Source: Halosolutus halophilus (lineage in GTDB: Archaea > Halobacteriota > Halobacteria > Halobacteriales > Natrialbaceae). Taken from it: DNA of 64,000 bases. Position 1 is the stretch's first letter, and the number at the start of each line of letters is the position of its first letter. The stretch spans positions 4,526,001 through 4,590,000 of the forward strand of contig NZ_CP094974.1 in the NCBI RefSeq assembly GCF_022869805.1. The letters run 5' to 3'. Shown here piece after piece: positions 1 through 64,000 of this stretch. Made by a program: the position numbers and the translations under genes. A model generated the notes under the pieces. The model was not told where the DNA came from. It saw nothing but the letters and a program-made list of their open reading frames with translations, and searched no databases.

Positions 1-331
1 CGTCGTCGAACGCCCGCCCGACGATGCGTCGCTGCAGGTCGGTACCGGCTGTCTCGCGGTACGGAATCTCCGCCGGTGAGGCGTTGAGGGGTGTCGCCAG
101 CGGAACGAGCCGCTTGTCCTGCCGTCGCGCCGCGTCGACGACTCGGCTGATTCGATCGACGAACTCCTCGCGGAGTTCGGCCATCGACGAACAGGGCGTG
201 GTCTTGATCTCTACCATCGGCTCGACGAACTCGGGATCGACGTGGTCCGAGACGTCGAGGAGCGTTTCGGGCGGCACCAGATCACCGTCGTCGTCGACGA
301 CCCAGTACTCTACTTCGAGGCTGGTTTTCAT
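1..331 (-). CDS. gshA: Glutamate-cysteine ligase, N-terminal part (runs off window)
   Basis: Only the first 110 codons are in the window; the gene continues beyond base 1. The protein begins MKTSLEVEYWVVDDDGDLVP and includes EPMVEIKTTPCSS, the N-terminal pattern of the GCS2-type carboxylate-amine ligases. These join glutamate and cysteine in an ATP-dependent reaction. In haloarchaea the product, gamma-glutamylcysteine, replaces glutathione as the main small thiol. The first ATG of the open frame is taken as the start. Family assignment rests on the N-terminus only; the catalytic core is not visible. Confidence 0.8.
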   Translation of the reverse strand, partial: MKTSLEVEYWVVDDDGDLVPPETLLDVSDHVDPEFVEPMVEIKTTPCSSMAELREEFVDRISRVVDAARRQDKRLVPLATPLNASPAEIPYRETAGTDLQRRIVGRAFDD

Positions 332-724
332 GGGGGTGGCTCCGTTGGACTGCGGTTGTTGCGTGGCCCTCGGGCGAGCCGTCACCGGACCAGTACTACG
401 GGCGTCGGCAACGGACGACTGACCCGATCGCCGGATCTGTTCGACCGCCGGAGACGATCGGGCGGGAGGCCGTTCATCGAGATTGCCTGTCGAAACCTTG
501 GTAGGGAGGAGCGAGGTGAAGCGGTTGAGCCTGCGTGCGCCGGTCGTGTTCCCGTGTGGTGGTCGGATTCCGCTGACGAAAAGCATCGATTCCCGATCGA
601 CGGCGGGTCTATCGATACGGAGCCGCAGGGGGGTCGTAGTATCTCGGTGAGCCCCAACCGCTTCGTTGAAGCCCGATCCACGGAAGCCGGGAACTTATGT
701 CTCTCAACGCCCTACGACCACGCG
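332..724. other. Gene-free divergent intergenic region
   Basis: No reading frame here looks like protein; open frames on both strands are Arg/Pro/Ser-rich as expected from GC-rich noncoding DNA. The region must hold the promoter of the leftward ligase. It also holds that of the rightward lipoprotein, for which a TATA-like AACTTATG lies about 30 bases ahead of the ATG at 725. I see no repeats or RNA genes. Confidence 0.5.
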
Positions 725-1231
725 ATGGCCGCACACGACGCGGGGAGACGGCGGTTTCTATCTGGGGTAACTGCGACGCTCGGCATCGCCCTCGTAACCG
801 GCTGTCTGGGCAGCACGGACGACGGCGACGAGGACACCACGGAGCCGGTCGTCGACGTCGCGGAGACCACCGAAGGGAACACCGATCCCGAGGTGTGGGC
901 CGACGTCGAGTCGCTCCAGTTCGACGGCTGGGTCGGCGGCTGGGTCGGCGTCGAGCCCGAGCCGATCGCGGACGTAGAGAACCCGACGCTGGTGCTCGTC
1001 GAGGGCCGGGAGTACGAGATCACCTGGGAGAACATGGACGGCATCCACCACAATTTCGCGTTCTGGGACGCCGACCACGACGTGGTCAACGAGTACTCGA
1101 CCCCCGGCACCGATGTCCAGGGTGAGACGGAGACGCTCACGATCGAGGCGATGGCCGAAATGGAGACCTACCGCTGTGAGTACCAGCAGGCCCGGCAACG
1201 AGGGGACGTCGTCTTGCTCGACTCCGCGTAG
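725..1231 (+). CDS. Halocyanin-like cupredoxin lipoprotein with degenerate copper site
   Basis: The 168-residue protein begins with a Tat/lipoprotein signal: RRRFLSG at about residues 8-14, then the lipobox LVTGC with Cys27, so it should be exported folded and lipid-anchored outside the membrane. After an acidic linker, a cupredoxin-like beta domain fills residues 85-168. The first ligand region is present (GIHHNF, His108/109) and so is the cysteine (YRCEYQQ, Cys151). However, the His normally 3 after Cys and the downstream Met of plastocyanin/halocyanin proteins are replaced (CEYQQARQRGD). It may be a blue-copper relative that no longer forms a type 1 site. The start at 725 was chosen over longer upstream frames because it gives the signal peptide and fits the TATA spacing. 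Confidence 0.75.
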   Translation: MAAHDAGRRRFLSGVTATLGIALVTGCLGSTDDGDEDTTEPVVDVAETTEGNTDPEVWADVESLQFDGWVGGWVGVEPEPIADVENPTLVLVEGREYEITWENMDGIHHNFAFWDADHDVVNEYSTPGTDVQGETETLTIEAMAEMETYRCEYQQARQRGDVVLLDSA

Positions 1232-1242
1232 CCTCGCGACGA

Positions 1243-1659
1243 TCAGCGGACGACGGTCACCGGAATGGGGGCCCGACGGACGATCTTCTCGGCCACGCTC
1301 CCGAGCAACACGCGGGAGACGCCCGATCGGCCGTGGTTGCCGACGATGATGAGATCGACGTCGTGCTCCTCGGCGTACCGCAGGATCTCGCGGACGGGGT
1401 TCCCGACGGCGATCTCCGTTCGGAACTCGACGTCGTCGGCGCCGGCGAGGTCCGTGACCTCCTCCTGGATCTCCTCGGAGGCCTTTTCCTTTCGTTTCCC
1501 GAAGAAGTCCTTCGCGAGTTCGATCCCCGCGCCCGTGGACCCGTCGGCCGCTTCGACGACGCGGAGTAGAACGATCTCCTCGTCCGCATATTCGCTGAAT
1601 GCTCGCTCTGCCGCCTTCTGTGCTGGCTCGGAGCCGTCGTACGCGACGAGTACTACCAT
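1243..1659 (-). CDS. Universal stress protein (UspA family)
   Basis: A 138-residue single-domain Usp protein starting MVVLVAYDGSEPAQKAAE, the usual beta1/alpha1 of the family. The C-terminal ATP-binding signature is intact: GNHGRSGVSRVLLGSVAEK at about residues 102-120 (G-x2-G-x9-G-S). Proteins of this type bind ATP in the cytoplasm and are linked to stress tolerance; the specific role is unknown. The start was set at the ATG giving the canonical N-terminus; frames continuing upstream lack homology-like sequence. It converges tail-to-tail with the cupredoxin gene, 11 bases away. Confidence 0.9.
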   Translation of the reverse strand: MVVLVAYDGSEPAQKAAERAFSEYADEEIVLLRVVEAADGSTGAGIELAKDFFGKRKEKASEEIQEEVTDLAGADDVEFRTEIAVGNPVREILRYAEEHDVDLIIVGNHGRSGVSRVLLGSVAEKIVRRAPIPVTVVR

Positions 1660-1839
1660 ACGGGAGCTACCCAGTCCGGATTGATAAACCCAGACGATAG
1701 CGTGGCGATCGAATCCGGCGACGAAATGCGATGCCTGAATGCTGGTGTCCGTTCGACTCCGTTCGTCGCGGTCATCATTCCTTGAAGCCGTCTCCACGGT
1801 TCGCGTTGCTCGCCGTTCCGACTCGAGGTCTCCGCAGGC

Positions 1840-2985
1840 TCAGACCTCGTTCTCTTCGAACCGGAAGGTACCGTCACGCTGCACGATCTCTCCGTCGATC
1901 TCGATGAACGAATCCTCGCTCATGTCGACGATCATGTCGACGTGCACCGCGGAGTCGTTGGCCTCGTTGCCCTCGCCGACGGTGTCGTCGTAGGCGCGGC
2001 CGACGGCCATGTGGACGGTGTCGCCCATCTTCTCGTCGAACAGCATGTTGTAGGTGAACCGGTCGATGTCGCGGTTCATTCCGATGCCCAGTTCGCCCAG
2101 TCGGCGGGCGCCGTCGTCCGTGTTCAGCACCTCGGTCAGGACGGCCTCGTTTTTCGCCGCCGAGTGCTGGACGACCTCGCCGCCCTCGAACTCGAGGTAG
2201 ACGTCGGTGATCTCCCGGCCCTGGTGGTACAGCGGCATGTCGAACAGCACCTCGCCCTCGACGCTGTCGGGCTGAGGTGCGGTGAAAACCTCGCCGCCGG
2301 GAAGGTTGTGCTCACCGTGGTCGTTGATCGTCGGGTTGCCGTCGATCGACATCGTCACGTCGGTCTCGTCGCCGCTTTTGATGCGGATCTCCTCGGCGGG
2401 GTCCATGAGTTCGACCATGTGCTCCTGATGGTCGCGCTGGGCCTCCCAGTCCTTGTTGACGGCGTCCCAGACGAAGTTCTCGTAGCCCTCCGTGCTCATC
2501 TCCGCGAGCTGGGCGTTCGCCGGCGCGGGGAACTGCGTGAGACACCAGCGCTTCGAGAGTCGCTCTTCCAGGATCGGCCGCTGGGCCTGCTGGTAGGCCG
2601 ACTGGGTTTCGGGATCGACGTCGCTGGTCTGAGTGACGTTGTCGCTCGCGCGGATGGCGATGTAGACGTCCGTGTTCTCGATGAGCGCGAGTTCGTGTTC
2701 GGGCGTGTCGAACTCGACGCTCGCGGTTTCACCGCTCGCGTTCTCCGAGGCGCCACGCGCCTCGCCACCGTCGCCCGCGGCGCGAAGGTAGGCTCGCTGC
2801 TGCCGTTTGCCGGTGCGCTGGCTCGTCGTGATCGGGTTCGCTCCTCGATCGCCGATCACCTCGTGCAACGCGACGACGAGGTCTTCGGCGACGGGATGGG
2901 CGTCGACGACGACGTTGTCCCCCGCCTCGAGGTCGACGGAGTGGTTCGCGATGATCTCGGCGTGTTCGCGGATGCGTGGGTCCAT
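1840..2985 (-). CDS. Aminopeptidase, M29 (AmpS/T) family
   Basis: A 381-residue cytoplasmic metallo-aminopeptidase of MEROPS family M29, which removes N-terminal residues from peptides using two metal ions. The metal-ligand motifs are visible in order: LPGGEVFTAP, GELGIGMN, HMAVG and HVDMI in the C-terminal half. The N-terminal domain (MDPRIREHAEIIANHSVDLEAGDNVVV) is typical. A haloarchaeal acidic insertion occurs near residues 75-100 (AAGDGGEARGASENASGE). The ATG at 2985 starts the recognisable domain; the frame stays open upstream but becomes Arg-rich shadow sequence. A second, more divergent family member lies at 58180-59136. Confidence 0.88.
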   Translation of the reverse strand: MDPRIREHAEIIANHSVDLEAGDNVVVDAHPVAEDLVVALHEVIGDRGANPITTSQRTGKRQQRAYLRAAGDGGEARGASENASGETASVEFDTPEHELALIENTDVYIAIRASDNVTQTSDVDPETQSAYQQAQRPILEERLSKRWCLTQFPAPANAQLAEMSTEGYENFVWDAVNKDWEAQRDHQEHMVELMDPAEEIRIKSGDETDVTMSIDGNPTINDHGEHNLPGGEVFTAPQPDSVEGEVLFDMPLYHQGREITDVYLEFEGGEVVQHSAAKNEAVLTEVLNTDDGARRLGELGIGMNRDIDRFTYNMLFDEKMGDTVHMAVGRAYDDTVGEGNEANDSAVHVDMIVDMSEDSFIEIDGEIVQRDGTFRFEENEV

Positions 2986-3143
2986 GTGACGCAAATTCTG
3001 CCACGGCGGCCATACCGTTTTCGAATCGAAATGCAGACGTGCTGGTACGCGATCGTCCCGCCGACCCCGCTCGCGTCGAGTGCGACTGCGTCGAGTCGGC
3101 GGACAATACTGACCCACCGTCGAAACGTGACCGATACGCGTCG

Positions 3144-4193
3144 TTACGCCTGTCGACGTCCCGGTTCCGCCTTCGCGTCGACCAGTTCCCGGAGGAACGA
3201 CACCGTCGCGGCGGTCAACACGACCGAGAGCAGTACCGCGAGGGCCAGTGCGAACAGAAATCCGCCGCCGCCGGCGCTGACCAGCAGCGAGAGCACGATC
3301 GAAGACACGACCGCGACGCCGACGTGCCAGAGACCGAAGGCGAGGTATGCACGCTCTCCGACCGCGAATCCGTACGATAGACGGAACGCCTCGACGAAGG
3401 GGGCATCCGCGACGACGAACAGGAACGGCACGGCGTAGAAGAGGTAGCCGACCACCACGACCGCGGGAAGCGCGAGGATGAGCAGGACCGGGGAAACCAG
3501 CGCGAACGGCACGAGCAGCAGTATCGCGCCGATGGCGACGAGATTGTACAGGACGAACCGCGGCGCGTACTCGCGGGCACACGCTACGATTGCCGCCGGA
3601 TCGCCGCGGAGTCGTCGATCGAGTCCGCCGACGTAGACTGCCGCGAGCACCGCAACGATCGTCACGTACGCGAGGATCGCGAGCGCGACCCACGCGCCGG
3701 TGGCGGCGCCGATGCTCTCGATCGGGATGCCCACGCCGTCGAGCGGCGTGGTGACGGGGACGTCGGCGCCACCGGAACCGGTTGTGCCGGCCGGACCGGA
3801 CGGGTCGGCGAACGGATCATCGCCCGGCAGCGAATCGCCGCCGACGGCGCGCCGTCCGACTCGTACGGCCGGCGCGGGCGGATCCGCGAAGGTCCACAGA
3901 TCGAGGAGCGGCGACGGGAAGGCGAACTCGACGTTGATCGAGACGCCGCTGGCGGCCGGATCGATCGCCCGGCGAACGTGCTCGACCTGGAGCAGGGAGG
4001 TCAGCAGCGGAACCAGCGCGAACGGCAGTATCGCGTCGAGTCGATCGGTGACGCGCGAGACGTGCCACGGGAACGAGTGGGGCGGCGAGTCGTTCGGATC
4101 ACCTGCGGCCGTCGGATCGTCTCCCGGACCACCGGGTGGAGGCGGCGAGTAGCCGTCGGAACCGGCGCCGGAGCCAGGGGTATCGGGGACCAT
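3144..4193 (-). CDS. Polytopic membrane protein of unknown function
   Basis: A 349-residue protein with a Pro/Gly/Asp-rich N-terminal tail (about 45 residues), a first hydrophobic segment near 55-70, a Gly/Ser/Pro-rich loop, then about five hydrophobic segments from residue 160 to 330. These include VALAILAYVTIVAVLAAVYV and a long stretch around FVLYNLVAIGAILLLVPFALV. The arrangement resembles haloarchaeal multi-pass proteins of the DUF4013/YIP1 kind, but I do not recognise a defined family. The ATG start is the first plausible one. A TATA-like GGTTTATT lies only about 10 bases upstream, which suggests either a downstream start or a chance match. Confidence 0.7.
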   Translation of the reverse strand: MVPDTPGSGAGSDGYSPPPPGGPGDDPTAAGDPNDSPPHSFPWHVSRVTDRLDAILPFALVPLLTSLLQVEHVRRAIDPAASGVSINVEFAFPSPLLDLWTFADPPAPAVRVGRRAVGGDSLPGDDPFADPSGPAGTTGSGGADVPVTTPLDGVGIPIESIGAATGAWVALAILAYVTIVAVLAAVYVGGLDRRLRGDPAAIVACAREYAPRFVLYNLVAIGAILLLVPFALVSPVLLILALPAVVVVGYLFYAVPFLFVVADAPFVEAFRLSYGFAVGERAYLAFGLWHVGVAVVSSIVLSLLVSAGGGGFLFALALAVLLSVVLTAATVSFLRELVDAKAEPGRRQA

Positions 4194-4309
4194 ACGTCAG
4201 CAAATAAACCGGTTGCAGTTGTACCCTTCGGTCGATCGGCCGCCGCCGGTCGCGAGTTCGGCTCTCGGAGAACGACACCATTAGGGCGGTTCCGGGACCA
4301 CCTCCCGAC

Positions 4310-5326
4310 ATGATCGATCTGCGATCGGACACGGTGACGAAACCCGACGAAGCGATGCGCGAGGCCGCTCACACCGCCGACGTCGGCGACGACGTCTACG
4401 GCGAGGATCCCACGGTGAACGAACTCGAGGCCCGCGCGGCCGAGGCCGTCGGAATGGAGGCTGCACTCTACGTCCCGACCGGAACGATGGGCAACCAGAT
4501 CGCGGCGCGGGTCCACACCGATCGGGGTCAGGAGGTGCTCGCCGATCGCGAGAGCCACGTCGTACGGTACGAACTCGGCGGCCTCGCCCAGCACGCCGAC
4601 CTGCAGGTCCGGATGCTCGACGCCGATCGGGGGGTCCCGACCCCGGACCAGATCGCGGCCGGGGCCGTCGAGGAAGACCTCCACCGCCCCGGAACCGGCT
4701 TGCTCTGTCTCGAGAACACGCACAACGCGCGCGGCGGCCTCGCGATCGACCACGACGCCGTCGCCGCCGCGGCGGCGGCCGCCCACGATCGCGACGTCCC
4801 GGTACACCTCGACGGGGCGCGGTTGTTCAACGCCGCGACGGCGCTCGACGTTCCTGCCTCGGACCTCACCGATCCCGTCGACTCCGTCATGTTCTGTCTC
4901 TCGAAGGGGCTCGGGGCCCCGATCGGGTCCATGCTCGCGGGCCCGGCCGAGTTCGTCGAGGACGCCCGCCGGACGCGAAAACTGTTCGGCGGCGGCATGC
5001 GACAGGCAGGGATCGTCGCCGCGCCCGGACTGCGAGCCCTCGAGAACGTCGCCGACCTCGCGATCGACCACGAGAACGCCCGTCGACTCGCGGCTGGCCT
5101 CTCGGACGTCCCGGGGGTCACGGTTCGGGAACCCGAGACGAACATCGTCCTCGCGGACGTCTCGGGAACCGGTCTCGAGACGGAGACCGTGGTCGATCGA
5201 CTCCGCGAACGGGACGTGCTGGCGAATCCGATGGGACCGGCGACGATTCGCTTTTGCACGCACAGGGACGTCTCACGCGACGACGTCGATCGCGCGCTCG
5301 AACGCATCGAGACGGCGATCGCCTGA
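4310..5326 (+). CDS. ltaE: Low-specificity L-threonine aldolase
   Basis: A 338-residue PLP enzyme of the beta-eliminating lyase family that cleaves threonine or allo-threonine to glycine and acetaldehyde. It has the family start MIDLRSDTVTKP, the segment LENTHNARGG, the PLP-ring region HLDGARLFNA, and the Schiff-base lysine in CLSKGLGAPIGS (Lys199). Length and motif order are complete. A TATA-like ACCATTAGG lies about 27 bases before the ATG, so translation is probably leaderless. The gene is divergent from the membrane protein at 3144-4193. Confidence 0.92.
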   Translation: MIDLRSDTVTKPDEAMREAAHTADVGDDVYGEDPTVNELEARAAEAVGMEAALYVPTGTMGNQIAARVHTDRGQEVLADRESHVVRYELGGLAQHADLQVRMLDADRGVPTPDQIAAGAVEEDLHRPGTGLLCLENTHNARGGLAIDHDAVAAAAAAAHDRDVPVHLDGARLFNAATALDVPASDLTDPVDSVMFCLSKGLGAPIGSMLAGPAEFVEDARRTRKLFGGGMRQAGIVAAPGLRALENVADLAIDHENARRLAAGLSDVPGVTVREPETNIVLADVSGTGLETETVVDRLRERDVLANPMGPATIRFCTHRDVSRDDVDRALERIETAIA

Positions 5327-5385
5327 CGGCCGTCCGTCCGCGTCGACCCGTTTAATCAAGGACGGAGTACACAGAACGCGATCCG

Positions 5386-5517
5386 TCACCGCCCGCGCAT
5401 CCCGTCCCGGAACTCGAGGACCGTCCGGCGGATGAGCAGGTACAAGAAGAAGATCAGCGCCAGCAGGATCAGGACGATCACGATAATGACTGGATCGTCG
5501 GGGATGAGGCCCAGCAT
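5386..5517 (-). CDS. Small single-span membrane protein (43 aa)
   Basis: The frame encodes MLGLIPDDPVIIVIVLILLA followed by a further hydrophobic run and the basic/acidic tail IRRTVLEFRDGMRGR: one transmembrane helix with a cytoplasmic tail. This is a typical haloarchaeal small-protein layout, not random sequence for GC-rich DNA. No function is known to me. The start is the only ATG that places the helix at the N-terminus; longer frames upstream are Arg-rich and unlike protein. Confidence 0.65.
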   Translation of the reverse strand: MLGLIPDDPVIIVIVLILLALIFFLYLLIRRTVLEFRDGMRGR

Positions 5518-5991
5518 ACGACGCTGGTACACTATCAGCGCGCAAAACCGTTTCGACGTCGATCGGCCCCGGTTTTCGCAGTGAAACGGTCGACGCGGTC
5601 GGTTACGGTGGCTCAGGCCCGTTCGTCGGGTCCGGGACGACACGTCGTTCCCGCGGCCAGTTCCGACGGTAAAATCGTTTTTTCACCTTACGCTGACTAT
5701 ATTGCCCGGTGGTACGTAGCTGCGAGTGCGTCTCGATCGTCGTCCCCCCTCGACGATTTCGAGACCACTGCTGGTCCCCGATCACCCTCCACCCGCCTTC
5801 GCGACCCCACTCCAGATCCGACGTCGATCGGCTACCCCCGCCGGCGCGTCGTCCACCTGATCCACCCGATCCCGCTGACGCGATCGTCGCCCTCCCGTTG
5901 TCCGAGGCGATCGACGTCATCCCACCGCTGACGCTACTCGCCGCCCGTTCACACCGACACACCCATCGTCGCCCTCTTCTACCTCCCGTCG
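5518..5991. other. Gene-free stretch
   Basis: About 470 bases between two leftward genes. The open frames here are Pro/Arg/His-rich with no domain pattern on either strand. An AT-rich patch around 5670-5705 (TAAAATCG followed by a T-run and CTATATTG) may be a promoter for the leftward 43-residue membrane protein or an unseen transcript. I see no tRNA-like or repeated structure. Confidence 0.4.
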
Positions 5992-6525
5992 CTACGCCCG
6001 CGGCTGGACATCGAACGACTCGATGACCGCGCCGTCCGGTTCGCGGAGTTCGCCCGCGAGTCCCGCGTCTTCCGCGGAGCGTGGCGCGGTCTCCTCGAGG
6101 ACGACGAAGCCCGGGCGGTTCCCACGCGGCTGGGCGTGACTTCCCGGATTCACCAGGAGCACGTCGTCCGTCTCGACGACCGTCGGCCGGTGGGTGTGGC
6201 CCGAGACGACGACGTCGGCGTCCCGCGATCGGCCGAACATCGCCAGTCCCGTCGCGCCGCCGTCGCGGCGGTGCGTCACCGCGAACCGGACGCCGCCCGC
6301 CTCGACGACACGCGCCGTGGGGAGCCGGTCCCGGACCGCCGCACTGTCGGCGTTGCCGTGGACGGCGTAGAGCGCGTCACACTCGTCCTGAAAGGCCGCA
6401 AGCGCCGTCGAACTGGTGAAGTCCCCGGCGTGGATCACGGTGTCGGCTTCACGTGCGGCGGTGAGGGCCTCCCCTTCGAGTCGATGGCCGCCCTCGCTGT
6501 GCGTGTCCGAAAAGATCGCAATCAT
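5992..6525 (-). CDS. YfcE/MJ0936-type metallophosphoesterase
   Basis: A 177-residue calcineurin-like phosphodiesterase. All metal-binding motifs are present in order: IFSDTH (residues 4-9), HAGDF, VHGNAD, VTHRRDG and SGHTHRP. Short proteins of this family hydrolyse phosphodiesters with two metal ions; the physiological substrate is unknown. The ATG at 6525 gives the canonical start MIAIFSDTH; the upstream extension of the frame is not protein-like. It is divergent from the CDF transporter gene. Confidence 0.88.
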   Translation of the reverse strand: MIAIFSDTHSEGGHRLEGEALTAAREADTVIHAGDFTSSTALAAFQDECDALYAVHGNADSAAVRDRLPTARVVEAGGVRFAVTHRRDGGATGLAMFGRSRDADVVVSGHTHRPTVVETDDVLLVNPGSHAQPRGNRPGFVVLEETAPRSAEDAGLAGELREPDGAVIESFDVQPRA

Positions 6526-6706
6526 AGACGCGGGTTCGAACGCGAGCGGGACGATACTTTCGACCCGCGATCGTGCCCGAACGACGGTCGTCCCGATCGG
6601 TGGCGTCAGTCGATCGATTCCGGGCCGTTCTCGCTGGCGGATACGGCCTTGCCTGCGACGTCGCAGGCACCTACTCTTTTGATCCGGTTGTGCGTATCTT
6701 TCGCCG

Positions 6707-7660
6707 ATGGCAAGCAGTACCTCCGTCGTTCTCGCCGCGTTGTTCGCGAACGGCGCGATCGCGATCCTCAAGTTCGGCGGCTTCCTGCTCACCGGGAGCC
6801 CCGCGATGTTGTCGGAGACGTATCACTCGATCTCGGATACGGGCAACCAGATCTTCCTGCTGGTCGGCATCCGCTACGGTGCCCAGGAGGCGAACCGCAG
6901 CCATCCGTTCGGCCACGGGAAGGCGCAGTTCTTCTACAGTCTGCTCGTGAGCGTCATGCTGTTCGGCATCGCCGGCTGGGAGAGCGCCCGCCACGGCTAC
7001 GACGCGCTGAGAGAGGGCGGCGTCCACCGCGCGAACGAGCCGGTGACCCTGTTCGGCGCGTCGTTCGACCCGGTCTACGTCAACTACGCGGTGTTGCTCG
7101 GGGCGATCGCATTCGAATCCTACGCGTTCTGGAAGGCCTATCAGGGAATCAGTCACCAGATGGACGAGTACGGCTGGACGACCTTCCGCGAGGCGTTCCG
7201 GAAGACCAGCGACGTGACGACCCTGACCGCGCTCACCGAAGACACGATCGCGCTCGCCGGTGCCGGGATCGCCCTCTTCGGGATCTACCTCACTCGCGTC
7301 ACCGAAAATCCGGTGTACGACGCCGGGGCCGCCCTCGTCATCGGTATCATGCTCATGGGCTTTGCGCTCGCGCTCGCCTGGGAGAACAAGCGGCTCATCC
7401 TCGGCGAAAGCCTCCCGAAAGCCGACGAGAACGAACTCCGCGCGATCGTCGCCGACTGGGAGGGCGTCACCGAACTCATCGACTTCCGAACGGTCTACTT
7501 CGGCGCCGAACAATTGCTCGTCACCGCCGACGTGCAGTTCGAGTCCGGCCTCGATGCCGGGACGATCGACGAACGCATCACCGAGATCGAACTCGCCCTG
7601 ATGGACCACGACGACCAGATCGAGAAGATCTACATCGAACCCGAAACCCGATCGCCGTAG
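6707..7660 (+). CDS. Cation diffusion facilitator (CDF) metal transporter
   Basis: A 317-residue membrane protein of the CDF family, which exports divalent metals such as Zn, Mn or Fe in exchange for protons. Visible features are an N-terminal transmembrane pair, the metal site HSISD (His40, Asp44), the loop SHPFGHGKAQFF, several further helices and a cytoplasmic C-terminal domain of about 85 residues (AIVADWEGVTELIDFRTVYF). The metal cannot be named from sequence. A TATA-like CTCTTTTGATC sits about 27 bases upstream of the ATG, suggesting a leaderless mRNA. Confidence 0.9.
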   Translation: MASSTSVVLAALFANGAIAILKFGGFLLTGSPAMLSETYHSISDTGNQIFLLVGIRYGAQEANRSHPFGHGKAQFFYSLLVSVMLFGIAGWESARHGYDALREGGVHRANEPVTLFGASFDPVYVNYAVLLGAIAFESYAFWKAYQGISHQMDEYGWTTFREAFRKTSDVTTLTALTEDTIALAGAGIALFGIYLTRVTENPVYDAGAALVIGIMLMGFALALAWENKRLILGESLPKADENELRAIVADWEGVTELIDFRTVYFGAEQLLVTADVQFESGLDAGTIDERITEIELALMDHDDQIEKIYIEPETRSP

Positions 7661-7701
7661 CTGGTTCCGTCACGATCCTCGCGGATAGGGGTTCTCACAG
7701 C

Positions 7702-7770
7702 CGCTGTCGTCGTCACTCGGCGCTGTCGTCGTCACTCGCCATTGTCGTCGTCACTCGGCGCTGTCGTCGT
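7702..7770. repeat. 19-bp tandem repeat, about 3.6 copies
   Basis: The unit CGCTGTCGTCGTCACTCGG occurs at 7702-7720, 7721-7739 (last base changed), 7740-7758 (two bases changed near its start) and partly from 7759. The array straddles the stop codon of the leftward gene at 7751-8179. Because 19 is not a multiple of three, each unit rewrites the end of the protein in a new frame, yet each copy encodes DDSAE-stop in one frame. Confidence 0.85.
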
Positions 7771-8179
7771 ATCCGGCGACGATCGTCGACCCCGGAGGAG
7801 TATCGTTCAGCACCGCGGTCACCGTCGTCTCCTCGAGGTCGACGGTCGACTCGAGCGGCACCCAGTTGCGATCGCCGGCCCCGTTCCCCGCGGCGTCGGT
7901 CTCTGTTTCGACGGCGACCGCGACGTCCGTGGGACTCGCACCGGGCGGCAGTTCCGAGGGATCGTAGACGAGCGTGAACTGGATCGCCTCGACCGCTTTC
8001 AGGCCGTCGAGTCCGCGGACGTCCACCGGGTCCCCGAGCGCGTCGATCGGCGGGTCGATCGCGCTTTTCGCGAGACCGAACTCGTCCGGGACGACGCCCG
8101 CGACGACGGCGATGCTCGCGCCCGCCTGTTCGAGTGTGTCCTCCGCGGCGGTGTCGGAATCGTAACCGGGGATGGCCAT
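7751..8179 (-). CDS. Hypothetical protein with a surface-type beta domain, no signal peptide
   Basis: A 142-residue acidic protein. The middle part (FTLVYDPSELPPGASPTDVA) followed by WVPLESTVDLEETTVTAVL resembles the beta-sandwich patterns found in haloarchaeal cell-surface proteins: a YDPSxLP step, then W-x-L-x-S-T-V-D. No signal peptide or membrane segment is visible, so it may be a detached domain acting in the cytoplasm or a mis-started secreted protein. Its last codons lie inside a 19-bp tandem repeat. The function is unknown. Confidence 0.6.
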   Translation of the reverse strand: MAIPGYDSDTAAEDTLEQAGASIAVVAGVVPDEFGLAKSAIDPPIDALGDPVDVRGLDGLKAVEAIQFTLVYDPSELPPGASPTDVAVAVETETDAAGNGAGDRNWVPLESTVDLEETTVTAVLNDTPPGSTIVAGYDDSAE

Positions 8180-8307
8180 ATCCGGGGCGAAGCGCTCGAC
8201 CTATTTGGCGCTGTACCGCGCGTACGCCGGCCACTGGTAGTCGTCGCGTACACCCGGCGAGCCGTGTCGACGGGGACGTAAATACGATCGCCGAATCGAG
8301 ACGAATC

Positions 8308-8315
8308 CTTTTATC
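8308..8315 (+). promoter_or_regulatory. TATA box of the XPD-like helicase gene
   Basis: CTTTTATC is centred about 27 bases before the GTG at 8339. That is the archaeal TATA-to-start spacing, and it supports a leaderless mRNA beginning at or next to that GTG. Confidence 0.6.
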
Positions 8316-8338
8316 GAAGCGGGAACCTATCACGTACT

Positions 8339-10510
8339 GTGTCCGACACAGGCGGGTACATGCGGTTCTTCCCATACGAGCAGCCCTACGCGAACCAGCG
8401 TGAGGCGATGGACCGTATCCACAACGCCCTCGTCCGCGGCCAGGACGTGCTCTTCGAGGGGGCCTGCGGGACCGGCAAGACCCTCTCGTCGCTCGTCCCC
8501 GCGCTCGAGGTCGCCCGCGAGCGGGACAAGACGGTCGTCATCACGACGAACGTCCATCAGCAGATGCGCCAGTTCGTCGCCGAAGCCCGCGCGATCACCC
8601 GCGAGGAGGATATTCGGGCGATCGTGTTCAAGGGAAAGTCGTCGATGTGTCACATCGACGTCGGCTACGAGGAGTGTCAGGCGCTGCGGGACAACACCCG
8701 GGCCGTCGTCGACGCGGAACGCGATCGCGACCAGCTAGAGCGCCGCCAGCGGGAACTCTTAGCGGAGAGTCAGGACGGCGACGGCAGCGCGGCCGACGCC
8801 CGCAGCGCCGTCATGGACGAACTCGAATCGATCGAGGAGCGCCTCGAGGATCTGGAGGAGCAGAACGTCTGTGACTACTACCGGAACAACCTGACCGGGA
8901 ACACGGACGACTTCTTCGGCTGGCTCTTCGAGGACGTTCGCACGCCGGACGAAATTTACGAGTACGCCGAGCGACAGGAGTTCTGCGGCTACGAACTCCT
9001 GAAGGAGGGAATCGAGGGCGTCGACCTCGTCGTCTGTAACTACCACCACCTGTTAGACGGCGTCATCCGCGAGCAGTTCTTCCGGTGGCTCGGCCGCGAT
9101 CCCGAGGACGTGATCGCCGTCTTCGACGAGGCTCACAACGTCGAGGACGCCGCCCGCGAGCACGCGACCCGGACCTGCTCCGAGCGAACCTTCGATTCCG
9201 CCCTGGACGAACTCGCCGAGACCGACGATCCGCGCTCGGAACACGCCGTGAACGTCCTCTCGGCGTTTCACCGCGCGCTCGTCGAGACCTACGAGGACTC
9301 CTTCGGGTTCGGCGATCGCGAGGCGATCGGCGAGAACTGGACGGACGTCCCGATAGCCAACGAAGACCGCCGGGACGACCTCACCCTCGCGTTCCTCCAG
9401 CGGTACTCCGGGCGGGGGATCGACGCGGACCTCGAGGCCGCGATGAAACTCGGGCAGGAACTCGACGAACGGTACGAGGAAGCCTACCGCGAGGGCGAGA
9501 CGGCCACGCGCACGGAGTGTCAGACCCTGGAGGCGGCGGCGTTCGTCAGCGCGTGGTTGAACGAGGGCTCGAAAGAGGGGCTCTACCCCGTCGTCTCGGT
9601 CACCCGCGACGCGGGAACGGACGAGGTCTACGGCCGGGCGGAACTGTACACCTGCCTCCCGCGGCAGGTCACGGGCCGCCTCTTCGACGACGTCTACGCG
9701 ACGGTCCTGATGAGCGCCACGCTCCAGCCGTTCGACGTCACCGAGGACGTGCTGGGCCTCGAAGACCCCGTGACGATGGCTTACGGGCTCCAGTTCCCCG
9801 CGGACAACCGGCGGACCTACGCCGTCGAGACCCCGCCGCTGTTCTCCTCGGAGCGGGACGACCCCGACGTCCAGGAGACGGTCGCCGAGACGATTCACGA
9901 CGCCGTCCGCATGACGCCCGGCAACACGCTCGCCTTCTTCCCCAACTACGGCGAGGCGAACCGGTACGCCGATCGGCTCGAGGGCCGCTCCGACGGGACG
10001 GTGTACCTCGACGAACCCGGCGTCGCCGTCGAGGACCTCCGTCAGGAGTTCGTCGCGGCCGACGACGCCGTGCTGTGTACCTCGCTGTGGGGGACGCTGG
10101 CAGAGGGGGTGAGCTTCGACGGCGACGCCGCCGAGACGGTGCTGGTCGTCGGCGTTCCATATCCGCACCTCGACGATCGCGCGGAAGCGGTCCAGGAGGC
10201 CTACGACGCGGCGTTCGAGGGGACCGACACCGGCTGGCGGTACGCCGTCGAGATCCCCACCGTTCGCAAGACGAGACAGGCGCTCGGGCGAGTCATCCGC
10301 TCGCCCGAGGACGTCGGCGTCCGCGCGCTGCTCGATCGGCGCTACTCGCGCGCGGCGAAGTCGGACCTGGGGAAGTACAGCGTCAACAGTACCTTCCCAC
10401 ACGAAGAGCGCGAGGACCTGATCGACATCGGCCCCGAGAAGTTGAAGTTCGCGATGCTGAACTTCTACGCCGATCACGACGCCTACGGGGAAGAGCAGCC
10501 GACACCGTGA
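8339..10510 (+). CDS. ATP-dependent DNA helicase, XPD/Rad3-DinG type with Fe-S cysteines
   Basis: A 723-residue superfamily 2 helicase. Walker A is EGACGTGKT (residues 40-48) and the DEAH box is VFDEAHNVED (about 263-266). Four cysteines lie between motifs Ia and II (Cys104, 113, 178, 216), as expected for the 4Fe-4S cluster of XPD, FancJ and DinG helicases. Motif VI is QALGRVIRSPEDVG. These enzymes unwind DNA 5' to 3' in repair or R-loop/G4 resolution; the exact role is not visible. The GTG start fits the TATA spacing; an ATG 21 bases downstream is the alternative. Confidence 0.9.
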   Translation: MSDTGGYMRFFPYEQPYANQREAMDRIHNALVRGQDVLFEGACGTGKTLSSLVPALEVARERDKTVVITTNVHQQMRQFVAEARAITREEDIRAIVFKGKSSMCHIDVGYEECQALRDNTRAVVDAERDRDQLERRQRELLAESQDGDGSAADARSAVMDELESIEERLEDLEEQNVCDYYRNNLTGNTDDFFGWLFEDVRTPDEIYEYAERQEFCGYELLKEGIEGVDLVVCNYHHLLDGVIREQFFRWLGRDPEDVIAVFDEAHNVEDAAREHATRTCSERTFDSALDELAETDDPRSEHAVNVLSAFHRALVETYEDSFGFGDREAIGENWTDVPIANEDRRDDLTLAFLQRYSGRGIDADLEAAMKLGQELDERYEEAYREGETATRTECQTLEAAAFVSAWLNEGSKEGLYPVVSVTRDAGTDEVYGRAELYTCLPRQVTGRLFDDVYATVLMSATLQPFDVTEDVLGLEDPVTMAYGLQFPADNRRTYAVETPPLFSSERDDPDVQETVAETIHDAVRMTPGNTLAFFPNYGEANRYADRLEGRSDGTVYLDEPGVAVEDLRQEFVAADDAVLCTSLWGTLAEGVSFDGDAAETVLVVGVPYPHLDDRAEAVQEAYDAAFEGTDTGWRYAVEIPTVRKTRQALGRVIRSPEDVGVRALLDRRYSRAAKSDLGKYSVNSTFPHEEREDLIDIGPEKLKFAMLNFYADHDAYGEEQPTP

Positions 10511-10659
10511 GTCGCCGGGGGTCGACGCTGCTCGTGATACCGCCGGTATACCGGGTTTTGACCGATCGAGCGCGGGATGTGGCGACGGGGGTCGATCGGG
10601 CGGGCGTCGATCGGTCGAAACGGTACTGATCAGTCGGAACGGTGCCGATCGGCCGGGCC

Positions 10660-11160
10660 TCAGGCGGGAAGGCGGATGCGACTCACCGGCAACTTGTACG
10701 TCCCATCCCAGAACTCGAGTTCGGTCACGGTCCACCGGATCGGCTCGATCTCCCGGTCGGCGAGTCGCGCCGCGGTCGCGCTGTCGCCGCCGCGGGCCAG
10801 CGTGACGTGAGGAACGTAGTCGCTGCCCTCGAGTCCCTCGATCGGCTCGAAGCTGTCGGCGAGATCGGCGTGGATCCGTTCGAGACCGGGACTCTCGACG
10901 GCGAGGTAGACGACGGGCGCCGAGCCCAGCGGCGGCTCGGCGAAGTAGTCGATGCCGGTGATCTCGGCTTCGACGGCGGGGGCCCCCTCGAGGGCGCGGT
11001 GGGCGCGCTGCTGGAGCGGGGCGACGTGGTCGGCGTCGCCGAGTCGCTTGAGCAGACACGAGTGGTCCTCGCGAACGCTGTCGAACCCGACCAGGGACGG
11101 GTAGAGGTCTGCGGCGAGTTCGCGAACGCGCCCGGGGACGGGAACGTTGACGCTGTACAC
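10660..11160 (-). CDS. 2'-5' RNA ligase / LigT-like phosphoesterase
   Basis: A 166-residue protein of the 2H phosphoesterase superfamily. The second catalytic motif is canonical (HVTLARG, around residue 122). The first appears as EDHSCLLK (H-x-C rather than H-x-T/S), a small variation in one of the two active-site histidine motifs. Members hydrolyse 2',3'-cyclic phosphates or join 2'-5' RNA ends. It starts MYSVNVPVPGRVRELAADLY, the usual haloarchaeal form. It converges with the upstream helicase gene and probably forms its own unit. Confidence 0.8.
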   Translation of the reverse strand: MYSVNVPVPGRVRELAADLYPSLVGFDSVREDHSCLLKRLGDADHVAPLQQRAHRALEGAPAVEAEITGIDYFAEPPLGSAPVVYLAVESPGLERIHADLADSFEPIEGLEGSDYVPHVTLARGGDSATAARLADREIEPIRWTVTELEFWDGTYKLPVSRIRLPA

Positions 11161-11230
11161 GTGGGTTCTCGTAGTAGTAGGGCGCGTATCAGTCTGATGG
11201 TCCGTCCGTCGACGTCGACTACCGGGCCTT

Positions 11231-11425
11231 TCAGATCCGATCGACCAGCCAGAGGACGATCAGCGCGGCGATCGCGAGCTGGACGAGCAGGAAAAACGGT
11301 CCGAGAAGACTCGCGATCCCGCTGATCAGCGCCTCGACGATCCGCAAGAGGAGCAAGAGTGCGATCAGCCCGAGGATTATTTTCAGCAGCGTTTCGACCT
11401 CGAGTTCGCCGCGGGAGTCGATCAT
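11231..11425 (-). CDS. Small two-span membrane protein (64 aa)
   Basis: After the polar start MIDSRGELEVETLLK, the protein consists of two hydrophobic helices (ILGLIALLLLLRIVEAL and LGPFFLLVQLAIAALIVLWL) ending LVDRI. It looks like a conserved haloarchaeal small membrane protein; no function is known to me. It is divergent from the winged-helix gene at 11511, with which it shares an 85-base promoter region. Confidence 0.7.
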   Translation of the reverse strand: MIDSRGELEVETLLKIILGLIALLLLLRIVEALISGIASLLGPFFLLVQLAIAALIVLWLVDRI

Positions 11426-11510
11426 ACGTTCACGTTGGCGTGAACGTTGAAAAACACACCGTTGCCGGAGTCGGAAAGACCTATTTAGGCGGCTCTGTCA
11501 CGTTTATGCA

Positions 11511-12656
11511 ATGGATGGGAAGGGGCGCTGGGCCCTGCTTTGCGTGCTCGTGGTGGTCGGGTGTTCGCTCGCGCTGCTACCGATCGCGTCGACCGTCGGT
11601 GGGGTCGACGCGGGCCAAAGTGAGCCGGCGCTCCAGGAAGGGGCCGACGAGAGCGCACAGCTCGAGGACGCGGACGAGATTCACATCGACGTCCTCCTCC
11701 ACGATAACGGCTCGGCGACGTTCACCGTCGACTACCGGTACGTGATCGACGAGGAGAACACGACAACCGAGGAGTGGGACGAGATCCAGAGCGACGTCGA
11801 GGAGAACGCGAACGCGTACGCTGCGACCGAGGAAGAACGGTGGAACCAGACCGTCGCGGACGGTGCGAACCGGACCGATCGGAACATGAACATCTCGAAC
11901 GTTTCCGTCAGCACGGAGCACGAGGCCGCACCGCAGGAGCTAGGACACGTCACGTTCACGTTCGAGTGGTCGAAGTTCGCCCACGTCGAACTGAACCGGA
12001 TCGAGGCCGGTGACGCGATATACGGGTTTACCATTCCCGACGGTACCACGTTGCAGTTCCGCTGGCCGGACGCGTACGCTCTCAACGAGGAACCGGACCC
12101 CACACCAGACGATTCGGACGACAATTCGGTCTACTGGAACGGCGAGGGGACCGAGTTCGCGTCCGAACAGCCCCGCATCGTGCTGATCGAGAACGGGACC
12201 GACGATCCGAACACCACCGGCGACGAACCGGGGACGACCGACGGGGATCCCAATGCCACCGGCGACGAGCCGTCGATGCCGTGGCTGGCGGTGGTGGTGG
12301 CCCTCCTCCTGCTCGCGTCAGTCGGCGCTGCGGGCTGGTGGATCAGGGGCCAGCAGGTTCGCACGCGGGACCCGGCCAGTACGCCGTCGCCGCCGGTCGC
12401 CGACGGAGCAGCCGAACCCGACGGTCCGGACGGCCCGCCGCCCGAACTGCTCAGCAACGAGGAACGGGTCCTGCTGTTGCTCGAGGAACGGGGCGGCCGG
12501 ATCAAACAGCAGGAAGTCGTCTCGGAACTGGACTGGACCGAGGCCAAGACGAGCCAGGTCGTCAGCGGCCTGCGGGAAGACGACGAAATCGAGGTCTTCC
12601 GGATCGGCCGGGAGAACGTCCTCTCGTTGCCGACCGAGGACGAGAACCCCTCCTGA
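11511..12656 (+). CDS. Membrane-anchored winged-helix protein with exported sensor-like domain
   Basis: A 381-residue protein. An N-terminal hydrophobic signal/anchor (residues 7-27) is followed by an acidic, mostly beta exported domain (about 50-225), a Thr/Asp/Pro linker, a transmembrane helix (WLAVVVALLLLASVGAAGWW, about 262-281) and a cytoplasmic MarR-like winged helix at the C-terminus. That winged helix contains ERVLLLLEERGGRIKQQEVV and WTEAKTSQVVSGLREDDEI. The layout suggests an envelope state read directly by a DNA-binding domain, but no ligand is known. It ends about 100 bases before the candidate arginine leader; whether it regulates the arg genes is untested. A TATA-like CTATTTAGG lies about 27 bases ahead of the ATG. 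Confidence 0.75.
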   Translation: MDGKGRWALLCVLVVVGCSLALLPIASTVGGVDAGQSEPALQEGADESAQLEDADEIHIDVLLHDNGSATFTVDYRYVIDEENTTTEEWDEIQSDVEENANAYAATEEERWNQTVADGANRTDRNMNISNVSVSTEHEAAPQELGHVTFTFEWSKFAHVELNRIEAGDAIYGFTIPDGTTLQFRWPDAYALNEEPDPTPDDSDDNSVYWNGEGTEFASEQPRIVLIENGTDDPNTTGDEPGTTDGDPNATGDEPSMPWLAVVVALLLLASVGAAGWWIRGQQVRTRDPASTPSPPVADGAAEPDGPDGPPPELLSNEERVLLLLEERGGRIKQQEVVSELDWTEAKTSQVVSGLREDDEIEVFRIGRENVLSLPTEDENPS

Positions 12657-12720
12657 GACGGTCCTCGACTCGGAGGACGTCCGTTCGCCCGACGCGTGTA
12701 ACATTTGCCACCCCGGTAGG

Positions 12721-12729
12721 TTTTAATAG
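12721..12729 (+). promoter_or_regulatory. TATA box ahead of candidate arg leader
   Basis: TTTTAATAG is centred 28 bases before the ATG at 12753. The spacing predicts a transcript starting at that ATG, about 240 bases ahead of argG, in addition to the argG-proximal promoter near 12956. Confidence 0.5.
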
Positions 12730-12752
12730 TGCCCGGGGCTTTGGGGCTACCA

Positions 12753-12845
12753 ATGAGGCGCCCCGACGGCAGTCCGGTCATCGTTCTCGATACCGGCGGG
12801 GCTGTTTCGCCGCGGCGGCCACGACGACCGCGACCGGGCCTTTGA
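12753..12845 (+). CDS. Candidate arginine-rich leader peptide (30 aa)
   Basis: A short frame starting at the ATG placed by the upstream TATA box. It begins MRRPDGSPVIVLDTGGAVSP and ends with an RRPRRPR cluster followed by PGL. Seven of 30 codons are Arg and five of those fall in the seven codons at 21-27. A hairpin with stem CGGGC/GCCCG (12835-12850) overlaps the stop codon. Placement in front of argG suggests a translation-coupled sensor of arginine supply, like bacterial leader peptides. That is inference: GC-rich noncoding DNA easily yields Arg and Pro codons, and attenuation by leader peptides is not established in haloarchaea. Confidence 0.3.
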   Translation: MRRPDGSPVIVLDTGGAVSPRRPRRPRPGL

Positions 12846-12850
12846 GCCCG
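12835..12850 (+). promoter_or_regulatory. Hairpin over the leader stop codon
   Basis: The arms CGGGC (12835-12839) and GCCCG (12846-12850) flank the loop CTTTGA, which contains most of the TGA stop of the 30-codon leader frame. A ribosome paused on the Arg codons just upstream would abut or open it. No T-run follows, so it is not a standard terminator. Confidence 0.35.
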
Positions 12851-12903
12851 TACTATACTCTACCCCACGTCCTCGGTTCGTTCCAACGTTCCAGCGATCG
12901 CAG

Positions 12904-12964
12904 AATTTTCGGTTAGCAGCCGCTCTAACTATAATTTTCGGAACTTAAACCAATGAGCTTAAGT
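12904..12964 (+). promoter_or_regulatory. argG promoter region with dyad and direct repeats
   Basis: Two copies of AATTTTCGG (12904-12912 and 12933-12941) flank an inverted repeat GTTAG-N8-CTAAC (12912-12916 and 12925-12929). Behind them come two TATA-like sites, ACTTAAAC near 12943 and GCTTAAGTCC near 12956. The second lies about 30 bases before the argG ATG and suits a near-leaderless start. The dyad sits where a haloarchaeal repressor or activator would bind. Confidence 0.5.
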
Positions 12965-12992
12965 CCCTCCTGCCGTTTCACTCGAATACGAC

Positions 12993-14243
12993 ATGACACG
13001 CGTTGCACTCGCGTTCTCGGGCGGACTGGACACGACCGTCTGTGTCCCGCTGCTCGAGGAGGAATACGGATACGACGACGTTATCGGCGTCACGGTCGAC
13101 GTCGGACAGCCGGCCTCGGAGTTCGAGGAGGCCGAAGAAACGGCCGAGGCACTCGGCCTCGAACACTACGTCGTCGACGCGCGAGCGGAATTTGCCGACC
13201 TCTGTCTCGAGAGCGTTCGCGCGAACGCGACCTACCAGGGCTACCCGCTCGGCACGGCGCTGGCCCGTCCCGTGATCGCCGAGGCGATCCTCGAGGTCGC
13301 AGAGGAACAGGACTGTACCGGCATCGCCCACGGCTGTACGGGGAAGGGCAACGACCAGCTTCGGTTCGAGGCCGTCTGGCGTGACTCGGACCTCGAAGTG
13401 ATCGCCCCCGTGCGCGAACTTGGCCTCACCCGCGAGTGGGAACAGGAGTACGCCGACGAGAAGGACCTCCCCGTCGAGGGTGGCAGCGGCGGCGACTGGT
13501 CGATCGACACCAACCTCTGGAGTCGCTCGGTCGAGGGGGACGAACTCGAGGACCCGAACTACGTCCCGCCCGAGGAAATCTACGACTGGACCCAGGCGCC
13601 CACCGGCGACAGCCAGGAGATCGAGATCACCTTCGAGGAGGGATACCCCGTCGCCGTCGACGGCGTGGAGTACGAGCCCGTCGACCTCGTCGAGCATCTC
13701 AACGGCGTGGCCGGGGCCTACGGCGTCGGTCGCACGGACACGATGGAAGACCGCATGCTCGGCCTGAAGGTCCGCGAGAACTACGAGCACCCCGCCGCGA
13801 CGACGCTGCTGAACGCCCACGAGGCGCTCGAGGGGCTCGTGCTCACGCAGGAGGAACGCGAGTTCAAACAGCAGATCGACCAGCAGTGGGCCAAGAAGGG
13901 CTACGAGGGCCTGATCGACGCGCCCCTCGTGAACGCACTCGAGGGCTTCATCGACGAGACCCAGCAGCGGGTCACCGGGACGGTGACGATCCGCTTCGAG
14001 GGTGGCCGGGCGCGTCCGGTCGCCCGCGACAGCGAGTACGCCGCCTACTCGGCCGAACACGCCTCCTTCGACACGGAGACGGTCGGCAAGATCGAGCAGG
14101 AAGACGCCACCGGCGTCGCAAAGTACCACGGCTTCCAGCGCCGTCTCGCGAACGAATCGATCGCCGCGAACGAGGTGGACGAGGACGACGAGGAGGTCGA
14201 ACTCGCTACCGACGGCGGTGACGCGGTCGACGACGACGAATAA
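12993..14243 (+). CDS. argG: Argininosuccinate synthase
   Basis: A 416-residue enzyme that condenses citrulline and aspartate with ATP, the seventh step of arginine synthesis. The N-terminal ATP-binding P-loop AFSGGLDTT (residues 7-15) and the conserved segments GCTGKGNDQLRFE and EGGSGGDWSIDTNLW are present. The C-terminus carries an acidic haloarchaeal tail. argH follows two bases after its stop, so the two genes are certainly cotranscribed. Regulation is suggested by the dyad upstream and the candidate leader. Confidence 0.96.
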   Translation: MTRVALAFSGGLDTTVCVPLLEEEYGYDDVIGVTVDVGQPASEFEEAEETAEALGLEHYVVDARAEFADLCLESVRANATYQGYPLGTALARPVIAEAILEVAEEQDCTGIAHGCTGKGNDQLRFEAVWRDSDLEVIAPVRELGLTREWEQEYADEKDLPVEGGSGGDWSIDTNLWSRSVEGDELEDPNYVPPEEIYDWTQAPTGDSQEIEITFEEGYPVAVDGVEYEPVDLVEHLNGVAGAYGVGRTDTMEDRMLGLKVRENYEHPAATTLLNAHEALEGLVLTQEEREFKQQIDQQWAKKGYEGLIDAPLVNALEGFIDETQQRVTGTVTIRFEGGRARPVARDSEYAAYSAEHASFDTETVGKIEQEDATGVAKYHGFQRRLANESIAANEVDEDDEEVELATDGGDAVDDDE

Positions 14244-14245
14244 CG

Positions 14246-15757
14246 ATGACCGAGGAGAGCGCTCACGACGGCGATCGCGTGCCAGCAGCGGACGAGACGG
14301 CCCTGCGCACTGATGGCGGCGACGAGGGCGTCGTCCGTCGGGACCGCTTCAGCGGCGGCCCCGCCCGGAGCTTCCTCTCCTCGCTCGCGGCCGATCGGCG
14401 AATCTTCGAGGCCGACCTCGAGGTCGATCGAGCCCACACCGTCATGCTCGCCGAACAGGACGTCGTCGAGGACGACGCCGCGGGCGCGATCCTGACCGCG
14501 CTGGACGCCATCGAGGTTGACGGCCACGACGCCCTGCCCGACGGCGAGGACGTCCACGAGGCGATCGAGACGGCAGTCATCGAGCGCATCGGCCCCGACG
14601 GGGGGAAGATGCACACCGCGCGCTCGCGCAACGACGAGGTCGCGGCCTGCATCCGCTACCGCCTTCGCGAGGACGTCCTCGCTGCGATCGAGACGACGAT
14701 CGCGTTGCGCGAGTCCCTGATCGGGGTGGCCGACGACCACCGGGAGACGATCATGCCCGGCTACACGCACCTCCAGCCCGCCCAGCCGATCACGGTCGCC
14801 CACTGGGCGCTCTCCTACGAGGGAGCCGTCCGTCGCGACGCGGCGCGGCTGCTCGAGGCGTACGATCGGATCAACGAGTCGCCCCTCGGCGGCGCCGCGT
14901 TCGCGGGGACGACGTTCGAGATCGATCGCGAGCGCACTGCCGAACTCCTCGGCTTCGATGGCGTGGTAGCGAACTCGATGGACGCCGCCGCGAGCCGGGA
15001 CTTCCTGCTCGAGACCGTCCAGGCGCTGTCGACGCACGCGACGACGCTCTCGGGGCTGGCGGAGGACGTGATCGTCTTCGTGAACCGCGGCTTCGTCGAC
15101 CTCGCGGACGACTACTCGTCGACGTCGTCGATCATGCCCCAGAAGAAGAATCCCGACACGCTGGAACTGGTGCGTGCGGTCGCGGGCGACGCGGCCGGGG
15201 GCGTCCAGGGGCTGACGACGACGCTCAAGGGACTGCCCCGCGCGTACAACCGCGACCTCCAGCGGGCGACGACCCACGCCTGGGAGACCGTCGACGCGGT
15301 GACGGAGGCCAGCGAGGTCGCTGCGGGTGCAGTGGCGACGGCCGACTGGAACGAGGAGTCCCTCGCCGCCGAAGCCGGCGCGGGGTTCTCGACGGCGACC
15401 GGCGTCGCCGATCTGCTGGCCGCGAACGGACTGCCGTTCCGGACGGCACACGAGGTGGTCGCAGTGGCTGCAGAGAACGGCGCCGACTACGACGCGATCG
15501 AGGCCGCCGCCGAGGAGATTCTCGGCGAGCCACTCGAGAACTACGTCGACCCCGCTGCCGTCGCGGACGCGCTCGATCCCGCCGAAAGCGTCGCGAGTCG
15601 GGACTCGCAGGGCGGCCCCGCTCCCGGGGCCGTTGCCGACCAGATCGAGGCGGCGCGCGATGCGCTCGCGGCCGACGAGGAGACGCTCGCGGTGACGAGC
15701 GAGGCACTCGAGACGGCCCACGAGGCGCTTCGCGAGGAGGTGAACGGGTATGTGTGA
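14246..15757 (+). CDS. argH: Argininosuccinate lyase
   Basis: A 503-residue member of the fumarase/aspartase superfamily that splits argininosuccinate into arginine and fumarate. The family signature SSIMPQKKNPD is present near residue 293, with THLQPAQPITVAHW and HTARSRNDEV further upstream. It starts after an acidic 30-residue extension common in haloarchaea. It is coupled to argG with a two-base gap. The next block, lysW-argF, begins 207 bases downstream behind its own promoter. Confidence 0.96.
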   Translation: MTEESAHDGDRVPAADETALRTDGGDEGVVRRDRFSGGPARSFLSSLAADRRIFEADLEVDRAHTVMLAEQDVVEDDAAGAILTALDAIEVDGHDALPDGEDVHEAIETAVIERIGPDGGKMHTARSRNDEVAACIRYRLREDVLAAIETTIALRESLIGVADDHRETIMPGYTHLQPAQPITVAHWALSYEGAVRRDAARLLEAYDRINESPLGGAAFAGTTFEIDRERTAELLGFDGVVANSMDAAASRDFLLETVQALSTHATTLSGLAEDVIVFVNRGFVDLADDYSSTSSIMPQKKNPDTLELVRAVAGDAAGGVQGLTTTLKGLPRAYNRDLQRATTHAWETVDAVTEASEVAAGAVATADWNEESLAAEAGAGFSTATGVADLLAANGLPFRTAHEVVAVAAENGADYDAIEAAAEEILGEPLENYVDPAAVADALDPAESVASRDSQGGPAPGAVADQIEAARDALAADEETLAVTSEALETAHEALREEVNGYV

Positions 15758-15831
15758 GGTCGGACGCTCCTTCCCGGTAACACCGCTGCCGCGGCCGCCG
15801 CGACCGCCGTCCCCGCGAGGGGACAAATTAC

Positions 15832-15938
15832 TTGATACGTGATATATCAAACAAAATCTGCCGGAAAAACGCACTTTTGCACCGTTAGACAACGGTGTCG
15901 ATAGTATAATTTTGCTGTTAGGTTCGAAGGATTTAAGG
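15832..15938 (+). promoter_or_regulatory. lysW-argF operon promoter with two dyads
   Basis: Two inverted repeats precede the operon: TTGATA-N7-TATCAA (15832-15850) and the perfect CACCGTT-AGAC-AACGGTG (15880-15897). Then come AATTTTGCTGTTAG (15908-15921), which resembles AATTTTCGGTTAG upstream of argG, and the TATA box GATTTAAGG (15930-15938). The TATA is about 30 bases before the lysW ATG, so the mRNA is probably leaderless. The AT-rich character contrasts with the GC-rich genes around it. Confidence 0.6.
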
Positions 15939-15964
15939 GATACCGGCTCCCAGTTGCAGGTACA

Positions 15965-16129
15965 ATGACCGAATGCGTCGAGTGTGGGGCAGAAGTGTCC
16001 CTGCACGACGATCTGGAAGTGGGAGAGATCGTTGACTGTACGACCTGCGGTGCCGAACTGGAAGTCGTCGACACTGAGCCGCCAGTCCTCGAGCGAGCCC
16101 CGGAGCTCGAAGAGGACTGGGGTGAGTGA
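15965..16129 (+). CDS. lysW: LysW amino-group carrier protein
   Basis: A 54-residue acidic zinc-ribbon protein starting MTECVECGAEVSLHDDLEVG. Two CxxC pairs (CVEC and CTTC) bind zinc and the C-terminus is EDWGE, whose final glutamate is the known attachment point for the substrate amino group. In haloarchaea it carries glutamate through ornithine synthesis and may also serve lysine synthesis. It overlaps the next gene by 4 bases. The short length is normal for the family. Confidence 0.95.
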   Translation: MTECVECGAEVSLHDDLEVGEIVDCTTCGAELEVVDTEPPVLERAPELEEDWGE

Positions 16130-17010
16130 CCTTGCAAGTAGGAATCCTCTACTCCCGGATCCGCAAGGACGAGAAGCTCCTGCTCAACGAACTTCGCGAG
16201 CGCGACCACGAGGTCGTGAAGATCGACGTCCGCAAACAGGAGTTCGACGTCGGCGAGACCCCCGAGGAGTTCGCGAACCTCGATCTCGTCGTCGATCGCT
16301 GTCTCGCCACGAGTCGGAGCCTGTACGCCACGAAATTCTTCGAGGCGTACGGCATCCCCGTGGTCAACAGCCACGAGACGGCCGAGATCTGTGCGGACAA
16401 GGTGAAGAACAGCCTCGCACTCGAGCAGGCGGGCGTGCCCACGCCCGCGACGAAAGTCGCGTTCACGAAAGAGACCGCGATGGAGGCGATCGAGGACTTC
16501 GGCTACCCGTGCGTGCTCAAACCCGTCGTCGGATCGTGGGGCCGCCTGATGGCCAAGATCGATTCGCCGGACGCCGCCGAGGCGATCTTGGAGCACAAGG
16601 CCACCCTCGGCCACTACGAGCACAAGGTGTTCTACGTCCAGGAGTTCGTCGAGAAGCCCGGCCGCGACATCCGCGTGCTCGCGACCGACGGCGAACCGAT
16701 CGCCGCGATGGTCCGCTCGTCGGACCACTGGATCACGAACGCCGCCAAGGGTGCCGAAACCGAGGTGTTCGAACTCGACGACGAGGCGAAAGAACTGGTC
16801 CAGAAGGCCAGCGACGCCGTCGGCGGTGGTCTCCTGGGCGTCGACCTCATGGAGACGGGTGATTCGTACACCGTCCACGAGGTCAACCACACGGTCGAGT
16901 TCAAGGCGCTCGACGGCGCGGTCGACACCGACGTCGCCGGCACCGTCGTCGACTGGCTCGAGGAGAAGGCCGCCGACGCGGCGGACGAACAGCTGGAGGT
17001 GACGGCCTGA
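16126..17010 (+). CDS. argX: Glutamate-LysW ligase ArgX (LysX family)
   Basis: A 294-residue ATP-grasp ligase of the RimK superfamily that joins the alpha-amino group of glutamate (or aminoadipate) to the C-terminal Glu of LysW. Visible are the ATP-grasp elements YPCVLKPVVGSWGRLMAK and VQEFVEKPGRDIRVLA, and the C-terminal metal/substrate segment HEVNHTVEFK. It overlaps lysW by four bases (GTG start at 16126; a TTG six bases further on is the alternative). Whether it is specific for glutamate or aminoadipate, or takes both, cannot be decided safely by eye; the ornithine/citrulline genes downstream favour glutamate. Confidence 0.93.
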   Translation: MTLQVGILYSRIRKDEKLLLNELRERDHEVVKIDVRKQEFDVGETPEEFANLDLVVDRCLATSRSLYATKFFEAYGIPVVNSHETAEICADKVKNSLALEQAGVPTPATKVAFTKETAMEAIEDFGYPCVLKPVVGSWGRLMAKIDSPDAAEAILEHKATLGHYEHKVFYVQEFVEKPGRDIRVLATDGEPIAAMVRSSDHWITNAAKGAETEVFELDDEAKELVQKASDAVGGGLLGVDLMETGDSYTVHEVNHTVEFKALDGAVDTDVAGTVVDWLEEKAADAADEQLEVTA

Positions 17011-18086
17011 TGGCGGTCGGAACCGACGTCAGCGCCGACGAGAACGCCGAGACCGTCACCGCGACCGTCATCGGCGGCTCGGGCTTCACGGGCGGCGAAC
17101 TGCTTCGTCTGCTTGCAGGCCACCCGAACTTCGAACTGGTCGAGGTGACCAGCCGATCGAAGGCCGGCAAGAGCGTCGGCTCCGTCCACCCGCCGCTGCG
17201 GGGGACGGACCTGCGGTTTACCGAACCCGAGGACCTGGCGAGCGTCGACGTCCTGTTCGCGGCGACGCCACACGGCGTCTCGATGGGACGGGTCGACGAC
17301 TTTTTCGAGATTGCCGATACGGTCGTGGACCTCTCGGCGGACTTCCGCCTCGACAGCGAGGCCCAGTACGACGAGTGGTACGACGGCCACGACGCGCCCG
17401 AGTACCTCGAAACGGCCGAGTACGCGCTCCCCGAGATCAACCGCGACAACCTCGAGGGTGCCGAACTGATCGCCGGCGGCGGCTGTAACGCCACCGCGAC
17501 GATCCTCGGGCTCTACCCGCTGTTCGAGCACGATCTCCTGGAGGGCGGTGAGCAGGTCGTCGTCGACGTCAAGGTCGGCTCCTCCGAAGGCGGCGCCGGC
17601 GGCGGCGAGGCCTCGAGCCACCCGGAGCGATCGGGCGTGGTCCGTCCCTACGCGCCGACGGGCCACCGTCACGAGGCCGAGATCGAGCAGTTCCTCGGGA
17701 CGAGCGTCGCGTTCACGTGTCACGCCGTGGATATGGTTCGCGGCGCCAGCGCGACGAGTCACGTCTTCCCATCGGGGCCGGTCTCGAAGGGCGATCTCTG
17801 GGGGGCCTACCGCGACTGCTACGAGGACGAGCCGTTCGTCCGGATGGCCGCCGGCGGCTCCGGCGTCTACCGCTACCCCGAACCCAAGGCGGTCGCGGGG
17901 ACCAACCTCGCCGAGGTCGGCTTCGAACTCGACCCCTCGAACAAGCGGATCGTCGTCTTCTCGGCGATCGACAACATGATGAAGGGATCGGCGGGCCAGG
18001 CGGTCCACGCGGCCAACGTCGCGCTCGGTCTCGAGGAGACGGCCGGACTCGAATTCACGGGGTTACACCCCGTGGGGGCGCCCTGA
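17010..18086 (+). CDS. argC: [LysW]-glutamyl-phosphate reductase (ArgC/LysY)
   Basis: A 358-residue NADPH-dependent reductase that turns the LysW-bound gamma-glutamyl phosphate into the semialdehyde. It shows the Rossmann start TVIGGSGFTGGELLRLL, the catalytic cysteine segment IAGGGCNATATILGLYPL, and the conserved GSSEGGAGGGEASSHPER region. Its ATG overlaps the argX stop by one base, indicating translational coupling. The length is normal. Confidence 0.94.
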   Translation: MAVGTDVSADENAETVTATVIGGSGFTGGELLRLLAGHPNFELVEVTSRSKAGKSVGSVHPPLRGTDLRFTEPEDLASVDVLFAATPHGVSMGRVDDFFEIADTVVDLSADFRLDSEAQYDEWYDGHDAPEYLETAEYALPEINRDNLEGAELIAGGGCNATATILGLYPLFEHDLLEGGEQVVVDVKVGSSEGGAGGGEASSHPERSGVVRPYAPTGHRHEAEIEQFLGTSVAFTCHAVDMVRGASATSHVFPSGPVSKGDLWGAYRDCYEDEPFVRMAAGGSGVYRYPEPKAVAGTNLAEVGFELDPSNKRIVVFSAIDNMMKGSAGQAVHAANVALGLEETAGLEFTGLHPVGAP

Positions 18087-18087
18087 G

Positions 18088-18963
18088 ATGACGGTCGTAG
18101 TCAAGATCGGCGGCGCTCGCGCCGTCGATCCGGAGGGCGCACTCGCGGACGTCGCCTCGCTGGTCGAAGACGGTGAAGACGTCGTGCTCACCCACGGCGG
18201 CTCGACCGCCGTCGACGAGACCCTCGACGAACTCGGCGAGGACCCCACGTACGTCGAGACGCCCGGCGGCGTCGTCGGGCGCTTTACCGACGAACGCACC
18301 ATGGACGTCTTCAAGATGGTGATGCCGGGCAAGCTCAACACCGATCTTGTGGAGAGCCTGCACAACGAGGGTGTGAACGCTGTCGGCCTCTCCGGCACCG
18401 ACGGCAAACTGCTGGAGGGCAAGCGCAAGTCGGCCGTCCGCGTCGAGGAGGACGGCAAGAAGAAGATCAAGCGCGGCGACCACTCGGGGACGATCGAGTC
18501 GGTCAACGCGGACCTGCTCGAGACGACCCTCGCGGGCGGTTACACGCCCGTCGTCTCCGTTCCGGTGCTCGGGAGGGAGAAGGACGGCGGCTACACCGCC
18601 GTCAACGCCGACGCCGATCGGGCCGCCGCCGCAATCGCCGGCGCGCTGGCAGCCGATCTGGTCGTCCTCACCGACGTCTCGGGAATCTACGAGGACCCCG
18701 ACGACGAGTCCACGAAGATCGATTCGGCGTCGACCCCCGAGGAGTTCGCGGCCGTCGAGGACGCCGCGGAAGGGTTCATGACGAAGAAGGTGATGGCCGC
18801 CGAGGAGGCCCTCGAGGGCGGCGCGGCCTCGGTGATCGTCGCCTCGGCGAACGCCGACGCCCCGATCACGAGCGCGCTCGCAGGCGAGGGCACGACGATC
18901 GAACCCGGCGCGGTCGCCGACGACGCGGACGACCGCGCGGAAACGGAGGTTCCAGAGCAATGA
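18088..18963 (+). CDS. argB: [LysW]-glutamate kinase (ArgB/LysZ)
   Basis: A 291-residue amino-acid kinase that phosphorylates the side-chain carboxylate of LysW-bound glutamate. The amino-acid kinase fold is recognised from VVKIGGARAVDPEG at the N-terminus, VVLTHGGSTAVDETL, and the nucleotide-binding region LTDVSGIYEDPDDES. It lies one base after the argC stop and overlaps argD by four bases. Confidence 0.94.
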   Translation: MTVVVKIGGARAVDPEGALADVASLVEDGEDVVLTHGGSTAVDETLDELGEDPTYVETPGGVVGRFTDERTMDVFKMVMPGKLNTDLVESLHNEGVNAVGLSGTDGKLLEGKRKSAVRVEEDGKKKIKRGDHSGTIESVNADLLETTLAGGYTPVVSVPVLGREKDGGYTAVNADADRAAAAIAGALAADLVVLTDVSGIYEDPDDESTKIDSASTPEEFAAVEDAAEGFMTKKVMAAEEALEGGAASVIVASANADAPITSALAGEGTTIEPGAVADDADDRAETEVPEQ

Positions 18964-20108
18964 GCGGATTCGTCTTTTCGGAGAAACCGATCAGCATCGA
19001 GTCGGGCGAGGGCGCGACCCTCGTCGCGGAGGACGGCACCGAGTACCTGGACATGGGCGCGAGCTACGCCTGCACGCCGACGGGCCACTGTCACCCGGAC
19101 GTGGTCGCGGCGGTCCAGGACCAGGCCGCCGACCTGCTTTACGTACAGGGATCGTATCCGGTCGAATCGCGGACCACTCTCCACGAGAAACTGGGGGCGC
19201 TCGCCCCGGGCTCGATCGACAACGTCTGGCTCTGTAACTCCGGGACCGAGGCCAACGAAGCCGCGCTGAAGTTCGCCCGCAGTGCGACGGGCGGGACGAA
19301 GATCGTCGCCGCGAAGCGTGCCTTCCACGGGCGCACGATGGGGACGCTCTCGGCGACCTGGAAACCCAAGTACAAGAAGCCGTTCGAGCCGTTGCTCGAA
19401 GACCAGGTCGAGTTCGTCACCTACGGCGACGAGGACGAACTCGCGGACGCGGTCGACGACGAGACAGCGGCCGTCATCCTCGAACCGATCCAGGGCGAGG
19501 GCGGCATCCACCCCGCCCCGGAGGGCTATCTCGCGGCGGCCCGCGAGATCACCGAGGAAACCGGTTCGGCGCTGGTCTTCGACGAGATCCAGACCGGGAT
19601 CGGCCGGACGGGCGACCTCTGGGCCTGCGAGGGCTACGGGGTCACGCCCGACGTCGTGACGACGGCGAAGGGCGTCGCCAGCGGCCTGCCGATGGGCGCG
19701 ACGCTCTGTGCGGACTGGATCGCCGAAAACGCGGGCCCGCACGGCTCGACGTTCTCGGGCAACCCGGTCGTCGCCGCGGCAGCGAACGCCACGCTCGACG
19801 TCGTCGTCGAGGAGGACCTGCCGGGCAACGCCGCCGCGATCGGTGACTACCTGCAGACCGAACTCGCGGCGCTCGACGTCCCGATCCGAGATATCCGCGG
19901 CGAGGGGCTGATGATCGGCGTCGAGGTCAAACGCGGTGCGAACCGCGTGCTGCGAGACCTCGCGCTCGAGCAGCAGGTGCTCGCGTTGCCGGCCGGTCGG
20001 AGCGTCGTGCGTCTGCTCCCGCCGCTCGTCCTCGAAGAGCGTCACGCGGACGACGTGGTCGCCGCACTGGCGGACGTCCTCGCACCGAAAGCCGAGTCCG
20101 AATCATGA
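18960..20108 (+). CDS. argD: [LysW]-ornithine/lysine aminotransferase (ArgD/LysJ)
   Basis: A 382-residue class III PLP aminotransferase that converts the LysW-bound semialdehyde to the amine using glutamate. Key segments are LCNSGTEANEAALKFAR, LVFDEIQTGIGRTG, and the PLP lysine in VVTTAKGVASGLPMGA. It overlaps argB and argE by four bases on either side, so it is firmly within the operon. Confidence 0.95.
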   Translation: MSGFVFSEKPISIESGEGATLVAEDGTEYLDMGASYACTPTGHCHPDVVAAVQDQAADLLYVQGSYPVESRTTLHEKLGALAPGSIDNVWLCNSGTEANEAALKFARSATGGTKIVAAKRAFHGRTMGTLSATWKPKYKKPFEPLLEDQVEFVTYGDEDELADAVDDETAAVILEPIQGEGGIHPAPEGYLAAAREITEETGSALVFDEIQTGIGRTGDLWACEGYGVTPDVVTTAKGVASGLPMGATLCADWIAENAGPHGSTFSGNPVVAAAANATLDVVVEEDLPGNAAAIGDYLQTELAALDVPIRDIRGEGLMIGVEVKRGANRVLRDLALEQQVLALPAGRSVVRLLPPLVLEERHADDVVAALADVLAPKAESES

Positions 20109-21214
20109 GCGCGACGATGAAGGACACAGCCGACGTCTCGGCCGTGACCGCCCGGCAGTTGCTGATCGACCTCGTGTCGATCCCGTCGCCGTCGGACGAG
20201 GAAGCCGACGCAGCAGGGCGACTCGTCGAGTTCTTCGAGGCCTACGGCCGCGAGGCGTGGATCGACGAGGTCGGCAACGTTCGCGCGCCAGCCGACGATT
20301 CGGTCCTGCTAACCTCCCACGTCGACACCGTCCCCGGCGAGATCCCGGTCGAGGTGGAGCCGGCCGACGAAGACGACGTGGCTGCCGACGTCGCCGACGA
20401 GACGGGCGTTGACGTCCTCCGGGGCCGGGGCAGCGTCGACGCGACCGGCCCGCTGGCCGCGATGGCCGCCGCAGCCGTTCGCACGGGCGTCTCCTTCGTC
20501 GGCGTCGTCGGCGAGGAGACGAACTCACGCGGCGCACGCCATCTCGTCGCGGACCGCGAGGAACCCGAGGCGGTCGTCAACGGCGAACCGAGCGGCGCGA
20601 CGGGGATCACGCTCGGCTACCGCGGCTTCCTCGCGGGCACCTACGTCGCGACCAGCGAATCCGGCCACACCTCGCGGCCGGAACCCAACGCGATCCAGCA
20701 CGCGACGAACTGGTGGACGACCGTCGAGGACGCGTTCGAACACGACGAGTACACGCCCGTCTTCGAGCGCGTGACCGCCAAACCCGTCGCGATCGACGGC
20801 GGGATCAGCGAGGATGGCCTCTCCGTCGAGACGACGCTGGACGTCCAGTTACGGATTCCGCCGTCCCTCGACGCCGAGACGGTCCGCGAGACCGCCGAAG
20901 CCGAACTCGAGATCGGGACCGTCTCCTGGGCGGAGCCGATCCCGCCGGTCATGGAGAGCCCGCGGACCGAAGTCGCCCGGGCGTTCCGGGCCGCGATCCG
21001 GAAGGAAGGCGGCGATCCTCGACTCCTCCGCAAGACCGGCACCAGCGACATGAACCTCTACGCAGGCGCGTGGGACTGTCCGATGGTTACCTACGGCCCG
21101 GGCAACTCCGAACTCGATCACGCGCCGGACGAACGGCTCTCGCTCGCGGAATTCGACCAGTCGGTCGCGGTCCTGACGCGGGTCGCGACGACGTTGCGCG
21201 GAGGTGACGAGTGA
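20105..21214 (+). CDS. argE: [LysW]-ornithine/lysine hydrolase (ArgE/LysK)
   Basis: A 369-residue M20-family metallo-amidase that releases ornithine (or lysine) from LysW. Metal-ligand motifs are LLTSHVDTVPG, GRGSVDATGPLAAM and VVGEETNSRGARH. A dimerisation-type insertion follows. The ATG at 20105 overlaps the argD stop; a second ATG five codons downstream is possible. This step regenerates LysW and commits ornithine to ArgF, the next gene. Confidence 0.93.
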   Translation: MSATMKDTADVSAVTARQLLIDLVSIPSPSDEEADAAGRLVEFFEAYGREAWIDEVGNVRAPADDSVLLTSHVDTVPGEIPVEVEPADEDDVAADVADETGVDVLRGRGSVDATGPLAAMAAAAVRTGVSFVGVVGEETNSRGARHLVADREEPEAVVNGEPSGATGITLGYRGFLAGTYVATSESGHTSRPEPNAIQHATNWWTTVEDAFEHDEYTPVFERVTAKPVAIDGGISEDGLSVETTLDVQLRIPPSLDAETVRETAEAELEIGTVSWAEPIPPVMESPRTEVARAFRAAIRKEGGDPRLLRKTGTSDMNLYAGAWDCPMVTYGPGNSELDHAPDERLSLAEFDQSVAVLTRVATTLRGGDE

Positions 21215-22182
21215 TGTCGTCCGGCGACGTCCGTCACTTCCTCGAAATCGACGACCTCTCGACGGACGAACTCGAGACCGTCCTCGATCGGGCCGCGGCG
21301 TACAAACGCGCCCAGCAGGCCGGCGAGGACCACCCCGATCTCGCGGGGCAGACGCTCGGCATGATCTTCCAGAAGCCGAGCACGCGGACGCGGGTGTCCT
21401 TCGAGACGGGAATGACCCAGCTCGGCGGCCACGCCGTCTTCCTGGGGGAAGACGACATCCAGCTCGGCCGCGGCGAGCCGCTGAAGGATACCTCGCGTAC
21501 GCTTTCGCGGTACGTCGATGCGGTGATGGCCCGGGTGTTCAAACACGAGAACATCGAGGTGCTCGCGGAGTACTCGTCGGTGCCGATCGTCAACGGCCTC
21601 ACCGACGACGCCCATCCCTGCCAGACGCTCGCCGACCTGCTGACGATCCGCGAGCAGGAGGGCGGGTTCGAGGAGCGTTCCGGGAGTGAACCGTCCGGAG
21701 GCGCGTCGAACAGCGGCTTCGACGGTGTGTCGGTCGCCTGGATCGGCGACGGGAACAACGTCGCCCAGTCGTTTACCGTCGGTGCCGCGCTGACGGACAT
21801 CGACCTGACGGTCGCGACGCCCGAGGGGTACGGGATCGACGACGACGTACTCGATCGCGCCCGCGGTCTCGGCGCCGATCCGACAGTTACGCACGATCCC
21901 GTCGAAGCTGCTACGGACGCGGACATCATCTACACCGACGTCTGGATCAGTATGGGCCAGGAGGACGAACGCGACGTCCGGATGAACGACTTCGAGGGGT
22001 TCCAGGTCTGTTCGGACCTCCTCGAACACGCGCCCGGGGCGTCGGTCATGCACTGCCTGCCGGCCCACCGCGGCGAGGAGATCACCGACGACGTCATCGA
22101 GAGCGATCGATCGGTCGTCTTCGACCAGGCCGAGAACCGGCTTCACGCCCAGAAGGCGCTATTGAGTTGGCTGCTCGAGTAG
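21214..22182 (+). CDS. argF: Ornithine carbamoyltransferase
   Basis: About 322 residues. It joins carbamoyl phosphate to ornithine, giving citrulline for ArgG. The carbamoyl phosphate motif STRTRVSFETGMTQLGG, the HPCQTLADLLTI segment and the ornithine-site motif MHCLPAHRGEEITDDV are all present. A low-complexity Gly/Ser/Glu insertion (about residues 152-170) precedes the ornithine-binding domain, as I recall from other haloarchaea. The ATG at 21214 overlaps the argE stop by one base; a GTG directly before it is the alternative. It is the last gene of the block. Confidence 0.95.
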   Translation: MSSGDVRHFLEIDDLSTDELETVLDRAAAYKRAQQAGEDHPDLAGQTLGMIFQKPSTRTRVSFETGMTQLGGHAVFLGEDDIQLGRGEPLKDTSRTLSRYVDAVMARVFKHENIEVLAEYSSVPIVNGLTDDAHPCQTLADLLTIREQEGGFEERSGSEPSGGASNSGFDGVSVAWIGDGNNVAQSFTVGAALTDIDLTVATPEGYGIDDDVLDRARGLGADPTVTHDPVEAATDADIIYTDVWISMGQEDERDVRMNDFEGFQVCSDLLEHAPGASVMHCLPAHRGEEITDDVIESDRSVVFDQAENRLHAQKALLSWLLE

Positions 22183-22400
22183 TAAGTCGATCGGCTTTTC
22201 GGCGCTCGACTGACGGACGTTCGTGATGGTGAGCGATCGGCGCCGCGTCACGGCGCATCGTCGCCCCGGGCCGCGCCGTGTGCCGGTAAACGAGCCGTTT
22301 TTCGTGTCGAAACGTTGTCTTTAGTGGTGCCTATAACTGTCCCACGAAGCGAACGATCGGGTGAAATCAAATAGGGACCTGTCGAAGCGGCAGTAGCAGC

Positions 22401-22478
22401 ATGCCGTTCAGACTGCTGCTCGCCGTACTCCTCATGCTGTTGGGGCCAGCGGCGCTGATCGCACTGTATCTGGTGTAG
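22401..22478 (+). CDS. Candidate 25-residue membrane microprotein
   Basis: The frame encodes MPFRLLLAVLLMLLGPAALI followed by ALYLV: one positively charged N-terminal residue and a continuous hydrophobic helix. An AT-rich ATCAAATAGG lies about 30 bases upstream and could be its TATA box. No other gene occupies the 360 bases after argF. The amino-acid composition differs from the Arg/Pro-rich shadows usual here, so a real membrane microprotein is plausible but unproven. Confidence 0.35.
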   Translation: MPFRLLLAVLLMLLGPAALIALYLV

Positions 22479-22549
22479 GCGGGCACGGGGGGAAACGGAG
22501 GTATCGGCTGTCGACCAGGGGGTTGCGGATACCCTTTTTCGGTTCGGGT

Positions 22550-23020
22550 CTATCGCGCCAGCACCGCGTAGGTGGCCCCGAGGACGAGTCCGTACGCGGC
22601 GTGACCGATGAGACTCTCGACGGCGACGTTCGGTACTGCGGGTGCCATCGCGAAGCCGACTGCCGAGAGCCAGATCGGCATCACGACGACGGCGAGGATC
22701 GCCCACACGACCAGTCCGTAGCCGAGACCGGCAGCAGTGGCTCCGAGCGGTCCGACGTCGGTTCGCCCCGCAGCCGCGAGCGCCGCCGCGAAGACGACGC
22801 CCAGGACGGCACCGTGTGACACGTGAACGATCATTCCCGCGAGGCCGCCTTCGAGACCGTACATCGAGGGGATCGCCATCTCGATGACTGCGGGCGTCTG
22901 TATCGCCATCATCGCACCGAAGACGATCGCGCCGACGATCCCGCCGACGGTCCCCGCCTGCCAGGGTTCGAGTGCTGTTCCGAGCCGTTCGTCCGTTCGC
23001 GTTCGTACTTCCGATGCCAT
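22550..23020 (-). CDS. Four-span membrane protein of unknown function
   Basis: A 156-residue protein starting MASEVRTRTDERLGTALEPW. Four hydrophobic segments follow: VGGIVGAIVFGAMMAIQ, GMIVHVSHGAVLGVVFAAAL, GYGLVVWAILAVVVMPIWL and IGHAAYGLVLGATYAVLA. His residues recur near helix ends (VHVSHG, LIGHAAYG), as in several haloarchaeal membrane families of unknown role. The start was chosen at the ATG giving the polar N-tail; the frame continues upstream without protein character. Confidence 0.75.
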   Translation of the reverse strand: MASEVRTRTDERLGTALEPWQAGTVGGIVGAIVFGAMMAIQTPAVIEMAIPSMYGLEGGLAGMIVHVSHGAVLGVVFAAALAAAGRTDVGPLGATAAGLGYGLVVWAILAVVVMPIWLSAVGFAMAPAVPNVAVESLIGHAAYGLVLGATYAVLAR

Positions 23021-23151
23021 GTGGGGGCATACCGTACGGGTGCGTGTAGCAGTATCCCGGTCGGGCATCGATCGTACACAGCCGCCGAAGACAGAATCCC
23101 GACCCGCGTGGACACAAAGGCTCTTTGAACAGGCGAACCCAGTTCGAATCG

Positions 23152-23406
23152 ATGGCGGACCCCCTTCGGATCGAGGCGGGAGAACTCGCGGAGGATGCGA
23201 TTCTCGACGCCCTGCAGAACGGCCGGCGGATCGTGGTCACGACGACGATGCTCGGTACGGACCACGAGGTGACGCTACGGTACGACGGCTCGGTGTACTA
23301 CTGCGACACGCCGACGAGGCTGCACCGTCACGAGAGCGAGCGCGAGATGCGAACCTGCGTGCAGAAGATGGGATACGCCAGCGATCAGTCGCCGGAATCG
23401 GGGTGA
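23152..23406 (+). CDS. Small conserved-looking haloarchaeal protein (84 aa)
   Basis: It starts MADPLRIEAGELAEDAILDA and contains RRIVVTTTMLGTDHEVTLRY followed by DGSVYYCDTPTRLHRH. The alternating beta strands with a small C-terminal helix (EREMRTCVQKMGY) resemble the fold of short haloarchaeal unknowns. No catalytic motif or zinc site is evident (two isolated cysteines). The ATG at 23152 is preceded by a weak AT-rich element about 25 bases upstream. It precedes a winged-helix gene by 34 bases and may be cotranscribed. Confidence 0.65.
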   Translation: MADPLRIEAGELAEDAILDALQNGRRIVVTTTMLGTDHEVTLRYDGSVYYCDTPTRLHRHESEREMRTCVQKMGYASDQSPESG

Positions 23407-23440
23407 GCAGTTCTTTGAGCCAGGAGTCCCTACGTAGCGT

Positions 23441-23863
23441 ATGGCGAGCGAACCCCGACACCGACTCGGCGAGTTACTGGAGGATTCGAACCCACAGTTC
23501 GAGAAGGTGATGAGCTGCGTCTTCGGGATCGAGGACCACGAAACGCGAACGTATCTCGTGCTGTGTGAGTTCCCCGGCAGCACGATCGAGGAATTGGCGG
23601 CTGCCCTCGACCGCGACCGGAGTACGGTCAACCGCGCACTGTCGACGCTTCACGAGCGAGGGCTCGTTCGCCGGGAACGGCGCTTGCTGGACGGTGGGGG
23701 CTACGTCTACCAGTACACGGCCGTCGCGCTCCCCGAGGCCAAGGAGATCCTCCACGAGGCACTCGACGCCTGGACGGCGACGGTCCACGACGTGATCGAC
23801 GAGTTCGACGGCGGATCGAGCGAGACCGGGGCCGGGACCGGCCCCGAGACCACCGGCGAGTAA
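23441..23863 (+). CDS. TrmB/MarR-like winged-helix transcription regulator
   Basis: A 140-residue DNA-binding protein. The N-terminal region FEKVMSCVFGIEDHETRTYL leads into a helix-turn-helix (TIEELAAALDRDRSTVNRAL, then RGLVRRERRL) and a beta wing (GGYVYQYTA). A C-terminal amphipathic helix could mediate dimerisation, and the tail is low-complexity Gly/Glu/Thr. The target genes are not evident; it sits between a small unknown protein and thrC. Confidence 0.8.
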   Translation: MASEPRHRLGELLEDSNPQFEKVMSCVFGIEDHETRTYLVLCEFPGSTIEELAAALDRDRSTVNRALSTLHERGLVRRERRLLDGGGYVYQYTAVALPEAKEILHEALDAWTATVHDVIDEFDGGSSETGAGTGPETTGE

Positions 23864-23910
23864 CCGTCGAATCCGCGTGCTTTTTGTCCCTCGCCTCCTC
23901 CCGCTCGACA

Positions 23911-25170
23911 ATGAGTCTCAGCCTTGCCGCTCCCCAGCCGGAGCCGCCGGCCGACGCCGACGACGGCGTCTGGCTCGAGTGCATCGAGTGCACTGGCACG
24001 TTCGCGCCGTTCGACGACGTTCGCTACACCTGTGACGAGTGTGGCGGGTTGCTCGAGGTCCGATACGCGGAGCTACCGACGTTCGACGACTTCGCGGGCG
24101 AGGGCGTCTGGCGCTACGCCGACGCGCTCCCGTTCGAGGAGGGCGTGACGACCCAGGAGGGTGCGACCCCGCTGTACGAGGTCCCCCGACTCGAGGACGA
24201 TATCGGGGTCGAAACCCTGCGGATCAAACACGAGGGGATGAACCCGACCGGCTCGTTCAAGGACCGCGGCATGACCGTCGGCGTTGCCGTCGCGAAGGAA
24301 CTCGGCGTCGATCGGCTGGCGTGTGCCTCGACTGGCAACACCAGCGCGGCGCTCGCGGCCTACGGTTCCCGCGGCGGGATGGAGACGCTCGTCCTCCTGC
24401 CCGCCGGCAAGGTCGCGGCGGGGAAGATCGCCCAGGCGAGCCTCCACGGCGCGCGCATCCTCGAGGTCGACGGCAACTTCGACGCCTGCCTCGACATCGT
24501 CCAGGAACTCGCGGCACGGGGCGAGGCCTACCTGCTGAACTCGCTGAATCCCTTCCGACTGGAGGGCCAGAAGACGATCGGCCTCGAGATCCTCGAGGGA
24601 TTCCGCGACGACTACGGAGCGTTCCCGGACCGGATCGTCCTGCCGGTCGGCAACGCGGGCAACACCTCGGCGCTGTACAAGGCGTTCCGGGAACTCGTCC
24701 AGGCGGGCGAACTCGACGAGGACGACGTGCCGAAACTGACCGGCGTGCAGGCCGAGGGTGCGGCCCCGATGGTCGAGGCGATCGAGAACGGAGCCGACGA
24801 GGTCCGGCGCTGGGACGACGTGGAGACGCGGGCGACGGCGATCCGGATCGGGAACCCGGTCAACGCACCGAAGGCCCTCCCCGGCATTCGCGAGACCGGC
24901 GGGACGGCGATCGCGGTCACCGACGAGGAGATCACCGACGCCCAGCGCGACCTCGCCCAGGAAGGGATCGGCGTCGAACCCGCGTCCGCGGCTTCAGCAG
25001 CCGGCCTGCGCAAACTTCGCGCCCAGGGGATCGTCGACGACGACGAGCGCGTCGCCTGCCTGACGACGGGCCACCTGCTCAAGGACCCCGACGCCGCCGC
25101 CGCTGCGGGGAGCGATCCCGAACCGGTGCCAGCCGATACGCAAGGCGTCATCGAGTACCTACAGGGCTGA
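23911..25170 (+). CDS. thrC: Threonine synthase
   Basis: A 419-residue PLP enzyme converting O-phosphohomoserine to threonine. An N-terminal zinc-ribbon-like segment (Cys24/27 and Cys41/44) precedes the catalytic fold, as in archaeal ThrC. The PLP lysine is in PTGSFKDRGMT (Lys117) and the phosphate-binding loop is VGNAGNTSAL. A GCTTTTTGTC TATA-like element lies about 28 bases ahead of the ATG, supporting this start over an upstream TTG. Two near-perfect repeats with hairpin potential follow the gene. Confidence 0.94.
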   Translation: MSLSLAAPQPEPPADADDGVWLECIECTGTFAPFDDVRYTCDECGGLLEVRYAELPTFDDFAGEGVWRYADALPFEEGVTTQEGATPLYEVPRLEDDIGVETLRIKHEGMNPTGSFKDRGMTVGVAVAKELGVDRLACASTGNTSAALAAYGSRGGMETLVLLPAGKVAAGKIAQASLHGARILEVDGNFDACLDIVQELAARGEAYLLNSLNPFRLEGQKTIGLEILEGFRDDYGAFPDRIVLPVGNAGNTSALYKAFRELVQAGELDEDDVPKLTGVQAEGAAPMVEAIENGADEVRRWDDVETRATAIRIGNPVNAPKALPGIRETGGTAIAVTDEEITDAQRDLAQEGIGVEPASAASAAGLRKLRAQGIVDDDERVACLTTGHLLKDPDAAAAAGSDPEPVPADTQGVIEYLQG

Positions 25171-25230
25171 ACTCGGTCCGATCGGGCGAACCGTGACGGG
25201 GCGTCGGCGACGTAGTCTGCTGCGCGTCCG

Positions 25231-25280
25231 ACGCCCGTCTGCGGCGTCTGACGCCCGTCTGCGGCGTCTGACGCCCGACT
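25231..25280. repeat. 20-bp direct repeat with hairpin potential after thrC
   Basis: ACGCCCGTCTGCGGCGTCTG occurs twice in perfect tandem (25231-25250, 25251-25270), followed by a third partial copy. Each junction contains GACGCC-N7-GGCGTC, a 6-bp stem, so transcription would give successive hairpins. It lies between thrC and the next gene and may act in transcription termination or mRNA 3' stability. Confidence 0.75.
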
Positions 25281-25318
25281 GACTGGGTTTTTTGGCGTCC
25301 TCCGTTGCCGGTGTAGCC

Positions 25319-25657
25319 ATGTCCGCCGAGCAACGATCCGGCGATCCCCGCACCCGCGAGTCGACCCGCACTCGAATCAGCCCCGACCCCGCATTCTCGG
25401 CTCCCGCGACGCCGTCGATCGACGTGACGACTACCGAACGGGGGAGCCCGATGGCCTCTCGCATCGAACGCGTCCGCCTGCGCGCACAGGTCGCCGCCCT
25501 CGAGCGCGAACTCGTGGCGAGCGAGTGCCGCCGACAGGCGATCGTCGGGCAGTACGAACTCCAGCTCGAAGAGCAGCAGTGTTCCAGCGACGCGTCGCGT
25601 TGGACCGTCGACGGCGTCCTCGACACCGTCCGACACCTGGTTCCCGAGCGCCGGTAG
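25319..25657 (+). CDS. Hypothetical coiled-coil protein (112 aa)
   Basis: It starts MSAEQRSGDPRTRESTRTRI, a disordered Ser/Arg/Pro-rich N-terminal half. From about residue 45 a helical coiled-coil-like region follows (IERVRLRAQVAALERELVAS), continuing to about residue 90 and ending in a short amphipathic tail. A T-run upstream (GGGTTTTTTGG) lies about 27 bases before the ATG. The function is unknown; coiled-coil content suggests a structural or oligomerising role. Confidence 0.55.
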   Translation: MSAEQRSGDPRTRESTRTRISPDPAFSAPATPSIDVTTTERGSPMASRIERVRLRAQVAALERELVASECRRQAIVGQYELQLEEQQCSSDASRWTVDGVLDTVRHLVPERR

Positions 25658-25872
25658 GCACCGCCGGCGACCGGTTTCTCACTGCCAGTTCGCCGTTGCC
25701 AGCTCTCCGCTGCTACGTTCGTTCACGAGCGGGTGTTCCACCCTCTCTCGCCATCTCTGCTCCCGGTCGTTCGCACAGGGCGGCCGGGGGACCCACCCGT
25801 TTATTTCGACAAAAATCCTACAGTTTAAATACGATAGCGGGGTTCAAACAGCATGAGAGATACTGATTATCG

Positions 25873-26781
25873 ATGGAGAACGCGGAGTCTTTCCCAGTCT
25901 GTCCCGAGTGTAGCGGCAGAGTTCGACGCACGGAGACGGAGAACGTTTGCGAGGACTGCGGACTCGTCTGCGACGAAGACGCGATCGATCGCGGCCCCGA
26001 GTGGCGCTCGTTCGACGACGACGACACCGATCCCCGCCGGACCGGTGCGCCGCTGACCCGCTCGCGACACGATCGCGGCCTCTCGACCGAGATCGGGTAC
26101 GGCACCGGCACCGATTTCGGATCCGGGACGCGGCTCACGGGTCGGAAGCGCCGCCAGATCGTTCGGCTCCGGCGGGAGCACAACCGGGCACGCATCGCGA
26201 CGAAGGCCGATCGGAATCAGGCCTACGGCTTCACCGAGATCAAACGCATCACCGCTCGACTCTCGCTGGACGAGTCGATTCGGGAGCAGGCCTGTGCCCT
26301 GTTCGACTCGGCGCAGTCGGAAGGGCTGTTTCAGGGGCGCTCGCTCGAGGGATTCGCCGCCGCGGCGATCTACGCGACCTGTCGAACGCGATCGATCCCC
26401 CGCACGATCGACGAGATTACGACCGTCGCGCGCGCCGACGCCGACGAACTCACCGCCGCCTACGACGCGCTGAACCGCGACCTCGGTCTGCCGACCGGTC
26501 CGATCGATCCCGCGCAGTACCTGCCGCGCTACGCCTCGGAACTCGACCTCGAACCGGCCGTCGAACGGCGGGCCCGCGAGCACGTCGAGACCCTGCTCGA
26601 GGCCCGCGCGATCGGCGGCCGCAACCCGAGCGGCGTCGCGGCGGCCTGTCTCTACCGGGCCGCCAACGAGCGCGAGGCGTGGTCGTCGGTCACCCAGGCC
26701 GCCGCGGCGGAGGTCGCCGACGTCGCCCCGGTGACGATCCGATCGACGGCGACGACGCTGACGGAACTCGGCGTGGACTGA
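25873..26781 (+). CDS. tfb: Transcription initiation factor IIB (TFB)
   Basis: A 302-residue archaeal TFB that recruits RNA polymerase to TBP-bound promoters. The zinc ribbon is Cys10, Cys13, Cys26, Cys29 (CPECSG and CEDCG). The B-finger/linker includes GPEWRSFDDDDTDPRRTGAP, followed by two cyclin-like repeats (about 105-195 and 200-295). The B-reader region LTRSRHDRGLSTEIGYGTG is well conserved. Haloarchaea carry several TFB paralogues with different promoter preferences; which one this is cannot be told. A TATA (AGTTTAAATACG) lies about 45 bases before the ATG, giving a short 5' leader. Confidence 0.93.
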   Translation: MENAESFPVCPECSGRVRRTETENVCEDCGLVCDEDAIDRGPEWRSFDDDDTDPRRTGAPLTRSRHDRGLSTEIGYGTGTDFGSGTRLTGRKRRQIVRLRREHNRARIATKADRNQAYGFTEIKRITARLSLDESIREQACALFDSAQSEGLFQGRSLEGFAAAAIYATCRTRSIPRTIDEITTVARADADELTAAYDALNRDLGLPTGPIDPAQYLPRYASELDLEPAVERRAREHVETLLEARAIGGRNPSGVAAACLYRAANEREAWSSVTQAAAAEVADVAPVTIRSTATTLTELGVD

Positions 26782-26809
26782 TGGACTGCGATCGGACGAT
26801 CCTCCCGGC

Positions 26810-29458
26810 TCACGTCGTCCGGAGGTTGTCCGTACTCGGCTCGTAGACCTCGCCTTTCTGTTTGAGTTTCTCGATCTCGTGTTCGGCCTTGGACTGATCC
26901 ATGCCGATCTCCTCGGCGCGCTCCATGACGATGTCGACCGGCGCACCCTCGTCGTACTCCTCCTCGATGTCGCTGATGAGCCCCTTGAGGTTCTTGATCC
27001 GATCGCGCTGGGACTTCGAGGTGCCGGCCTCGACGATGTCCGCGTCGAATTCGCCCGTCTCGGGGTCGACGCCGATGTCCTGCAGACACGACCGAACGAT
27101 CTCGATGACGCGGTTGGCGTCGTGTTCCTCGACGGTATCGGAGAGGCGCACCCGGGCGCTGGCCTCCGAGAGCCGTACCAGCGCCTCGAGTTTCCGGGCG
27201 GTGACGGGAATCGGCGCGTCCTCGTCTGTCCCCTTCGATCGGAGGTCGACGTAGAAGTCCCGGATCGCGTTGCGGGCCGCTTCGGTCATCCGCGGATGGC
27301 AGTTCTGTTTCGCGTAGGCGATGTACTTGCGCAGGAGTTCGGCGTCGATCTCGGGGTCGACTTGGTCGGTCATCTCCGCGATCTCGTCCGTACTGACCTC
27401 GAGGGAGGCCATTTCCTCGCGCTGGGTGGTCAACTCGCCCGCGTAGTTCGTCGTGATGATGTGTTCCGCGAGGTTGCGGTCTTTCTCCTCGTCGGGCTGG
27501 TCGGTGACGGTGAAGATCAGGTCGAACCGGGAGATGAGGGCGGGTTCGAGGTCGATCTGCTCGCTGATCGGCTCGTAGTGATCGAACCGGCCGTACTTGG
27601 GGTTCGCGGCGCCGAGGAGCGAACAACGGGACTTGAGGGTCGCGTTGATACCCGCCTTGGAGACGGAGATTTTCTGCTGTTCTAAGGCCTCGTGCATGGC
27701 CGATCGGTCCTCGGAATTGTGAACGACCATGCCGTTGGCGATGAAATTATGGGTTCCTTCGACGGTGAGATCGTAGACGTAGTCCCAGTCACTGTTGTCG
27801 ATCCGTCGAACGTCGGCAATCTCCGAGTGCTCGACGTTGCGAAGATGTGCGTCGGGTGCTGGATTGCTGGTTCCGATGCCGCCGTCTGCTGCGATCGTAT
27901 CTTGGCCACGTGGTACGAGCGTCTGGTCTCCGATCGTGAGATCTTCTGCTTGTCGTTCGACGATGTTACCCTGTTGATGAACGAAATACGGATGATCGGG
28001 CGTCGATCGAAGTCGGTTTCCGTCTTTCGTGATGACTTCGATCAGTTCAGAAGGTGCCTCGTACTGGTGAACGGCGGTTACCGGTCGTTCGACGATCGTT
28101 CCGGAGTTGGTCATCGTCCGGACAGAGACGTCGATATCACGGATTGTTCGTCCGTTGCTGAGCGGTTCGATTTCGCCATGAATTGCTGCCTGTTGAGCTA
28201 TGTCTCCGATAGGAATGTTCGAGCCATCGGCTAATTCGACGACTGTTTCACTCGTCACACATCGCATCTTGTCGAGTTCGTCGACCGCCGCGATCCCCTG
28301 ATCGGCGAGGACGAGCGCGCCGGCTTCGAGGGTCCACTGCTGGCCGTCGCCGAAGTCGTCGCGAACGGCGGCGGCCGTGAGACCGGCCGACGACGATCCC
28401 TTGCCGGAGGTGTAGACGGCGCGAGGAGCGATATTTTGGATATAGCCTAGCATCTGCGATTTGCCAGTACCCGGATCACCGATCAGGAGCATGTGCAGGT
28501 CGCCGCGGATTCGCGATCCGTCGGGCAACTGCTTGGTCACGCCCGAGAATAACTGCAAAATCATCGCGAGTTTCTCCTGATCGTAGCCGTAGATCGAGGG
28601 CGCGATCGAGGCGACCATCTGCTCGTAGACGTCGTCCTGGTTGGAAATCTCGTAGATCTGCTTCTTGTCCTCGTCGCTGATGTCCATGTCCTCGAACTGC
28701 TCTTCGTCGATCTCGACCGACATCCCCTCCATGTAGAAGTCGAAGACGGGGCTCTTCTCGCCCTGGTTCTCCTGCTGTTCGAGCCGGAGGACGCCGGTCG
28801 CGGAGACGTGATCGCCGGGGGTGACCTCGCCGGTGATGTCGTCCTCGACGTGGACGTCCAGCGACTGGGGCGTCTCGCCGCCGCGCAGGCCCTCGGGACT
28901 CTCCTGGATGCGGAGCTTCTGGGAGTCGACGAACTCCGACTGGTCGAAGTTCACCCGGAAGGGCCCCTGTCGTTCACAGCCCTGACACTCGTGGGGTTCC
29001 TGAAAGTCCCCGCTGGACTGGGGAACGCGGGTGAGCGTGCCACAGAGCTGGCACTCGAAGGCGGCTTCCTCGATCTTCGGGCGGACGTCGGTGGCTTTCC
29101 GGACGATCCCGCGCACCTGTACGAGGGAGTTCATGTCCCGGGCGCGGATGTCCCGGATCTCGGGCGACTCGGTCTCCGGGAGGTTCGTTACCCGGACGTG
29201 GGCCTGGCCGAGGCTGACGTCGATCGGGAGGTCGTACAGTCGCAGCGCCTCCTCGGCGTAGCGCTGGAGCTGTTCCGGCTGGTTGATGAAGTCGTCGGCG
29301 AGGTCGGGATCGTACCGGTAGAGGTCCTGCCAGTCGACGTGGAGCGATCGCTGTTCGTTGGGGTAACGCTGCGCAAGCTGCTTGATATCGCTGTCGTAGT
29401 AGTTGCGGAAGAACTGCTCGAAGGAATCGACGAGTTCAGAATTGCCCGCTTGCGCCAT
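26810..29458 (-). CDS. mcm: Replicative helicase MCM, interrupted by an intein
   Basis: An 882-residue precursor: 700 residues of MCM plus a 182-residue intein. The N-terminal domain has a zinc site (Cys136/139 and Cys158/161). The AAA+ core has Walker A GDPGTGKSQML, Walker B VDELDKM and the arginine finger LISRFDL. A C-terminal winged helix ends the protein. MCM forms a hexamer that unwinds DNA ahead of the fork. The ATG at 29458 gives the standard start MAQAGNSELVDSF; the upstream extension is not MCM-like. The intein sits directly after Walker B, between Arg399 and Ser582. Confidence 0.95.
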   Translation of the reverse strand: MAQAGNSELVDSFEQFFRNYYDSDIKQLAQRYPNEQRSLHVDWQDLYRYDPDLADDFINQPEQLQRYAEEALRLYDLPIDVSLGQAHVRVTNLPETESPEIRDIRARDMNSLVQVRGIVRKATDVRPKIEEAAFECQLCGTLTRVPQSSGDFQEPHECQGCERQGPFRVNFDQSEFVDSQKLRIQESPEGLRGGETPQSLDVHVEDDITGEVTPGDHVSATGVLRLEQQENQGEKSPVFDFYMEGMSVEIDEEQFEDMDISDEDKKQIYEISNQDDVYEQMVASIAPSIYGYDQEKLAMILQLFSGVTKQLPDGSRIRGDLHMLLIGDPGTGKSQMLGYIQNIAPRAVYTSGKGSSSAGLTAAAVRDDFGDGQQWTLEAGALVLADQGIAAVDELDKMRCVTSETVVELADGSNIPIGDIAQQAAIHGEIEPLSNGRTIRDIDVSVRTMTNSGTIVERPVTAVHQYEAPSELIEVITKDGNRLRSTPDHPYFVHQQGNIVERQAEDLTIGDQTLVPRGQDTIAADGGIGTSNPAPDAHLRNVEHSEIADVRRIDNSDWDYVYDLTVEGTHNFIANGMVVHNSEDRSAMHEALEQQKISVSKAGINATLKSRCSLLGAANPKYGRFDHYEPISEQIDLEPALISRFDLIFTVTDQPDEEKDRNLAEHIITTNYAGELTTQREEMASLEVSTDEIAEMTDQVDPEIDAELLRKYIAYAKQNCHPRMTEAARNAIRDFYVDLRSKGTDEDAPIPVTARKLEALVRLSEASARVRLSDTVEEHDANRVIEIVRSCLQDIGVDPETGEFDADIVEAGTSKSQRDRIKNLKGLISDIEEEYDEGAPVDIVMERAEEIGMDQSKAEHEIEKLKQKGEVYEPSTDNLRTT
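27716..28261 (-). other. Mini-intein within mcm (182 aa)
   Basis: It begins CVTSETVVELADGS (block A, Cys1) and contains GNRLRSTPDHPYFV (block B, TPDH). It ends YVYDLTVEGTHNFIANG (block F) and MVVHN (block G, His-Asn), followed by extein Ser+1. All splicing residues of a class 1 intein are present, so self-excision is expected. The space between blocks B and F is only about 65 residues and holds no LAGLIDADG motif, so the homing endonuclease is absent. The DNA is visibly AT-richer than the flanking mcm, a sign of horizontal origin. It interrupts the DELDKMR-SEDR sequence of the ATPase site. Confidence 0.93.
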
Positions 29459-29483
29459 TGCACTGTTGTACGGACCGCATCGG

Positions 29484-29492
29484 GTATAAATG
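29484..29492 (-). promoter_or_regulatory. TATA box of mcm
   Basis: On the minus strand ATTTATAC is centred about 30 bases upstream of the mcm ATG at 29458, predicting a transcript with almost no 5' leader. Confidence 0.65.
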
Positions 29493-30088
29493 GTGGCAAA
29501 GGGGAGTGGAAGTGGTCGTCCGGGAACGGGCGACCGCGCTGCGGACGGCGTTGCGTTACCCCCGATTGCGCCGTGAGCGTGGCCGTGCTCGCACCCGATC
29601 GTGCTATTGACGATCGGTCCGTCGCCTTCGTCACCAGCTGGACGATCGACCCGTCGCCGTAGCCGACACTCGCCCAGCGTCGCCACCGTGTCGGATTTGA
29701 TCGGTCAATCGACGACCGTGTGCGGATCGCCGATCGGTCCTGCGTGAGGACCGATAGCGTGTGTAAAGAGGCCCCCGGTAGCTATGGCGGGAGCAGTGTG
29801 GCTTCCGATCTAGTCGGGCGGTTCGGCCACGTCGAACAACCGGGTGGTGATCGCCGTACCGGCGATCGTCTGACGCGTCGGGCTGGCGATGTCCACGCCG
29901 TGTTCTGTATCCCCTTCCGTCGTTCGCGTGGCCGGTCGACTCTTTCAGGTACTCGTGTATGTATCTATAGCCAATGTATTTTGGGTACTCCGGTCCCCGC
30001 GACGTCTCCGCCGCTCTGGCCAGCGGCGATCCTGTAATCGTGCTTCGATTTTCGGAATCGATAAACAAGACGACGACGATGTGAGGGT
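29493..30088. other. Intergenic region with a gene remnant
   Basis: About 600 bases between the mcm promoter and the DUF4129 operon. It contains the likely leftward gene remnant listed separately and the operon promoter (GATAAACA near 30059-30066, about 27 bases before the GTG at 30089). Bases 29493-29800 and 30000-30055 show nothing I can interpret. Confidence 0.4.
29810..29990 (-). pseudogene. Possible frameshifted protein remnant
   Basis: On the minus strand one frame reads EYPKYIGYRYIHEYLKESTG then HANDG. The next frame, shifted by one base near 29915, reads EGDTEHGVDIASPTRQTIAG and ends TAITTRLFDVAEPPD-stop. Both pieces look like ordinary haloarchaeal protein and join head to tail, as expected for a gene broken by a single-base indel. 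No start codon or N-terminal part is recognisable, so only the C-terminal end of a former gene seems to survive. The family is unknown. Confidence 0.4.
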
Positions 30089-30994
30089 GTGGACCGACGC
30101 ACCGGTATCGGCGCCGTGGTCGCAGCCGTCGGCGTCCTCGCGGTCGCACTGGCAGCGGCGACACTTCCGTCGACCGTCGATCCGGAGAGCGGCGTCGGCG
30201 GAGACGGTGGCGAGGGTGGTGCCGGTGAGGGAACGGGGCCTGGATTCGGGACACCGCCACCGGACGAACGGCCGATCGACGCGTTCGAGGTCCCGCTCGT
30301 GGAGGAGTTGGTCGCGGTTCTCTTGCTCCTCGCGGCCCTCGTCCTGCTCGTCTACGCCGTCCGCAACTGGCGGGGACTCGTTCCGGTGGCCGTCGGAATC
30401 GCCGCGCTCGTCGGCCTGCTGGTGGTACTGTTTACTTTCCTGGGGGACCTGTCGGCGGTGCCGGGTGGACCGGCCAGCGAGCCGATGGGCAACGGTGGCT
30501 ACGGTGGCGGTGGCGGGGACGGGACGACGGGGTTCGGTGACACGACCTCGCTCCCGTTCGCCGCACTCTTCGTCCTCACGGTCGCGGTACTCGGGATGAT
30601 CTTCGTGATCGCTCGATCGTCGACCCCGGGAGCGGGATCGATCGATCCGGCCGATGACACCGGGTCCGACGACACCGACCGGGCAGCGATCGGCCGTGCA
30701 GCGGGACGAGCGGCGGACCGGATCGAGCGCGGTGACGACGTCGACAACGACGTCGTCCGGGCCTGGCAGGAGATGACCTCGCTGCTCGACGTGTCCCGCC
30801 CCGAGACGACCACGCCGCGGGAGTTCGCGACCGTCGCCGCGGACGCGGGGATGGACCCCGACGACGTCCGGGAACTCACGCGGCTGTTCGAGGACGTTCG
30901 GTACGGGGAGTACAGTCCGACCGACGATCGGGAACGGCGCGCGGTTCGCGTCTTCCGCCGAATCGAACGGGCGTACGGGGCCGACGACGAATGA
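30089..30994 (+). CDS. DUF4129-type membrane protein of the MoxR/DUF58 system
   Basis: A 301-residue protein. An N-terminal signal/transmembrane segment is followed by a Gly-rich linker, two or three further helices (about 75-125 and 150-170: LVAVLLLLAALVLLVYAV and PFAALFVLTVAVLGMIFV) and a cytoplasmic C-terminal helical domain. That domain contains VVRAWQEMTSLL, TPREFATVAADAGM, LTRLFEDVRYGEYS and AVRVFRRIERAYG, the pattern of DUF4129. It starts with GTG placed about 27 bases after a TATA-like GATAAACA. It overlaps the next gene by four bases (ATGA). The role is inferred from neighbours: such clusters are thought to handle envelope-protein folding or proteolysis. Confidence 0.8.
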   Translation: MDRRTGIGAVVAAVGVLAVALAAATLPSTVDPESGVGGDGGEGGAGEGTGPGFGTPPPDERPIDAFEVPLVEELVAVLLLLAALVLLVYAVRNWRGLVPVAVGIAALVGLLVVLFTFLGDLSAVPGGPASEPMGNGGYGGGGGDGTTGFGDTTSLPFAALFVLTVAVLGMIFVIARSSTPGAGSIDPADDTGSDDTDRAAIGRAAGRAADRIERGDDVDNDVVRAWQEMTSLLDVSRPETTTPREFATVAADAGMDPDDVRELTRLFEDVRYGEYSPTDDRERRAVRVFRRIERAYGADDE

Positions 30995-33027
30995 TCGGTC
31001 GGCACCGCCTCCGTCTCGGTGTTGGACTCTCGCTCTTCGGCGCGGCCCTCGTCGAGATGTTCGTTCCCGGGTCCCTTCCGGTACCGGTCGGGGACGGTGC
31101 CGTTCCCCTCACTGGCGGGCTGCTCCTCATCTACGCCTACTACGTCCGTCACTCGAGCGAGGATGGGGCGCTCAGGCAGGCATCGACGCCGGACCCGGAG
31201 GTTCCGACACCGACACCGGCTCCTGGCGACGACCTCGACGACGTACTCACACAGTTTCTCCCCGCCAGGGCGATCTACTCCAGCACGCGGACCAGACGGG
31301 GGCTGCGAGCGGCAGCGATCGCAGTGCTCACCCGGTACGGCGATTGTACCGAGGCCGAAGCGCGCCAGCGGGTCGACGACGGCACCTGGACGTCCGATTC
31401 GCGAGCGGCGGCGTTCCTGGACGATACCGGCAGAGCGTCCCGCGGGATCACCACACGACTCCGGGACCGCTTGGCGAACGAATCGCCGTACGAACGAGAT
31501 CTTGGCCACACCGTGACCGCGATCGCGGCCGTCGCGGACGTGCCGACGTCGGACTGGGTCGACGGCGACGACACGATCCGCCGGCGCGTGCGGCAGGCAG
31601 TCGGAGCGTCCGGTACACGGGGACGGGCAGCCGGATCGAACGCGTCGGACGGGACGCCGATCACGTCGACCGGTTCGCAAGGTGCATCCGTCGAATCGAA
31701 CGGCGGTGGAGCACCGGCGGGTACGACGGCCGACGCCGAGCAGCCCGAATCCGGCCCGGAGCCCGACCACGGGATCCGACGATCGACGCGCCGCTGGCGT
31801 GGCGTCAGTCTCGTCGCGTTCGTCGCCCTGGGCGTCGGACTGCTCGCCGAACAGCCGGCCGTCCTCCTCGCGGGGGTCGTCGGTATCGGCTACGCGGCGT
31901 ACGCTCGCTCGATTCCGTTCGATCCCGTCGGGCTGTCCGTCGAGCGATCGGTCAGCGACGGGGATCCGGACCCGGGCGACGACGTCGAGGTGACCGTGAC
32001 GATCACCAACGACTCGTCCCGTTTCGTTCCCGATCTTCGGGTCGTAGATGGGGTTCCGGAAGCGCTGGCCGTCACCGACGGTTCGCCCCGGTACGGGACC
32101 GCCCTGCGAGGAGGTGAATCGACCACGTTTTCGTACACGATCGAGGCGCGTCGCGGCCGACACGAGTTTCAGCCGACGCTCCTCGTCACACGAAACCTCC
32201 CCGGAACCACCGAACGGGAGGTACTCGTCGGGGCGGCGTCGGCGCTGACCTGCGTGCCGTCGCTCCGCCCGACGCGGGAACGGGTCCCCCTCCGCGACCA
32301 GGCGAGCCAGTACACCGGCGCCGTCGAGACGGACGTCGGTGGTGACGGCGTGGCGTTTCACACCACGCGACGGTACCAGCCCGGCGACGCGCTGAACCGG
32401 ATCGACTGGCACCACCGGGCCCGAACGGGCGAACTCGCCACGCTGGAGTTCCGGCAGGAACGGGCGGCAACCGTCGTGCTCGTCGTCGACGCCCAGTCGT
32501 CCGCCTATGTCTCCCCCGGGCCGGACGACCACGCCGTCGATCGATCGGTCGCGGCGGCGCGGCGCGTCTTCACCCGTCTGCTGGACGATGGCCATCGCGT
32601 CGGCGTCGCGGCGATGGGCGCGACGGATTGCTGGCTCCCGCCGGGGGCCGGGCGTGACCATCGGGTCCGCGGGCAGACGCTCTTCGCCGCCGACCCCGCG
32701 TTTTCGTCGGTTCCCGACGATGCCGTCTTCTCGCTGCGCTGGAAACGTCGCCTCAGGCGGCGGCTTCCGGACGCCGCCCAGTTGATCGTCTTCTCACCGC
32801 TCTGTGACCGGTTGACGGTCCGGAATATCCGCCAGTTCGACGCGGAGGGCCACGCGACGACGGTCGTCAGCCCCGATCCGACCGCCGATCGAACGCCCGG
32901 ACAGCGGCTCATGCGAGTGTACCGGACGGTAGCGATGACCGACCTGCGTCGCGGGGGGATCCCGGTCCTCGACTGGGACCCCGACGACTCGCTCGACGGC
33001 CTGCTGGCGAGGGGGCGTCACGGATGA
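30991..33027 (+). CDS. Fusion of small membrane domain (DUF7269-like) and DUF58 protein
   Basis: A 678-residue protein. The N-terminal 200 residues (start MIGRHRLRLGVGLSLFGAAL, two helices, then ARAIYSSTRTRRGLRAAAIA) resemble a small haloarchaeal membrane protein usually encoded separately (DUF7269 from memory). After a Ser/Gly/Glu-rich linker (about 205-265), a second membrane pair begins (LVAFVALGVGLLAEQPAVLL). A CARDB-like beta domain then leads to the DUF58 core with YQPGDALNRIDWHHRARTGE and a von Willebrand-like tail. No frameshift or stop separates the parts, so this is a true fusion in one frame. It is translationally coupled to genes on both sides by ATGA overlaps. Confidence 0.8.
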   Translation: MIGRHRLRLGVGLSLFGAALVEMFVPGSLPVPVGDGAVPLTGGLLLIYAYYVRHSSEDGALRQASTPDPEVPTPTPAPGDDLDDVLTQFLPARAIYSSTRTRRGLRAAAIAVLTRYGDCTEAEARQRVDDGTWTSDSRAAAFLDDTGRASRGITTRLRDRLANESPYERDLGHTVTAIAAVADVPTSDWVDGDDTIRRRVRQAVGASGTRGRAAGSNASDGTPITSTGSQGASVESNGGGAPAGTTADAEQPESGPEPDHGIRRSTRRWRGVSLVAFVALGVGLLAEQPAVLLAGVVGIGYAAYARSIPFDPVGLSVERSVSDGDPDPGDDVEVTVTITNDSSRFVPDLRVVDGVPEALAVTDGSPRYGTALRGGESTTFSYTIEARRGRHEFQPTLLVTRNLPGTTEREVLVGAASALTCVPSLRPTRERVPLRDQASQYTGAVETDVGGDGVAFHTTRRYQPGDALNRIDWHHRARTGELATLEFRQERAATVVLVVDAQSSAYVSPGPDDHAVDRSVAAARRVFTRLLDDGHRVGVAAMGATDCWLPPGAGRDHRVRGQTLFAADPAFSSVPDDAVFSLRWKRRLRRRLPDAAQLIVFSPLCDRLTVRNIRQFDAEGHATTVVSPDPTADRTPGQRLMRVYRTVAMTDLRRGGIPVLDWDPDDSLDGLLARGRHG

Positions 33028-33524
33028 GGCCGATCGACCGCGCACCGGCACGGCTGAGCAGCGTCGCGTCGTGTGTCGCGGCTGGCGGGGCGACGATCGC
33101 CAGCGGCCGCTACTCGTGGTACGGACTCGCCGTCGGGATCGTCGGCACCCTCGTCCTCGTCGCGGGCGTCACGAGGGGATCCCGATCGCGGGTCACGTTC
33201 GGGAGTGCTGGCCTGTTCGTCGCGGCGCTCGTCGCGGGCGTTCAGGGAGCGACCGTCGGCGCGACCCTCGTGGGCGTGGCCGCCGCCGTGCTCGCGTGGG
33301 ACTTGGGAACCTCGGCGATCGGTATCGGACGACAACTCGGGCGGGAGGCGTCGACCCGTCGGCTCGAACTGGTCCACATCGCCGCGAGCGCGGCCGTCGG
33401 CGCGGTCACGATCGGGGCCGGTTATCTGCTCTACGAGGGTGCCGGCGGCGGCCAGCCCCTGTCGACGCTGCTGCTCCTGATCCTCGCGTCGGTGGTGCTC
33501 CTCGCGGCGATCGTTCGGGAGTGA
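33024..33524 (+). CDS. Five-span membrane protein of the DUF58 operon
   Basis: A 166-residue, very hydrophobic protein starting MRPIDRAPARLSSVASCVAA, with paired helices (YGLAVGIVGTLVLVAGV, GLFVAALVAGVQGATVGATL, VGVAAAVLAWDLG, VGAVTIGAGYLLYEG, STLLLLILASVVLLAAIV). I associate it with DUF7519, from memory. Its ATG overlaps the stop of the DUF58 fusion gene (ATGA). It ends the operon and faces the leftward MoxR gene with a 30-base gap. Confidence 0.75.
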   Translation: MRPIDRAPARLSSVASCVAAGGATIASGRYSWYGLAVGIVGTLVLVAGVTRGSRSRVTFGSAGLFVAALVAGVQGATVGATLVGVAAAVLAWDLGTSAIGIGRQLGREASTRRLELVHIAASAAVGAVTIGAGYLLYEGAGGGQPLSTLLLLILASVVLLAAIVRE

Positions 33525-33554
33525 GCCCCGGCGAGCGAGGGAACGGGAACGGCG

Positions 33555-34505
33555 TCAGTCGACCGTCGGTACCGGCGTCTCTGCGAGCACGTCCTCGACG
33601 ACGGCCTCCTTCTCGTCGCCGTCGACTCTGGCGTCCGCCGTCAGGACGAGCCGGTGGGTGAGCACGGGACGGGCGACCCGTTTCACGGTGTCGGGGGTGG
33701 CGTACTCGCGGCCCTCGATCACCGCACGGGCCCGGGTCGCTTCGAACAGGCGCTGCGAGCCGCGGGGTGAGACGCCGACGGCCACCCGGCGGTCCGATCG
33801 CGTGGCGCGCGTGAGTTCGATCATGTAGTCGATCAGGTCGTCGTGGACCCGCACCGTCTCCGGGACCCGCCTGATGTCGTCGACCCGATCGGGCGTCAGC
33901 ACCGCCTCGACGGACGGACTCCGTTCGTGGCGGTCCGCGCGACGCTTCAGGAGCGACGTCTCGCCCTCGAAACTCGGGTAACCGATGCTGGTCTTCGCGA
34001 GGAACCGATCGACCTGCGCCTCCGGCAGCGCGAACGTGCCCTCGTGTTCGATCGGGTTCTGCGTCGCGATGACGAAAAAGGGCTCCGGCAGCGATCGGGT
34101 TTCACCGCCGACGGTCACCTGTCGTTCTTCCATCGCCTCCAGCAGCGCGCTCTGGGTCTTCGGCGGTGCGCGGTTGATTTCGTCCGCGAGGACGACGTTG
34201 CTGAAGATCGGCCCTTCCCGGAACTCGAACTCCCGGTGCTGTTCGTTGAAGACGTGCGTCCCGGTTACGTCCGCGGGGAGCAGGTCCGGCGTGAACTGGA
34301 CCCGCGAGAACGAGAGTCCGAGTGCCGTCGCCATGCTGCGGGCAGTGAGCGTCTTCCCCGTCCCCGGCACGTCCTCGAGTAACACGTGACCGCGAGCGAG
34401 CAGGCCGAGGAGCGTGGTTTCGAGGAACGCCCGATCGCTGACGACCGATTCCTCGATCGCGTCGATGACTGCCGCGCACGTTTCGGCGGCATCGTCGATA
34501 TCCAT
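33555..34505 (-). CDS. MoxR-family AAA+ ATPase
   Basis: A 316-residue chaperone-type ATPase: Walker A LLEDVPGTGKTLTARSM, Walker B VVLADEINRAPPKTQSALLEAMEE, sensor 1 IATQNPIEHEGTFALPEAQ with an arginine finger in DRFLAKTSIGYPSFEGE, and a C-terminal lid domain. MoxR ATPases act with DUF58 and vWA proteins in remodelling or maturing client proteins. Here the gene is convergent with the DUF4129-DUF58 operon instead of being part of it, so co-expression would need separate regulation. The ATG at 34505 starts MDIDDAAETCAAVIDAIEES. Confidence 0.93.
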   Translation of the reverse strand: MDIDDAAETCAAVIDAIEESVVSDRAFLETTLLGLLARGHVLLEDVPGTGKTLTARSMATALGLSFSRVQFTPDLLPADVTGTHVFNEQHREFEFREGPIFSNVVLADEINRAPPKTQSALLEAMEERQVTVGGETRSLPEPFFVIATQNPIEHEGTFALPEAQVDRFLAKTSIGYPSFEGETSLLKRRADRHERSPSVEAVLTPDRVDDIRRVPETVRVHDDLIDYMIELTRATRSDRRVAVGVSPRGSQRLFEATRARAVIEGREYATPDTVKRVARPVLTHRLVLTADARVDGDEKEAVVEDVLAETPVPTVD

Positions 34506-34755
34506 GTGCCGTCCACCGTCGGCAGGCTACACAGAACTACCGATCGTCCGTCGCCAGTGACAGGTGCGCCGTCCGGGATCGGGAGCGCTACCCGACGTCC
34601 CGTGCTGGGAGGTTCCGAAGGGGCTCCGACGCTACCCGCGCCCCGGCGTCGATCGCGCTCGGCCGCTGGAATTCGATCGTCGATCGGAAACTCCCCGTGC
34701 GTGGCTTCCGGTTGTCAGACATTCGGCCGACGCGCGTCAGTAGAAGATCACCTGA

Positions 34756-34764
34756 TTTTATATA
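34756..34764 (+). promoter_or_regulatory. TATA box of the HalOD1 gene
   Basis: TTTTATATA is centred 27 bases before the ATG at 34787, so the transcript is probably leaderless. It is one of the strongest TATA boxes in the window. Confidence 0.7.
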
Positions 34765-34786
34765 CGTAAGTCTGGCAGCGACGGGT

Positions 34787-35053
34787 ATGGATCGGGGGCA
34801 ACCACTCAGTCTCACAGTCGTCGAACGTATCGCCGAACACGAAGGCGTTTCACCCGAGAACCTCCAGCCACCACTTCACTACGCCATCGATACGGAGGCA
34901 CTCGACTCGCTCTTTCGATCGTCCACGCCCGATGCGGTCTCCCCAACGGTCGAATTTCCGTACCGGGGGTACACGGTTCGCGTCGAGGGCGACGGTGACG
35001 TCTCGATTCTCGATCCCGAACCGGCCACGTGCTCGGAGAAAGAAGCCGCGTAA
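34787..35053 (+). CDS. Stand-alone HalOD1 output-domain protein
   Basis: An 88-residue protein starting MDRGQPLSLTVVERIAEHEG and containing PLHYAIDTEALDSLF and VEFPYRGYTVRVEGDGDVSI. The pattern L-x4-V-I-A-E-x-E-G, P-L-x3-I-D-x-D-A-L, F-x-Y-x-G-Y-x-V matches the HalOD1 domain found as an output module of haloarchaeal response regulators and as small free-standing proteins. Its biochemical role is unknown. It has a strong own promoter and no operon partner. Confidence 0.8.
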   Translation: MDRGQPLSLTVVERIAEHEGVSPENLQPPLHYAIDTEALDSLFRSSTPDAVSPTVEFPYRGYTVRVEGDGDVSILDPEPATCSEKEAA

Positions 35054-35490
35054 CGCCCGCTGCGGCGTGAGATTCCGCCGATAACGACGCCGTGATCGAT
35101 GCCATTCCCGTCGGTCACGGCTCGCGTCGTTCCTCGTGATCGAGCAGATGGTGGAACGATTGACCAGCGGGTTGACCGACCTGTTCTCAGTCGGTCCGAT
35201 CGACGTCCGAGCGATCGGTGACGCACTCATAGGGCGGTCTGACAGTCACTCGAACGTTCAGTTAGTACGCCGTTCTATTTGCGGGACGATTCGAGTAGCG
35301 GTTCCCCTCGCGCAGCCCGTCGGTTTTCGCTCGGAGTGCAGTCGCCGACGACCGTCCGAAACAGTGTGGATATCGGAGATACCAGGGAAGTAGTAAGAAC
35401 GCTGCGAGCTGTAATGAGGCGGATGAAGTCCTCGTGGACAGCGACCGGCGGTGCATACTCAAGGTCACGTCTCTGTTGGCTCGACCTGTC
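35054..35490. other. Gene-free stretch
   Basis: About 440 bases. One rightward frame from 35136 begins MIEQMVERLTSGLTDLFSVG, which looks protein-like for about 35 residues and then becomes Arg/Ser-rich with no domain; it may be a remnant, but I cannot support a gene. No repeats or RNA structure stand out. Confidence 0.35.
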
Positions 35491-36582
35491 ATGGACGGAA
35501 ACGATCCAGACGACCCGAGGCTCGACCGGCGATCGTACCTTTCCGGCGGCACCGCAACGCTGAGCGTCCTCTCACTGGGCGCTGGGAACGTGTTCGGTGT
35601 CGAGGACGACGCGACGACCGACCCGACGAGTCCGACTGACGAGGACGACGCGACGACCGACCCGACGAGCCCGACGAGCGACGTGTGCGTGACGATCATC
35701 GAGACGAACGCGCCAGTCGAGGGCGGGGACGTGCTCGAGGTGACCGCCGCCGTCGAGAACAGGGGCGAGACGACGATCCGACCGGAAGTCGAACAGCGCA
35801 TCGGCGGCGAGCTGCGAGCGACGATCGAGACGACGATCGCACCCGGTGAAACGGAGACGCTCGACCACAGTACGTATCGGACCTATCCAGTCGCCCAACC
35901 CGACGACCTGTCGGTCCGAATCGAGACGGCGAACGCCGCGGCCGAACGCACGATCGACGTGCTCGCCGTCGACGAACTGGACGCCGCGCAGACGACGCCC
36001 GGTCGAGAGATCGCGGTTCAGCCCGGCACAGCGGTCCTGTTCGAAGTCGAATCCGACACCCTCGACGAGTACGGTGGGGGAACGCACTGGTTTGTCGACG
36101 AAGCGTACGAGGGGCACGCAGCGGGGCCCTGGCACGCCGCCTACTACAGCCGGGAGGGCACACAGTACCTGACCCACACGTTCGAATCGCCGGGGACCTA
36201 CGAGGTAACTGCGGCCGTCGACGGCGACGAGCGGAACTATCGGGCGATCTGGAACGTCCGCGTGACACCGGATGGGACCGCAGCGCCGGTCATCGAGGAG
36301 CGCCAACCGATCGACGAATCGATCGGCGTCGGTCGCGATGGGACGACCGAACTCGAACTGACCGTCTCCCACCCAGACGGCGCCATCGACCGCGTCGTCT
36401 GGTGGCTCGGGCACGCGGACCGCATCCTCGGCGTGAGCGACGTGAGCGGTGCCGAAGACACCGCTTCGCTCACTCTCGACGGCGGCTGTCACGGCTGTCC
36501 GATTATCGCCTGGGTGATCGGTGACGACGGGTCGATCACCGCGGAACGGGTGTGGACGATCGACGATCGCACCGCAGGGTGA
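35491..36582 (+). CDS. Exported Tat-signal protein with CARDB/PKD-like beta domains
   Basis: A 363-residue protein. A twin-arginine signal (LDRRSYLSGGTATLSVLSLG) is followed by a repeated linker in which EDDATTDPTSPT occurs twice, with one base difference (35601-35680). A CARDB-like beta domain (VTAAVENRGETTIRPEVEQR) comes next, then a PKD-like domain (HTFESPGTYEVTAAVDGDE) and a third beta domain with a CHGC pair near the C-terminus. It is probably a surface or binding protein outside the membrane; no enzyme motif is visible. The ATG at 35491 gives the Tat signal; an upstream ATG would bury it. Confidence 0.7.
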   Translation: MDGNDPDDPRLDRRSYLSGGTATLSVLSLGAGNVFGVEDDATTDPTSPTDEDDATTDPTSPTSDVCVTIIETNAPVEGGDVLEVTAAVENRGETTIRPEVEQRIGGELRATIETTIAPGETETLDHSTYRTYPVAQPDDLSVRIETANAAAERTIDVLAVDELDAAQTTPGREIAVQPGTAVLFEVESDTLDEYGGGTHWFVDEAYEGHAAGPWHAAYYSREGTQYLTHTFESPGTYEVTAAVDGDERNYRAIWNVRVTPDGTAAPVIEERQPIDESIGVGRDGTTELELTVSHPDGAIDRVVWWLGHADRILGVSDVSGAEDTASLTLDGGCHGCPIIAWVIGDDGSITAERVWTIDDRTAG

Positions 36583-36883
36583 TTCCCTGCGACAACAGCG
36601 ATCGCGAGCCAACGTACACAGCGATCGCCCACATTCAACGTGGATCCCAACGGGTAACTCTCGGCCGAGCGTCCCGATCGGAACCGCGAGTCTGGAGCGA
36701 CGAACTGTGACGGGTACTGGTTCGTCGAGGACGATGCAGTATCCCGGCGCTGGACGCCGTGGCCGGTCCTGCCCCCGTCGACGCGAGCGACCCGCTTCGG
36801 GACGATCGTCGCGAATCGGAATCGGTGAAATCGGCGTGTGAGTTTGGAGAAAGCATTTACTCGCTTCTGCCGGAGACGGTGGT
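36583..36883. other. Gene-free stretch
   Basis: About 300 bases without a credible frame. A TATA-like GCATTTACTC near 36852-36861 serves the rightward lipoprotein gene at 36884. Nothing else is recognisable. Confidence 0.4.
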
Positions 36884-37234
36884 ATGAACCGCCAATCGGT
36901 CCTCGCTGTGACTGGTCTCGCCATCTCCGGCGTCGTCGCTGGCTGTACGGCCGATCGGGCATCGACGCCGGCGTGTCACCTGATGCACGAGGTGGTCGAG
37001 TCGTCGGCCGACTACGGTGCGACGATCGAAACGTACCGCTACGAGAACCTGAGCAGCGAGGCACAGCAGGTGTTCGACCGGGCCGTCACCGACGGTTACT
37101 ACGAAACCACGAATCAGAGCCTGAACGCCCCGGAATTCCGGTACTGGGACACGACAGCCGTCTACGACGTCACATACAAGAACGAGACGCACGTCCTGTT
37201 GACGTACACGGGTGAGGGCTGTGAAAGCGAGTAA
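36884..37234 (+). CDS. Small lipoprotein of unknown function
   Basis: A 116-residue exported protein: signal peptide MNRQSVLAVTGLAISGVVAG ending at a lipobox cysteine (VVAGC, Cys21). The mature part is polar and contains ATIETYRYENLSSEAQQVFD and FRYWDTTAVYDVTYKNETHV. Such haloarchaeal lipoproteins with a Y-x-Y-E-N-L-S-x-E-A-Q pattern recur in several species from memory, but no function is known to me. A TATA-like element precedes the ATG by about 27 bases. Two further cysteines could form a disulphide. Confidence 0.65.
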   Translation: MNRQSVLAVTGLAISGVVAGCTADRASTPACHLMHEVVESSADYGATIETYRYENLSSEAQQVFDRAVTDGYYETTNQSLNAPEFRYWDTTAVYDVTYKNETHVLLTYTGEGCESE

Positions 37235-37332
37235 CTCCCGGTTCCATCCCGGCCGTGGAGGTGGTGAAAATCCGCCAGACGGCCGTGCATTCGCCTCGCA
37301 ACCGCTGTCCAGCCGCATCACCGTCGCATCGC

Positions 37333-38148
37333 ATGAGTGAGCAACAGGACCGATTCAACGGCGACACGAGGGTTTTGCACCGGCGAGCGGTCAGAACGCC
37401 GCTCCCGGACGAGGACGCCGAGCGGATGTTCCACCGGAACATGATGGCCGTCGCGGATGCCCGAGAGCGGAAAGCAGACCTGCTCGCCGACCCCGACGTC
37501 CCGTTGCTGGCCGCCTACGAGGCGGAACTCGATCGCCTCGCCGAGACGTTCGAGCGTCGACTCCGTCGGATCGCGGGTGACGACTACGAGGAAGCGGCGA
37601 TCGCGTACCACCGCGGCGAGCGCGACGATCGGATCGGTGCGCTCATCGCGTACTACGTCGAGGGTCTCTGGCGGATCCAGCAGCGGACCACCGTCACGGA
37701 CATGCTGTTCTCCCCGCTCATCCTGCGCTATCCCGATAGTTTCACGGTGAACATCCGTTTTGCCAGCGCGTACACGACGCCCGAATCCGTCGTCTACGAG
37801 TCGCCCGAGCACTCGACCGACGATCTGGACGACGAGCACGCCGAGACGTACTACGAGGAAAGCCTGTACTCACAGCGGCAGGCGGCGGCCTACGTCCGCG
37901 AGACGGCGGACATCATCCGCGAGCAGTTTCCCCACCCCGACGAGTCCTCGTTCGACGAGCGCAAGTACGGCGGCATCGTCGCGGCGGGCGGCCGGCGCGG
38001 ATCGGTCTTTTCGGACGTGCTCACGTCCGTGGAGCCGGATCCCGATCGGTTCTCGGAGCCGATCACCGAACCGACCCTCGTCGAAGAGGGCCGAGAGGCG
38101 AAGCGAACGGAACGGGAACTCTTTCCCCATAGCGACGTGGTCCACTGA
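37333..38148 (+). CDS. Hypothetical acidic cytoplasmic protein (271 aa)
   Basis: It starts MSEQQDRFNGDTRVLHRRAV and is rich in Glu, Asp, Arg and Tyr. A predicted helical region (RKADLLADPDVPLLAAYEAE, then LDRLAETFERRLRRIA) is followed by TDMLFSPLILRYPDSFTVNI and a C-terminal PHPDESSFDERKYGGIVAAG. I recognise no family, catalytic motif or membrane segment. It is followed by the structured gene-poor stretch before tRNA-Pro; a frame upstream of the ATG exists but lacks protein character. Confidence 0.6.
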   Translation: MSEQQDRFNGDTRVLHRRAVRTPLPDEDAERMFHRNMMAVADARERKADLLADPDVPLLAAYEAELDRLAETFERRLRRIAGDDYEEAAIAYHRGERDDRIGALIAYYVEGLWRIQQRTTVTDMLFSPLILRYPDSFTVNIRFASAYTTPESVVYESPEHSTDDLDDEHAETYYEESLYSQRQAAAYVRETADIIREQFPHPDESSFDERKYGGIVAAGGRRGSVFSDVLTSVEPDPDRFSEPITEPTLVEEGREAKRTERELFPHSDVVH

Positions 38149-38180
38149 GGTGGCGCGTGTAACGCGGGCGGCGAGTCCAC

Positions 38181-38360
38181 ACTTATTAGTGCACTTGTTA
38201 TTCCAAACTGCTTTGGAGTCACGCATAACTGTGTGTACACGTACCAAGGAAGTACGGCAGGGAACCACTTCATAACCCCCGGCTGTGACAGAACCGAACT
38301 CCTGCTCCCTGCCGCCCCACTCCCACGCTAACACGGTTGCACAGCTACAGCCGGATTCGA
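38181..38360 (+). ncRNA. Candidate structured RNA or mobile-element relic
   Basis: About 380 bases between the previous gene and tRNA-Pro lack a credible frame but hold several inverted repeats: CCAAA/TTTGG (38203-38216), GTGTACAC palindrome (38233-38240), CGTAC/GTACG (38240-38256), CGGCAGGGA with TCCCTGCCG (38255-38263, 38306-38314), and CCGGCTGT with ACAGCCGG (38279-38286, 38347-38354). The last two stems interleave, giving pseudoknot potential. A TATA-like ACTTATTAG (38181-38189) precedes them by the archaeal spacing. A transcript from about 38210 to 38360 is therefore plausible; transcription is unproven. Confidence 0.35.
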
Positions 38361-38533
38361 CTGGTTCACAGCACGGTCGACTCTACGACGGGAGTGCCGG
38401 TATCACTGTTACCGTCACCGATCCCGATCGGAACTCTACCGACATCATGACCACCTCCAGAAAGCGGTCGCCGATCGGTGTGTGAACGGTGACTGCAAAG
38501 CGGCAAAATTTCCCGCTTTACTTATATACCGTA

Positions 38534-38606
38534 TGGGATCGCCCGGATTTGAACCGGGGTCACGGGCACCCAAGGCCCGAAGTATACCAGGCTAACCCAC
38601 GATCCC
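38534..38606 (-). tRNA. tRNA-Pro (anticodon UGG)
   Basis: A 73-base tRNA on the minus strand, without encoded CCA. Acceptor arms GGGATCG/CGATCCC pair exactly with discriminator A. The anticodon stem CGGGC/GCCCG encloses the 7-base loop CTTGGGT, anticodon TGG. The T arm is CCCGG-TTCAAAT-CCGGG. There is no intron. On the minus strand a TATA-like CCTTTATGG lies about 30 bases upstream (plus coordinates near 38632-38640), and the 3' side is AT-rich. Confidence 0.95.
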
Positions 38607-38699
38607 GTACCCACCGTTTTGCCCGGATGCCATAAAGGGTTTCGTTACGCTGTGGGTACAGTGGCCAACGCTTTACCCGGCCAGAACGTACAGTCAGGT

Positions 38700-38957
38700 A
38701 TGGCTACCGGAATCGAAATCCTCCTGCTGGTTCTGGTCCTCGTATTCGTGCTCGGGGCCTCGACCATCATCGAGACCGTCCGCCCCTTCATCGTCAACGC
38801 GGCCGTCGGACTGCTGGTGTTGTTCCTCGCGCAAGTCGTCTTCGGGCTCTCGATCGCCGTCACCCCGATCGCGCTCGTGATCGTGGCGATCGGCGGCGTC
38901 CCCGGTTCGGTGCTGGTGATCCTGCTGTCGCTGTTCGGGATCGCCTTCGTCCCCTGA
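38700..38957 (+). CDS. Small BofA-like membrane protein
   Basis: An 85-residue protein starting MATGIEILLLVLVLVFVLGA. Three hydrophobic segments follow the pattern of the pro-sigma-K processing inhibitor (BofA) family: a helix, ETVRPFIVNAAVGLLVLFL, and ITPIALVIVAIGGVPGSVLV-like segments ending FGIAFVP. In bacteria BofA restrains a membrane protease; the archaeal role is unknown. A TATA-like CTTTACC lies about 27 bases upstream. The gene is divergent from tRNA-Pro. Confidence 0.75.
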   Translation: MATGIEILLLVLVLVFVLGASTIIETVRPFIVNAAVGLLVLFLAQVVFGLSIAVTPIALVIVAIGGVPGSVLVILLSLFGIAFVP

Positions 38958-39131
38958 GCGCCCCTCCCGGCGCAATCCGGGCCCTCCGCCGCGATCGATC
39001 GTCGGAACGGAGTGAGACACGGCGAGAGCGCACGTGATCGAGACGGAGAGCGCTGGTCACTGCGATCGTCTCGTCACGTTCCAGTCAGATGAGAAAGAGT
39101 TTCATGTACAACTGATAGACACTCGCGTACG

Positions 39132-39866
39132 ATGGTCCCTGTTCGCTACACGTTCTGGCAACTCCTCGTATCGCCGGCGACGTTCTTCGACGAACGGCCC
39201 CCGGCCGAAACCCTCCCGATCGCGGCAGGGCTGGTCGTCCTGTACGCGCTCGCTCTCGTCGGTGGAATCTTGCTCGTCGGATCGATGCTCGCCGGAGCGA
39301 TCGATGCGACGGTAACGATGGACAACCCCGATCGACCGCCCGAAGGGATCTGCGAACAGCACCCGGACGATCCGAACTCGATCCTGGGCGAGAACTGCGA
39401 CGAACCGGAGACGATCGAACGCGATGCGGGCGCGCTGGTCCGGGAGGCGGTCTACGACTACCTCTGGGTCGCGCTGGTCGGGCCGTTCGTCCCGTGGATC
39501 GTCGGCGGGGTGGTGCTGTACGCCGCCGGGCGGTTCATGGGCGGCACGCCGTCCTTCCCGGGAACACTGGCACTCGCGGGCTGGGCGGCGCTGCCGGAGT
39601 TCCTTCGGCTCGCGGCCGGACTCGTCGGATTGCGCGTCGCCCTTGCCGACGTGACGATCACCGAACCCGAGCGAGGGGTCGCTGTGCTGGAGGCGGCGAT
39701 GGCCCCGGTGGAACCAGTTCTCCTGGCCGTCTTCCTCGTCACGGCCGGCTGGCAGTGGTACCTGCTCACCGGCGGACTCACTCGAGAAGCGGACATCTCC
39801 CGGGGAGCGGCCGCGATAGGTGTGGCCGTCCCGCTGGGAATGTTCACCCTTCTGAGTATCGCGTAA
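39132..39866 (+). CDS. YIP1-family membrane protein
   Basis: A 244-residue protein starting MVPVRYTFWQLLVSPATFFD, the F-x2-L-L-x-S-P-x-x-F-F-D/E motif typical of archaeal YIP1 proteins. Five hydrophobic segments follow (about 28-55, 110-135, 140-165, 195-215, 225-244), with a large polar loop containing two cysteines between the first two. The function is unknown; these proteins are thought to act in membrane organisation. Confidence 0.8.
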   Translation: MVPVRYTFWQLLVSPATFFDERPPAETLPIAAGLVVLYALALVGGILLVGSMLAGAIDATVTMDNPDRPPEGICEQHPDDPNSILGENCDEPETIERDAGALVREAVYDYLWVALVGPFVPWIVGGVVLYAAGRFMGGTPSFPGTLALAGWAALPEFLRLAAGLVGLRVALADVTITEPERGVAVLEAAMAPVEPVLLAVFLVTAGWQWYLLTGGLTREADISRGAAAIGVAVPLGMFTLLSIA

Positions 39867-40208
39867 CGGCTGGGCTACCCGGACTGTCCCGGCCGAGCCG
39901 AGCCAGCGTGATCCAGCCCCGGTCTTTCTCGCGTCGATTCCGATCGCGTCCTCCCCGGCGGAACGACGTTTTCGGCACACGTCCGGATCCTGCCGCGTGG
40001 ACTGGACGAGCGAGACTTTCGCTGGGGATCGATCGCTCCTGGAGTAGACGGAACCGTGCCGGTCTGCCGTGGGCTCGCGCCCGTGCTGGACGGCGAAAAC
40101 GTCGAGTTTCGGCCGTTCCCCTTCCGACGACGAGCAGGAGCGAAACGGGTTCTGACGGATCGCCGGTTCGGCCTCGCGACGAGTCCCGAGAACCGGATCC
40201 AGCCGGAA
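39867..40208. other. Gene-free convergent region
   Basis: About 340 bases between two convergent genes. Frames on both strands are Arg-rich shadows. I see no strong hairpin, repeat or promoter. Confidence 0.4.
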
Positions 40209-42275
40209 CTACAGGTCCTCGTCGCGCAGTTCCAGGTCCGCGATCAGTTCGTAGGGGTGGGCGTCCTTTCGGATACCGTCGAGGAGGGTGAAGGCCTCGC
40301 CGGGATCGAGGAAGTGTTCGGTGACGACCTGCCCGAGCGGCGTCGGTTCGAAGCCGTCGATAAAGTCGTACTGGAGCAGTTTCCCGATCGCGTGTTTCGT
40401 CGGGACGTCGCCGAGCATCCGATCGTTGAGCGCCTTGGCGGCCTTGCCGCCGACGGTGATGTTGGCGAGGGTCTCCTCGACGGCGGCGTCCTCGTCGTAG
40501 TGGGTCATCACCGACTCCATGTCCCCCTTCAGGAGTTTGAACGCGACCTCGTCTTCGCTCATCTCCATCGAGTTGTGGTAGGCGCAATCCGGTTCGACGA
40601 GGACGTACACCTTGCCCGTGTCGTGGTAGTCGGGCCGGCCAGCCCGCCCGAGCATCTGGTGGAATTCCTGGACGGAGAGCCACTCGATGCCCATCGCCAG
40701 CGAGTCGAAGACGACCTGCGAGGCCGGGAAGTCGACGCCCGCGGCGAGCGCGGCGGTCGTCACGACGGCCGCGAGGTCCTGGTCGCCGAACTGGCGCTCG
40801 ACTTTCTTCCGGCGCCCGTAGTCCAGCCCGGCGTGGTACGGCGCGGAGGAGTACTCGAGTTTCCGGCTGATCTCGTGACAGCGCCGCCGGGAGTTCGTGA
40901 AGATGATCGTCTGGCCGCGATACCCCTTCGAGGACTCGGTGTCGAACTCCCGTCTGACGAGTTTGTTCTCGATCCGCATTTTCTCCTGGCCGTCGGCGAA
41001 GGTGACGTGGCGCTCGATCGGTACCGGTCGCTCCTCGAACTCGATGAGGGTCGATTCGAGCGACTTCGCGAGGTGTTCGGGGTTGCCGACGGTCGCGGAG
41101 AGGTAGATCCACTGCGCACCGGTGTAGTCGTCCCGTCGCGTCGCCCGCTGCTCGCAGGTGTACTTGAGCCGCGAGATCAGGCCGTCGAGGCGGTGGCCCC
41201 GCTCGTCCTCTTTGAGCGTATGGACCTCGTCGATGACGACGGTCCCGATGTCACCCATGTCCTTGCCCGTCCGCAGGGCGTGGTCGATCCCCTCGTAGGT
41301 GCCGACGATCACGTCGGCGCTGGGATCGAACTGGTTGCCGTTGTCGCTGATCCGGCTCGCACCCACGCGAATGGAGACGTCGACGAGGTGACCGTACTCG
41401 TCCTTGAAGTCCTCGTACTTCTGGTTCGCGAGCGCGACCAGCGGCACGAGAAAGAGCATCTTCCCCTTGCCGTTCAGCACGCGATTGATCCCGGCCATCT
41501 CGCCGACCAGCGTCTTCCCTGTCGCCGTGGCCGACACTACCATCTGGTCGTCGCCCTCGAACAGTCCGTTCTCGACGGCGAGACTCTGGACGGGAAGCAA
41601 GGTCTCGAATCGATCCTCCAGCAGGTTCTGCAGCCCCGGGTGCAGGTTCAGCGAGTCCACCCGGACGGGGTCGACCTCGTCGGTGGTCGCCGAGATGGTA
41701 TCGAACTTCGTGAGGTCGGGATCGAGCTGTCCTTTCAGAAGGTTGACGATCCGATCGAGGTCCTGAACCTCGAGCATGAGTTCTTCGAGGCGCTCCTTGG
41801 CGGCGCCGGTGACCCGTCCGCTGCCGGAGTAGGTCAGCTGTCGCTCGAGTTCCTGGCGTGCGCAGTCGCGGCAGATCCAGTCCTCGTCGTCCTTGACGGC
41901 GGTCTCGGTGGTGATCGGCGAGTACCGGCCCGCGGAGGCGCAGTAGCGGCAGGTCCGAACGGCCTTGGCCTTGTCCGCGAGCTGGTAGCCGGCGAACATC
42001 TCCCGCAATTCGCGCCGCCCCTCGGGCGAGGTCTGCTCGGAGATGCGGATCCGCTTCGCTCGGCGGGTGAGTTCGACGAACTCGTCGGGCTGCCGGGGCT
42101 CCTCGCTCGAGCCCTGTTTGAGCCGGAACTTCGCGGGCCGGGGGCCGGCCGAGGTCTCCGAGAGTCCGAGTTTCGCCCGGAACAGCCGCTGACCATCCCG
42201 TTCGACGACGACGAGGTAGTCGTCACCCGTCTCGTGACAGAAGATCGTCTCGACGTCCTGGACCTGCTTCGACAC
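40209..42275 (-). CDS. Ski2-like DEAD/DEAH-box helicase with N-terminal zinc domain
   Basis: A 688-residue superfamily 2 helicase. An N-terminal region of about 190 residues holds a cysteine cluster (CRYC near 109-112 and CRDC near 134-137). The helicase core begins with LLPVQSLAVENGLFEG and VSATATGKTLV (Walker A variant), then VVIDEVHTL (motif II, DEVH), LSATVGN (III), and QMLGRAGRPDYHDTGK (VI). The C-terminal part is helical. It is related to Hel308/Ski2 families; haloarchaeal homologues often carry an extra domain of unknown role (DUF5814 from memory). It probably acts on RNA or on stalled forks. The gene lies downstream of the iron transporter genes on the same strand, 105 bases away. Confidence 0.88.
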   Translation of the reverse strand: MSKQVQDVETIFCHETGDDYLVVVERDGQRLFRAKLGLSETSAGPRPAKFRLKQGSSEEPRQPDEFVELTRRAKRIRISEQTSPEGRRELREMFAGYQLADKAKAVRTCRYCASAGRYSPITTETAVKDDEDWICRDCARQELERQLTYSGSGRVTGAAKERLEELMLEVQDLDRIVNLLKGQLDPDLTKFDTISATTDEVDPVRVDSLNLHPGLQNLLEDRFETLLPVQSLAVENGLFEGDDQMVVSATATGKTLVGEMAGINRVLNGKGKMLFLVPLVALANQKYEDFKDEYGHLVDVSIRVGASRISDNGNQFDPSADVIVGTYEGIDHALRTGKDMGDIGTVVIDEVHTLKEDERGHRLDGLISRLKYTCEQRATRRDDYTGAQWIYLSATVGNPEHLAKSLESTLIEFEERPVPIERHVTFADGQEKMRIENKLVRREFDTESSKGYRGQTIIFTNSRRRCHEISRKLEYSSAPYHAGLDYGRRKKVERQFGDQDLAAVVTTAALAAGVDFPASQVVFDSLAMGIEWLSVQEFHQMLGRAGRPDYHDTGKVYVLVEPDCAYHNSMEMSEDEVAFKLLKGDMESVMTHYDEDAAVEETLANITVGGKAAKALNDRMLGDVPTKHAIGKLLQYDFIDGFEPTPLGQVVTEHFLDPGEAFTLLDGIRKDAHPYELIADLELRDEDL

Positions 42276-42380
42276 GATCCCGAATAGCGGCGTGATCTAC
42301 TTGAGCGATTCGGACTCGGGCGCGTCGGCCACGACGGTCGGGCCGAACGTGGATCCGTGGCGGAGATGTCGACCGATCGC

Positions 42381-43508
42381 CTAGAAGTCGCCGTTGACGA
42401 TGTCGGAGACGTCCTGTGGATCGTACAGTTGTTCGTCGACGTCGTAGACCTGTTCGGCCGCGCGCTGCGTGACGACGAGGTTCGTGATCGGGCCCTGGTA
42501 GAGCGGGCCGCCGCGGTAGACGTCGCCGTTCTGGACGGCCGTCAGCTGGCTGCCCGCGTTATCGTCCTCCATGCTCGCGACGACGGTGTTCTGGAACTCC
42601 TGTGCACTCGAGGCTTCCCGACCGCGACACAGGATGACATCGGGATCGATCTCGAGCAGCGTTTCGTAGTCGACCTGACCGCGGGAGCTGTGGAAGTCGT
42701 CGACATCGGTCTCGGCGAGGGCGTCGCGGACGCCGAGGTCGCGCCACTGTTTGAAGCTCGTCCCCTCGCTGATGAGATACGGGAGGAACGTACCGTCGCC
42801 GTTCGGCCACAGGATCGCGACCGAGGGCCGCTGGTCTTCCGGCGGGACGATATCGTCGAGCGCCGACTGGAACTCGTCGTGGAGCGCGGCGAATTCCTCG
42901 TAGCGCTCTTCCTCCTGGAAGACCTGAGCCAGCTTCTCGAAGGCCTCGTACAGCGTGAGATAGTCGTAGTCGTGCCACTCGTAGCCACGCGAAAAGATGC
43001 TGTTACCGAAGAAGGGTGTTCCCGCCGACTCTATCTGATCGATGTCTTCCTGCTCCCAGTTGTCGGTTCGCCCGAGGATGAAGTTCGGATCTATGACGAA
43101 CACGTCCGCATCCGTTCCCACCTCGAGGAAGTCCTCCGGGTCCAGGCTGCCTCCCGCCCAGAGCGCCGTCATGTCGCTTTTGTCGACGCTCACGTCCGGG
43201 ATGTCGTCGTAGTACTGCGTGTGGTACCGGCTGGTGAGGTACACGGCCTCGGGCGGCTCCTGCCCCAGCGCGATCCCCATGTCGGCCCAGCTACCGTTAT
43301 TGGCGGCCCACGTCGCGGGCACGGCGGAGAACTCGACCTCGCCGACCGGCGGCATCGTCACCGTGTGCGCTCCGTCGTCCGACTCACCGCCGGTTCCGTC
43401 GTCCCCGCTGTTTCCGTTGCCGGTACAGCCGGCCATCGCGCTTACCCCGGCGATCGCGCCACCCGTTCGAAGGACGTTCCGTCGCGTCCAGACTCGCTGG
43501 TCACTCAT
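42381..43508 (-). CDS. Iron/siderophore-type ABC transporter substrate-binding lipoprotein
   Basis: A 375-residue exported protein: Tat signal TRRNVLRTGGAIAGVSAMAGC with a lipobox Cys, then a Gly/Asp/Ser-rich linker and a periplasmic-binding-protein fold of the FhuD/BtuF type. That fold includes VGTDADVFVIDPNFILG, VAILWPNGDGTFLPYLISEG and VDYETLLEIDPDVILCRGRE. It delivers ferric siderophore, heme or cobalamin to the permease encoded upstream. An iron-type palindrome lies 3 bases before the ATG. It is the last of the three transporter genes in the reading direction, 54 bases after the ATPase, so it may also be expressed alone. Confidence 0.88.
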   Translation of the reverse strand: MSDQRVWTRRNVLRTGGAIAGVSAMAGCTGNGNSGDDGTGGESDDGAHTVTMPPVGEVEFSAVPATWAANNGSWADMGIALGQEPPEAVYLTSRYHTQYYDDIPDVSVDKSDMTALWAGGSLDPEDFLEVGTDADVFVIDPNFILGRTDNWEQEDIDQIESAGTPFFGNSIFSRGYEWHDYDYLTLYEAFEKLAQVFQEEERYEEFAALHDEFQSALDDIVPPEDQRPSVAILWPNGDGTFLPYLISEGTSFKQWRDLGVRDALAETDVDDFHSSRGQVDYETLLEIDPDVILCRGREASSAQEFQNTVVASMEDDNAGSQLTAVQNGDVYRGGPLYQGPITNLVVTQRAAEQVYDVDEQLYDPQDVSDIVNGDF

Positions 43509-43511
43509 CAG

Positions 43512-43531
43512 TTTTTAGGCTGACCTAAAAA
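43512..43531 (-). promoter_or_regulatory. DtxR-type operator before the binding-protein gene
   Basis: TTTTTAGGCTGACCTAAAAA is a perfect inverted repeat with 8-bp arms and a 4-bp centre. It lies directly upstream of the start codon at 43508 and overlaps the expected TATA/start region. The core TTAGG-N4-CCTAA matches the DtxR/IdeR/SirR consensus used by haloarchaeal Idr-type iron regulators. Confidence 0.75.
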
Positions 43532-43562
43532 TACAAAACTCTTCCGACTGCGAGCGCCCCCG

Positions 43563-44414
43563 TTACCGGTCGGGCAACGCTCGCTTGGGCAGCACCTGCA
43601 GTTCGGGCTCGTACTCGACGGTGGCCTCGACGCCGAAGACGTCGGCGAGCAGTTGCTCGGTCACGACTTCCTCGGGTGGCCCCCAGTCGTACAGTTCGCC
43701 GTCGCGCATGGCGATCAGGTAGTCCGCGAAGCGAGCCGCCTGCGAGATATCGTGAAGGATGATGGCCACGGTGACGCCCTTCCGCTCGTTTAATTGGCGT
43801 ATCGTCTCGAGGACGCGGAACTGGTGGTGGACGTCGAGGAACGTCGTCGGCTCGTCGAGCAACAGGACGTCCGTGTCCTGGGCCAGCACCATCGCGATCC
43901 AGGCGAGCTGTTTCTGACCGCCGCTTAGCTGTTCGAGTTCGGCGTTCCGGATCCCGTCGATTCCCGCCAGCTCGATCGCGCGGTCGACCGCCTCGTGATC
44001 CTCGTCGCTGACGCCGTCGAAAAACCCTCGATGCGGATACCGGCCGTGATAGACGAGGTCTTCGACGGTGATCGAGCCGAGCGAGTCGTTCTCCTGGGAG
44101 AGCACGCTCAGTTCACGCGCCAGTTCCTTCCGATCGAACGAGTCGAGGTCCTCGCCGTGAATCCGGACCGTTCCCGCGTCCGGCTCGAGGTGGTTCGAGA
44201 GCGCTTTCAGGAGCGTACTCTTCCCGCTGCCGTTCGGACCGACGAGCGCGGTCACCGCCCCCTCGGGGACGTCGAGGCGCGCGCAGTCGACGATCGTCTC
44301 CTCGCTCGTCGGGTAGCTGAGTTCGAGTCCGTCGCCGACGAGCGCGCTCTCGATCGCAACGCCATCGGTGTCGGTGATCTGTTCCCGCGTCGTGGATCCC
44401 CGTTGCTGTCCCAT
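43563..44414 (-). CDS. ABC transporter ATPase, FepC/BtuD type
   Basis: A 283-residue ATPase: Walker A VGPNGSGKSTLLKAL, Q-loop in LSQENDS, signature LSGGQKQL, Walker B VLLLDEPTTFLD, and switch His in ILHDIS. It energises the FecCD permease encoded upstream; their genes overlap by one base. An N-terminal extension of about 25 residues is acidic and unusual but not obviously a domain. The substrate is probably a siderophore, heme or cobalamin; the iron-type operators favour iron. Confidence 0.93.
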   Translation of the reverse strand: MGQQRGSTTREQITDTDGVAIESALVGDGLELSYPTSEETIVDCARLDVPEGAVTALVGPNGSGKSTLLKALSNHLEPDAGTVRIHGEDLDSFDRKELARELSVLSQENDSLGSITVEDLVYHGRYPHRGFFDGVSDEDHEAVDRAIELAGIDGIRNAELEQLSGGQKQLAWIAMVLAQDTDVLLLDEPTTFLDVHHQFRVLETIRQLNERKGVTVAIILHDISQAARFADYLIAMRDGELYDWGPPEEVVTEQLLADVFGVEATVEYEPELQVLPKRALPDR

Positions 44415-45523
44415 CAGAGTTCACCCATGGTTTGCTGCTTGCGCATCAGATAGAGGAAGTACGGGCCGCCGATCAGTCCGGTGACGACGCCGACGGGTAG
44501 TTGGGTACCCCCCAGCGCGAGTCGAGCGCCGACGTCGGCGGTGACCAGCAGTGCGGGGCCGGCGAAGACGCATCCGACCATCAGCCGTCGGTAGTCCCCG
44601 CCGACCGTATTCCGGACGATGTGGGGGACGACGAGCCCGAAGAAGCTGACGACGCCAGCGACGGCGATTGCCACGCTGGCGGCCAGAATAGCGACGGCGG
44701 AGAGGGAAAACCGGACCCGCTCGACGCGCATGCCGAGCGATCGGGCGGTGCTCTCACCCAGCATGAGGACGTTCAACTGTCGCGCGCCGGCGAGCGCGAT
44801 CCCGATCGAGACGATCGCCGGCAGGATCGCGATCCGGACCTCCTCCCAGCCGGTCCCCGTGAGCGATCCGGTGATCCAGGCGATCGCCGTCTGGACGACG
44901 CCCAGGTCGTCCGTGAAGAAGAACAGCCCCTGCTGGAGCGACTGGAAGACCATGTTGACGATGACCCCCGCGAGCACGAGCCGGACGGGGCTCGTCCCGC
45001 CCTTCCAGGCGATCGTGTACACGATCAGGAACGCGATCGTCCCGCCCAGGGCTGCGATAAACGGCAGGAACGGCGCGAGGCCGCTGAAGACGACCAGCGT
45101 CGCCAGGACGGCGAATCCGGCGCCGGAGCTAACTCCCAGCACGAACGGACTCGCCAGTTCGTTCCGCGTCACGGCCTGAAAGATCGCGCCGGAGACCGCG
45201 AGCGTCGCGCCGGCGATGATACCGACGACCACCCGCGGCAGCCGGAGGTTCCAGACGACGACGCTCGACGTGGTCATATTCGGCAACTCCGTTCCGAACA
45301 GGAACGCCGACCAGACGTCGAGATTGAAGACCACTTCGGGGTCGAAGACCGCCGTCCAGGCTTCGACGAACGTCATCGAGTACTCGCCGAAACTCACCTG
45401 CACGAGCCCGGCCACGACGGTGACGACCGTACTCGCCAGACAGAAGAGGACGAGCGTCCCCGTGACCCATCCCTCTCGTTCTCGATCGGAGGCGTGTCCG
45501 CCGACCGACTGCGCTGCTTCCAT
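44414..45523 (-). CDS. FecCD-family ABC permease
   Basis: A 369-residue protein with about ten hydrophobic helices, starting after a 25-residue polar tail. It has the family segments LRLPRVVVGIIAGATLAVSG, LASPFVLGVSSGAGFAVLAT, LMLGESTARSLGMRVERVRF and FFGLVVPHIVRNTVGGDYRR. It forms the membrane channel for siderophore, heme or cobalamin import with the ATPase and binding protein that follow. A DtxR-type palindrome abuts the start codon. Confidence 0.93.
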   Translation of the reverse strand: MEAAQSVGGHASDREREGWVTGTLVLFCLASTVVTVVAGLVQVSFGEYSMTFVEAWTAVFDPEVVFNLDVWSAFLFGTELPNMTTSSVVVWNLRLPRVVVGIIAGATLAVSGAIFQAVTRNELASPFVLGVSSGAGFAVLATLVVFSGLAPFLPFIAALGGTIAFLIVYTIAWKGGTSPVRLVLAGVIVNMVFQSLQQGLFFFTDDLGVVQTAIAWITGSLTGTGWEEVRIAILPAIVSIGIALAGARQLNVLMLGESTARSLGMRVERVRFSLSAVAILAASVAIAVAGVVSFFGLVVPHIVRNTVGGDYRRLMVGCVFAGPALLVTADVGARLALGGTQLPVGVVTGLIGGPYFLYLMRKQQTMGEL

Positions 45524-45527
45524 CGAA

Positions 45528-45552
45528 TTTAGGTAGTCCTAAAACGCCTAAA
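45528..45552 (-). promoter_or_regulatory. DtxR-type operator before the permease gene
   Basis: TTTAGG-TAGT-CCTAAA (45528-45543) is a perfect inverted repeat 4 bases upstream of the permease ATG at 45523, followed by an additional CCTAAA half-site (45547-45552). The centre spacing matches the operator at 43512-43531, so one metal-dependent repressor probably controls both promoters. Confidence 0.75.
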
Positions 45553-45649
45553 GTCGTTGCGATTGTCGGACGATCCAGCGACTGCCGCCGACGGAGGAGT
45601 GTGAGCCGTTTCGAACCCGGTCAGGTGGCCGTTCGCCGCGCGACCGCCT

Positions 45650-46015
45650 TCACTCCTGCAGTTCGATCGCGTCGTCGCCGTTCGGCACGGCACAGAGAAA
45701 CGCGCCCCGTTCGTCGCCCTCGTTGCGGTACCAGTGGACCGTCCCGGCGGGGATCAGTAGCGAGTCGCCCGCCGCGACCTCGTGCTCCTCGTCTTCGATC
45801 CCCACCGTGTACTCGCCCTCGAGCACGTACTGTTCGTGTTCGACGGCGTTCGTGTGCTTCGGCACTTCAGCACCGGCCTCGAGGACGAACCGCCGAATCG
45901 CGAAGTTCGGCGCGTCGTCGTCCTCGTCGATCAGGACGCCTTTCTCGAGGCCGTCGGCGGCGTCGACGGATTCGTACTCGATCTCGTCGCTCGATCGGAT
46001 CAGTGGGTCGGGCAT
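45650..46015 (-). CDS. Cupin-domain protein
   Basis: A 121-residue single cupin. Motif 1 is KHTNAVEHEQYVLEGEYTVG and motif 2 is LLIPAGTVHWYRNEG, containing His and Glu positions that commonly bind a metal (HTN, HEQ, HWY). Small cupins of this type may be dioxygenases, isomerases or binding proteins; the substrate is not evident. The start ATG gives MPDPLIRSSDEIEYESVDAA. Confidence 0.8.
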   Translation of the reverse strand: MPDPLIRSSDEIEYESVDAADGLEKGVLIDEDDDAPNFAIRRFVLEAGAEVPKHTNAVEHEQYVLEGEYTVGIEDEEHEVAAGDSLLIPAGTVHWYRNEGDERGAFLCAVPNGDDAIELQE

Positions 46016-46124
46016 ACTCGTGGGTGGGTGGCGCGGCCACTAAACGTTGTACGCTCTCGCCGGCGCCGTCGCTCGGGGGTGTAAAATACTGCAGTCAAGT
46101 GCCGATACCGTTACGAATTCCGCC

Positions 46125-46319
46125 TTACAGGCGCTCGACGTTCGTCGCGCGCGGGCCCTTGGGGGCCTGCTCGATGTCGAACTCGAGTTCCTGTCCTTCT
46201 TCCAGGTCCGGGCCGCCGATGTCTTCCATGTGGAAGAACACGTCGTCGTCCGCGTCCTCAGTCTCGATGAATCCGTAGCCGCCAGTGTCGTTGAAGAAAT
46301 CAACGGTTCCTTTCGCCAT
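46125..46319 (-). CDS. cspA: Cold-shock domain protein CspA
   Basis: A 64-residue protein starting MAKGTVDFFNDTGGYGFIET, with RNP1-like KGTVDFFNDTGGYGFI and RNP2-like DVFFHMEDI, ending KGPRATNVERL. It binds single-stranded nucleic acids and is thought to act as an RNA chaperone. The ATG at 46319 is the only start giving the standard N-terminus. Confidence 0.95.
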   Translation of the reverse strand: MAKGTVDFFNDTGGYGFIETEDADDDVFFHMEDIGGPDLEEGQELEFDIEQAPKGPRATNVERL

Positions 46320-46439
46320 TGCTTCTAAAGGGAACAGCCCGATACTGATAAACCCACCGACTCGGCTCAATCTCGGAATTCGGGTCATAGAGGGCGCTTT
46401 GCGCTCGATACTGCCAGAATACGTCGTCGAAACAACGGG

Positions 46440-46658
46440 TCAGATACCGTCGCGTTCCTCCAGCCGGTGAACGGTCACCGAGACGAAATAGACCAGCATG
46501 AAGAGGAAGAAACCGCCGACGAGTCCGACGAGTTCGCGCGACCCGACGGCGTCGGGGTCGACGATCGCCAGCGCCGCGAGTCCGACGCAAAACACCGCGA
46601 TAATGAAGAGGCCGATCGCGTAGTAAAAGCCCGTGTCCGTCTCGAGAAACTCCTTCAT
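46440..46658 (-). CDS. Small two-span membrane protein (72 aa)
   Basis: It starts MKEFLETDTGFYYAIGLFII and contains two hydrophobic helices (AIGLFIIAVFCVGLAALAIV and VGLVGGFFLFMLVYFVSVTV) separated by DPDAVGSREL, with a polar end HRLEERDGI. No function is known to me. It is leftward, upstream of cspA on the same strand but 120 bases away. Confidence 0.65.
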   Translation of the reverse strand: MKEFLETDTGFYYAIGLFIIAVFCVGLAALAIVDPDAVGSRELVGLVGGFFLFMLVYFVSVTVHRLEERDGI

Positions 46659-46818
46659 ACCGTCTCGTTCCCGCGGCGTCGGCAAAACGGTACCGACCGC
46701 GGTGCCGGGCGGCCCGCGCCACCGCCCGGCACCCGATCCCGGCGTCTCCGATTCCGTCGTCTCCAATCCCGATCGGCAGCCCGGGGTATTATGACATCGG
46801 GTGTTGGTACCAAATAGC

Positions 46819-47013
46819 ATGGATGGGGTACTGAACGAAGCCACGAACAAGGTTCACAAGCACGAACTCGGAGAGACGGACTTTCGAACGTACTGTGGCG
46901 CGGCGTCGCACGTCTCTCACGACTCCCTGCGGCTGATCTCGGTCGAGCGAGCGACGCGCGAGTCGTCCGCCAGCAGGTGCAGCCAGTGTTTCGGTGACGC
47001 GGACGGACCCTGA
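46819..47013 (+). CDS. Small cysteine-containing protein (64 aa), possible zinc site
   Basis: It starts MDGVLNEATNKVHKHELGET and contains TYCG, HVSH and a C-terminal CSQCFG. Three Cys plus several His could bind a zinc ion, but the spacing matches no family I can name. A TATA-like GTATTATGA is centred about 28 bases before the ATG, so a leaderless mRNA is likely. Small zinc proteins are common in haloarchaea and many lack known roles. Confidence 0.6.
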   Translation: MDGVLNEATNKVHKHELGETDFRTYCGAASHVSHDSLRLISVERATRESSASRCSQCFGDADGP

Positions 47014-47060
47014 CCGCGTGACCGGCCCGACGCCGTTCTCGATCGATGGCCGCCGATCGC

Positions 47061-47768
47061 TCAGTGGCGGAGCCTGCGAACCGCCGGCTCGTACTCCCCG
47101 GGTAGCCGGTCGGCGATCCGATCGGGGTCCGCCTCGCCGTTCAGATTGACGAGGTACGCCCGGCCGTGATCGTCGCCGTAGACGCCCTGGAAGTCGTAGA
47201 CGAAGCCGTAGACGTCGACGTCCCTCGGGACGTCGTCGGACTCCCGGAGGAACTGCGTCTGGCGGTCGACGTTGTACTCGACGAGCCGGTTGATCACCGT
47301 CTCGTCGTCGTCGTCGGGATCGATCGCGTCGCTCTCGAGCGCCTCCTCGACGATCGGGACGAGTAGGTCGACCCACTTGTCGACGCCCCGCGGGCCGGGA
47401 CGGTCCGCGCCGGTCGCGACATCGTAGGCGGCGGTCACCGCGCCACAGCCGGTGTGGCCGACGACGGCGACCGCGTCGGTCCCGGTATGGTGGATCGAGT
47501 ACAGGACGCCACCGTCGACGATCCGCTCGCCGTCGTCGACGTCCCAGACCTGGTTGCCGATGGTACTCGGCGTGAACACCGTCCCCGGCTCGTCGACGCC
47601 CCACATCCCCACCTGCGGGACCCGGGAGTCTGAACAGCACACCGACACGACGTCGGGTTCCTGTCCGGTCTGGACCGCCGCGAAGTAATCGTCCGGGAGC
47701 CCGTCGACGTGACGGTCGTTCCCCGCGAGCAACTCGTGCAAGACGCTCTCGTCGTCGGCCGTGCTCAT
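47061..47768 (-). CDS. Beta-class carbonic anhydrase
   Basis: A 235-residue enzyme converting CO2 to bicarbonate. The zinc ligands are in CCSDSRV (Cys44/45, with Asp47 and Arg49 forming the dyad) and GHTGCGA (His105, Cys108). It is longer than many beta enzymes because of an acidic insertion near residue 140 and the C-terminal tail. The start MSTADDESVLHELLAGNDRH fits the family. Confidence 0.9.
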   Translation of the reverse strand: MSTADDESVLHELLAGNDRHVDGLPDDYFAAVQTGQEPDVVSVCCSDSRVPQVGMWGVDEPGTVFTPSTIGNQVWDVDDGERIVDGGVLYSIHHTGTDAVAVVGHTGCGAVTAAYDVATGADRPGPRGVDKWVDLLVPIVEEALESDAIDPDDDDETVINRLVEYNVDRQTQFLRESDDVPRDVDVYGFVYDFQGVYGDDHGRAYLVNLNGEADPDRIADRLPGEYEPAVRRLRH

Positions 47769-47964
47769 ACGGGTACTCTCCGCGTACCGGATCCAAAGTC
47801 GTTACTTTTCACTCACGTTTCGCGACGGGTTCGCCGATCGCCACGCGGGAGTCTCGAGGCCCCCGATCGCGATCCGCAGACGCCGATCGCGCTCCCACGG
47901 GCCGTCCGGGGCGAACGGGTTCCGGGATACCAATATTCACCTGTGCGGGACGCGACGACCGAGT

Positions 47965-48981
47965 ATGGCAGACACCAGGCAGTGGCGACTCGCGAGCCGT
48001 CCCGTCGGCGAACCGAGCCGCGAGAACTTCGACCTCGTCACGATCGATCGACCCGAACCGGGGCCGGGCGAGGTCCTCGTCAGGACGCTCTACCAGTCGG
48101 TCGACCCGTACATGCGCGGGCGGATGCGCGACGCGGAGTCGTACGCCGAGCCGTGGGACGTCGGCGATCCGATGAAGGCGGGCGTCGTGGGAGAGGTCGT
48201 CGAATCGAACTACGACGGCCTCGAGGCCGGCGACGTCGTCACGGGCGAACTCCTGTGGGCCGAACACGCGGTCGCACACGGCGACGAACTGCGACAGGTG
48301 AACCCCGATCACGGTCCGATCTCGACGGCGCTGGGCGTACTCGGCATGCCCGGCGTGACGGCCTACTTCGGGCTGCTCGACGTCGCGGAACCGAAACCCG
48401 GCGACACGGTCGTCGTCTCCGCCGCGGCCGGGGCGGTCGGCTCGGTCGTCGGCCAGCTCGCGCGGCTCTCCGGTGCGCGCGTGGTGGGCACGGCGGGCAG
48501 CGACGAGAAGATCGAGTGGCTCACCGACGACCTCGGCTTCGACGCGGCGATCAACTACGAGGCCACCGACGACCTCTCCGGGGCGATGGCCGAGGCCTGT
48601 CCCGACGGAATCGACGTCTACTTCGACAACGTCGGCGGCCCGATCACCGACGCCGTCTGGCCCCTGTTGAACGTCCGCTCGCGCGTGGCGGTCTGTGGCC
48701 AGATCTCGATCTACAACGCGACCGAGGTACCGACCGGGCCCCGCAAGCTCGCCAAACTCATCGAGTCGCGCGCCCGCGTCGAGGGGTTCCTCGTACGCGA
48801 CTACGAGGGCCGCTGGGGCGAGGCCCTCCAGCGGCTCTCGACGTTCGTCCGCGAGGACGAACTGCACTACCGCGAAAACGTGGTCGAGGGCTTCGAGAAC
48901 GCGCCCGACGCGTTCATGGGCCTGTTCGAGGGCGAGAACATCGGGAAGCAACTGGTCGAGGTCGCGGAACGCGGCGACTGA
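47965..48981 (+). CDS. NADP-dependent MDR oxidoreductase (curcumin reductase-like)
   Basis: A 338-residue zinc-independent medium-chain reductase. The start MADTRQWRLASRPVGEPSRE, the segment VDPYMRGRM, the Rossmann motif AAAGAVGSVVGQLARL and the nucleotide region TDDLGFDAAINYE followed by VYFDNVGGPITDAVWPLLNV place it with 2-alkenal/prostaglandin reductases. It probably reduces enone double bonds with NADPH. The ATG was chosen for the family start; frames extending upstream are not protein-like. Confidence 0.85.
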   Translation: MADTRQWRLASRPVGEPSRENFDLVTIDRPEPGPGEVLVRTLYQSVDPYMRGRMRDAESYAEPWDVGDPMKAGVVGEVVESNYDGLEAGDVVTGELLWAEHAVAHGDELRQVNPDHGPISTALGVLGMPGVTAYFGLLDVAEPKPGDTVVVSAAAGAVGSVVGQLARLSGARVVGTAGSDEKIEWLTDDLGFDAAINYEATDDLSGAMAEACPDGIDVYFDNVGGPITDAVWPLLNVRSRVAVCGQISIYNATEVPTGPRKLAKLIESRARVEGFLVRDYEGRWGEALQRLSTFVREDELHYRENVVEGFENAPDAFMGLFEGENIGKQLVEVAERGD

Positions 48982-48997
48982 GCAGTCGACCGTCGGC

Positions 48998-49034
48998 TTT
49001 AGATATCACCAAGAGTCGACCGTTTAGATATAAC
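48998..49034. repeat. Imperfect direct repeat TTTAGATAT
   Basis: TTTAGATATCAC (48998-49009) and TTTAGATATAAC (49023-49034) follow the oxidoreductase gene, each preceded at short distance by GTCGACCG. The AT-rich repeats are unusual against the GC-rich background; they could be a regulatory or terminator-associated element. Confidence 0.5.
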
Positions 49035-49156
49035 GTGCGCCCGCGTACGGGGACTGTCGGCCCACGGCTACGGTGAGATCTTCTTTCCCGCTACTGAACG
49101 AGCCCGATCTGTGTTTTCGGCGAGACGAGGGGGCCGCCGACCGGCCATGATCGATC

Positions 49157-49960
49157 CTAGTCCGTCAGTCCGTACCCGGTCTTGAACAGGTAGACGTCGA
49201 TCGCCAGCACGATGACGGTGCACGTCGTGAGCACGGCGAGCGAGACGAGCGGCGCGAGGTCGGCGTAGGGACCGGGTAAGATGCCGACCGCGATCAGATC
49301 CGAGTAGCCCAGGAGTCCGAACCGGACGCTGTCGACCATGTAGACCATCGGGTTCAGCAGCGAGAGGTTCACCTGCCAGGCGTAGTCGAACGTCTCGAGG
49401 GAGTAGAAGACGGCTCCGAAGAACACGAGCGGCCGGAGAATGAACTGGTTCATCACGGTCAGATCGTCGAAATCGCGGGCGACGAGACCGCCGATGATGC
49501 CGAACCCGGCGAACAGCGCCGTAATGACGGCCATCGTGGCGACCAGGTAGAGGCCGTGTTCGATACCGATCGGAACGAACAGTCGGCCGACGGCGGCGAC
49601 GATGACACCGACGATGATCCCTCGGACTGCGCTGGCACCGACGTAGGCCACGACCATCTCGACGTACGATAGCGGCGAGGTCAGCGTCTCGTGGATGTAC
49701 TCGTTCCACCTGCCGTGGAAGATCGAGAACGAGGCGTTCTCGAAGGCGTTCGAGATCGCACCCAGCACGACGAGTCCGGGCACGATAAAGAGGATGTAGG
49801 GAAAGTTCGCGATCTCCTGGATCCGGCCGCCGAGAATGACCCCGAAGACGGCGAAGTAGAGCACGTTCGTGATCGCCGGCGGCATGAACGTGTTCTTCGG
49901 CCGGCGGACGAACCGCAACACTTCGCGCCGGAAGAGCGCGCGGAAGCCGACGGACAGCAT
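49157..49960 (-). CDS. ABC-2 type transporter permease
   Basis: A 267-residue permease with six hydrophobic segments, starting MLSVGFRALFRREVLRFVRR, an amphipathic N-terminal helix typical of ABC-2 exporters. Characteristic pieces are FGVILGGRIQEIANFPYILF, FSIFHGRWNEYIHETLTSPL and VNLSLLNPMVYMVDSVRFGL. It would export a lipid, polysaccharide or drug with the ATPase encoded directly upstream; the genes overlap by one base. The substrate is unknown. Confidence 0.88.
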   Translation of the reverse strand: MLSVGFRALFRREVLRFVRRPKNTFMPPAITNVLYFAVFGVILGGRIQEIANFPYILFIVPGLVVLGAISNAFENASFSIFHGRWNEYIHETLTSPLSYVEMVVAYVGASAVRGIIVGVIVAAVGRLFVPIGIEHGLYLVATMAVITALFAGFGIIGGLVARDFDDLTVMNQFILRPLVFFGAVFYSLETFDYAWQVNLSLLNPMVYMVDSVRFGLLGYSDLIAVGILPGPYADLAPLVSLAVLTTCTVIVLAIDVYLFKTGYGLTD

Positions 49961-50997
49961 CAGGCGACCCCCTCCTGCTCTCGTTCCTGCTCCCGTTCGG
50001 GCCTCGACGGCGACTCCGTCTCGCTCCCGCCGGCGTCGTCTCCGTTGCCCGCACTCTCTGCCGAGGATCGTGTCACCGTTCGATCGTCGCGCTCGGTGAG
50101 ATCCACGAAGATCTCCTCGAGCGAGGTCCGGGTGATCTCGAGATCGACGATCTCGTGACCCGTGGCCTCGAGGTCGTTGAGCAAGCGGGGCGCGGTCGAC
50201 CCGCCGTCGTCGACGCGGACCTCGAGCCGATCCCCGGAGACCGTCGTTTCGTGTGCGTAGGTGCCGAGATCTGGCGCGATCGGTGGAGCGGATTCGAGCC
50301 CGACGGCGATCGTATCGGTGCCGCGCTGTTTCAGTTCGTCCGGGGTCGCGACGGTCACCTTCCGGCCCTCGTTCATGATCGCGACGCGATCGCAGAGGCG
50401 TTCGGCCTCCTCGATGTAGTGGGTGGTCAGCAGGATCGTCGTCCCCTCCTCGTTGAGTTCGGTCACCAACTCCCAGAGGTCGTGGCGGAGCTGGACGTCG
50501 ACGCCGGCGGTCGGCTCGTCCAGAATGAGCAGGTCGGGTTCGGTGACGAGCGCTCGTGCGAGCAGGAGCCGGCGTTTCATCCCGCCCGAGAGCCAGTCGA
50601 ACCGTTCGTGGCGCTTGTCGTAGATCCCGACCCGTTTCAGCACCTCGTCCGCGCGCTCGGCGGCCTCGGCTTTCGGGACGCCGTGGTAGCCGGCCTTGTG
50701 CATCAGCACCTCCTTGATGGGGAAGAACCGATCGACGTTGAACTCCTGTGGCGCGAGCCCGATCGCGTCGCGGGCCTGCCGGTAGTCCTCCTCGACGTCG
50801 TAGCCGAAGACTCGCGCCTCGCCGCCGGTCTTGCGGACGAGGCCCACCAGCGTGTTGATGAACGTCGTCTTTCCCGCGCCGTTGGGGCCGAGCAGGCCGA
50901 AGAACTCCCCCTCCTCGACCGTGAGCGAGAGCTCCTGCAGCGCGCGCAAATCGCCGTATTCCTTCACGAGGTCCGTCGTCTCTATGGCCGGTGGCAT
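49960..50997 (-). CDS. ABC-2 type transporter ATPase
   Basis: A 345-residue ATPase with Walker A GLLGPNGAGKTTFINTLVGL, signature LSGGMKRRLLLARALV, Walker B LLILDEPTAGVD and switch His in TTHYIEEAERL. A C-terminal domain of about 120 residues (TVATPDELKQRGTDTIAVGL) plus an acidic Gln/Glu-rich tail is typical of DrrA-like exporters. The start was set at the ATG giving MPPAIETTDLVKEYGDLRAL; longer frames upstream lack sense. It is coupled to the permease gene by a one-base overlap. Confidence 0.9.
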   Translation of the reverse strand: MPPAIETTDLVKEYGDLRALQELSLTVEEGEFFGLLGPNGAGKTTFINTLVGLVRKTGGEARVFGYDVEEDYRQARDAIGLAPQEFNVDRFFPIKEVLMHKAGYHGVPKAEAAERADEVLKRVGIYDKRHERFDWLSGGMKRRLLLARALVTEPDLLILDEPTAGVDVQLRHDLWELVTELNEEGTTILLTTHYIEEAERLCDRVAIMNEGRKVTVATPDELKQRGTDTIAVGLESAPPIAPDLGTYAHETTVSGDRLEVRVDDGGSTAPRLLNDLEATGHEIVDLEITRTSLEEIFVDLTERDDRTVTRSSAESAGNGDDAGGSETESPSRPEREQEREQEGVA

Positions 50998-51162
50998 CGG
51001 CTGGGAATCGGCCCCGGCCGCGGTTAACGATGTCGGACTCGGAACTCGCGGTATGGGTTGTGCCGAGTTTGTGCAAGTCTGAGGGTTGCGGTTCACGCGA
51101 TCGGTGGCCGCAATCGTCGGTACTGGCGGATCCGAAGCCGATCACCGCCGACCCAGCGGCGT

Positions 51163-52380
51163 TCAGTCCGCGGCCCGTGGTCGCCCGGTGAGGTTCTCGG
51201 CGCCGCTCTCCTGGACGATGTTCAGGGCCGTCATCAGATCCGATCGCGAGATCAGCCCGACGAGATCGCCGTCTTCGGCGGCGCGCGAGTGGGCACCGAA
51301 CCGATCGTCCCCCCGATCGACGACCAGCAGTCGTCCGATATTGTCCTCCTGCATGCGCTCGATCGCGGTCATCGCGTCCGAATCCGCCGTGATCGTCTTC
51401 AGGTCGGTCGTCATCACGTCCTCGACGGTGAAGGCGTCGCGCTCGACGGGGTCGATCTCGCGAGCGTCGGTCAGCGTTACGAGACCGACCAGCCGTTCGC
51501 CCCTCGTCGAGGTGTCCACGACCGGATACCCGGTGTGGCGCTCGGTGAACATCCGCTGGATCAGATCCGCGATCGAGGTGTCCGGTTCGACGGTGTGGAG
51601 ATCGCTCGCGGGCGTCATGATGTCGCTGACGGTGACGTCCTGGAAGGCAGCCTTCATCGTCACCTGCTGGGCCTCACTCGAGGCAGCGATATAGACGAAG
51701 AAGGCGACGCCGATGAGGATAATGTTGAACGCGAGCAGGCCGAACAGGCCCATGAAAATCGCGAACAGCTTTCCGATGCTGGCGGCCTGCTGGGTCGCCT
51801 TGGCGTAGGGCTGCCCGCGGGCGAGCAGCGCCCGGAGGATCCGTCCGCCGTCCATCGGGAACGCGGGGATCATGTTGAAGATCGCGAGTGCGACGTTCAG
51901 GACGGCGAGGTAGCCGAGCACGAACCGTGCGCCGCCGAGTCCCTCGGGCGTCACGGAGAAGAGTGCGAACGAACCGATACCGACCAGCACGGAGACGATC
52001 GGGCCCGCGATGGCGATGGTGAACTCCTGTCGCCAGTCTTCGGGCATCTCCGAGAGGGCGGCGATCCCGCCGAACAGCCAGAGCGTGATGGAGTCGATCG
52101 GGAACCCGTACCGCTGGGCGGTCAACGAGTGGCCGAGTTCGTGGAGGACCACGCCCACGAACAGGCCGATCGCTGCGGCGAACCCGAGGAGCCACGGCAT
52201 CGAACCGGCAGTGATGGTTCCGACGTCGATTCCCGCACCGAGGAACTCGTTCAGGAGGTCGGCAACCTCTTGGATCTGGGCCCCGATGAGGTACGCGAAC
52301 AGCGGGAGCACCAGCAAGAACGTGAGGTCGAGCTTGATCGGGATGCCGAACAGGGACCCGATCCGGAAACTCTTCATCAT
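51163..52380 (-). CDS. Site-2 protease (M50) with C-terminal CBS pair
   Basis: A 405-residue membrane metalloprotease. The active-site motif HELGH lies at residues 80-84, within a hydrophobic segment, and the second motif is FNMIPAFPMDGGRILRALLA. About six helices precede residue 220. Two CBS domains follow (DIMTPASDLHTVEPDTSIAD and DVMTTDLKTITADSDAMTAI), which may sense adenosine nucleotides. Such proteases cut transmembrane substrates, often anti-sigma factors in bacteria; archaeal substrates are unclear. Two ATGs start the gene (52380, 52377); a TATA-like element about 28 bases upstream (GTTTAAGG on the minus strand) suits the first. Confidence 0.9.
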   Translation of the reverse strand: MMKSFRIGSLFGIPIKLDLTFLLVLPLFAYLIGAQIQEVADLLNEFLGAGIDVGTITAGSMPWLLGFAAAIGLFVGVVLHELGHSLTAQRYGFPIDSITLWLFGGIAALSEMPEDWRQEFTIAIAGPIVSVLVGIGSFALFSVTPEGLGGARFVLGYLAVLNVALAIFNMIPAFPMDGGRILRALLARGQPYAKATQQAASIGKLFAIFMGLFGLLAFNIILIGVAFFVYIAASSEAQQVTMKAAFQDVTVSDIMTPASDLHTVEPDTSIADLIQRMFTERHTGYPVVDTSTRGERLVGLVTLTDAREIDPVERDAFTVEDVMTTDLKTITADSDAMTAIERMQEDNIGRLLVVDRGDDRFGAHSRAAEDGDLVGLISRSDLMTALNIVQESGAENLTGRPRAAD

Positions 52381-52935
52381 ACCGAATGCTATCGGTGGCG
52401 GAACCTTAAACACGCTGCTGCAACGACGGGGGAGGTCACCGTCCGCCCTTCGTCGGTCTCACGTTCGACGGCACTCCGTCACCTGTCAGGTCCCACAGAT
52501 ACGGTCCGGGAGCGTCGGCGGCGGAGAGCGATCGCGACGCTCGCGGATCGGGCCGTAGACAGTCCGCAGACGGGCGGTTTGTCGTACACGGATCCGGAAA
52601 CGATCGACACGTTTCAGACAGTGTGATATTATTCATTATATGCGCGCCAAACGGCGTTACTATCACGATCTTTAGTGATTGTTATCGCCGCCAATCGGCC
52701 GCTGATCGCCGCTCGACGGTCGCAGGCTCCGATCGTGTCGGTGTCGATTAACGATGACAGGAAACCAGACCTGCGGTCTTTACAGCCGTAATAGTAGCGT
52801 CTCGTCCCGTGCGATGACTTGACACGTTCCCTCGATAACGCCTCACAATACATATTATCACATATATACTGACTAGTCAATACCCACGTGATGCTACATA
52901 GATTTATACTGCAGATCGTCGTCGGTGGTAGTACG
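52381..52935. other. Gene-free AT-rich divergent region
   Basis: About 555 bases between divergent genes. The part from 52620 to 52910 is markedly AT-richer than the surroundings and contains a 10-bp perfect palindrome TGACTAGTCA (52870-52879) and a TATA-like ATTTATACTG (52902-52911). One leftward frame near 52436-52510 ends APGPYLWDLTGDGVPSN, which may be a remnant, but no start or domain is visible. Confidence 0.4.
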
Positions 52936-53166
52936 ATGATGGAACACCAACTTGCGACCGACCAGTTCGACCAGTTACCGACCGAACTCAGTTCGCCGCA
53001 GGCGAAACTCGTCTACCTCTATCTCGACGCGACCGGCGGGACGACCGTCGCCGACCTGAAGGAGACGCTGTCGATGCAGAAGATCGCGATCCTGAGCGTT
53101 CTCAGTTCGCTCTCGAAGCAGGATCTCGTCGCGAAGGACGGCGAGACGTACGTCCCGCTCGACTGA
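52936..53166 (+). CDS. Small winged-helix DNA-binding protein (76 aa)
   Basis: A compact protein starting MMEHQLATDQFDQLPTELSS. The predicted winged helix covers AKLVYLYLDATGGTTVADLK, then TLSMQKIAILSVLSSLSKQD and LVAKDGETYVPLD. It resembles stand-alone MarR/TrmB-type domains of haloarchaea. A TATA-like ATTTATACTG centred about 30 bases before the ATG and a perfect palindrome 57 bases upstream suggest self-regulation. Two ATGs are possible (52936, 52939). Confidence 0.75.
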   Translation: MMEHQLATDQFDQLPTELSSPQAKLVYLYLDATGGTTVADLKETLSMQKIAILSVLSSLSKQDLVAKDGETYVPLD

Positions 53167-53348
53167 GCCGATCGCGGTACCCGGCTGCAGGAACGCTGTC
53201 GTTCGTTCGATCGATCGGTCGCGAGGGTGCCCAGTCCGTTCGCGTTCGCGGAGCCGTTTTCGCCCCTGTCGTCGATCCACACGGCGACGCGGCGGTTCGA
53301 AGCCTTTATCCGAACGGTAGGCCTCCGTTTTCGTAAGTAACCACAACC

Positions 53349-53879
53349 ATGTCCGACAAACCCGCCTCAATGTACCGGGAGATCAGTAAGCCGGCCTACA
53401 CGCGCCGCGAATACATTACTGGGATCCCCGGATCGAAGATCGCACAGCACAAGATGGGTGACATCGGGGCCGAGCCCGAGGACTACCCCGTCCAGATCAG
53501 CCTCATCACCGAAGAGGAGGTCCAGATCCGCCACGGCTCGCTCGAAGCCTCCCGTCTCTCGGCCAACCGGCACATGCTGAAAAACGCCGGCGAGGGCAAC
53601 TACAAGATGATCCTGCGCAAGTTCCCCCACCACGTCATCCGGGAGAACAAGCAGGCGACGGGTGCGGGTGCGGACCGCGTCTCCGACGGGATGCGCCAGT
53701 CGTTCGGGAAGATCGTCGGTACCGCGGCCCGCATCGACGCCGGCGATCGCATCTTCACCGTCTGGTGTGACGTCGACGACGCCGAGCACGCCAAGGAAGC
53801 GTTCCGCCGCGCCTACAACAAGATCACGCCGCCGTGTCGCATCGTCGTCGAGAAGGGCGAAGAGCAGCTGATCGCATAA
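53349..53879 (+). CDS. rpl10e: Ribosomal protein L10e/uL16
   Basis: A 176-residue large-subunit protein starting [20 protein letters not shown] and containing the archaeal L10e/uL16 pattern [38 protein letters not shown] and [20 protein letters not shown]. It helps position the tRNA at the A/P sites. A TATA (GCCTTTATC) lies about 43 bases before the ATG, giving a short leader. The perfect hairpin just after its stop probably ends the transcript. Confidence 0.96.
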
Positions 53880-53895
53880 CGAAGTTTTGCTCTGC

Positions 53896-53915
53896 GGGTG
53901 TGCCGAAGCACACCC
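53896..53915 (+). terminator. Hairpin after the L10e gene
   Basis: GGGTGTGC-CGAA-GCACACCC is a perfect 8-bp stem with a 4-base loop, 16 bases after the L10e stop codon. The downstream run on the + strand is A-rich, not T-rich, so it may protect the mRNA 3' end rather than terminate on its own. A bidirectional role is possible because the minus strand then carries a T-run. Confidence 0.5.
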
Positions 53916-54172
53916 TCGGCAAAAAACCGATTAAAAGCACTCCTCCCTCCGTCCTCACTCCGTCCAGTCGTTCGTCCACATCGGTCGTCAGCCCGCTCGC
54001 TCTCTGCGATCGCTCGCGGTCGGTGACGGTGTGACCGTCTGCCCTCGCCCGAGTCGGACGGCTCTCGCGTCTGCTCGAACCGTCCTCCCGGCCACTGATT
54101 CCTGGATGCGATTCTCCGATCGCGTTACGTCTCTCGAGTAGCTTTTTGTCCGTCCCATCCCGAGTCTCGCGC

Positions 54173-55045
54173 ATGATCGATCTCGCGGTCGCGAACAACC
54201 AGGAGACGTTCCAGCGGATGCGCGACCCGCTGGCCGATCGAGGCATCCAGGCCCATCACGTCCCCGTGAGAGAGCGCACGATTCCGCTCGGTGGGGACGC
54301 CCCGTGGTCGGCGGACGACTACGACGTGGGCTTCGTCTATCCCGGTCGACTGATGGAGGGCGGCGTCGGCGACGCGATCCTCGACGTGCCGTGGCTCAAC
54401 GATCGCGACGCCGTGCTCACCTCGCGGAACAAGGCCGAGGTGATCGCGCGGCTCGATCGGGCCGACCTCCCGGTGCCGGAGTCGGTGTACGTCTCGAACG
54501 ACGTCGGGGAGGACGAGCTGGCACGGGTCTTCGATCGGTTCGAACCGCCGGTCGTCGTCAAGCCGAACTCGACGACCCGCGGGGTGGGCGTGGCGAAGGC
54601 CCACGACCGCGACTCCTTCCTCGGGATCTGTGACTACCTCTCGCTGGTCCACGACTACCGGGCGACCGGCGATCGATCCTTTCTCGTCCAGGAGTTCCTC
54701 CCCGGCGCGACCGATTACCGGGTGATGCTGGTGGACGGCGAGTACGTCGGGGCGGTCGAGCGCCGACTCCCCGAGGACGCGGTGTCCGAGGGCCAGTGGA
54801 AACACAACGTCCATCGCGGGGCGGAAGCGACCGGCGTCGACCTCCCCGCGGCGTGGCGCGAAATCGCCGAGGCCGTCGCCGCCGAACTCGAGATTCCGTT
54901 CCTCGGGGTCGACCTCCTCGCGACGGACGACGCCGTCGTGGTCAACGAGACGAACGCCCGGCCGACGATCGATACGGCGACGAAGTACGAACCGGACTTC
55001 TACGATCGGCTGGCGGCGGCGATACGCGCGGCTTCGGGGCGGTGA
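54173..55045 (+). CDS. RimK-family ATP-grasp ligase
   Basis: A 290-residue ATP-grasp enzyme starting MIDLAVANNQETFQRMRDPL. The ATP-grasp core includes PPVVVKPNSTTRGVGVAKAH and FLVQEFLPGATDYRVMLVDG, and the metal-binding end is VVNETNARPTIDTATKYE. Members join an amino acid to a protein or peptide terminus, e.g. glutamate addition or coenzyme F420 tails; the substrate cannot be told. A TATA-like GCTTTTTGTC lies about 27 bases upstream. The decayed IS element begins 5 bases after its stop codon, which is intact. Confidence 0.82.
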   Translation: MIDLAVANNQETFQRMRDPLADRGIQAHHVPVRERTIPLGGDAPWSADDYDVGFVYPGRLMEGGVGDAILDVPWLNDRDAVLTSRNKAEVIARLDRADLPVPESVYVSNDVGEDELARVFDRFEPPVVVKPNSTTRGVGVAKAHDRDSFLGICDYLSLVHDYRATGDRSFLVQEFLPGATDYRVMLVDGEYVGAVERRLPEDAVSEGQWKHNVHRGAEATGVDLPAAWREIAEAVAAELEIPFLGVDLLATDDAVVVNETNARPTIDTATKYEPDFYDRLAAAIRAASGR

Positions 55046-55049
55046 ATCG

Positions 55050-55070
55050 CCTCGGGGTCAAGCCCCGAGG
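55050..55070. repeat. Right-end hairpin of the decayed IS element
   Basis: CCTCGGGG-TCAAG-CCCCGAGG forms an 8-bp stem with a 5-base loop, at the 3' end of the tnpB remnant and overlapping its stop codon. In TnpB systems the 3' end of the element encodes the guide (omega/re) RNA scaffold, which this hairpin would close. Confidence 0.75.
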
Positions 55071-56132
55071 CTTCCTGATTCGACGACGCACTTTGCAGAC
55101 ACCGAAGTGGTGTCCGTAGGGAGCGCAGACTCCACAGGCGTGTCTTCGGGCCGTCCCAGCCCTAATTCAGAAAAACCGCGTTGAACGACGTTCATCGCAG
55201 CGTTCGCGTCACGGTCACACTCGAACCCACACGCCGGGCACGAGTGTTCACGAACCCAGATAGGCTTCGCCGTCTCCACACCACACGACGCGCATTCTTT
55301 GGTCGTCCCTTCGGATTTGACTTGCTTGACGTGTGTGCCGTACAGGTCGGCCTTGTATTCGAGGAGGGAGATGAATTGTCGCCACGCCGCATCCTGCCTA
55401 TTTCGGGCGTTGTGCGACTGTTAAAGCATCCCCTTCACGTTGAGGTCTTCCACGAACACGGCGTCGTACTCGCGGACGAGCCACGTCGTTATTTTGTGCT
55501 GGTAGTCCAGCACCTTCCGACGGACGTGACGCTTGACATTGGCGACTTTCTTTCGTTGTTTCTCGTAGTTGTTCGACCCTTTCTCCTTGCGAGACAACTT
55601 GCGTTGCTCACGTCGGAGACAGTCATATTCGTCTTCGAGGTCGAGCCAGTCCACACTCTTGCCATCCGATGTGTGGATGTAGTTGAGGATGCCGGGGTCA
55701 ATCCCAACGCTGTTGCTCGCGTCCAACGAGTTCACGTCAGGTTTCTCGGGCAGGTCAGCGCCATCGGTTTCGAGACCGAACGAGACGAACCACTCGCCGG
55801 TCGTCTCCTTCTTGACTGTAACCTCCTTGATGTCGGCATCGTCGGGGATCTCGCGGTGGTAGCGGATTTTGATGTTGCCGATTTTAGAGAGCCAGAGCGT
55901 TGCGTGTCGGCCACTCGTGTTTCGAATTGACTTCCGAGAAGACGGGAAACTCGTCTTTCCAACCGGGGAGTCTGTAGTGGTGTTTGTATGCAGAGCCGAT
56001 GTCGTCGGCGTTGACGTTTTCGTACTCGTACAGAGTGTAGTTGTACGCTTGGCGATGAACGTCGAGGTGGTATTCCAGTTGAGCCGCTACCTGTTGTGTC
56101 GGGTACGCAGGATAGCGGTGACTGTACTCCAT
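55058..56132 (-). pseudogene. tnpB: TnpB (IS1341-type transposase/guided nuclease) with frameshift and stop
   Basis: Reading leftward, the start MEYSHRYPAYPTQQVAAQLE is intact up to PVFSEVNSK (about 55930). There a deletion of some 45-50 codons, judged against remembered relatives, joins NTSGRHATLWLSKIGNIKIR in another frame. The RuvC-like part follows: GIDPG (first Asp), VFVEDLNVKGML. Then a TAA at 55421-55423 interrupts before QSHNARNRQDAAWRQF; relatives have MLEQSHNARN, so GAA changed to TAA. The zinc ribbon (CASCG, CPACGFECDRDANAAMNV, third acidic residue) remains in the same frame to the stop at 55058. The protein cannot be functional. Confidence 0.88.
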
Positions 56133-56193
56133 CGCTGTCTCTTGATTAGCGATGTGATAACTTAATTATTTGTATCCGAGTTGTTAGCTTCAA

Positions 56194-56214
56194 CCCCGGG
56201 GTCAAGCCCCGGGG
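56194..56214. repeat. Left-end hairpin of the decayed IS element
   Basis: CCCCGGGG-TCAAG-CCCCGGGG forms an 8-bp stem with the same 5-base loop as the right-end hairpin. It lies about 60 bases upstream of the tnpB start, with an AT-rich promoter-like patch (56145-56175) in between. Confidence 0.75.
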
Positions 56215-56281
56215 CATTCGCCTCGACCGCCTGTAAACCGGAGTCGAAACGAAGGACATCTGCGACCGCGACGTGACTGCG

Positions 56282-56680
56282 TTACTCGAGACTGATCCCG
56301 GAGGACTGCTCGGCCGGGTCGAAAACGACCTCGAGGACGCCGTTGTTGTAGGTCGCGGAGGCCGTGTGTTCGTTGACGCGTTTCGGCAGCGAGACGCGTT
56401 CGTCGTACTGGCGGTGGCTACTCTCGGCGGAGATGGTCAGGGTTTTGCCGTCACACTCGAGCTCGATATTGTCTTTCTCGACGCCGGGGAGGTCCGCGAC
56501 GACTCGGACCTCGTCGTCGGAGTCGTGGATCGTGACGTGGGTGTCCATTCCGAACCCGTTGTCGACGTTGTTCGAGGACTCGAAGTCGACGTTGTCGGCC
56601 CCGTTCATCATCTCGTTCATCATCCGCTCTATCTCGCGAAACAGATCGTCGAAGGGTTCGTCGCGGTCGTCTCGGCGCAT
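56282..56680 (-). CDS. Hsp20/alpha-crystallin small heat-shock protein
   Basis: A 132-residue chaperone: an N-terminal arm with FREIERMMNEMMNGADNVDF, then the alpha-crystallin domain (VTIHDSDDEVRVVADLPGVE, DNIELECDGKTLTISAES). The terminal strand GVLEVVFDP resembles the G-V-L pattern of the family. It binds unfolded proteins. The start at the ATG giving MRRDDRDEPFDDLFREIERM is supported by a TATA-like GTTTTTGC about 28 bases upstream on the minus strand. Confidence 0.9.
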   Translation of the reverse strand: MRRDDRDEPFDDLFREIERMMNEMMNGADNVDFESSNNVDNGFGMDTHVTIHDSDDEVRVVADLPGVEKDNIELECDGKTLTISAESSHRQYDERVSLPKRVNEHTASATYNNGVLEVVFDPAEQSSGISLE

Positions 56681-56821
56681 GGTCGCCCCTAGTGGGCCGC
56701 GGTGCAAAAACTTTCTGTAGTCGCTAGTTGTTTGCGGGAACCACGATCGGCGAATCTGTCGAGGGTTCGTCGGCGTGACCGACTCCTCCCGTCTGGAATC
56801 CAGCCGTCGGTCTCCGGCCGC

Positions 56822-57835
56822 TCAGAGTCCGATGCCGAGGGTCTCGTCGGTCGTCGCCATACTTTCCTCGGCGTCGGCCTCGCCGAGAACGGCACGGATC
56901 GCGTCGACGTTCTCGGGGACGACGTCGCTCTCCTGGTGGATGCCCTGGAAGAGGTACAGGTCCCGGCCGACGGTCGAGACCGACTCCGCCCAGATGCAGT
57001 TCTCCCAGAGGTCTCCCCGCGGGCGACCCGCGTCCAGCGCGTACTCCTTGAGTTTGCCGCTGCCGTCGATCGACATGCGTTCGGGGATCAGGAAGAGCCG
57101 TGACTCGTCCGCAAACAGGTCGCGGACGTCGGCGGCGTCGACCTCCGCTTCGAGCGTGACGTTCAGGCTGTGCATGTGCATCAGCGTCGCGGGAACCTTC
57201 ATCCCGAGCGTGTCGATGTCGAGGTCCGGGAAGATGGTCTCGACGTCGGGTCCGTGGTGCGAGGGGATCGTGACCGGGTTCGGAAGGATGTCGTTGATCG
57301 GGCCGCGGGAGGTCTGTCCGGGGTCGCCACCGCGACGGACGAGCGTCGCGCGGACCTTCTCGACGCCGTAGGCCTCGCGCAGCGGGGCGATAATCCGCGA
57401 GAGCCCGGTCGTGTTACAGGAGACGACGCGGACGTGGTCGGCTCCGGTCGCGTCCTCGTAGTTCGATCGGGCGTTGAAGCTGACGTCCGCGACGTCGGCG
57501 TCCTCGCCGCCCTGGTAGAGTGCGGGGGTGTCGTGGTCCTCGTAGAGCGCCTTGTTCTCGGCCCCGATTCCCGACGGCGTGGCGTCGACGACGACGTCGG
57601 CGTCGGCCACGAGGTCCTCGACCGGGCCGGCGATCTCGAGGCCCGCCTCGGCGAACAACTCCTCGCGTTCCTCGACGGCTGCGTAGAGCGGGAACCCCTT
57701 CTCGATGGCCGTTTCGGCCTCGAAGTTGGGGCGGGTCTTCGCGACGCCGAGCACGTCCATGTCGTGCTGTCGTGCCACGGCGTCCGCGACGCGTTTCCCG
57801 ATCGTCCCGTAGCCGTTGACGGCGACCTGCATCAT
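56822..57835 (-). CDS. gap: Glyceraldehyde-3-phosphate dehydrogenase, archaeal type II
   Basis: A 337-residue enzyme of the archaeal GapB/Gap-II type, oxidising glyceraldehyde 3-phosphate with NAD(P). It shows the start [20 protein letters not shown], the active-site [12 protein letters not shown] (Cys140), and [17 protein letters not shown] second ATG one codon in is possible, but the first gives the usual N-terminal spacing. A TATA-like element (GGTTATCC on the minus strand) precedes by about 28 bases. Confidence 0.93.
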
Positions 57836-58179
57836 GTATCCGGGAGTCCACTACCGAGGGGGATAACCGTTTCGAGGATTCGCGATCGATTTTAACTCGA
57901 ACGTGAGTTTTACGCGCATTCTCGTACGAATTCGATCGAACCAGAGCCGATGCCACGCCCGCTGCGCTCGCCCGGCACCGCTGATCGCCACCGGTACAGA
58001 TCGGTGGGAACCGGTGCGGTCGTCGACCGACGGTCGCCGATCGAGCGACGGCGGAGGCAGCGACCGCCGTATCGGCGGTCGCCCGTCCGATTCTCCGGGG
58101 TGGCCACGTCTCGGTCCCGGTCGATCGGCCGAGCGCGGGAAGGCAAAGCATATCGGGCCGCTGCGGCCACATTACGTGT
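57836..58179. other. Gene-free divergent region
   Basis: About 340 bases with promoters for both flanking genes: a TATA-like GGTTATCC for gap (minus strand, near 57866). For the rightward peptidase gene no clear TATA box was found. Frames are Arg/Pro-rich shadows; nothing else recognised. Confidence 0.4.
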
Positions 58180-59136
58180 ATGTCCGAACTCCGACCCGCC
58201 GCCGAGACGGCCCTGAGCCAGTGTCTGAACCTCCAGTCCGACGAGTCCTGTGCGATCGTCACCGACGACGAACGAGAACCGATCGGCGAGGCGCTGTACG
58301 AGGTCGCGAGCGAAATCACCGACGACGCAGTCGTCGTTCGCTATCCGCCGGGTGAGACCCACGGTGGGGAGCCGCCGGCCCCGGTCGCGGCGGCGATGGC
58401 CGACGCCGACGTCGTCCTCGCGCCGACGACGAAGAGTCTGAGCCACACCAGGGCGCGCACCGAGGCCAACGAGGCGGGTGCACGCGTCGCCACGCTGCCG
58501 GGGATCACCGAGACCGTCTTCACGACGGGACTGGACGCCGACTACGAGTCGATCGCGGCCCACTGTGCGGCCGTCCGCGAGCAGGTCGCCGACGCCGACG
58601 CGGTCCGCGTGACGGCTCCCGCGGGCACGGACATCACGTTCGACGTCGCCGATCGGGACTGGCTCTCCGACACCGGGATCGTCCACGAGTCGGGGATGAT
58701 GTCGAACCTCCCCGCGGGCGAGGTGTTCATCAGCCCCGCGTCCGCCGACGGCACGTTCGTCGTCGACGGGACGATGATGCCCCACGGACTGCTCGACGAC
58801 GGGGAGACGCTCTCGTTCGAGGTCGAAGACGGCCTCGTCACCGACGTCTCGGACGACGAGATCCGGGCGACGATCGAGACCGCCGCGGACGAGGTCGGCG
58901 ACGCGGCCCACAACCTCGCCGAACTGGGGATCGGAACGAACGTCGCCGTCACGGACCTCGTCGGCTCCGTCCTGCTCGACGAGAAGGCCGGCGGCACGAT
59001 CCACATCGCGATCGGCGACGACGCCGGGATCGGCGGCGACGTCGAGGCTCCGATTCACCTCGACGGAATCATCCGCGAGCCGTCGGTCTACGCCGACGGC
59101 GACCCCGTGGAACTGCCGACGGTGCACGGCGCCTGA
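58180..59136 (+). CDS. M29-like metallo-aminopeptidase paralogue
   Basis: A 318-residue protein with the same ligand motif order as the enzyme at 1840-2985: PAGEVFISP, AELGIGTN, HIAIGDD and HLDGI. It is about 60 residues shorter and lacks the acidic insertion, resembling the leucyl-aminopeptidase-like branch of M29. All expected metal ligands are present, so it is probably active. It starts MSELRPAAETALSQCLNLQS. Confidence 0.82.
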   Translation: MSELRPAAETALSQCLNLQSDESCAIVTDDEREPIGEALYEVASEITDDAVVVRYPPGETHGGEPPAPVAAAMADADVVLAPTTKSLSHTRARTEANEAGARVATLPGITETVFTTGLDADYESIAAHCAAVREQVADADAVRVTAPAGTDITFDVADRDWLSDTGIVHESGMMSNLPAGEVFISPASADGTFVVDGTMMPHGLLDDGETLSFEVEDGLVTDVSDDEIRATIETAADEVGDAAHNLAELGIGTNVAVTDLVGSVLLDEKAGGTIHIAIGDDAGIGGDVEAPIHLDGIIREPSVYADGDPVELPTVHGA

Positions 59137-59277
59137 GCGGCAGGGTGACGCTCGGATTCTCGCATCGGCTCCGGTTCGGCTCCCGAATTGCGATCCCGTT
59201 CGCTTCGATGGGTTTTCCCCTGGACGTATCGGTGAGATCCGATTGGTTTCAAGTAGCGGTAGTGTGAGTTCGAGTCG

Positions 59278-59859
59278 ATGAGCGACACTCGGAAATACGA
59301 TATCGCGGGAATCGAACTCACGGACGATCGGTACACGGTCGAACAGGGATTCATCCGGAACAAGTACAGGGCACTCGACGCCGACGGGAACACCGTTCTC
59401 AAGGGGAAACAGAAGATGTTCAAGATGAAAGAGGAGTTCCCCGTTACGGACGCCGACGGCAACGAGGTGTTCACGGTGAAAGCCGGCGGCATCATTGACG
59501 TCGCGGGGAACTACCTCCTTACGGACGCACAGACCGGCGAGGATCTCGTCGTGCTCGACAACGACTACTCGCTGCTGCAGGACACGTGGAAGATCCGCGA
59601 CGCGACCACCGAGGCGAAATTGGCCGAGATCAACTCCCGCGGTGCGATGGTGACGGTGGCCCGGAACGTCGTCCCGTTCGGCGGCTGGATTCCACACAAG
59701 TACGAAATCACCGACCAGGAGGGCACTCACGTCGGCTCGATCGACGGTCAGTTCTCGCTGCGGGACCGCTACGAGATCACCATCGACGACGCCAGCACCG
59801 TCCCGAAAGAACCCGTCGTGGCCGCGGCGATGGTCATCGACGCGATTCAGGGGAACTAG
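59278..59859 (+). CDS. LURP-one-related (LOR) family protein
   Basis: A 193-residue beta-barrel-type protein starting MSDTRKYDIAGIELTDDRYT. The pattern IRNKYRALDADGNTVLKGKQ, EFPVTDADGNEVFTVKAGG and the central beta hairpins match LURP-one-related/tubby-like proteins, which bind phospholipid or act in stress responses; the haloarchaeal role is unknown. It is not coupled to its neighbours. Confidence 0.8.
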   Translation: MSDTRKYDIAGIELTDDRYTVEQGFIRNKYRALDADGNTVLKGKQKMFKMKEEFPVTDADGNEVFTVKAGGIIDVAGNYLLTDAQTGEDLVVLDNDYSLLQDTWKIRDATTEAKLAEINSRGAMVTVARNVVPFGGWIPHKYEITDQEGTHVGSIDGQFSLRDRYEITIDDASTVPKEPVVAAAMVIDAIQGN

Positions 59860-59954
59860 TGCCTCAGGGGACCCAGTGCCGTTCGAAGCCTGCCCGCCCG
59901 GCGTACTACGGCGGGTTCAATCGCCTTTTAGGTGCGTGGCGTCTACGGTGTGCT

Positions 59955-60614
59955 ATGAGCGAACCACCGGATCGCGTTCCGACGCCCTGTCCGTCGTGCT
60001 CGCCGGACCTCGAGACGGTTCACGAGGTCCTGACGGCGACGGAAGGCGGCGGCACCGTAACAGTCCGTTGCAGTGAGTGTGGCCACGTCCACAAGATCCA
60101 GCCCGAACGAGAGCGCGAGGTCACTCTCGACGTGGTCGTCTCCCAGGAGGGCGAGTCATTCACGGCGAACGTCACCACGCCCGAAGACGAGACGATCGAA
60201 ACCGGCGACGAGTTCATCCTCGAGACCGAGGAACTGCTTTCGACGGTTCGGGTCACGAGCATCGAACTCGACGAACACCGGCGGACCGAGACCGCCGCTG
60301 CCGAGAACATCGAGACCGTCTGGACCCGCGAGGTGGACAACGTCGCGGTCAACGTCACCGTCCACCCGCAGGACGGCTCGCGGGACGATAGCCGGAGCAT
60401 CACGGTCCACGTCCCCGGCGACTACGAGTTCGCGGTCGGCGAGGTCGAGGAGTTCGGCGACGACGAGATCGAGATCGACGCCGTCGTCGTCCGCGGCGAC
60501 GCCTCGGGCTACGATCGCGATCGATACGAGATGGAGGGGGATACCGTCCTCGCGAAGGACGCCAAACGCGTCTACGCCTACGATCAGACGTCCAGCGCCT
60601 GGTCGGCCTGGTAG
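59955..60614 (+). CDS. Zinc-finger protein (HVO_0476-like)
   Basis: A 219-residue protein starting MSEPPDRVPTPCPSCSPDLE. The N-terminal zinc ribbon has CPSC and CSECG pairs; the rest is beta-rich and acidic (VTLDVVVSQEGESFTANVTT). It resembles haloarchaeal HVO_0476 family proteins, suggested to act in RNA metabolism, but the function is unproven. A TATA-like CCTTTTAGG lies about 28 bases before the ATG. It precedes two methyltransferase genes on the same strand. Confidence 0.8.
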   Translation: MSEPPDRVPTPCPSCSPDLETVHEVLTATEGGGTVTVRCSECGHVHKIQPEREREVTLDVVVSQEGESFTANVTTPEDETIETGDEFILETEELLSTVRVTSIELDEHRRTETAAAENIETVWTREVDNVAVNVTVHPQDGSRDDSRSITVHVPGDYEFAVGEVEEFGDDEIEIDAVVVRGDASGYDRDRYEMEGDTVLAKDAKRVYAYDQTSSAWSAW

Positions 60615-60729
60615 CGTAGTACCTTTTCTTCGGGCGGTACGAGCGGCCCGTTCCCGATCAGTCTCCGTTTCTCACACCACGAACGTCCCACCCACTGTGG
60701 CCTGTTCGGTCAGTCGGTACGGGGGGACT

Positions 60730-60819
60730 GAAAGGGGACTTTCGTGGTGGTCGTATTCGTATCGACGATCGGAGCGCAAGTCCCACAGCAGGCTGGTTGG
60801 CAGTCGCGCCCAACAGCCT
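60730..60819. other. Structured intergenic element before the PIMT gene
   Basis: Two inverted repeats lie between the zinc-finger gene and pcm: GAAAG-GGGA-CTTTC (60730-60743) and an arm pair AGGCTG-G-TTGG with CCAA-CAGCCT (60790-60819; ten pairs with one bulge, 9-base loop). The segment resembles sequence I associate with dispersed haloarchaeal repeats, from memory only; a genome self-comparison would settle it. Confidence 0.45.
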
Positions 60820-60851
60820 ATTGCGATCGAGCGAGTACGTCTCACCAACGC

Positions 60852-61505
60852 ATGTTCGGCTTCGGCGACTCCAGCCCCGACGCCGACGACTACGAGGCCG
60901 CCCGCGATCGAATGGTCCGGACCGTCGCCTCACGCGTGGACGACGATCGGGTCCTCGAGGCGTTCGCGGCGGTCCCGCGCCACGAGTTCGTCCCCGAGAA
61001 TCGCCGCGGCGACGCCTATACGGATCGGCCGCTGCCGATCGGGGACGCCCAGACGATCAGCGCCCCGCACATGGTCGCGATCATGGCCGACAGGCTGGCA
61101 CTCGACCCCGGCGAAGCGGTGCTCGAGATCGGTACGGGCTGTGGCTACCACGCCGCGGTTACGGGCGAACTCGTCGGCCCGGAGAACGTCTACAGCGTCG
61201 AGTACAGTGCCGACCTCGCCGATCGGGCACGGGAAACGCTCGCCGAGACGGGCTACGACGGGATTTCCATCCGGATCGGTGACGGCAAGGAGGGATGGCC
61301 CGAGCACGCTCCCTACGACGCCGCGTATTTCACGTGCGCGGCCACGGAGTTCCCCTCCCCCGTCGTCGACCAGGTTCGATCGGGCGGGCGGCTACTCGCG
61401 CCGATCGGGACCGGATTCCAGACGCTGGTGAGGGCCGAGAAACGCCCGGACGGCACGCTCGCTCGAAGCGAACACGGGGGTGTGCGGTTCGTTCGGATGC
61501 GCTAG
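60852..61505 (+). CDS. pcm: Protein-L-isoaspartate O-methyltransferase
   Basis: A 217-residue enzyme that methylates damaged isoaspartyl residues in proteins with SAM. Motif I is VLEIGTGCGYHAAVTGELVG. The catalytic Thr/Ser region DAQTISAPHMVAIMAD is intact, as are VPRHEFVPENRRGDAYTDRP and the C-terminal VRSGGRLLAPIGT. The ATG is set at MFGFGDSSPDADDYEAARDR; upstream frames are not protein-like. A close paralogue follows 47 bases downstream. Confidence 0.92.
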   Translation: MFGFGDSSPDADDYEAARDRMVRTVASRVDDDRVLEAFAAVPRHEFVPENRRGDAYTDRPLPIGDAQTISAPHMVAIMADRLALDPGEAVLEIGTGCGYHAAVTGELVGPENVYSVEYSADLADRARETLAETGYDGISIRIGDGKEGWPEHAPYDAAYFTCAATEFPSPVVDQVRSGGRLLAPIGTGFQTLVRAEKRPDGTLARSEHGGVRFVRMR

Positions 61506-61552
61506 CGTTGCGCAAGCGCGCCATTGATTACGTCCGGCGCGATAGCTGGCGT

Positions 61553-62314
61553 ATGGATCCCGCGGTACTGCGCGACGACCTGATCGACGGGCTCGCGTCT
61601 CCCCCCAAGAACGTCCTGACGGACGACGCCGTCGCCGTCGCGATGCGGGACGTGCCACGTCACGTGTTCGTCGACGACGAGCGGACGGCCTACGCCGATC
61701 GCGCCCACGAGATCCTCGGCACTCGCGTCCTCGCTCCGAGTACGGTCGCCCGGTTGCTCCAGGCGCTTTCACTGGACGGGGACGAGGAGGTGTTGATCGT
61801 CGGGGTCGGCGTCGGCTACACGGCCGCCGTCGTCGCCGACGTCGTCGGCGAAACCAGGGTCCACGCCGTCGACATCTCCCGCCCGCTCGTGATCGAGGCG
61901 CGAGAGAACCTCGCGGAGGCGGGCTACGACGGCGTCCTCGTCGACTGCCGGGACGGGGCCGAGGGGTTCCCCGAGTACGCGCCGTTCGATCGAATACTGC
62001 TGGAGGCCGCGGCCGTCGAGCCACCGCGAGCGCTCCGCGAGCAACTGCGCGACGACGGCCGACTCGTCTTTCCTCGGGGAACCCATCGACAACGACTCGA
62101 GGCGATCACTGCCGACGGCGAGACCGAATCGTTCGCCGCCGTCTCGTTCGACCCGCTCCTCGTGGAGGGTGAACAGTCGGGAGCCGTCGAACGCAACCGG
62201 ATGGCCCGCGAGGACCGCGAACACGCCCAGCGCCGCGCCGAATCCCGCCGCGGCTGGGAACACGAGTGGATCGAGTGGGACGACGCGATCGATTCGCCGT
62301 CGCGCTCGGACTGA
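61553..62314 (+). CDS. PIMT-like protein lacking the catalytic Thr/Ser
   Basis: A 253-residue paralogue of the preceding enzyme. Motif I is VLIVGVGVGYTAAVVADVVG and the fold continues through DVPRHVFVDDERTAYADRAH. However, the catalytic region reads EILGTRVLAPSTVARLLQ instead of DAQTISAPHMVA, so the conserved Thr/Ser-Ile-Ser is gone. A C-terminal extension rich in Arg, Glu and Trp follows. It may have a different methyl acceptor or be a regulatory relative. It starts MDPAVLRDDLIDGLASPPKN. Confidence 0.85.
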   Translation: MDPAVLRDDLIDGLASPPKNVLTDDAVAVAMRDVPRHVFVDDERTAYADRAHEILGTRVLAPSTVARLLQALSLDGDEEVLIVGVGVGYTAAVVADVVGETRVHAVDISRPLVIEARENLAEAGYDGVLVDCRDGAEGFPEYAPFDRILLEAAAVEPPRALREQLRDDGRLVFPRGTHRQRLEAITADGETESFAAVSFDPLLVEGEQSGAVERNRMAREDREHAQRRAESRRGWEHEWIEWDDAIDSPSRSD

Positions 62315-62451
62315 CGACACGCGGTTGCTGTCCCGTCTCTCGCCGACGCCGCGACCGATCGTCACGGATGTCCTGGCCGGTCGATCGACACGGCTGTCGT
62401 CGGAACCGCGAGAAGTGCTCGGACGGCGCTGCCGCTGGAAGGCGTGTGCCA

Positions 62452-62480
62452 GGGGGAAAGTGGGGGTGGGGGATTGGGGG
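62452..62480 (+). other. Potential G-quadruplex
   Basis: Four runs of five G (62452-62456, 62462-62466, 62468-62472, 62476-62480) with loops of 5, 1 and 3 bases satisfy the G4 pattern in the + strand. It lies between the convergent ends of the PIMT-like gene and the HTH_10 regulator. Formation in high-salt (K-rich) haloarchaeal cytoplasm is chemically plausible. Confidence 0.55.
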
Positions 62481-62578
62481 TGGCGACAGTCTATCTCAGA
62501 TCGCCAGTTACTGGTATGTAGTGATGGGGGTTAAATATAATTTCTAACTGTTTGGATGGACCGGATCCGTGATACTAA

Positions 62579-64000
62579 TCAATTAGAACCTCCGTCGAAC
62601 GCCAGCGTCACCAGCTTTCGTTCGGCGGCCCGAAGGTGATAGTGGTACGTCGGCGGCGACACGTCGAGCGCGTCCGCGAGGTCCTCTCCGGTACTCTCGC
62701 GGGGCCACTCGAAGAAGCCGCTATAGTGGGCCGCCTGTAGCGCCTCGAACTGTTTGTCGGTGAGCCGTTCCTCGAGATAGGTGTCGACCTGGCGGGCCGA
62801 TCGCGTTCCCGTCGTCTCTCGCCTGGCGTCGAGTTCGGTGTCGGGATAGCTGTCCTGGACCCCCTCGATCAGTGATCGCGTCTCGACGTGGTGGGGGACC
62901 TCGAGGACGAGCGACGTCGTGCCGTCCTCTGCCGTGGCCTCGCGTAACTGCACGTCGTACGTCCGCAACACGTCGAGAAACGGCGTCGACGAGAGCGTCA
63001 CCTCGAACAGCGTCTCGTCTTCGCCCCCGGAGACGACTGAGAGCGTCTCGACGGATGCCCATCCCTCCGTGATCGACCCGAGTTCCGCCGTCGACGGAAC
63101 GCTCACGAAGACGACGACCTCGTCGTCCGCTCGATCGATCACCCCTTCGAGCGTGATGGGGCCGCCGATCCGCTCGGAGAGGCGGTTGACGAGCAAGCGC
63201 TCGTCGTGACTCGTCAGTTCGAGTTCGACGCGACTGTCGGTGAGCATCGCCCGCGTCTGCTCGACCGATCGAATCGCGTGACCGATCGTTTCCCCGAGTT
63301 CGCCGAGCACCTCGCGCTCGCTGTCGGTGATCGCGTCGACGCCGGGCACGTGGACGAGCAGGGCACCGTACCGCCGTTCGTCGTCGACCAGCGGCACCGA
63401 AAGCACCGTCTGGTAGCCGTACGTGAGCGCGTCCTTCCGTCGCGGGGCCCAGCCGTCGGCCTCGAGGACGTTGCGGACCACCTGGACCTGCTCCGTGGCG
63501 AGCGTCTCCCGGATCACCCCGACCTCGGGAGCGCAATCGCCATCGTCACGGATCCGATCGATGTAGGCCGCGTCGACGCCCGCCCAGGCCGTCGGCGTCG
63601 GCGGGTCGTCGTCGCTCGTCGCGATCCAGGCGAACAGGTACCGTTCGGTGTCGGCGAGGCGATCACACACCCGCGTCTCGATCTCGTCGCGCGTCGAGGC
63701 CTGGGCGACGCCGTGGTTGATCTCGCGGACGATCTCGTTCGTATGGTTGAGTCGCGTCAACTCCTCGTTTTGCTGGGTCAGGGTGCGATCGTGTTCGCGG
63801 AGCAACTGCTCGCGCTCGGCCCGGTCGAGGGCTGCCTCGGTGTTGGCCGCCAGGATGTGCAACAGTTCCGTCATCGTCTCGTCGAACCCGTCGACGTCCT
63901 CGGTGCCCGCGACCAGCACGCCGTGCGTACCGAGCGGAACGATCAGTTCGCTCCGGCTCCACGTCTGTGCGCGCTCGACGCCCGTTCCCTGGACGTCCTC
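62579..64000 (-). CDS. GAF / bacterio-opsin activator-like HTH_10 regulator, C-terminal part
   Basis: The 5' end lies beyond the window; 473 residues are visible. The visible N-terminal part is the end of a GAF domain (ELIVPLGTHGVLVAGTEDVD). A coiled-coil connector follows (LLREHDRTLTQQNEELTRLN), then a second GAF (DTERYLFAWIATSDD, TVLSVPLVDDERRYGALLVH), a bacterio-opsin activator-type domain, and a C-terminal HTH_10 (LTDKQFEALQAAHYSGFFEW, then STGEDLADALDVSPPTYHYH). Such proteins sense small molecules, light or redox and activate transcription. The gene ends opposite the PIMT-like gene. Confidence 0.9.
   Translation of the reverse strand, partial: EDVQGTGVERAQTWSRSELIVPLGTHGVLVAGTEDVDGFDETMTELLHILAANTEAALDRAEREQLLREHDRTLTQQNEELTRLNHTNEIVREINHGVAQASTRDEIETRVCDRLADTERYLFAWIATSDDDPPTPTAWAGVDAAYIDRIRDDGDCAPEVGVIRETLATEQVQVVRNVLEADGWAPRRKDALTYGYQTVLSVPLVDDERRYGALLVHVPGVDAITDSEREVLGELGETIGHAIRSVEQTRAMLTDSRVELELTSHDERLLVNRLSERIGGPITLEGVIDRADDEVVVFVSVPSTAELGSITEGWASVETLSVVSGGEDETLFEVTLSSTPFLDVLRTYDVQLREATAEDGTTSLVLEVPHHVETRSLIEGVQDSYPDTELDARRETTGTRSARQVDTYLEERLTDKQFEALQAAHYSGFFEWPRESTGEDLADALDVSPPTYHYHLRAAERKLVTLAFDGGSN

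Follow-up and report, generated by a model that had tools for sequence, protein, structure and literature searches.

Is the short, arginine-rich reading frame ahead of argG in the haloarchaeon Halosolutus halophilus a working leader peptide, of the kind that senses amino-acid supply in bacteria, or only what GC-rich DNA happens to spell? The question arises from one stretch of 64,000 nucleotides, here called the window (positions 4526001-4590000 of a 5.06 Mb single-contig genome), in which an earlier note had pointed to a 30-codon frame with its own TATA box, a cluster of Arg codons and a hairpin across its stop, about 150 bases before argG. These elements are where they were said to be. The frame opens at ATG 12753, encodes MRRPDGSPVIVLDTGGAVSPRRPRRPRPGL and ends with TGA at 12843-12845, five of its codons 21-27 (21, 22, 24, 25 and 27) specifying Arg; the TATA box, TTTTAATAG, occupies 12721-12729, its core TTTAATA starting 31 nt before the ATG; the hairpin comprises CGGGC (12835-12839), the loop CTTTGA (12840-12845) and GCCCG (12846-12850), the leader stop codon lying in the loop and abutting the 3' arm; and the argG ATG, at 12993, is 147 nt past that stop. 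Downstream of argG come argH, an argX/LysX-like gene, argC and argB (Table 1), which places the leader at the front of a cluster of arginine genes; more ORFs in the same direction extend beyond argB as far as 22182. The closest named relatives of this ArgG include those of Natrinema, Natronorubrum, Natronococcus, Natrialba and Haloterrigena species.

Table 1. Features of the argG leader locus and the arginine genes (positions in the window), and ilvB of the same genome (position in the genome).
Feature	Position	Strand	Basis or remark
TATA box (TTTAATA) of candidate promoter P1	12722-12728	+	31 nt 5' of leader ATG
Leader ORF, 30 codons + TGA, probably leaderless	12753-12845	+	sequence; frame conservation
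SL1, stem-loop within leader ORF, 5' of Arg run	12755-12808	+	fold; covariation
Arg run, codons 21-27, CGG CGG CCA CGA CGA CCG CGA	12813-12833	+	sequence
SL2, hairpin CGGGC-CTTTGA-GCCCG with stop at loop/3'-arm junction	12835-12850	+	fold; compensatory forms
Conserved stretch CGGTTCGTT, 3' of SL2	12874-12882	+	conservation profile
Conserved imperfect palindrome GTTAGC...GCTCTAAC	12912-12929	+	conservation profile
P2, probable second promoter, TATA-like CTTAAG (family consensus TTTAAG)	12958-12963	+	35 nt 5' of argG ATG
argG, first gene of the arginine operon	12993-14243	+	NCBIfam NF010392, TIGR00032 above cut-off
argH	14246-15757	+	NCBIfam
argX/LysX-like gene	16126-17010	+	NCBIfam
argC	17010-18086	+	NCBIfam
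argB	18088-18963	+	NCBIfam
ilvB (window's genome)	3076741-3078396	-	

If the frame matters, its Arg codons and hairpin should be conserved in related species while other bases change, as the earlier note had remarked in proposing an alignment; comparison of about 200 genomes revealed just this pattern. In the 450 nt upstream of argG of 124 genomes of the window's family, all 124 have an ATG-started ORF with an Arg run ahead of a GC hairpin, the frame from ATG to Arg run being kept throughout, and in 117 the stop lies within the hairpin. The other seven (G095, G096, G100, G101, G106, G108 and G118) retain the hairpin and the Arg run, at 5-8 Arg per ten codons, with a frame difference that removes the stop in SL2 and lets the ORF read through to nearer argG. 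A few further genomes outside this set also have no stop in SL2, the frame reading on, and the position of the stop is therefore not essential everywhere. Programmed frameshifting at SL2, which we had considered, is not needed: the read-through genomes have ATG and Arg run in one frame. These read-through lineages offer a natural experiment on what the position of the stop contributes.

The comparison was extended to 40 genomes of eight other families of the order, and then to 40 more from the families labelled f2, f8 and f10 (f1 being that of the window). An ATG-started ORF with an Arg run is present in 37 of the first 40, and an Arg-bearing leader ORF in all of the further 40, with a hairpin at its stop in 36. 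Two leaders, those of G126 and G213, appear by eye to start with GTG, the former having about 13 Arg; G243 is the sole genome of the first 40 to have no clear leader. The last 14 leader codons include 3-12 Arg in nearly all genomes. Among the genomes read of outgroups from the same phylum, outside the order, the leader is absent. It is the remainder of the leader that changes: its N-terminal part differs widely among genera, and the peptide is variable outside the Arg run and the stem-forming bases. At the level of DNA, matches to the leader region (E <= 0.001) were obtained in 100 of 125 family genomes, a number of them short and away from argG.

The earlier note had itself cautioned that Arg and Pro codons are what GC-rich DNA yields. 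Codon choice answers this. In argG itself (67 named species, 1207 Arg codons) Arg is encoded by CGC at 72%, CGT at 17%, CGG at 7% and CGA at 2.6%, whereas over the final 12 codons of 151 leaders (772 Arg codons) CGA accounts for 60.6%, CGG for 31.6% and CGC for 1.4%; towards the N-terminus these leaders have CGA at 7 of 160 Arg codons. GC-rich DNA would be expected to supply CGC, yet the run has CGA and CGG, with A mainly in third position, and since A makes up just 10.5% of the bases in the run region its prevalence at that position is not an effect of composition. Codon -4 is Arg in 117 of 117 leaders, its first two bases invariant and its third A or G. The Pro codons beside the hairpin follow the hairpin sequence. 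The bias of the run is what is predicted of selection for slow or limiting Arg codons, to which selection for an unfolded run may possibly be added.

Two RNA structures accompany the frame. SL2 is present in nearly every leader, its arms differing by lineage and yet complementary (GGGCC/GGCCC, GGCCC/GGGCC, GGGGTC/GACCCC, GGGGCT/AGCCCC), and in most the stop sits at the junction of loop and 3' arm. Covariation was assayed in five groups by comparing the pairing of each arm with its own partner to that with permuted partners from other genomes; the resulting z values are to be taken as guides, related genomes not being independent, and the null controls share the same relatedness. By this measure the arms of SL1 favour their own partner in each of the five groups (z -4.6 to -10.5), and control pairings were null. 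In f2 (z -4.0) and f8 (z -3.5) the Arg run itself covaries with an anti-Arg segment further along, usually 45-70 nt beyond the stop, with which it pairs; examples are CGACGACGACG with CGTCGTCGTCG, GTGCCGCGACG with CGTCGCGGCAC, and AGCGTGTCG with CGACACGCT. In the window's family this pairing is weak (f1, z -2.1), the stretch CGGTTCGTT sitting where other families have the anti-Arg segment, and in f10 and the remaining families the permutation test found none. The pairing, which had at first seemed general, is therefore not universal: comparison with shuffles upholds it in some of the P2-less genomes only, and the larger genome set gave significance in f2 and f8 only.

The pairings and sites of a classical attenuator did not appear. 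A 2:3 antiterminator, formed by the 3' arm of SL1 and the 5' arm of SL2, was null on permutation in f1, f2, f8 and f10, and the complement GGGTCCG/CGGGCCT, tried in the same role, gave no permutation signal in any group. There is no site resembling an intrinsic terminator in 12600-13050, SL2 being followed by ACTATACTC, which has no T-run; archaeal termination need not use sites composed of a hairpin and a U-tract. A sigma-70 scan at the leader locus returned nothing.

A candidate promoter of the archaeal type is a regular companion of the leader. In 141 of 151 leaders a box within two changes of TTTAATA begins 30-35 nt ahead of the leader ATG, mostly at -31 or -32; with one mismatch at most, TTTAATA is found in 113 of the 151, against 4.8% of shuffles. 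Some 31 nt between TATA box and ATG is what leaderless starts in haloarchaea usually show. Given this geometry, and since 72% of protein-coding transcripts are leaderless in Haloferax volcanii (PMC4983044), the leader ORF is probably leaderless from P1. A probable second promoter of the window's family, P2, lies just before argG, and 88 of 117 family genomes have its box at -35. A similar box stands 31-36 nt before argG in the majority of the f3, f5, f6 and f9 genomes sampled and in part of f10. In f2, f4, f8 and the rest of f10 no TATA box was found near argG, which leaves the leader promoter as the sole candidate for argG there. Where P2 is present, as in the window's genome, control by the leader would extend only to those transcripts that come from P1.

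Arginine is not the only pathway concerned. Upstream of ilvB a leader of the same build, its stop lying within a GC hairpin or beside one, is present in 12 of the 12 genomes read, with C-termini that include LALIRIVGA, SLIIVGAA, APIIVGV, LALVLVGAL and GIIVGAP. In the last nine codons of these leaders (11 genomes) ATT encodes 17 of 19 Ile and GTA 13 of 16 Val; in the ilvB genes themselves ATT is used for 2.0% of Ile and GTA for 0.2% of Val. The codon run thus follows the pathway—Arg in the argG leader, Ile and Val in that of ilvB—and in both its codons are rare. SL1 is weaker in the ilvB leaders (z -2.2, n=11). In the window's genome the leader is MRFRASVSARTVDSSALALIRIVGA, with GGGGCG-TAA-GCGCCCC; the strict scan described below extends its frame to an ATG further upstream; we chose the shorter because a TATA-like TTATGT is situated 32 nt before that start. 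Scans of relatives for other pathways, which covered about 1.5-4 kb around the marker gene, found no leader before hisG, trpC, homoserine dehydrogenase or prephenate dehydratase, and the 4 kb before trpE gave a single match, isolated and not conserved. The trpS and pheS genes of Haloferax volcanii have uORFs of 23 and 26 codons in long 5'-UTRs (PMC4983044), which are candidate members of this class that would sense Trp and Phe.

End-product codons, the use of their rare synonyms, covarying RNA, a stop in a hairpin, a place at the head of the operon and recurrence in two pathways are best explained together by ribosome occupancy that reports the supply of aminoacyl-tRNA. We consider it probable, on the strength of these sequence comparisons, that the site is a translated, ribosome-sensing leader by which charging of Arg-tRNA would set expression of the arg operon. 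The initial reading of the frame as an arginine leader peptide, made from a single sequence, is thereby strengthened: Arg run and hairpin are conserved amid a variable peptide, and the run is written in CGA and CGG. Use of P1, translation of the ORF, stalling of the ribosome and a change in argG output are steps that we infer.

Other explanations of the site have to be set against this one. That GC-rich non-coding DNA merely resembles a leader peptide was suggested by the frequency of Arg and Pro in GC-rich frames, the caution already mentioned, and by the fold of the single leader, which stands at a z of merely -1.7 against shuffles. We scanned for the arrangement strictly, specifying a TATA box, an ATG at the right distance and an ORF of 12-50 codons with its stop in a GC hairpin. 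On both strands of the 64 kb window there was one match, the argG leader; in 784,100 bases of other, non-arg haloarchaeal loci there were eleven, of which ten are the ilvB leader (five genomes, two loci each) and one is unexplained. With a background rate near zero, conservation across the order and the choice of codons all opposed to it, an origin by chance is refuted, its likelihood being practically nil, and the element ahead of argG is confirmed as a real one that chance does not account for. The site might instead act in cis as a structured RNA, such as a ligand-binding leader, or be bound by a protein, with translation unneeded and the ORF incidental. This would accord with the covariation of both SL1 and SL2 and with conservation of the sequence between leader and argG; it is at odds with the in-frame Arg at codon -4, where the third base alone varies, with the unbroken frame in the window's family, with the rare-codon bias and with a TATA box fixed at leaderless distance from the ATG, and Rfam 15 gave no match at the gathering score (one sub-threshold, 12.3 bits against 35). 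We regard it as quite unlikely.

Two further possibilities give the peptide a function of its own. The frame might be an independent gene for a small Arg-rich protein, SL2 being its 3' end and argG being driven by P2; it does have its own TATA box, and P2 is close to argG in the window's family, but no peptide is conserved outside the Arg run, Pfam gave no match for it, the use of rare codons would be odd for an expressed protein gene, and the frame is tied to argG in all families and kept in f2, f4 and f8, which have no P2, so that we rate this very improbable. Alternatively, the Arg-rich nascent peptide might stall the ribosome from within the exit tunnel in response to free arginine, in the manner of the fungal arginine attenuator peptide. 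C-termini such as RPRRPRPGL could plausibly be slow or arresting, and the position of the stop codon is nearly constant; nevertheless nothing in the peptide beyond Arg is fixed, the number of Arg (3 to 12) and their spacing vary, the residues before the stop track the hairpin sequence (RPGL, RPGR, RRAF, RPAR), codon choice within Arg is biased, and the ilvB leader has Ile and Val instead. Such arrest is in our judgement unlikely.

How might a ribosome-sensing leader operate at this site? Transcription from P1 would start at or next to the ATG, and a ribosome beginning on the leaderless ORF would open SL1 and then meet the rare CGA and CGG codons. With charged Arg-tRNA in ample supply it would reach the stop inside SL2 and leave; the RNA behind the polymerase would then fold and be exposed to FttA/aCPSF1, or to premature ending of another kind, and expression of the operon would be low. 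With charged Arg-tRNA in short supply the ribosome would stay on the Arg run, holding it out of the anti-Arg helix in f2 and f8, and remain close behind the polymerase, preventing FttA/aCPSF1-dependent termination, so that more transcripts would reach argG. The termination factor and its possible exclusion by ribosome coupling have been reviewed (PMC8116511). This polarity, with ON corresponding to a ribosome stalled on the run and holding it out of the anti-Arg helix, is the one we favour; least certain are the role of SL2 and the step controlled, which could be the end of transcription, RNA decay or translation. Against the leader reading we counted the absence of argG from the uORF-bearing long 5'-UTRs of Haloferax volcanii under optimal growth (PMC4983044). 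On the same side we placed the null 2:3 pairing, the want of an intrinsic terminator, P2 together with the weak anti-Arg pairing in the window's family, and the loss of the SL2 stop from seven genomes of that family; in favour we counted that f2, f4 and f8 keep the leader, whose promoter is the only one seen there.

Amino-acid attenuators of bacteria are familiar from the trp, his, leu, ilv, thr and phe operons. The argG leader is like them in that a short ORF heads a biosynthetic operon and has a run of end-product codons, often rare, with hairpins around and after it; it is unlike them in its archaeal host and probable leaderless start, in having neither U-tract terminator nor 2:3 antiterminator signal, in the stop placed inside the second hairpin and in the second promoter seen in many lineages. 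The original claim that its architecture copies that of bacterial leader peptides holds, then, for the short ORF, the Arg run and the hairpins; as the 2:3 antiterminator and the U-tract terminator, two defining features of the bacterial class, were tested for and not found, we do not class the leader as a bacterial attenuator. The best reading is that it would work like a bacterial leader-peptide attenuator while differing in host domain, mode of start and hairpin layout. The fungal arginine attenuator peptide (the arg-2/CPA1 uORF) is conserved, and stalls ribosomes at its stop codon in high arginine; it too is a uORF before an arginine biosynthetic gene, whereas the argG leader conserves Arg codons only.

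The argG leader resembles orf34 of Salmonella speF, likewise a uORF some 30 codons long, in which rare Arg codons follow one another and a hairpin lies beside the stop (PMC6386406). In that system the position of the ribosome at the Arg codons or the stop decides the form of the RNA, and a hairpin just past the uORF stop, which forms on upstream ribosome pausing, favours expression (PMC6386406); SL2 could by this analogy be an ON rather than an OFF structure. The speF leader differs in controlling a polyamine gene, together with Rho, RNase G and ornithine (PMC6386406), and in its conserved DUF2618 peptide, the argG leader peptide being variable and without sequence relation to it; Pfam did not find the DUF2618 domain in the argG leader peptide. 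Within the haloarchaea, 16 uORFs are listed in long 5'-UTRs of Haloferax volcanii (PMC4983044); in the available part of that report these are like the argG leader in lying in haloarchaeal 5'-UTRs at lengths of 15-31 codons, some with a second TSS, and unlike it in that argG and ilvB are absent from the list and amino-acid sensing is not proposed.

A paper of 2021 states that transcription attenuation and antitermination are not known in archaea (PMC8448881), and no haloarchaeal amino-acid leader peptide was found in the literature searched, outside which lay preprints and most subscription papers. Our confidence is evenly balanced as to whether haloarchaea possess a general class of leaderless amino-acid leaders (Arg for argG, Ile and Val for ilvB, and perhaps more) that would control premature termination of transcription through ribosomes that occupy rare codons and are released at a hairpin-buried stop. 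If true, Archaea would have their first case of ribosome-mediated transcription attenuation, and two central haloarchaeal biosynthetic pathways may be set by tRNA charging and not by a repressor alone. Because the element is order-wide, is found before two different amino-acid operons and occurs in genetically workable organisms, control of archaeal transcription by the ribosome through coupling is directly testable.

Some features around the leader deserve mention in their own right. The gene 5' of it (11511-12656), which ends about 65 nt before P1, encodes a DUF7345/DUF7343 protein; in Natronorubrum the leader is also preceded by a C-terminus resembling that of this protein, and the gene could for this reason be a linked regulator. 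The palindrome GTTAGC...GCTCTAAC is possibly an operator for an argG regulator, or else an upstream element of P2. Other families with P2 have similar TAG...CTCT motifs, as seen by eye, at this position. Just 5' of the P1 TATA box, TGTAACATTTGCC (12698-12710), possibly a regulator site or an upstream promoter element, does not vary among the genus's three genomes, and TTTGCC is kept throughout the family.

Follow-up and report, generated by a model that had tools for sequence, protein, structure and literature searches.

The stretch from 38203 to 38333 on the plus strand of the window (the whole 64,000 nucleotides of Halosolutus halophilus DNA that were analysed) is probably a small-RNA gene, one of a paralogous and lineage-specific family, with a palindrome that would be bound by proteins of the DUF7344 family and with RNAs that would pair with their targets in trans. 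The parts of this reading differ in strength. It is very likely, from comparison of the copies, that the family is one of expressed hairpin RNAs. Control of these RNAs by DUF7344 can be expected with more caution from the promoter that both share, and pairing in trans is put forward tentatively. The segment 38203-38314 is a genuine element whose homologs are spread over one haloarchaeal family, and the conserved 9-bp hairpin within it, which had been singled out in an initial annotation of the region, is the core of this larger element.

The element and its promoter-like block

The features of the element and its two neighbours are as follows.

38203-38216, plus strand: 14-bp palindrome CCAAACTGCTTTGG, putative regulator-binding site at about -51 to -38 (logo of 38 copies)
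38221-38228, plus strand: BRE/TATA-like stretch with a conserved A at -33 and T and A at -28/-27 (logo)
38242-38243, plus strand: TA at about -12/-11 (logo; shifted by one base in the window copy)
38253-38254, plus strand: predicted start TA, with the transcription start at A 38254 (logo)
38255-38263, plus strand: hairpin 5' arm CGGCAGGGA (pairing, folding, covariation)
38264-38305, plus strand: variable hairpin interior of the class D type (comparison of copies)
38306-38314, plus strand: hairpin 3' arm TCCCTGCCG (pairing, folding, covariation)
38315-38333, plus strand: C-rich tail past the stem, predicted transcript region (strand-specific bias of C over G)
37255-38148, plus strand: neighbouring HVO_2248-like gene (PF21535), outside the element
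38534-38606, minus strand: neighbouring tRNA-Pro (TGG), outside the element

The palindrome CCAAA-N4-TTTGG occurs once in the 64-kb window. A logo was built from the 38 of 70 loci that have a spacing of 53 in the promoter-like block predicted upstream of the hairpin, redundant copies included; of the remaining loci, 15 have a spacing of 55, 10 are unanchored, and 7 have other values. In the logo, CCAAA, four nucleotides, and TTTGG are followed by an A at offset 18 (36 of 38 copies), TAT at 23-25, T and A at 40 and 41 (31 and 26 of 38), T at 50 (37 of 38), A or G at 51 (31 and 7 of 38), and then C-GGCAGG. Read as an archaeal promoter, this would place the palindrome at -51 to -38, TAT at -28 to -26, TA at -11/-10, and the start on a purine. 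The BRE/TATA-like stretch at 38221-38228, with TAA in five class D copies and TAT in most others, is the putative core promoter, and its TATA-like box is weak. The initial annotation had instead pointed to a TATA-like ACTTATTAG at 38181, a place with almost no conservation in 38 aligned copies; the promoter-like signals of the window copy lie further in, at 38203-38254. A terminator in the form of a T-run was not seen in the element.

A hairpin with compensatory changes

Two perfect inverted repeats, the 9-bp pair CGGCAGGGA (38255-38263) and TCCCTGCCG (38306-38314) and the 8-bp pair CCGGCTGT (38279-38286) and ACAGCCGG (38347-38354), lie where the initial annotation had located them. It had also called the repeats dense and joined these two pairs into an H-type pseudoknot. 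The repeats exist, but they are no denser than chance, since 94 of 710 windows of 180 nt contain an exact 9-bp inverted repeat whose arms are at most 100 nt apart, and 58 of the 710 contain at least three 8-mer pairs. The 180-nt segment that had been marked folds only slightly better than its shuffles (z of -1.05 on the plus strand and -1.22 on the minus strand), and the interleaved 8-bp pair is absent from the relatives in genomes G072 and G073, which speaks against the pseudoknot.

The proposal of a structured RNA has fared better. Other copies of the element have the hairpin with compensatory changes, preceded at a fixed spacing by the promoter-like block, and the predicted window transcript (38254-38333) folds with a z of -2.87 against shuffles. 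Related genomes lacking such changes had been named as the sign against structure; the comparison was made, and its outcome favours structure. The outer stem GGCAGG/CCTGCC is kept in the family, while the length and sequence of the interior differ by class. Compensatory versions of the stem include GACAGG/CCTGTC, GGTAGG/CCTACC, and GGCAAGACC/GGTCTTGCC. Among six further copies, the folding z values are -4.22, -5.35, -2.00 (L105), -0.29 (L063), -4.34, and -2.95, so two of the seven copies (L105 and L063) fold weakly or no better than shuffles.

The pairing was counted in 54 copies, with near-identical copies and the minus-strand hits in L125 and L220 removed. With 3' arms picked for pairing, a choice that favours pairing and leaves a few arms visibly wrong, stem position 6 is Watson-Crick in 43 of the 54 (AT 23, GC 19, CG 1) and position 7 in 29, where 1000 shuffles reach at most 34 and 26, respectively; position 1 is Watson-Crick in 49, a value reached by 1 of 1000 shuffles. 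Positions 0, 3, 4, and 5 barely vary and are therefore uninformative on pairing, and at positions -1 and 8 of these non-redundant copies pairing is not above shuffles. The counts make no use of a MAFFT alignment of class A, in which the 3' arm was misplaced.

A 40-row alignment, which was fitted to a six-pair stem and whose related sequences easily exceed shuffles, has two-sided changes in 22 cells against 9.6 in shuffles and a covariation score of 0.132 against 0.072, with 0 of 500 shuffles as high in either measure. Double changes occur in 3 pairs (1.9 in shuffles; 72 of 500 as high) and there are 6 pair types (133 of 500 as high), neither of which is unusual. Four of the eight stem pairs never vary, and the covariation is carried by few pairs. 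When the stem was slid by +3 as a control, the covariation score was 0.137, yet 54% of the cells were paired compared to 93.7% in the true stem.

Covariation of a hairpin alone cannot separate an RNA from a cruciform in DNA, and a strand test that sets G-U against A-C pairs is not decisive (69 against 64 in the extended stem, 11 against 5 in the six core pairs). Both would suit an element that works as DNA, that is, a DUF7344 operator with a cruciform or a protein-binding dyad and without a functional RNA. Such an element is quite improbable, however, in view of the fixed TAT/TA/YR promoter geometry, the presence of this palindrome, with TAT at an equal distance, in front of DUF7344 coding genes, and a strand-specific depletion of G that sets in only downstream of the predicted start. 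In 57 non-redundant copies, the base composition upstream of the element is balanced (C 0.314, G 0.312). Within the hairpin C rises to 0.413 and G falls to 0.167, the 20 nt that follow the stem have C 0.473 and G 0.146, and 60-80 nt past the stem the composition is back towards balance (C 0.330, G 0.302). The window copy has 35 C and 15 G in the 80 nt of 38254-38333. This bias fits a plus-strand RNA that would be kept G-poor outside the stem.

A short coding gene or a degenerate coding remnant was also considered. An ORF of 66 amino acids (38285-38485) overlaps the element, and on the minus strand a hand translation that begins MK..PA shows a partial likeness between the window and G072. However, the same hand translation hits a stop in G073, the spacing of the stem arms changes from copy to copy without keeping to steps of 3, and the changes follow the stems, all of which makes a coding origin hardly credible.

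The hairpin RNA, as it is read here, reaches the threshold of no Rfam family. The initial annotation had recognised none, and in agreement with this, the only match in the window at the Rfam gathering level is to tRNA. A permissive Rfam scan of 38150-38533 gave four sub-threshold hits (two microRNA models, one lncRNA, and one sRNA model), the best with an E of 0.86. Guide RNAs of the box C/D type had no Rfam match. Checked by eye, the minus strand of class A has GUGAUGA with no matching D box noted, and class D is without GUGAUGA.

A family spread over one haloarchaeal lineage

When 38170-38450 was searched against 125 genomes of the family, G072 and G073 matched 38255-38313 at 77% identity, and the likeness extends over 38195-38316. 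These copies lie elsewhere than the window copy, between a DHH phosphoesterase-like gene and a convergent gene. A first covariance model, made from these three sequences, matched 64 of the 125 genomes at E up to 1. With the cutoff at an E of 0.01, the second model (R2, 40 copies) has 316 matches, distributed over 95 of the 125, with a maximum of seven per genome, and with it the covariance search suggested by the initial annotation has been carried out; the 316 include promoters of DUF7344 genes, such as the one at G000:C1:1707879. Among 195 sampled genomes of the order, the second model matches 20 at E up to 1e-4, all of them family members. At this threshold the other 10 family members in the sample have no match to the model, and neither does any of its 165 non-family genomes; 155 of the 165 were placed outside the family by their position in the sample table.

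The commonest variant was found in 26 stretches of contigs named as Natrinema, Haloterrigena, Natronorubrum, Natrialba, Halobiforma, Natronolimnohabitans, Natronococcus, and Natrarchaeobius, eight genera that all belong to the Natrialbaceae (NCBI). The genome of the window itself has clear hairpin elements at C1:4564194, 4456691, and 4353181, and a probable fourth at C1:2992654. On plasmids, a query with the class A copy of this genome gave one match, in Natronococcus occultus SP4 (NC_019976.1), at a place without an annotated feature.

Classes with their own gene addresses

Simple motifs divide a set of 97 copies, which includes two probable non-elements (the minus-strand hits L125 and L220) and some genomes under two handles, into classes A (53), B (12), C (5), and D (5), with 22 others. 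The interior of class A has CACATCATCAC and, in most copies, a small hairpin with the loop CGCCATACAC; that of class B has GGCACTGAACCATGG and that of class C CACCCACCAG. Class D consists of the window copy and those of G072-G075. Class A copies such as L104, L113, and L116, several of them linked to pspAB, carry some 15-20 nt past the stem a second GC-rich inverted repeat resembling GAGCCGNCGGCTCG, which is a possible terminator.

The classes keep to particular neighbours. In class A, 41 of the 53 copies lie 7-171 nt downstream of a gene ending in HPWE, which is pspAB (PF22742 in the one tested); of the 44 members of its BLAST cluster, 43 are left neighbours of an element. At this address the gene on the other side varies and the element stays. 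Class B follows a DUF7521 gene in 8 of 12 copies (one tested by Pfam), and an eight-member cluster of genes to its right is FAD-oxidoreductase-like by reading. A gene that reads as sufS-like is to the right of 12 copies, and a convergent GCS2 gene (gshA-like; one tested) to the right of five. The four class D copies outside the window follow the DHH-like gene, a label given by reading, as Pfam has no family for the gene to the left of class D (L063).

A further reading is that the element is a cis-acting leader or attenuator, in which the palindromic promoter drives a downstream protein gene and the hairpin in its 5' UTR regulates it. According to a rough gene call, element and right-hand gene share their strand in 65 of the 97 copies ('+/+' 56, '-/+' 8, '?/+' 1), the 12 sufS-like genes are 81-369 nt downstream, and the FAD-oxidoreductase-like gene is 140-215 nt downstream in seven copies. 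A leader is nevertheless unlikely. In class D, at the gshA-like genes, and in 5 of the 41 pspAB-linked copies of class A, the gene to the right runs the other way, and in the window the next gene is the tRNA-Pro on the minus strand. The pspAB address keeps the element while its right-hand gene changes, and the bias of C over G comes to an end about 60 nt past the stem.

Variants at conserved addresses show the behaviour of orthologous genes and not that of mobile repeats. This bears on the suggestion of the initial annotation that the region, which does lie on the 3' side of a tRNA gene as it had stated, is an attachment-type site. Several copies per genome, as well as a window copy at a tRNA gene, an address not seen in the other copies examined, would suit such a site or a mobile or repeat element (a MITE, an IS200/IS605 end, or an omega-RNA remnant). 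However, the classes hold their addresses across genera, and no transposase was recognised by eye in 22 neighbour-cluster heads. The tRNA 3' end has no second copy with up to three mismatches in the 64-kb window, and a tRNA is in the flanks covered at 5 of 60 element loci, the window locus included, so recurrence at tRNA genes is not a feature of the family. A search for phage homologs of the element found none. Taken together, a mobile origin is very unlikely. A single pattern match in a viral contig was read as unrelated. Also, the genomes G009, G015, G017, and G029 have second partial matches (23-31 bp) to the 3' end of tRNA-Pro, about 80-100 nt from the gene, and these might be traces of integrative elements.

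The window copy, although of the class D type, has an address unlike the other copies examined, between the HVO_2248-like gene and tRNA-Pro. In the congener G002 (L003), an open frame matching DUF7563 lies downstream of tRNA-Pro. The window has at 38382-38447 on the minus strand what looks like the remnant start of this frame (MMSVEFRSGS..., then a stop). Since only the start of the frame is left, the element was probably brought to this locus by a rearrangement.

A promoter shared with DUF7344 genes

The pattern CCAAANNNNKTWGGNNNNANNNNTAT is present in 79 of the 125 family genomes, while its reversed control is found once; the window copy misses the pattern by one base. Outside the family, the palindrome pattern has 12 matches in 10 of 296 genomes compared to 7 in 6 for the reversed control, which is near chance. 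A few sites in another family (L244, L245, L303, and L304, in G350, G336, and G287) precede other proteins and are either a related site or chance.

In a census of what follows the promoter, 95 unique promoters among the matches listed lead into a hairpin in 71 cases and into a DUF7344 gene in 20, with 4 unassigned. These are the unique exact matches of loci L190-L302, with L244 and L245 omitted as they are outside the family. The census lies mostly outside the hits of the first model and mostly excludes known hairpin sites, so the sample is poor in hairpins. A script called 64 hairpins and 5 DUF7344 genes, L226 was then moved to DUF7344, and reading by eye and by translation added 8 hairpins and 14 DUF7344 genes, with four sites left open. 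Pfam detects DUF7344 in 19 of the 20 promoter-linked genes, and L288 was assigned by reading. Among the sites read, the palindrome stands almost only before hairpins and DUF7344 genes, and finding the same palindrome before both is what is expected of a DUF7344 regulon.

The promoter-linked DUF7344 genes are of two kinds. In the short kind, the palindrome begins about 50 nt before the start codon; in the longer kind, it begins about 240-250 nt before it. The longer proteins have a hydrophobic C-terminal stretch (L220, L232, L274, L275, and L277) and are possibly membrane-anchored regulators. In the genome of the window, a palindrome promoter precedes a Pfam-confirmed DUF7344 gene at C1:1707888, and another, with an ORF that reads as DUF7344-like, straddles the ends of the chromosome record (G000:C1:1-110, C1:85). 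The palindrome of the short gene is about 50-500 nt from a contig end at L205, L206, L207, L209, L210, L212, L215, L246, L249, and L288, and this placement in draft genomes points to a neighbour that is repeated, for example an rRNA operon.

The predicted model of the DUF7344 protein (mean pLDDT 73.6) has the helix-helix-strand-helix-helix-strand-strand-helix order of a winged helix. With Foldseek, its best matches are chains of CadC, a metal-responsive repressor, at an E of 8.8e-3, and none is below 0.001. NCBIfam has no family for the DUF7344 protein of this genome, and the PDB has no sequence matching the DUF7344 profile.

How the system may work

In the proposed mechanism, a winged-helix regulator of the DUF7344 family would bind CCAAA-N4-TTTGG just upstream of the weak archaeal core promoter and so activate or repress it; the sharing of the promoter is what points to this protein. 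Transcription from about 38254 would then give a short RNA from the plus strand, with a 5' end that folds immediately into a hairpin clamped by GGCAGG/CCTGCC, with G-depleted loops and a C-rich, unstructured tail. As several DUF7344 genes have the same promoter, the regulator probably controls its own genes along with the RNAs. The latter would most likely use their C-rich, G-poor stretches to pair in trans with G-rich mRNA, such as Shine-Dalgarno or start regions. The copies beside pspAB, sufS-like, and gshA-like genes hint at envelope, sulfur, or thiol stress.

The chances are about even that all of this forms a previously undescribed archaeal system, in which DUF7344 regulators (some of them maybe membrane-anchored) and G-poor hairpin sRNAs share one palindromic promoter, whose output is almost only these two among the sites read, and RNA copies sit beside pspAB, sufS-like, and gshA-like genes. 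The hairpin RNA family is apparently undescribed. Among openly licensed papers, no paper on DUF7344 (PF24035) was found, PspAB is absent from the papers listed for it, and the titles and opening lines of abstracts on haloarchaeal or Natrialbaceae sRNAs do not contain this hairpin family. The significance is twofold: this is a first functional hypothesis for DUF7344, and a family defined by its sequence (up to seven model matches per genome), with a shared operator and a candidate regulator family, is directly testable in culturable Natrialbaceae.

Comparison with known systems

The element resembles a regulator-controlled sRNA in the way it would work and is not a member of a named family. To our knowledge, haloarchaeal sRNAs for which a regulator is known, or which form a conserved family or share a promoter, are few. 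In the archaea, sRNA154 of Methanosarcina mazei is reportedly a short, structured sRNA under the control of a transcription factor with a site at the sRNA's own promoter. The element differs in that it has several paralogs per genome that share their promoter with the genes of the putative regulator itself, and the two are likened without a sequence relation. Paralogous sets of sRNAs under one regulator are known from bacteria, as in the Qrr RNAs, and so are C-rich sRNAs with C-rich, G-poor pairing regions. The element may be analogous to both, with its several paralogs under one candidate regulator and its C-rich, G-poor regions, but it has an archaeal core promoter and no sequence relation to them.

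A haloarchaeal precedent for the layout of the promoter is found at the gas vesicle genes. The GvpE activator site has two 8-nt half sites with a 4-nt spacer and is adjacent to the BRE (PMC4390858), and as in the element, the half sites are 4 nt apart and directly upstream of the BRE/TATA. The palindrome may also resemble the activator site of the bop/Bat system, which likewise has two half sites with 4-nt spacing. The likeness to the GvpE and bop/Bat sites is drawn from their layout, and the element leads into hairpin RNAs and DUF7344 genes instead of gvp or bop. A further parallel comes from Haloferax volcanii, where the CsmR site is TATCA(N4)TGATA, a semi-palindrome that, like that of the element, has an N4 spacer and stands next to a TATA box (PMC13286277). 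The CsmR site and the element differ in their half sites and in the genes that are regulated.
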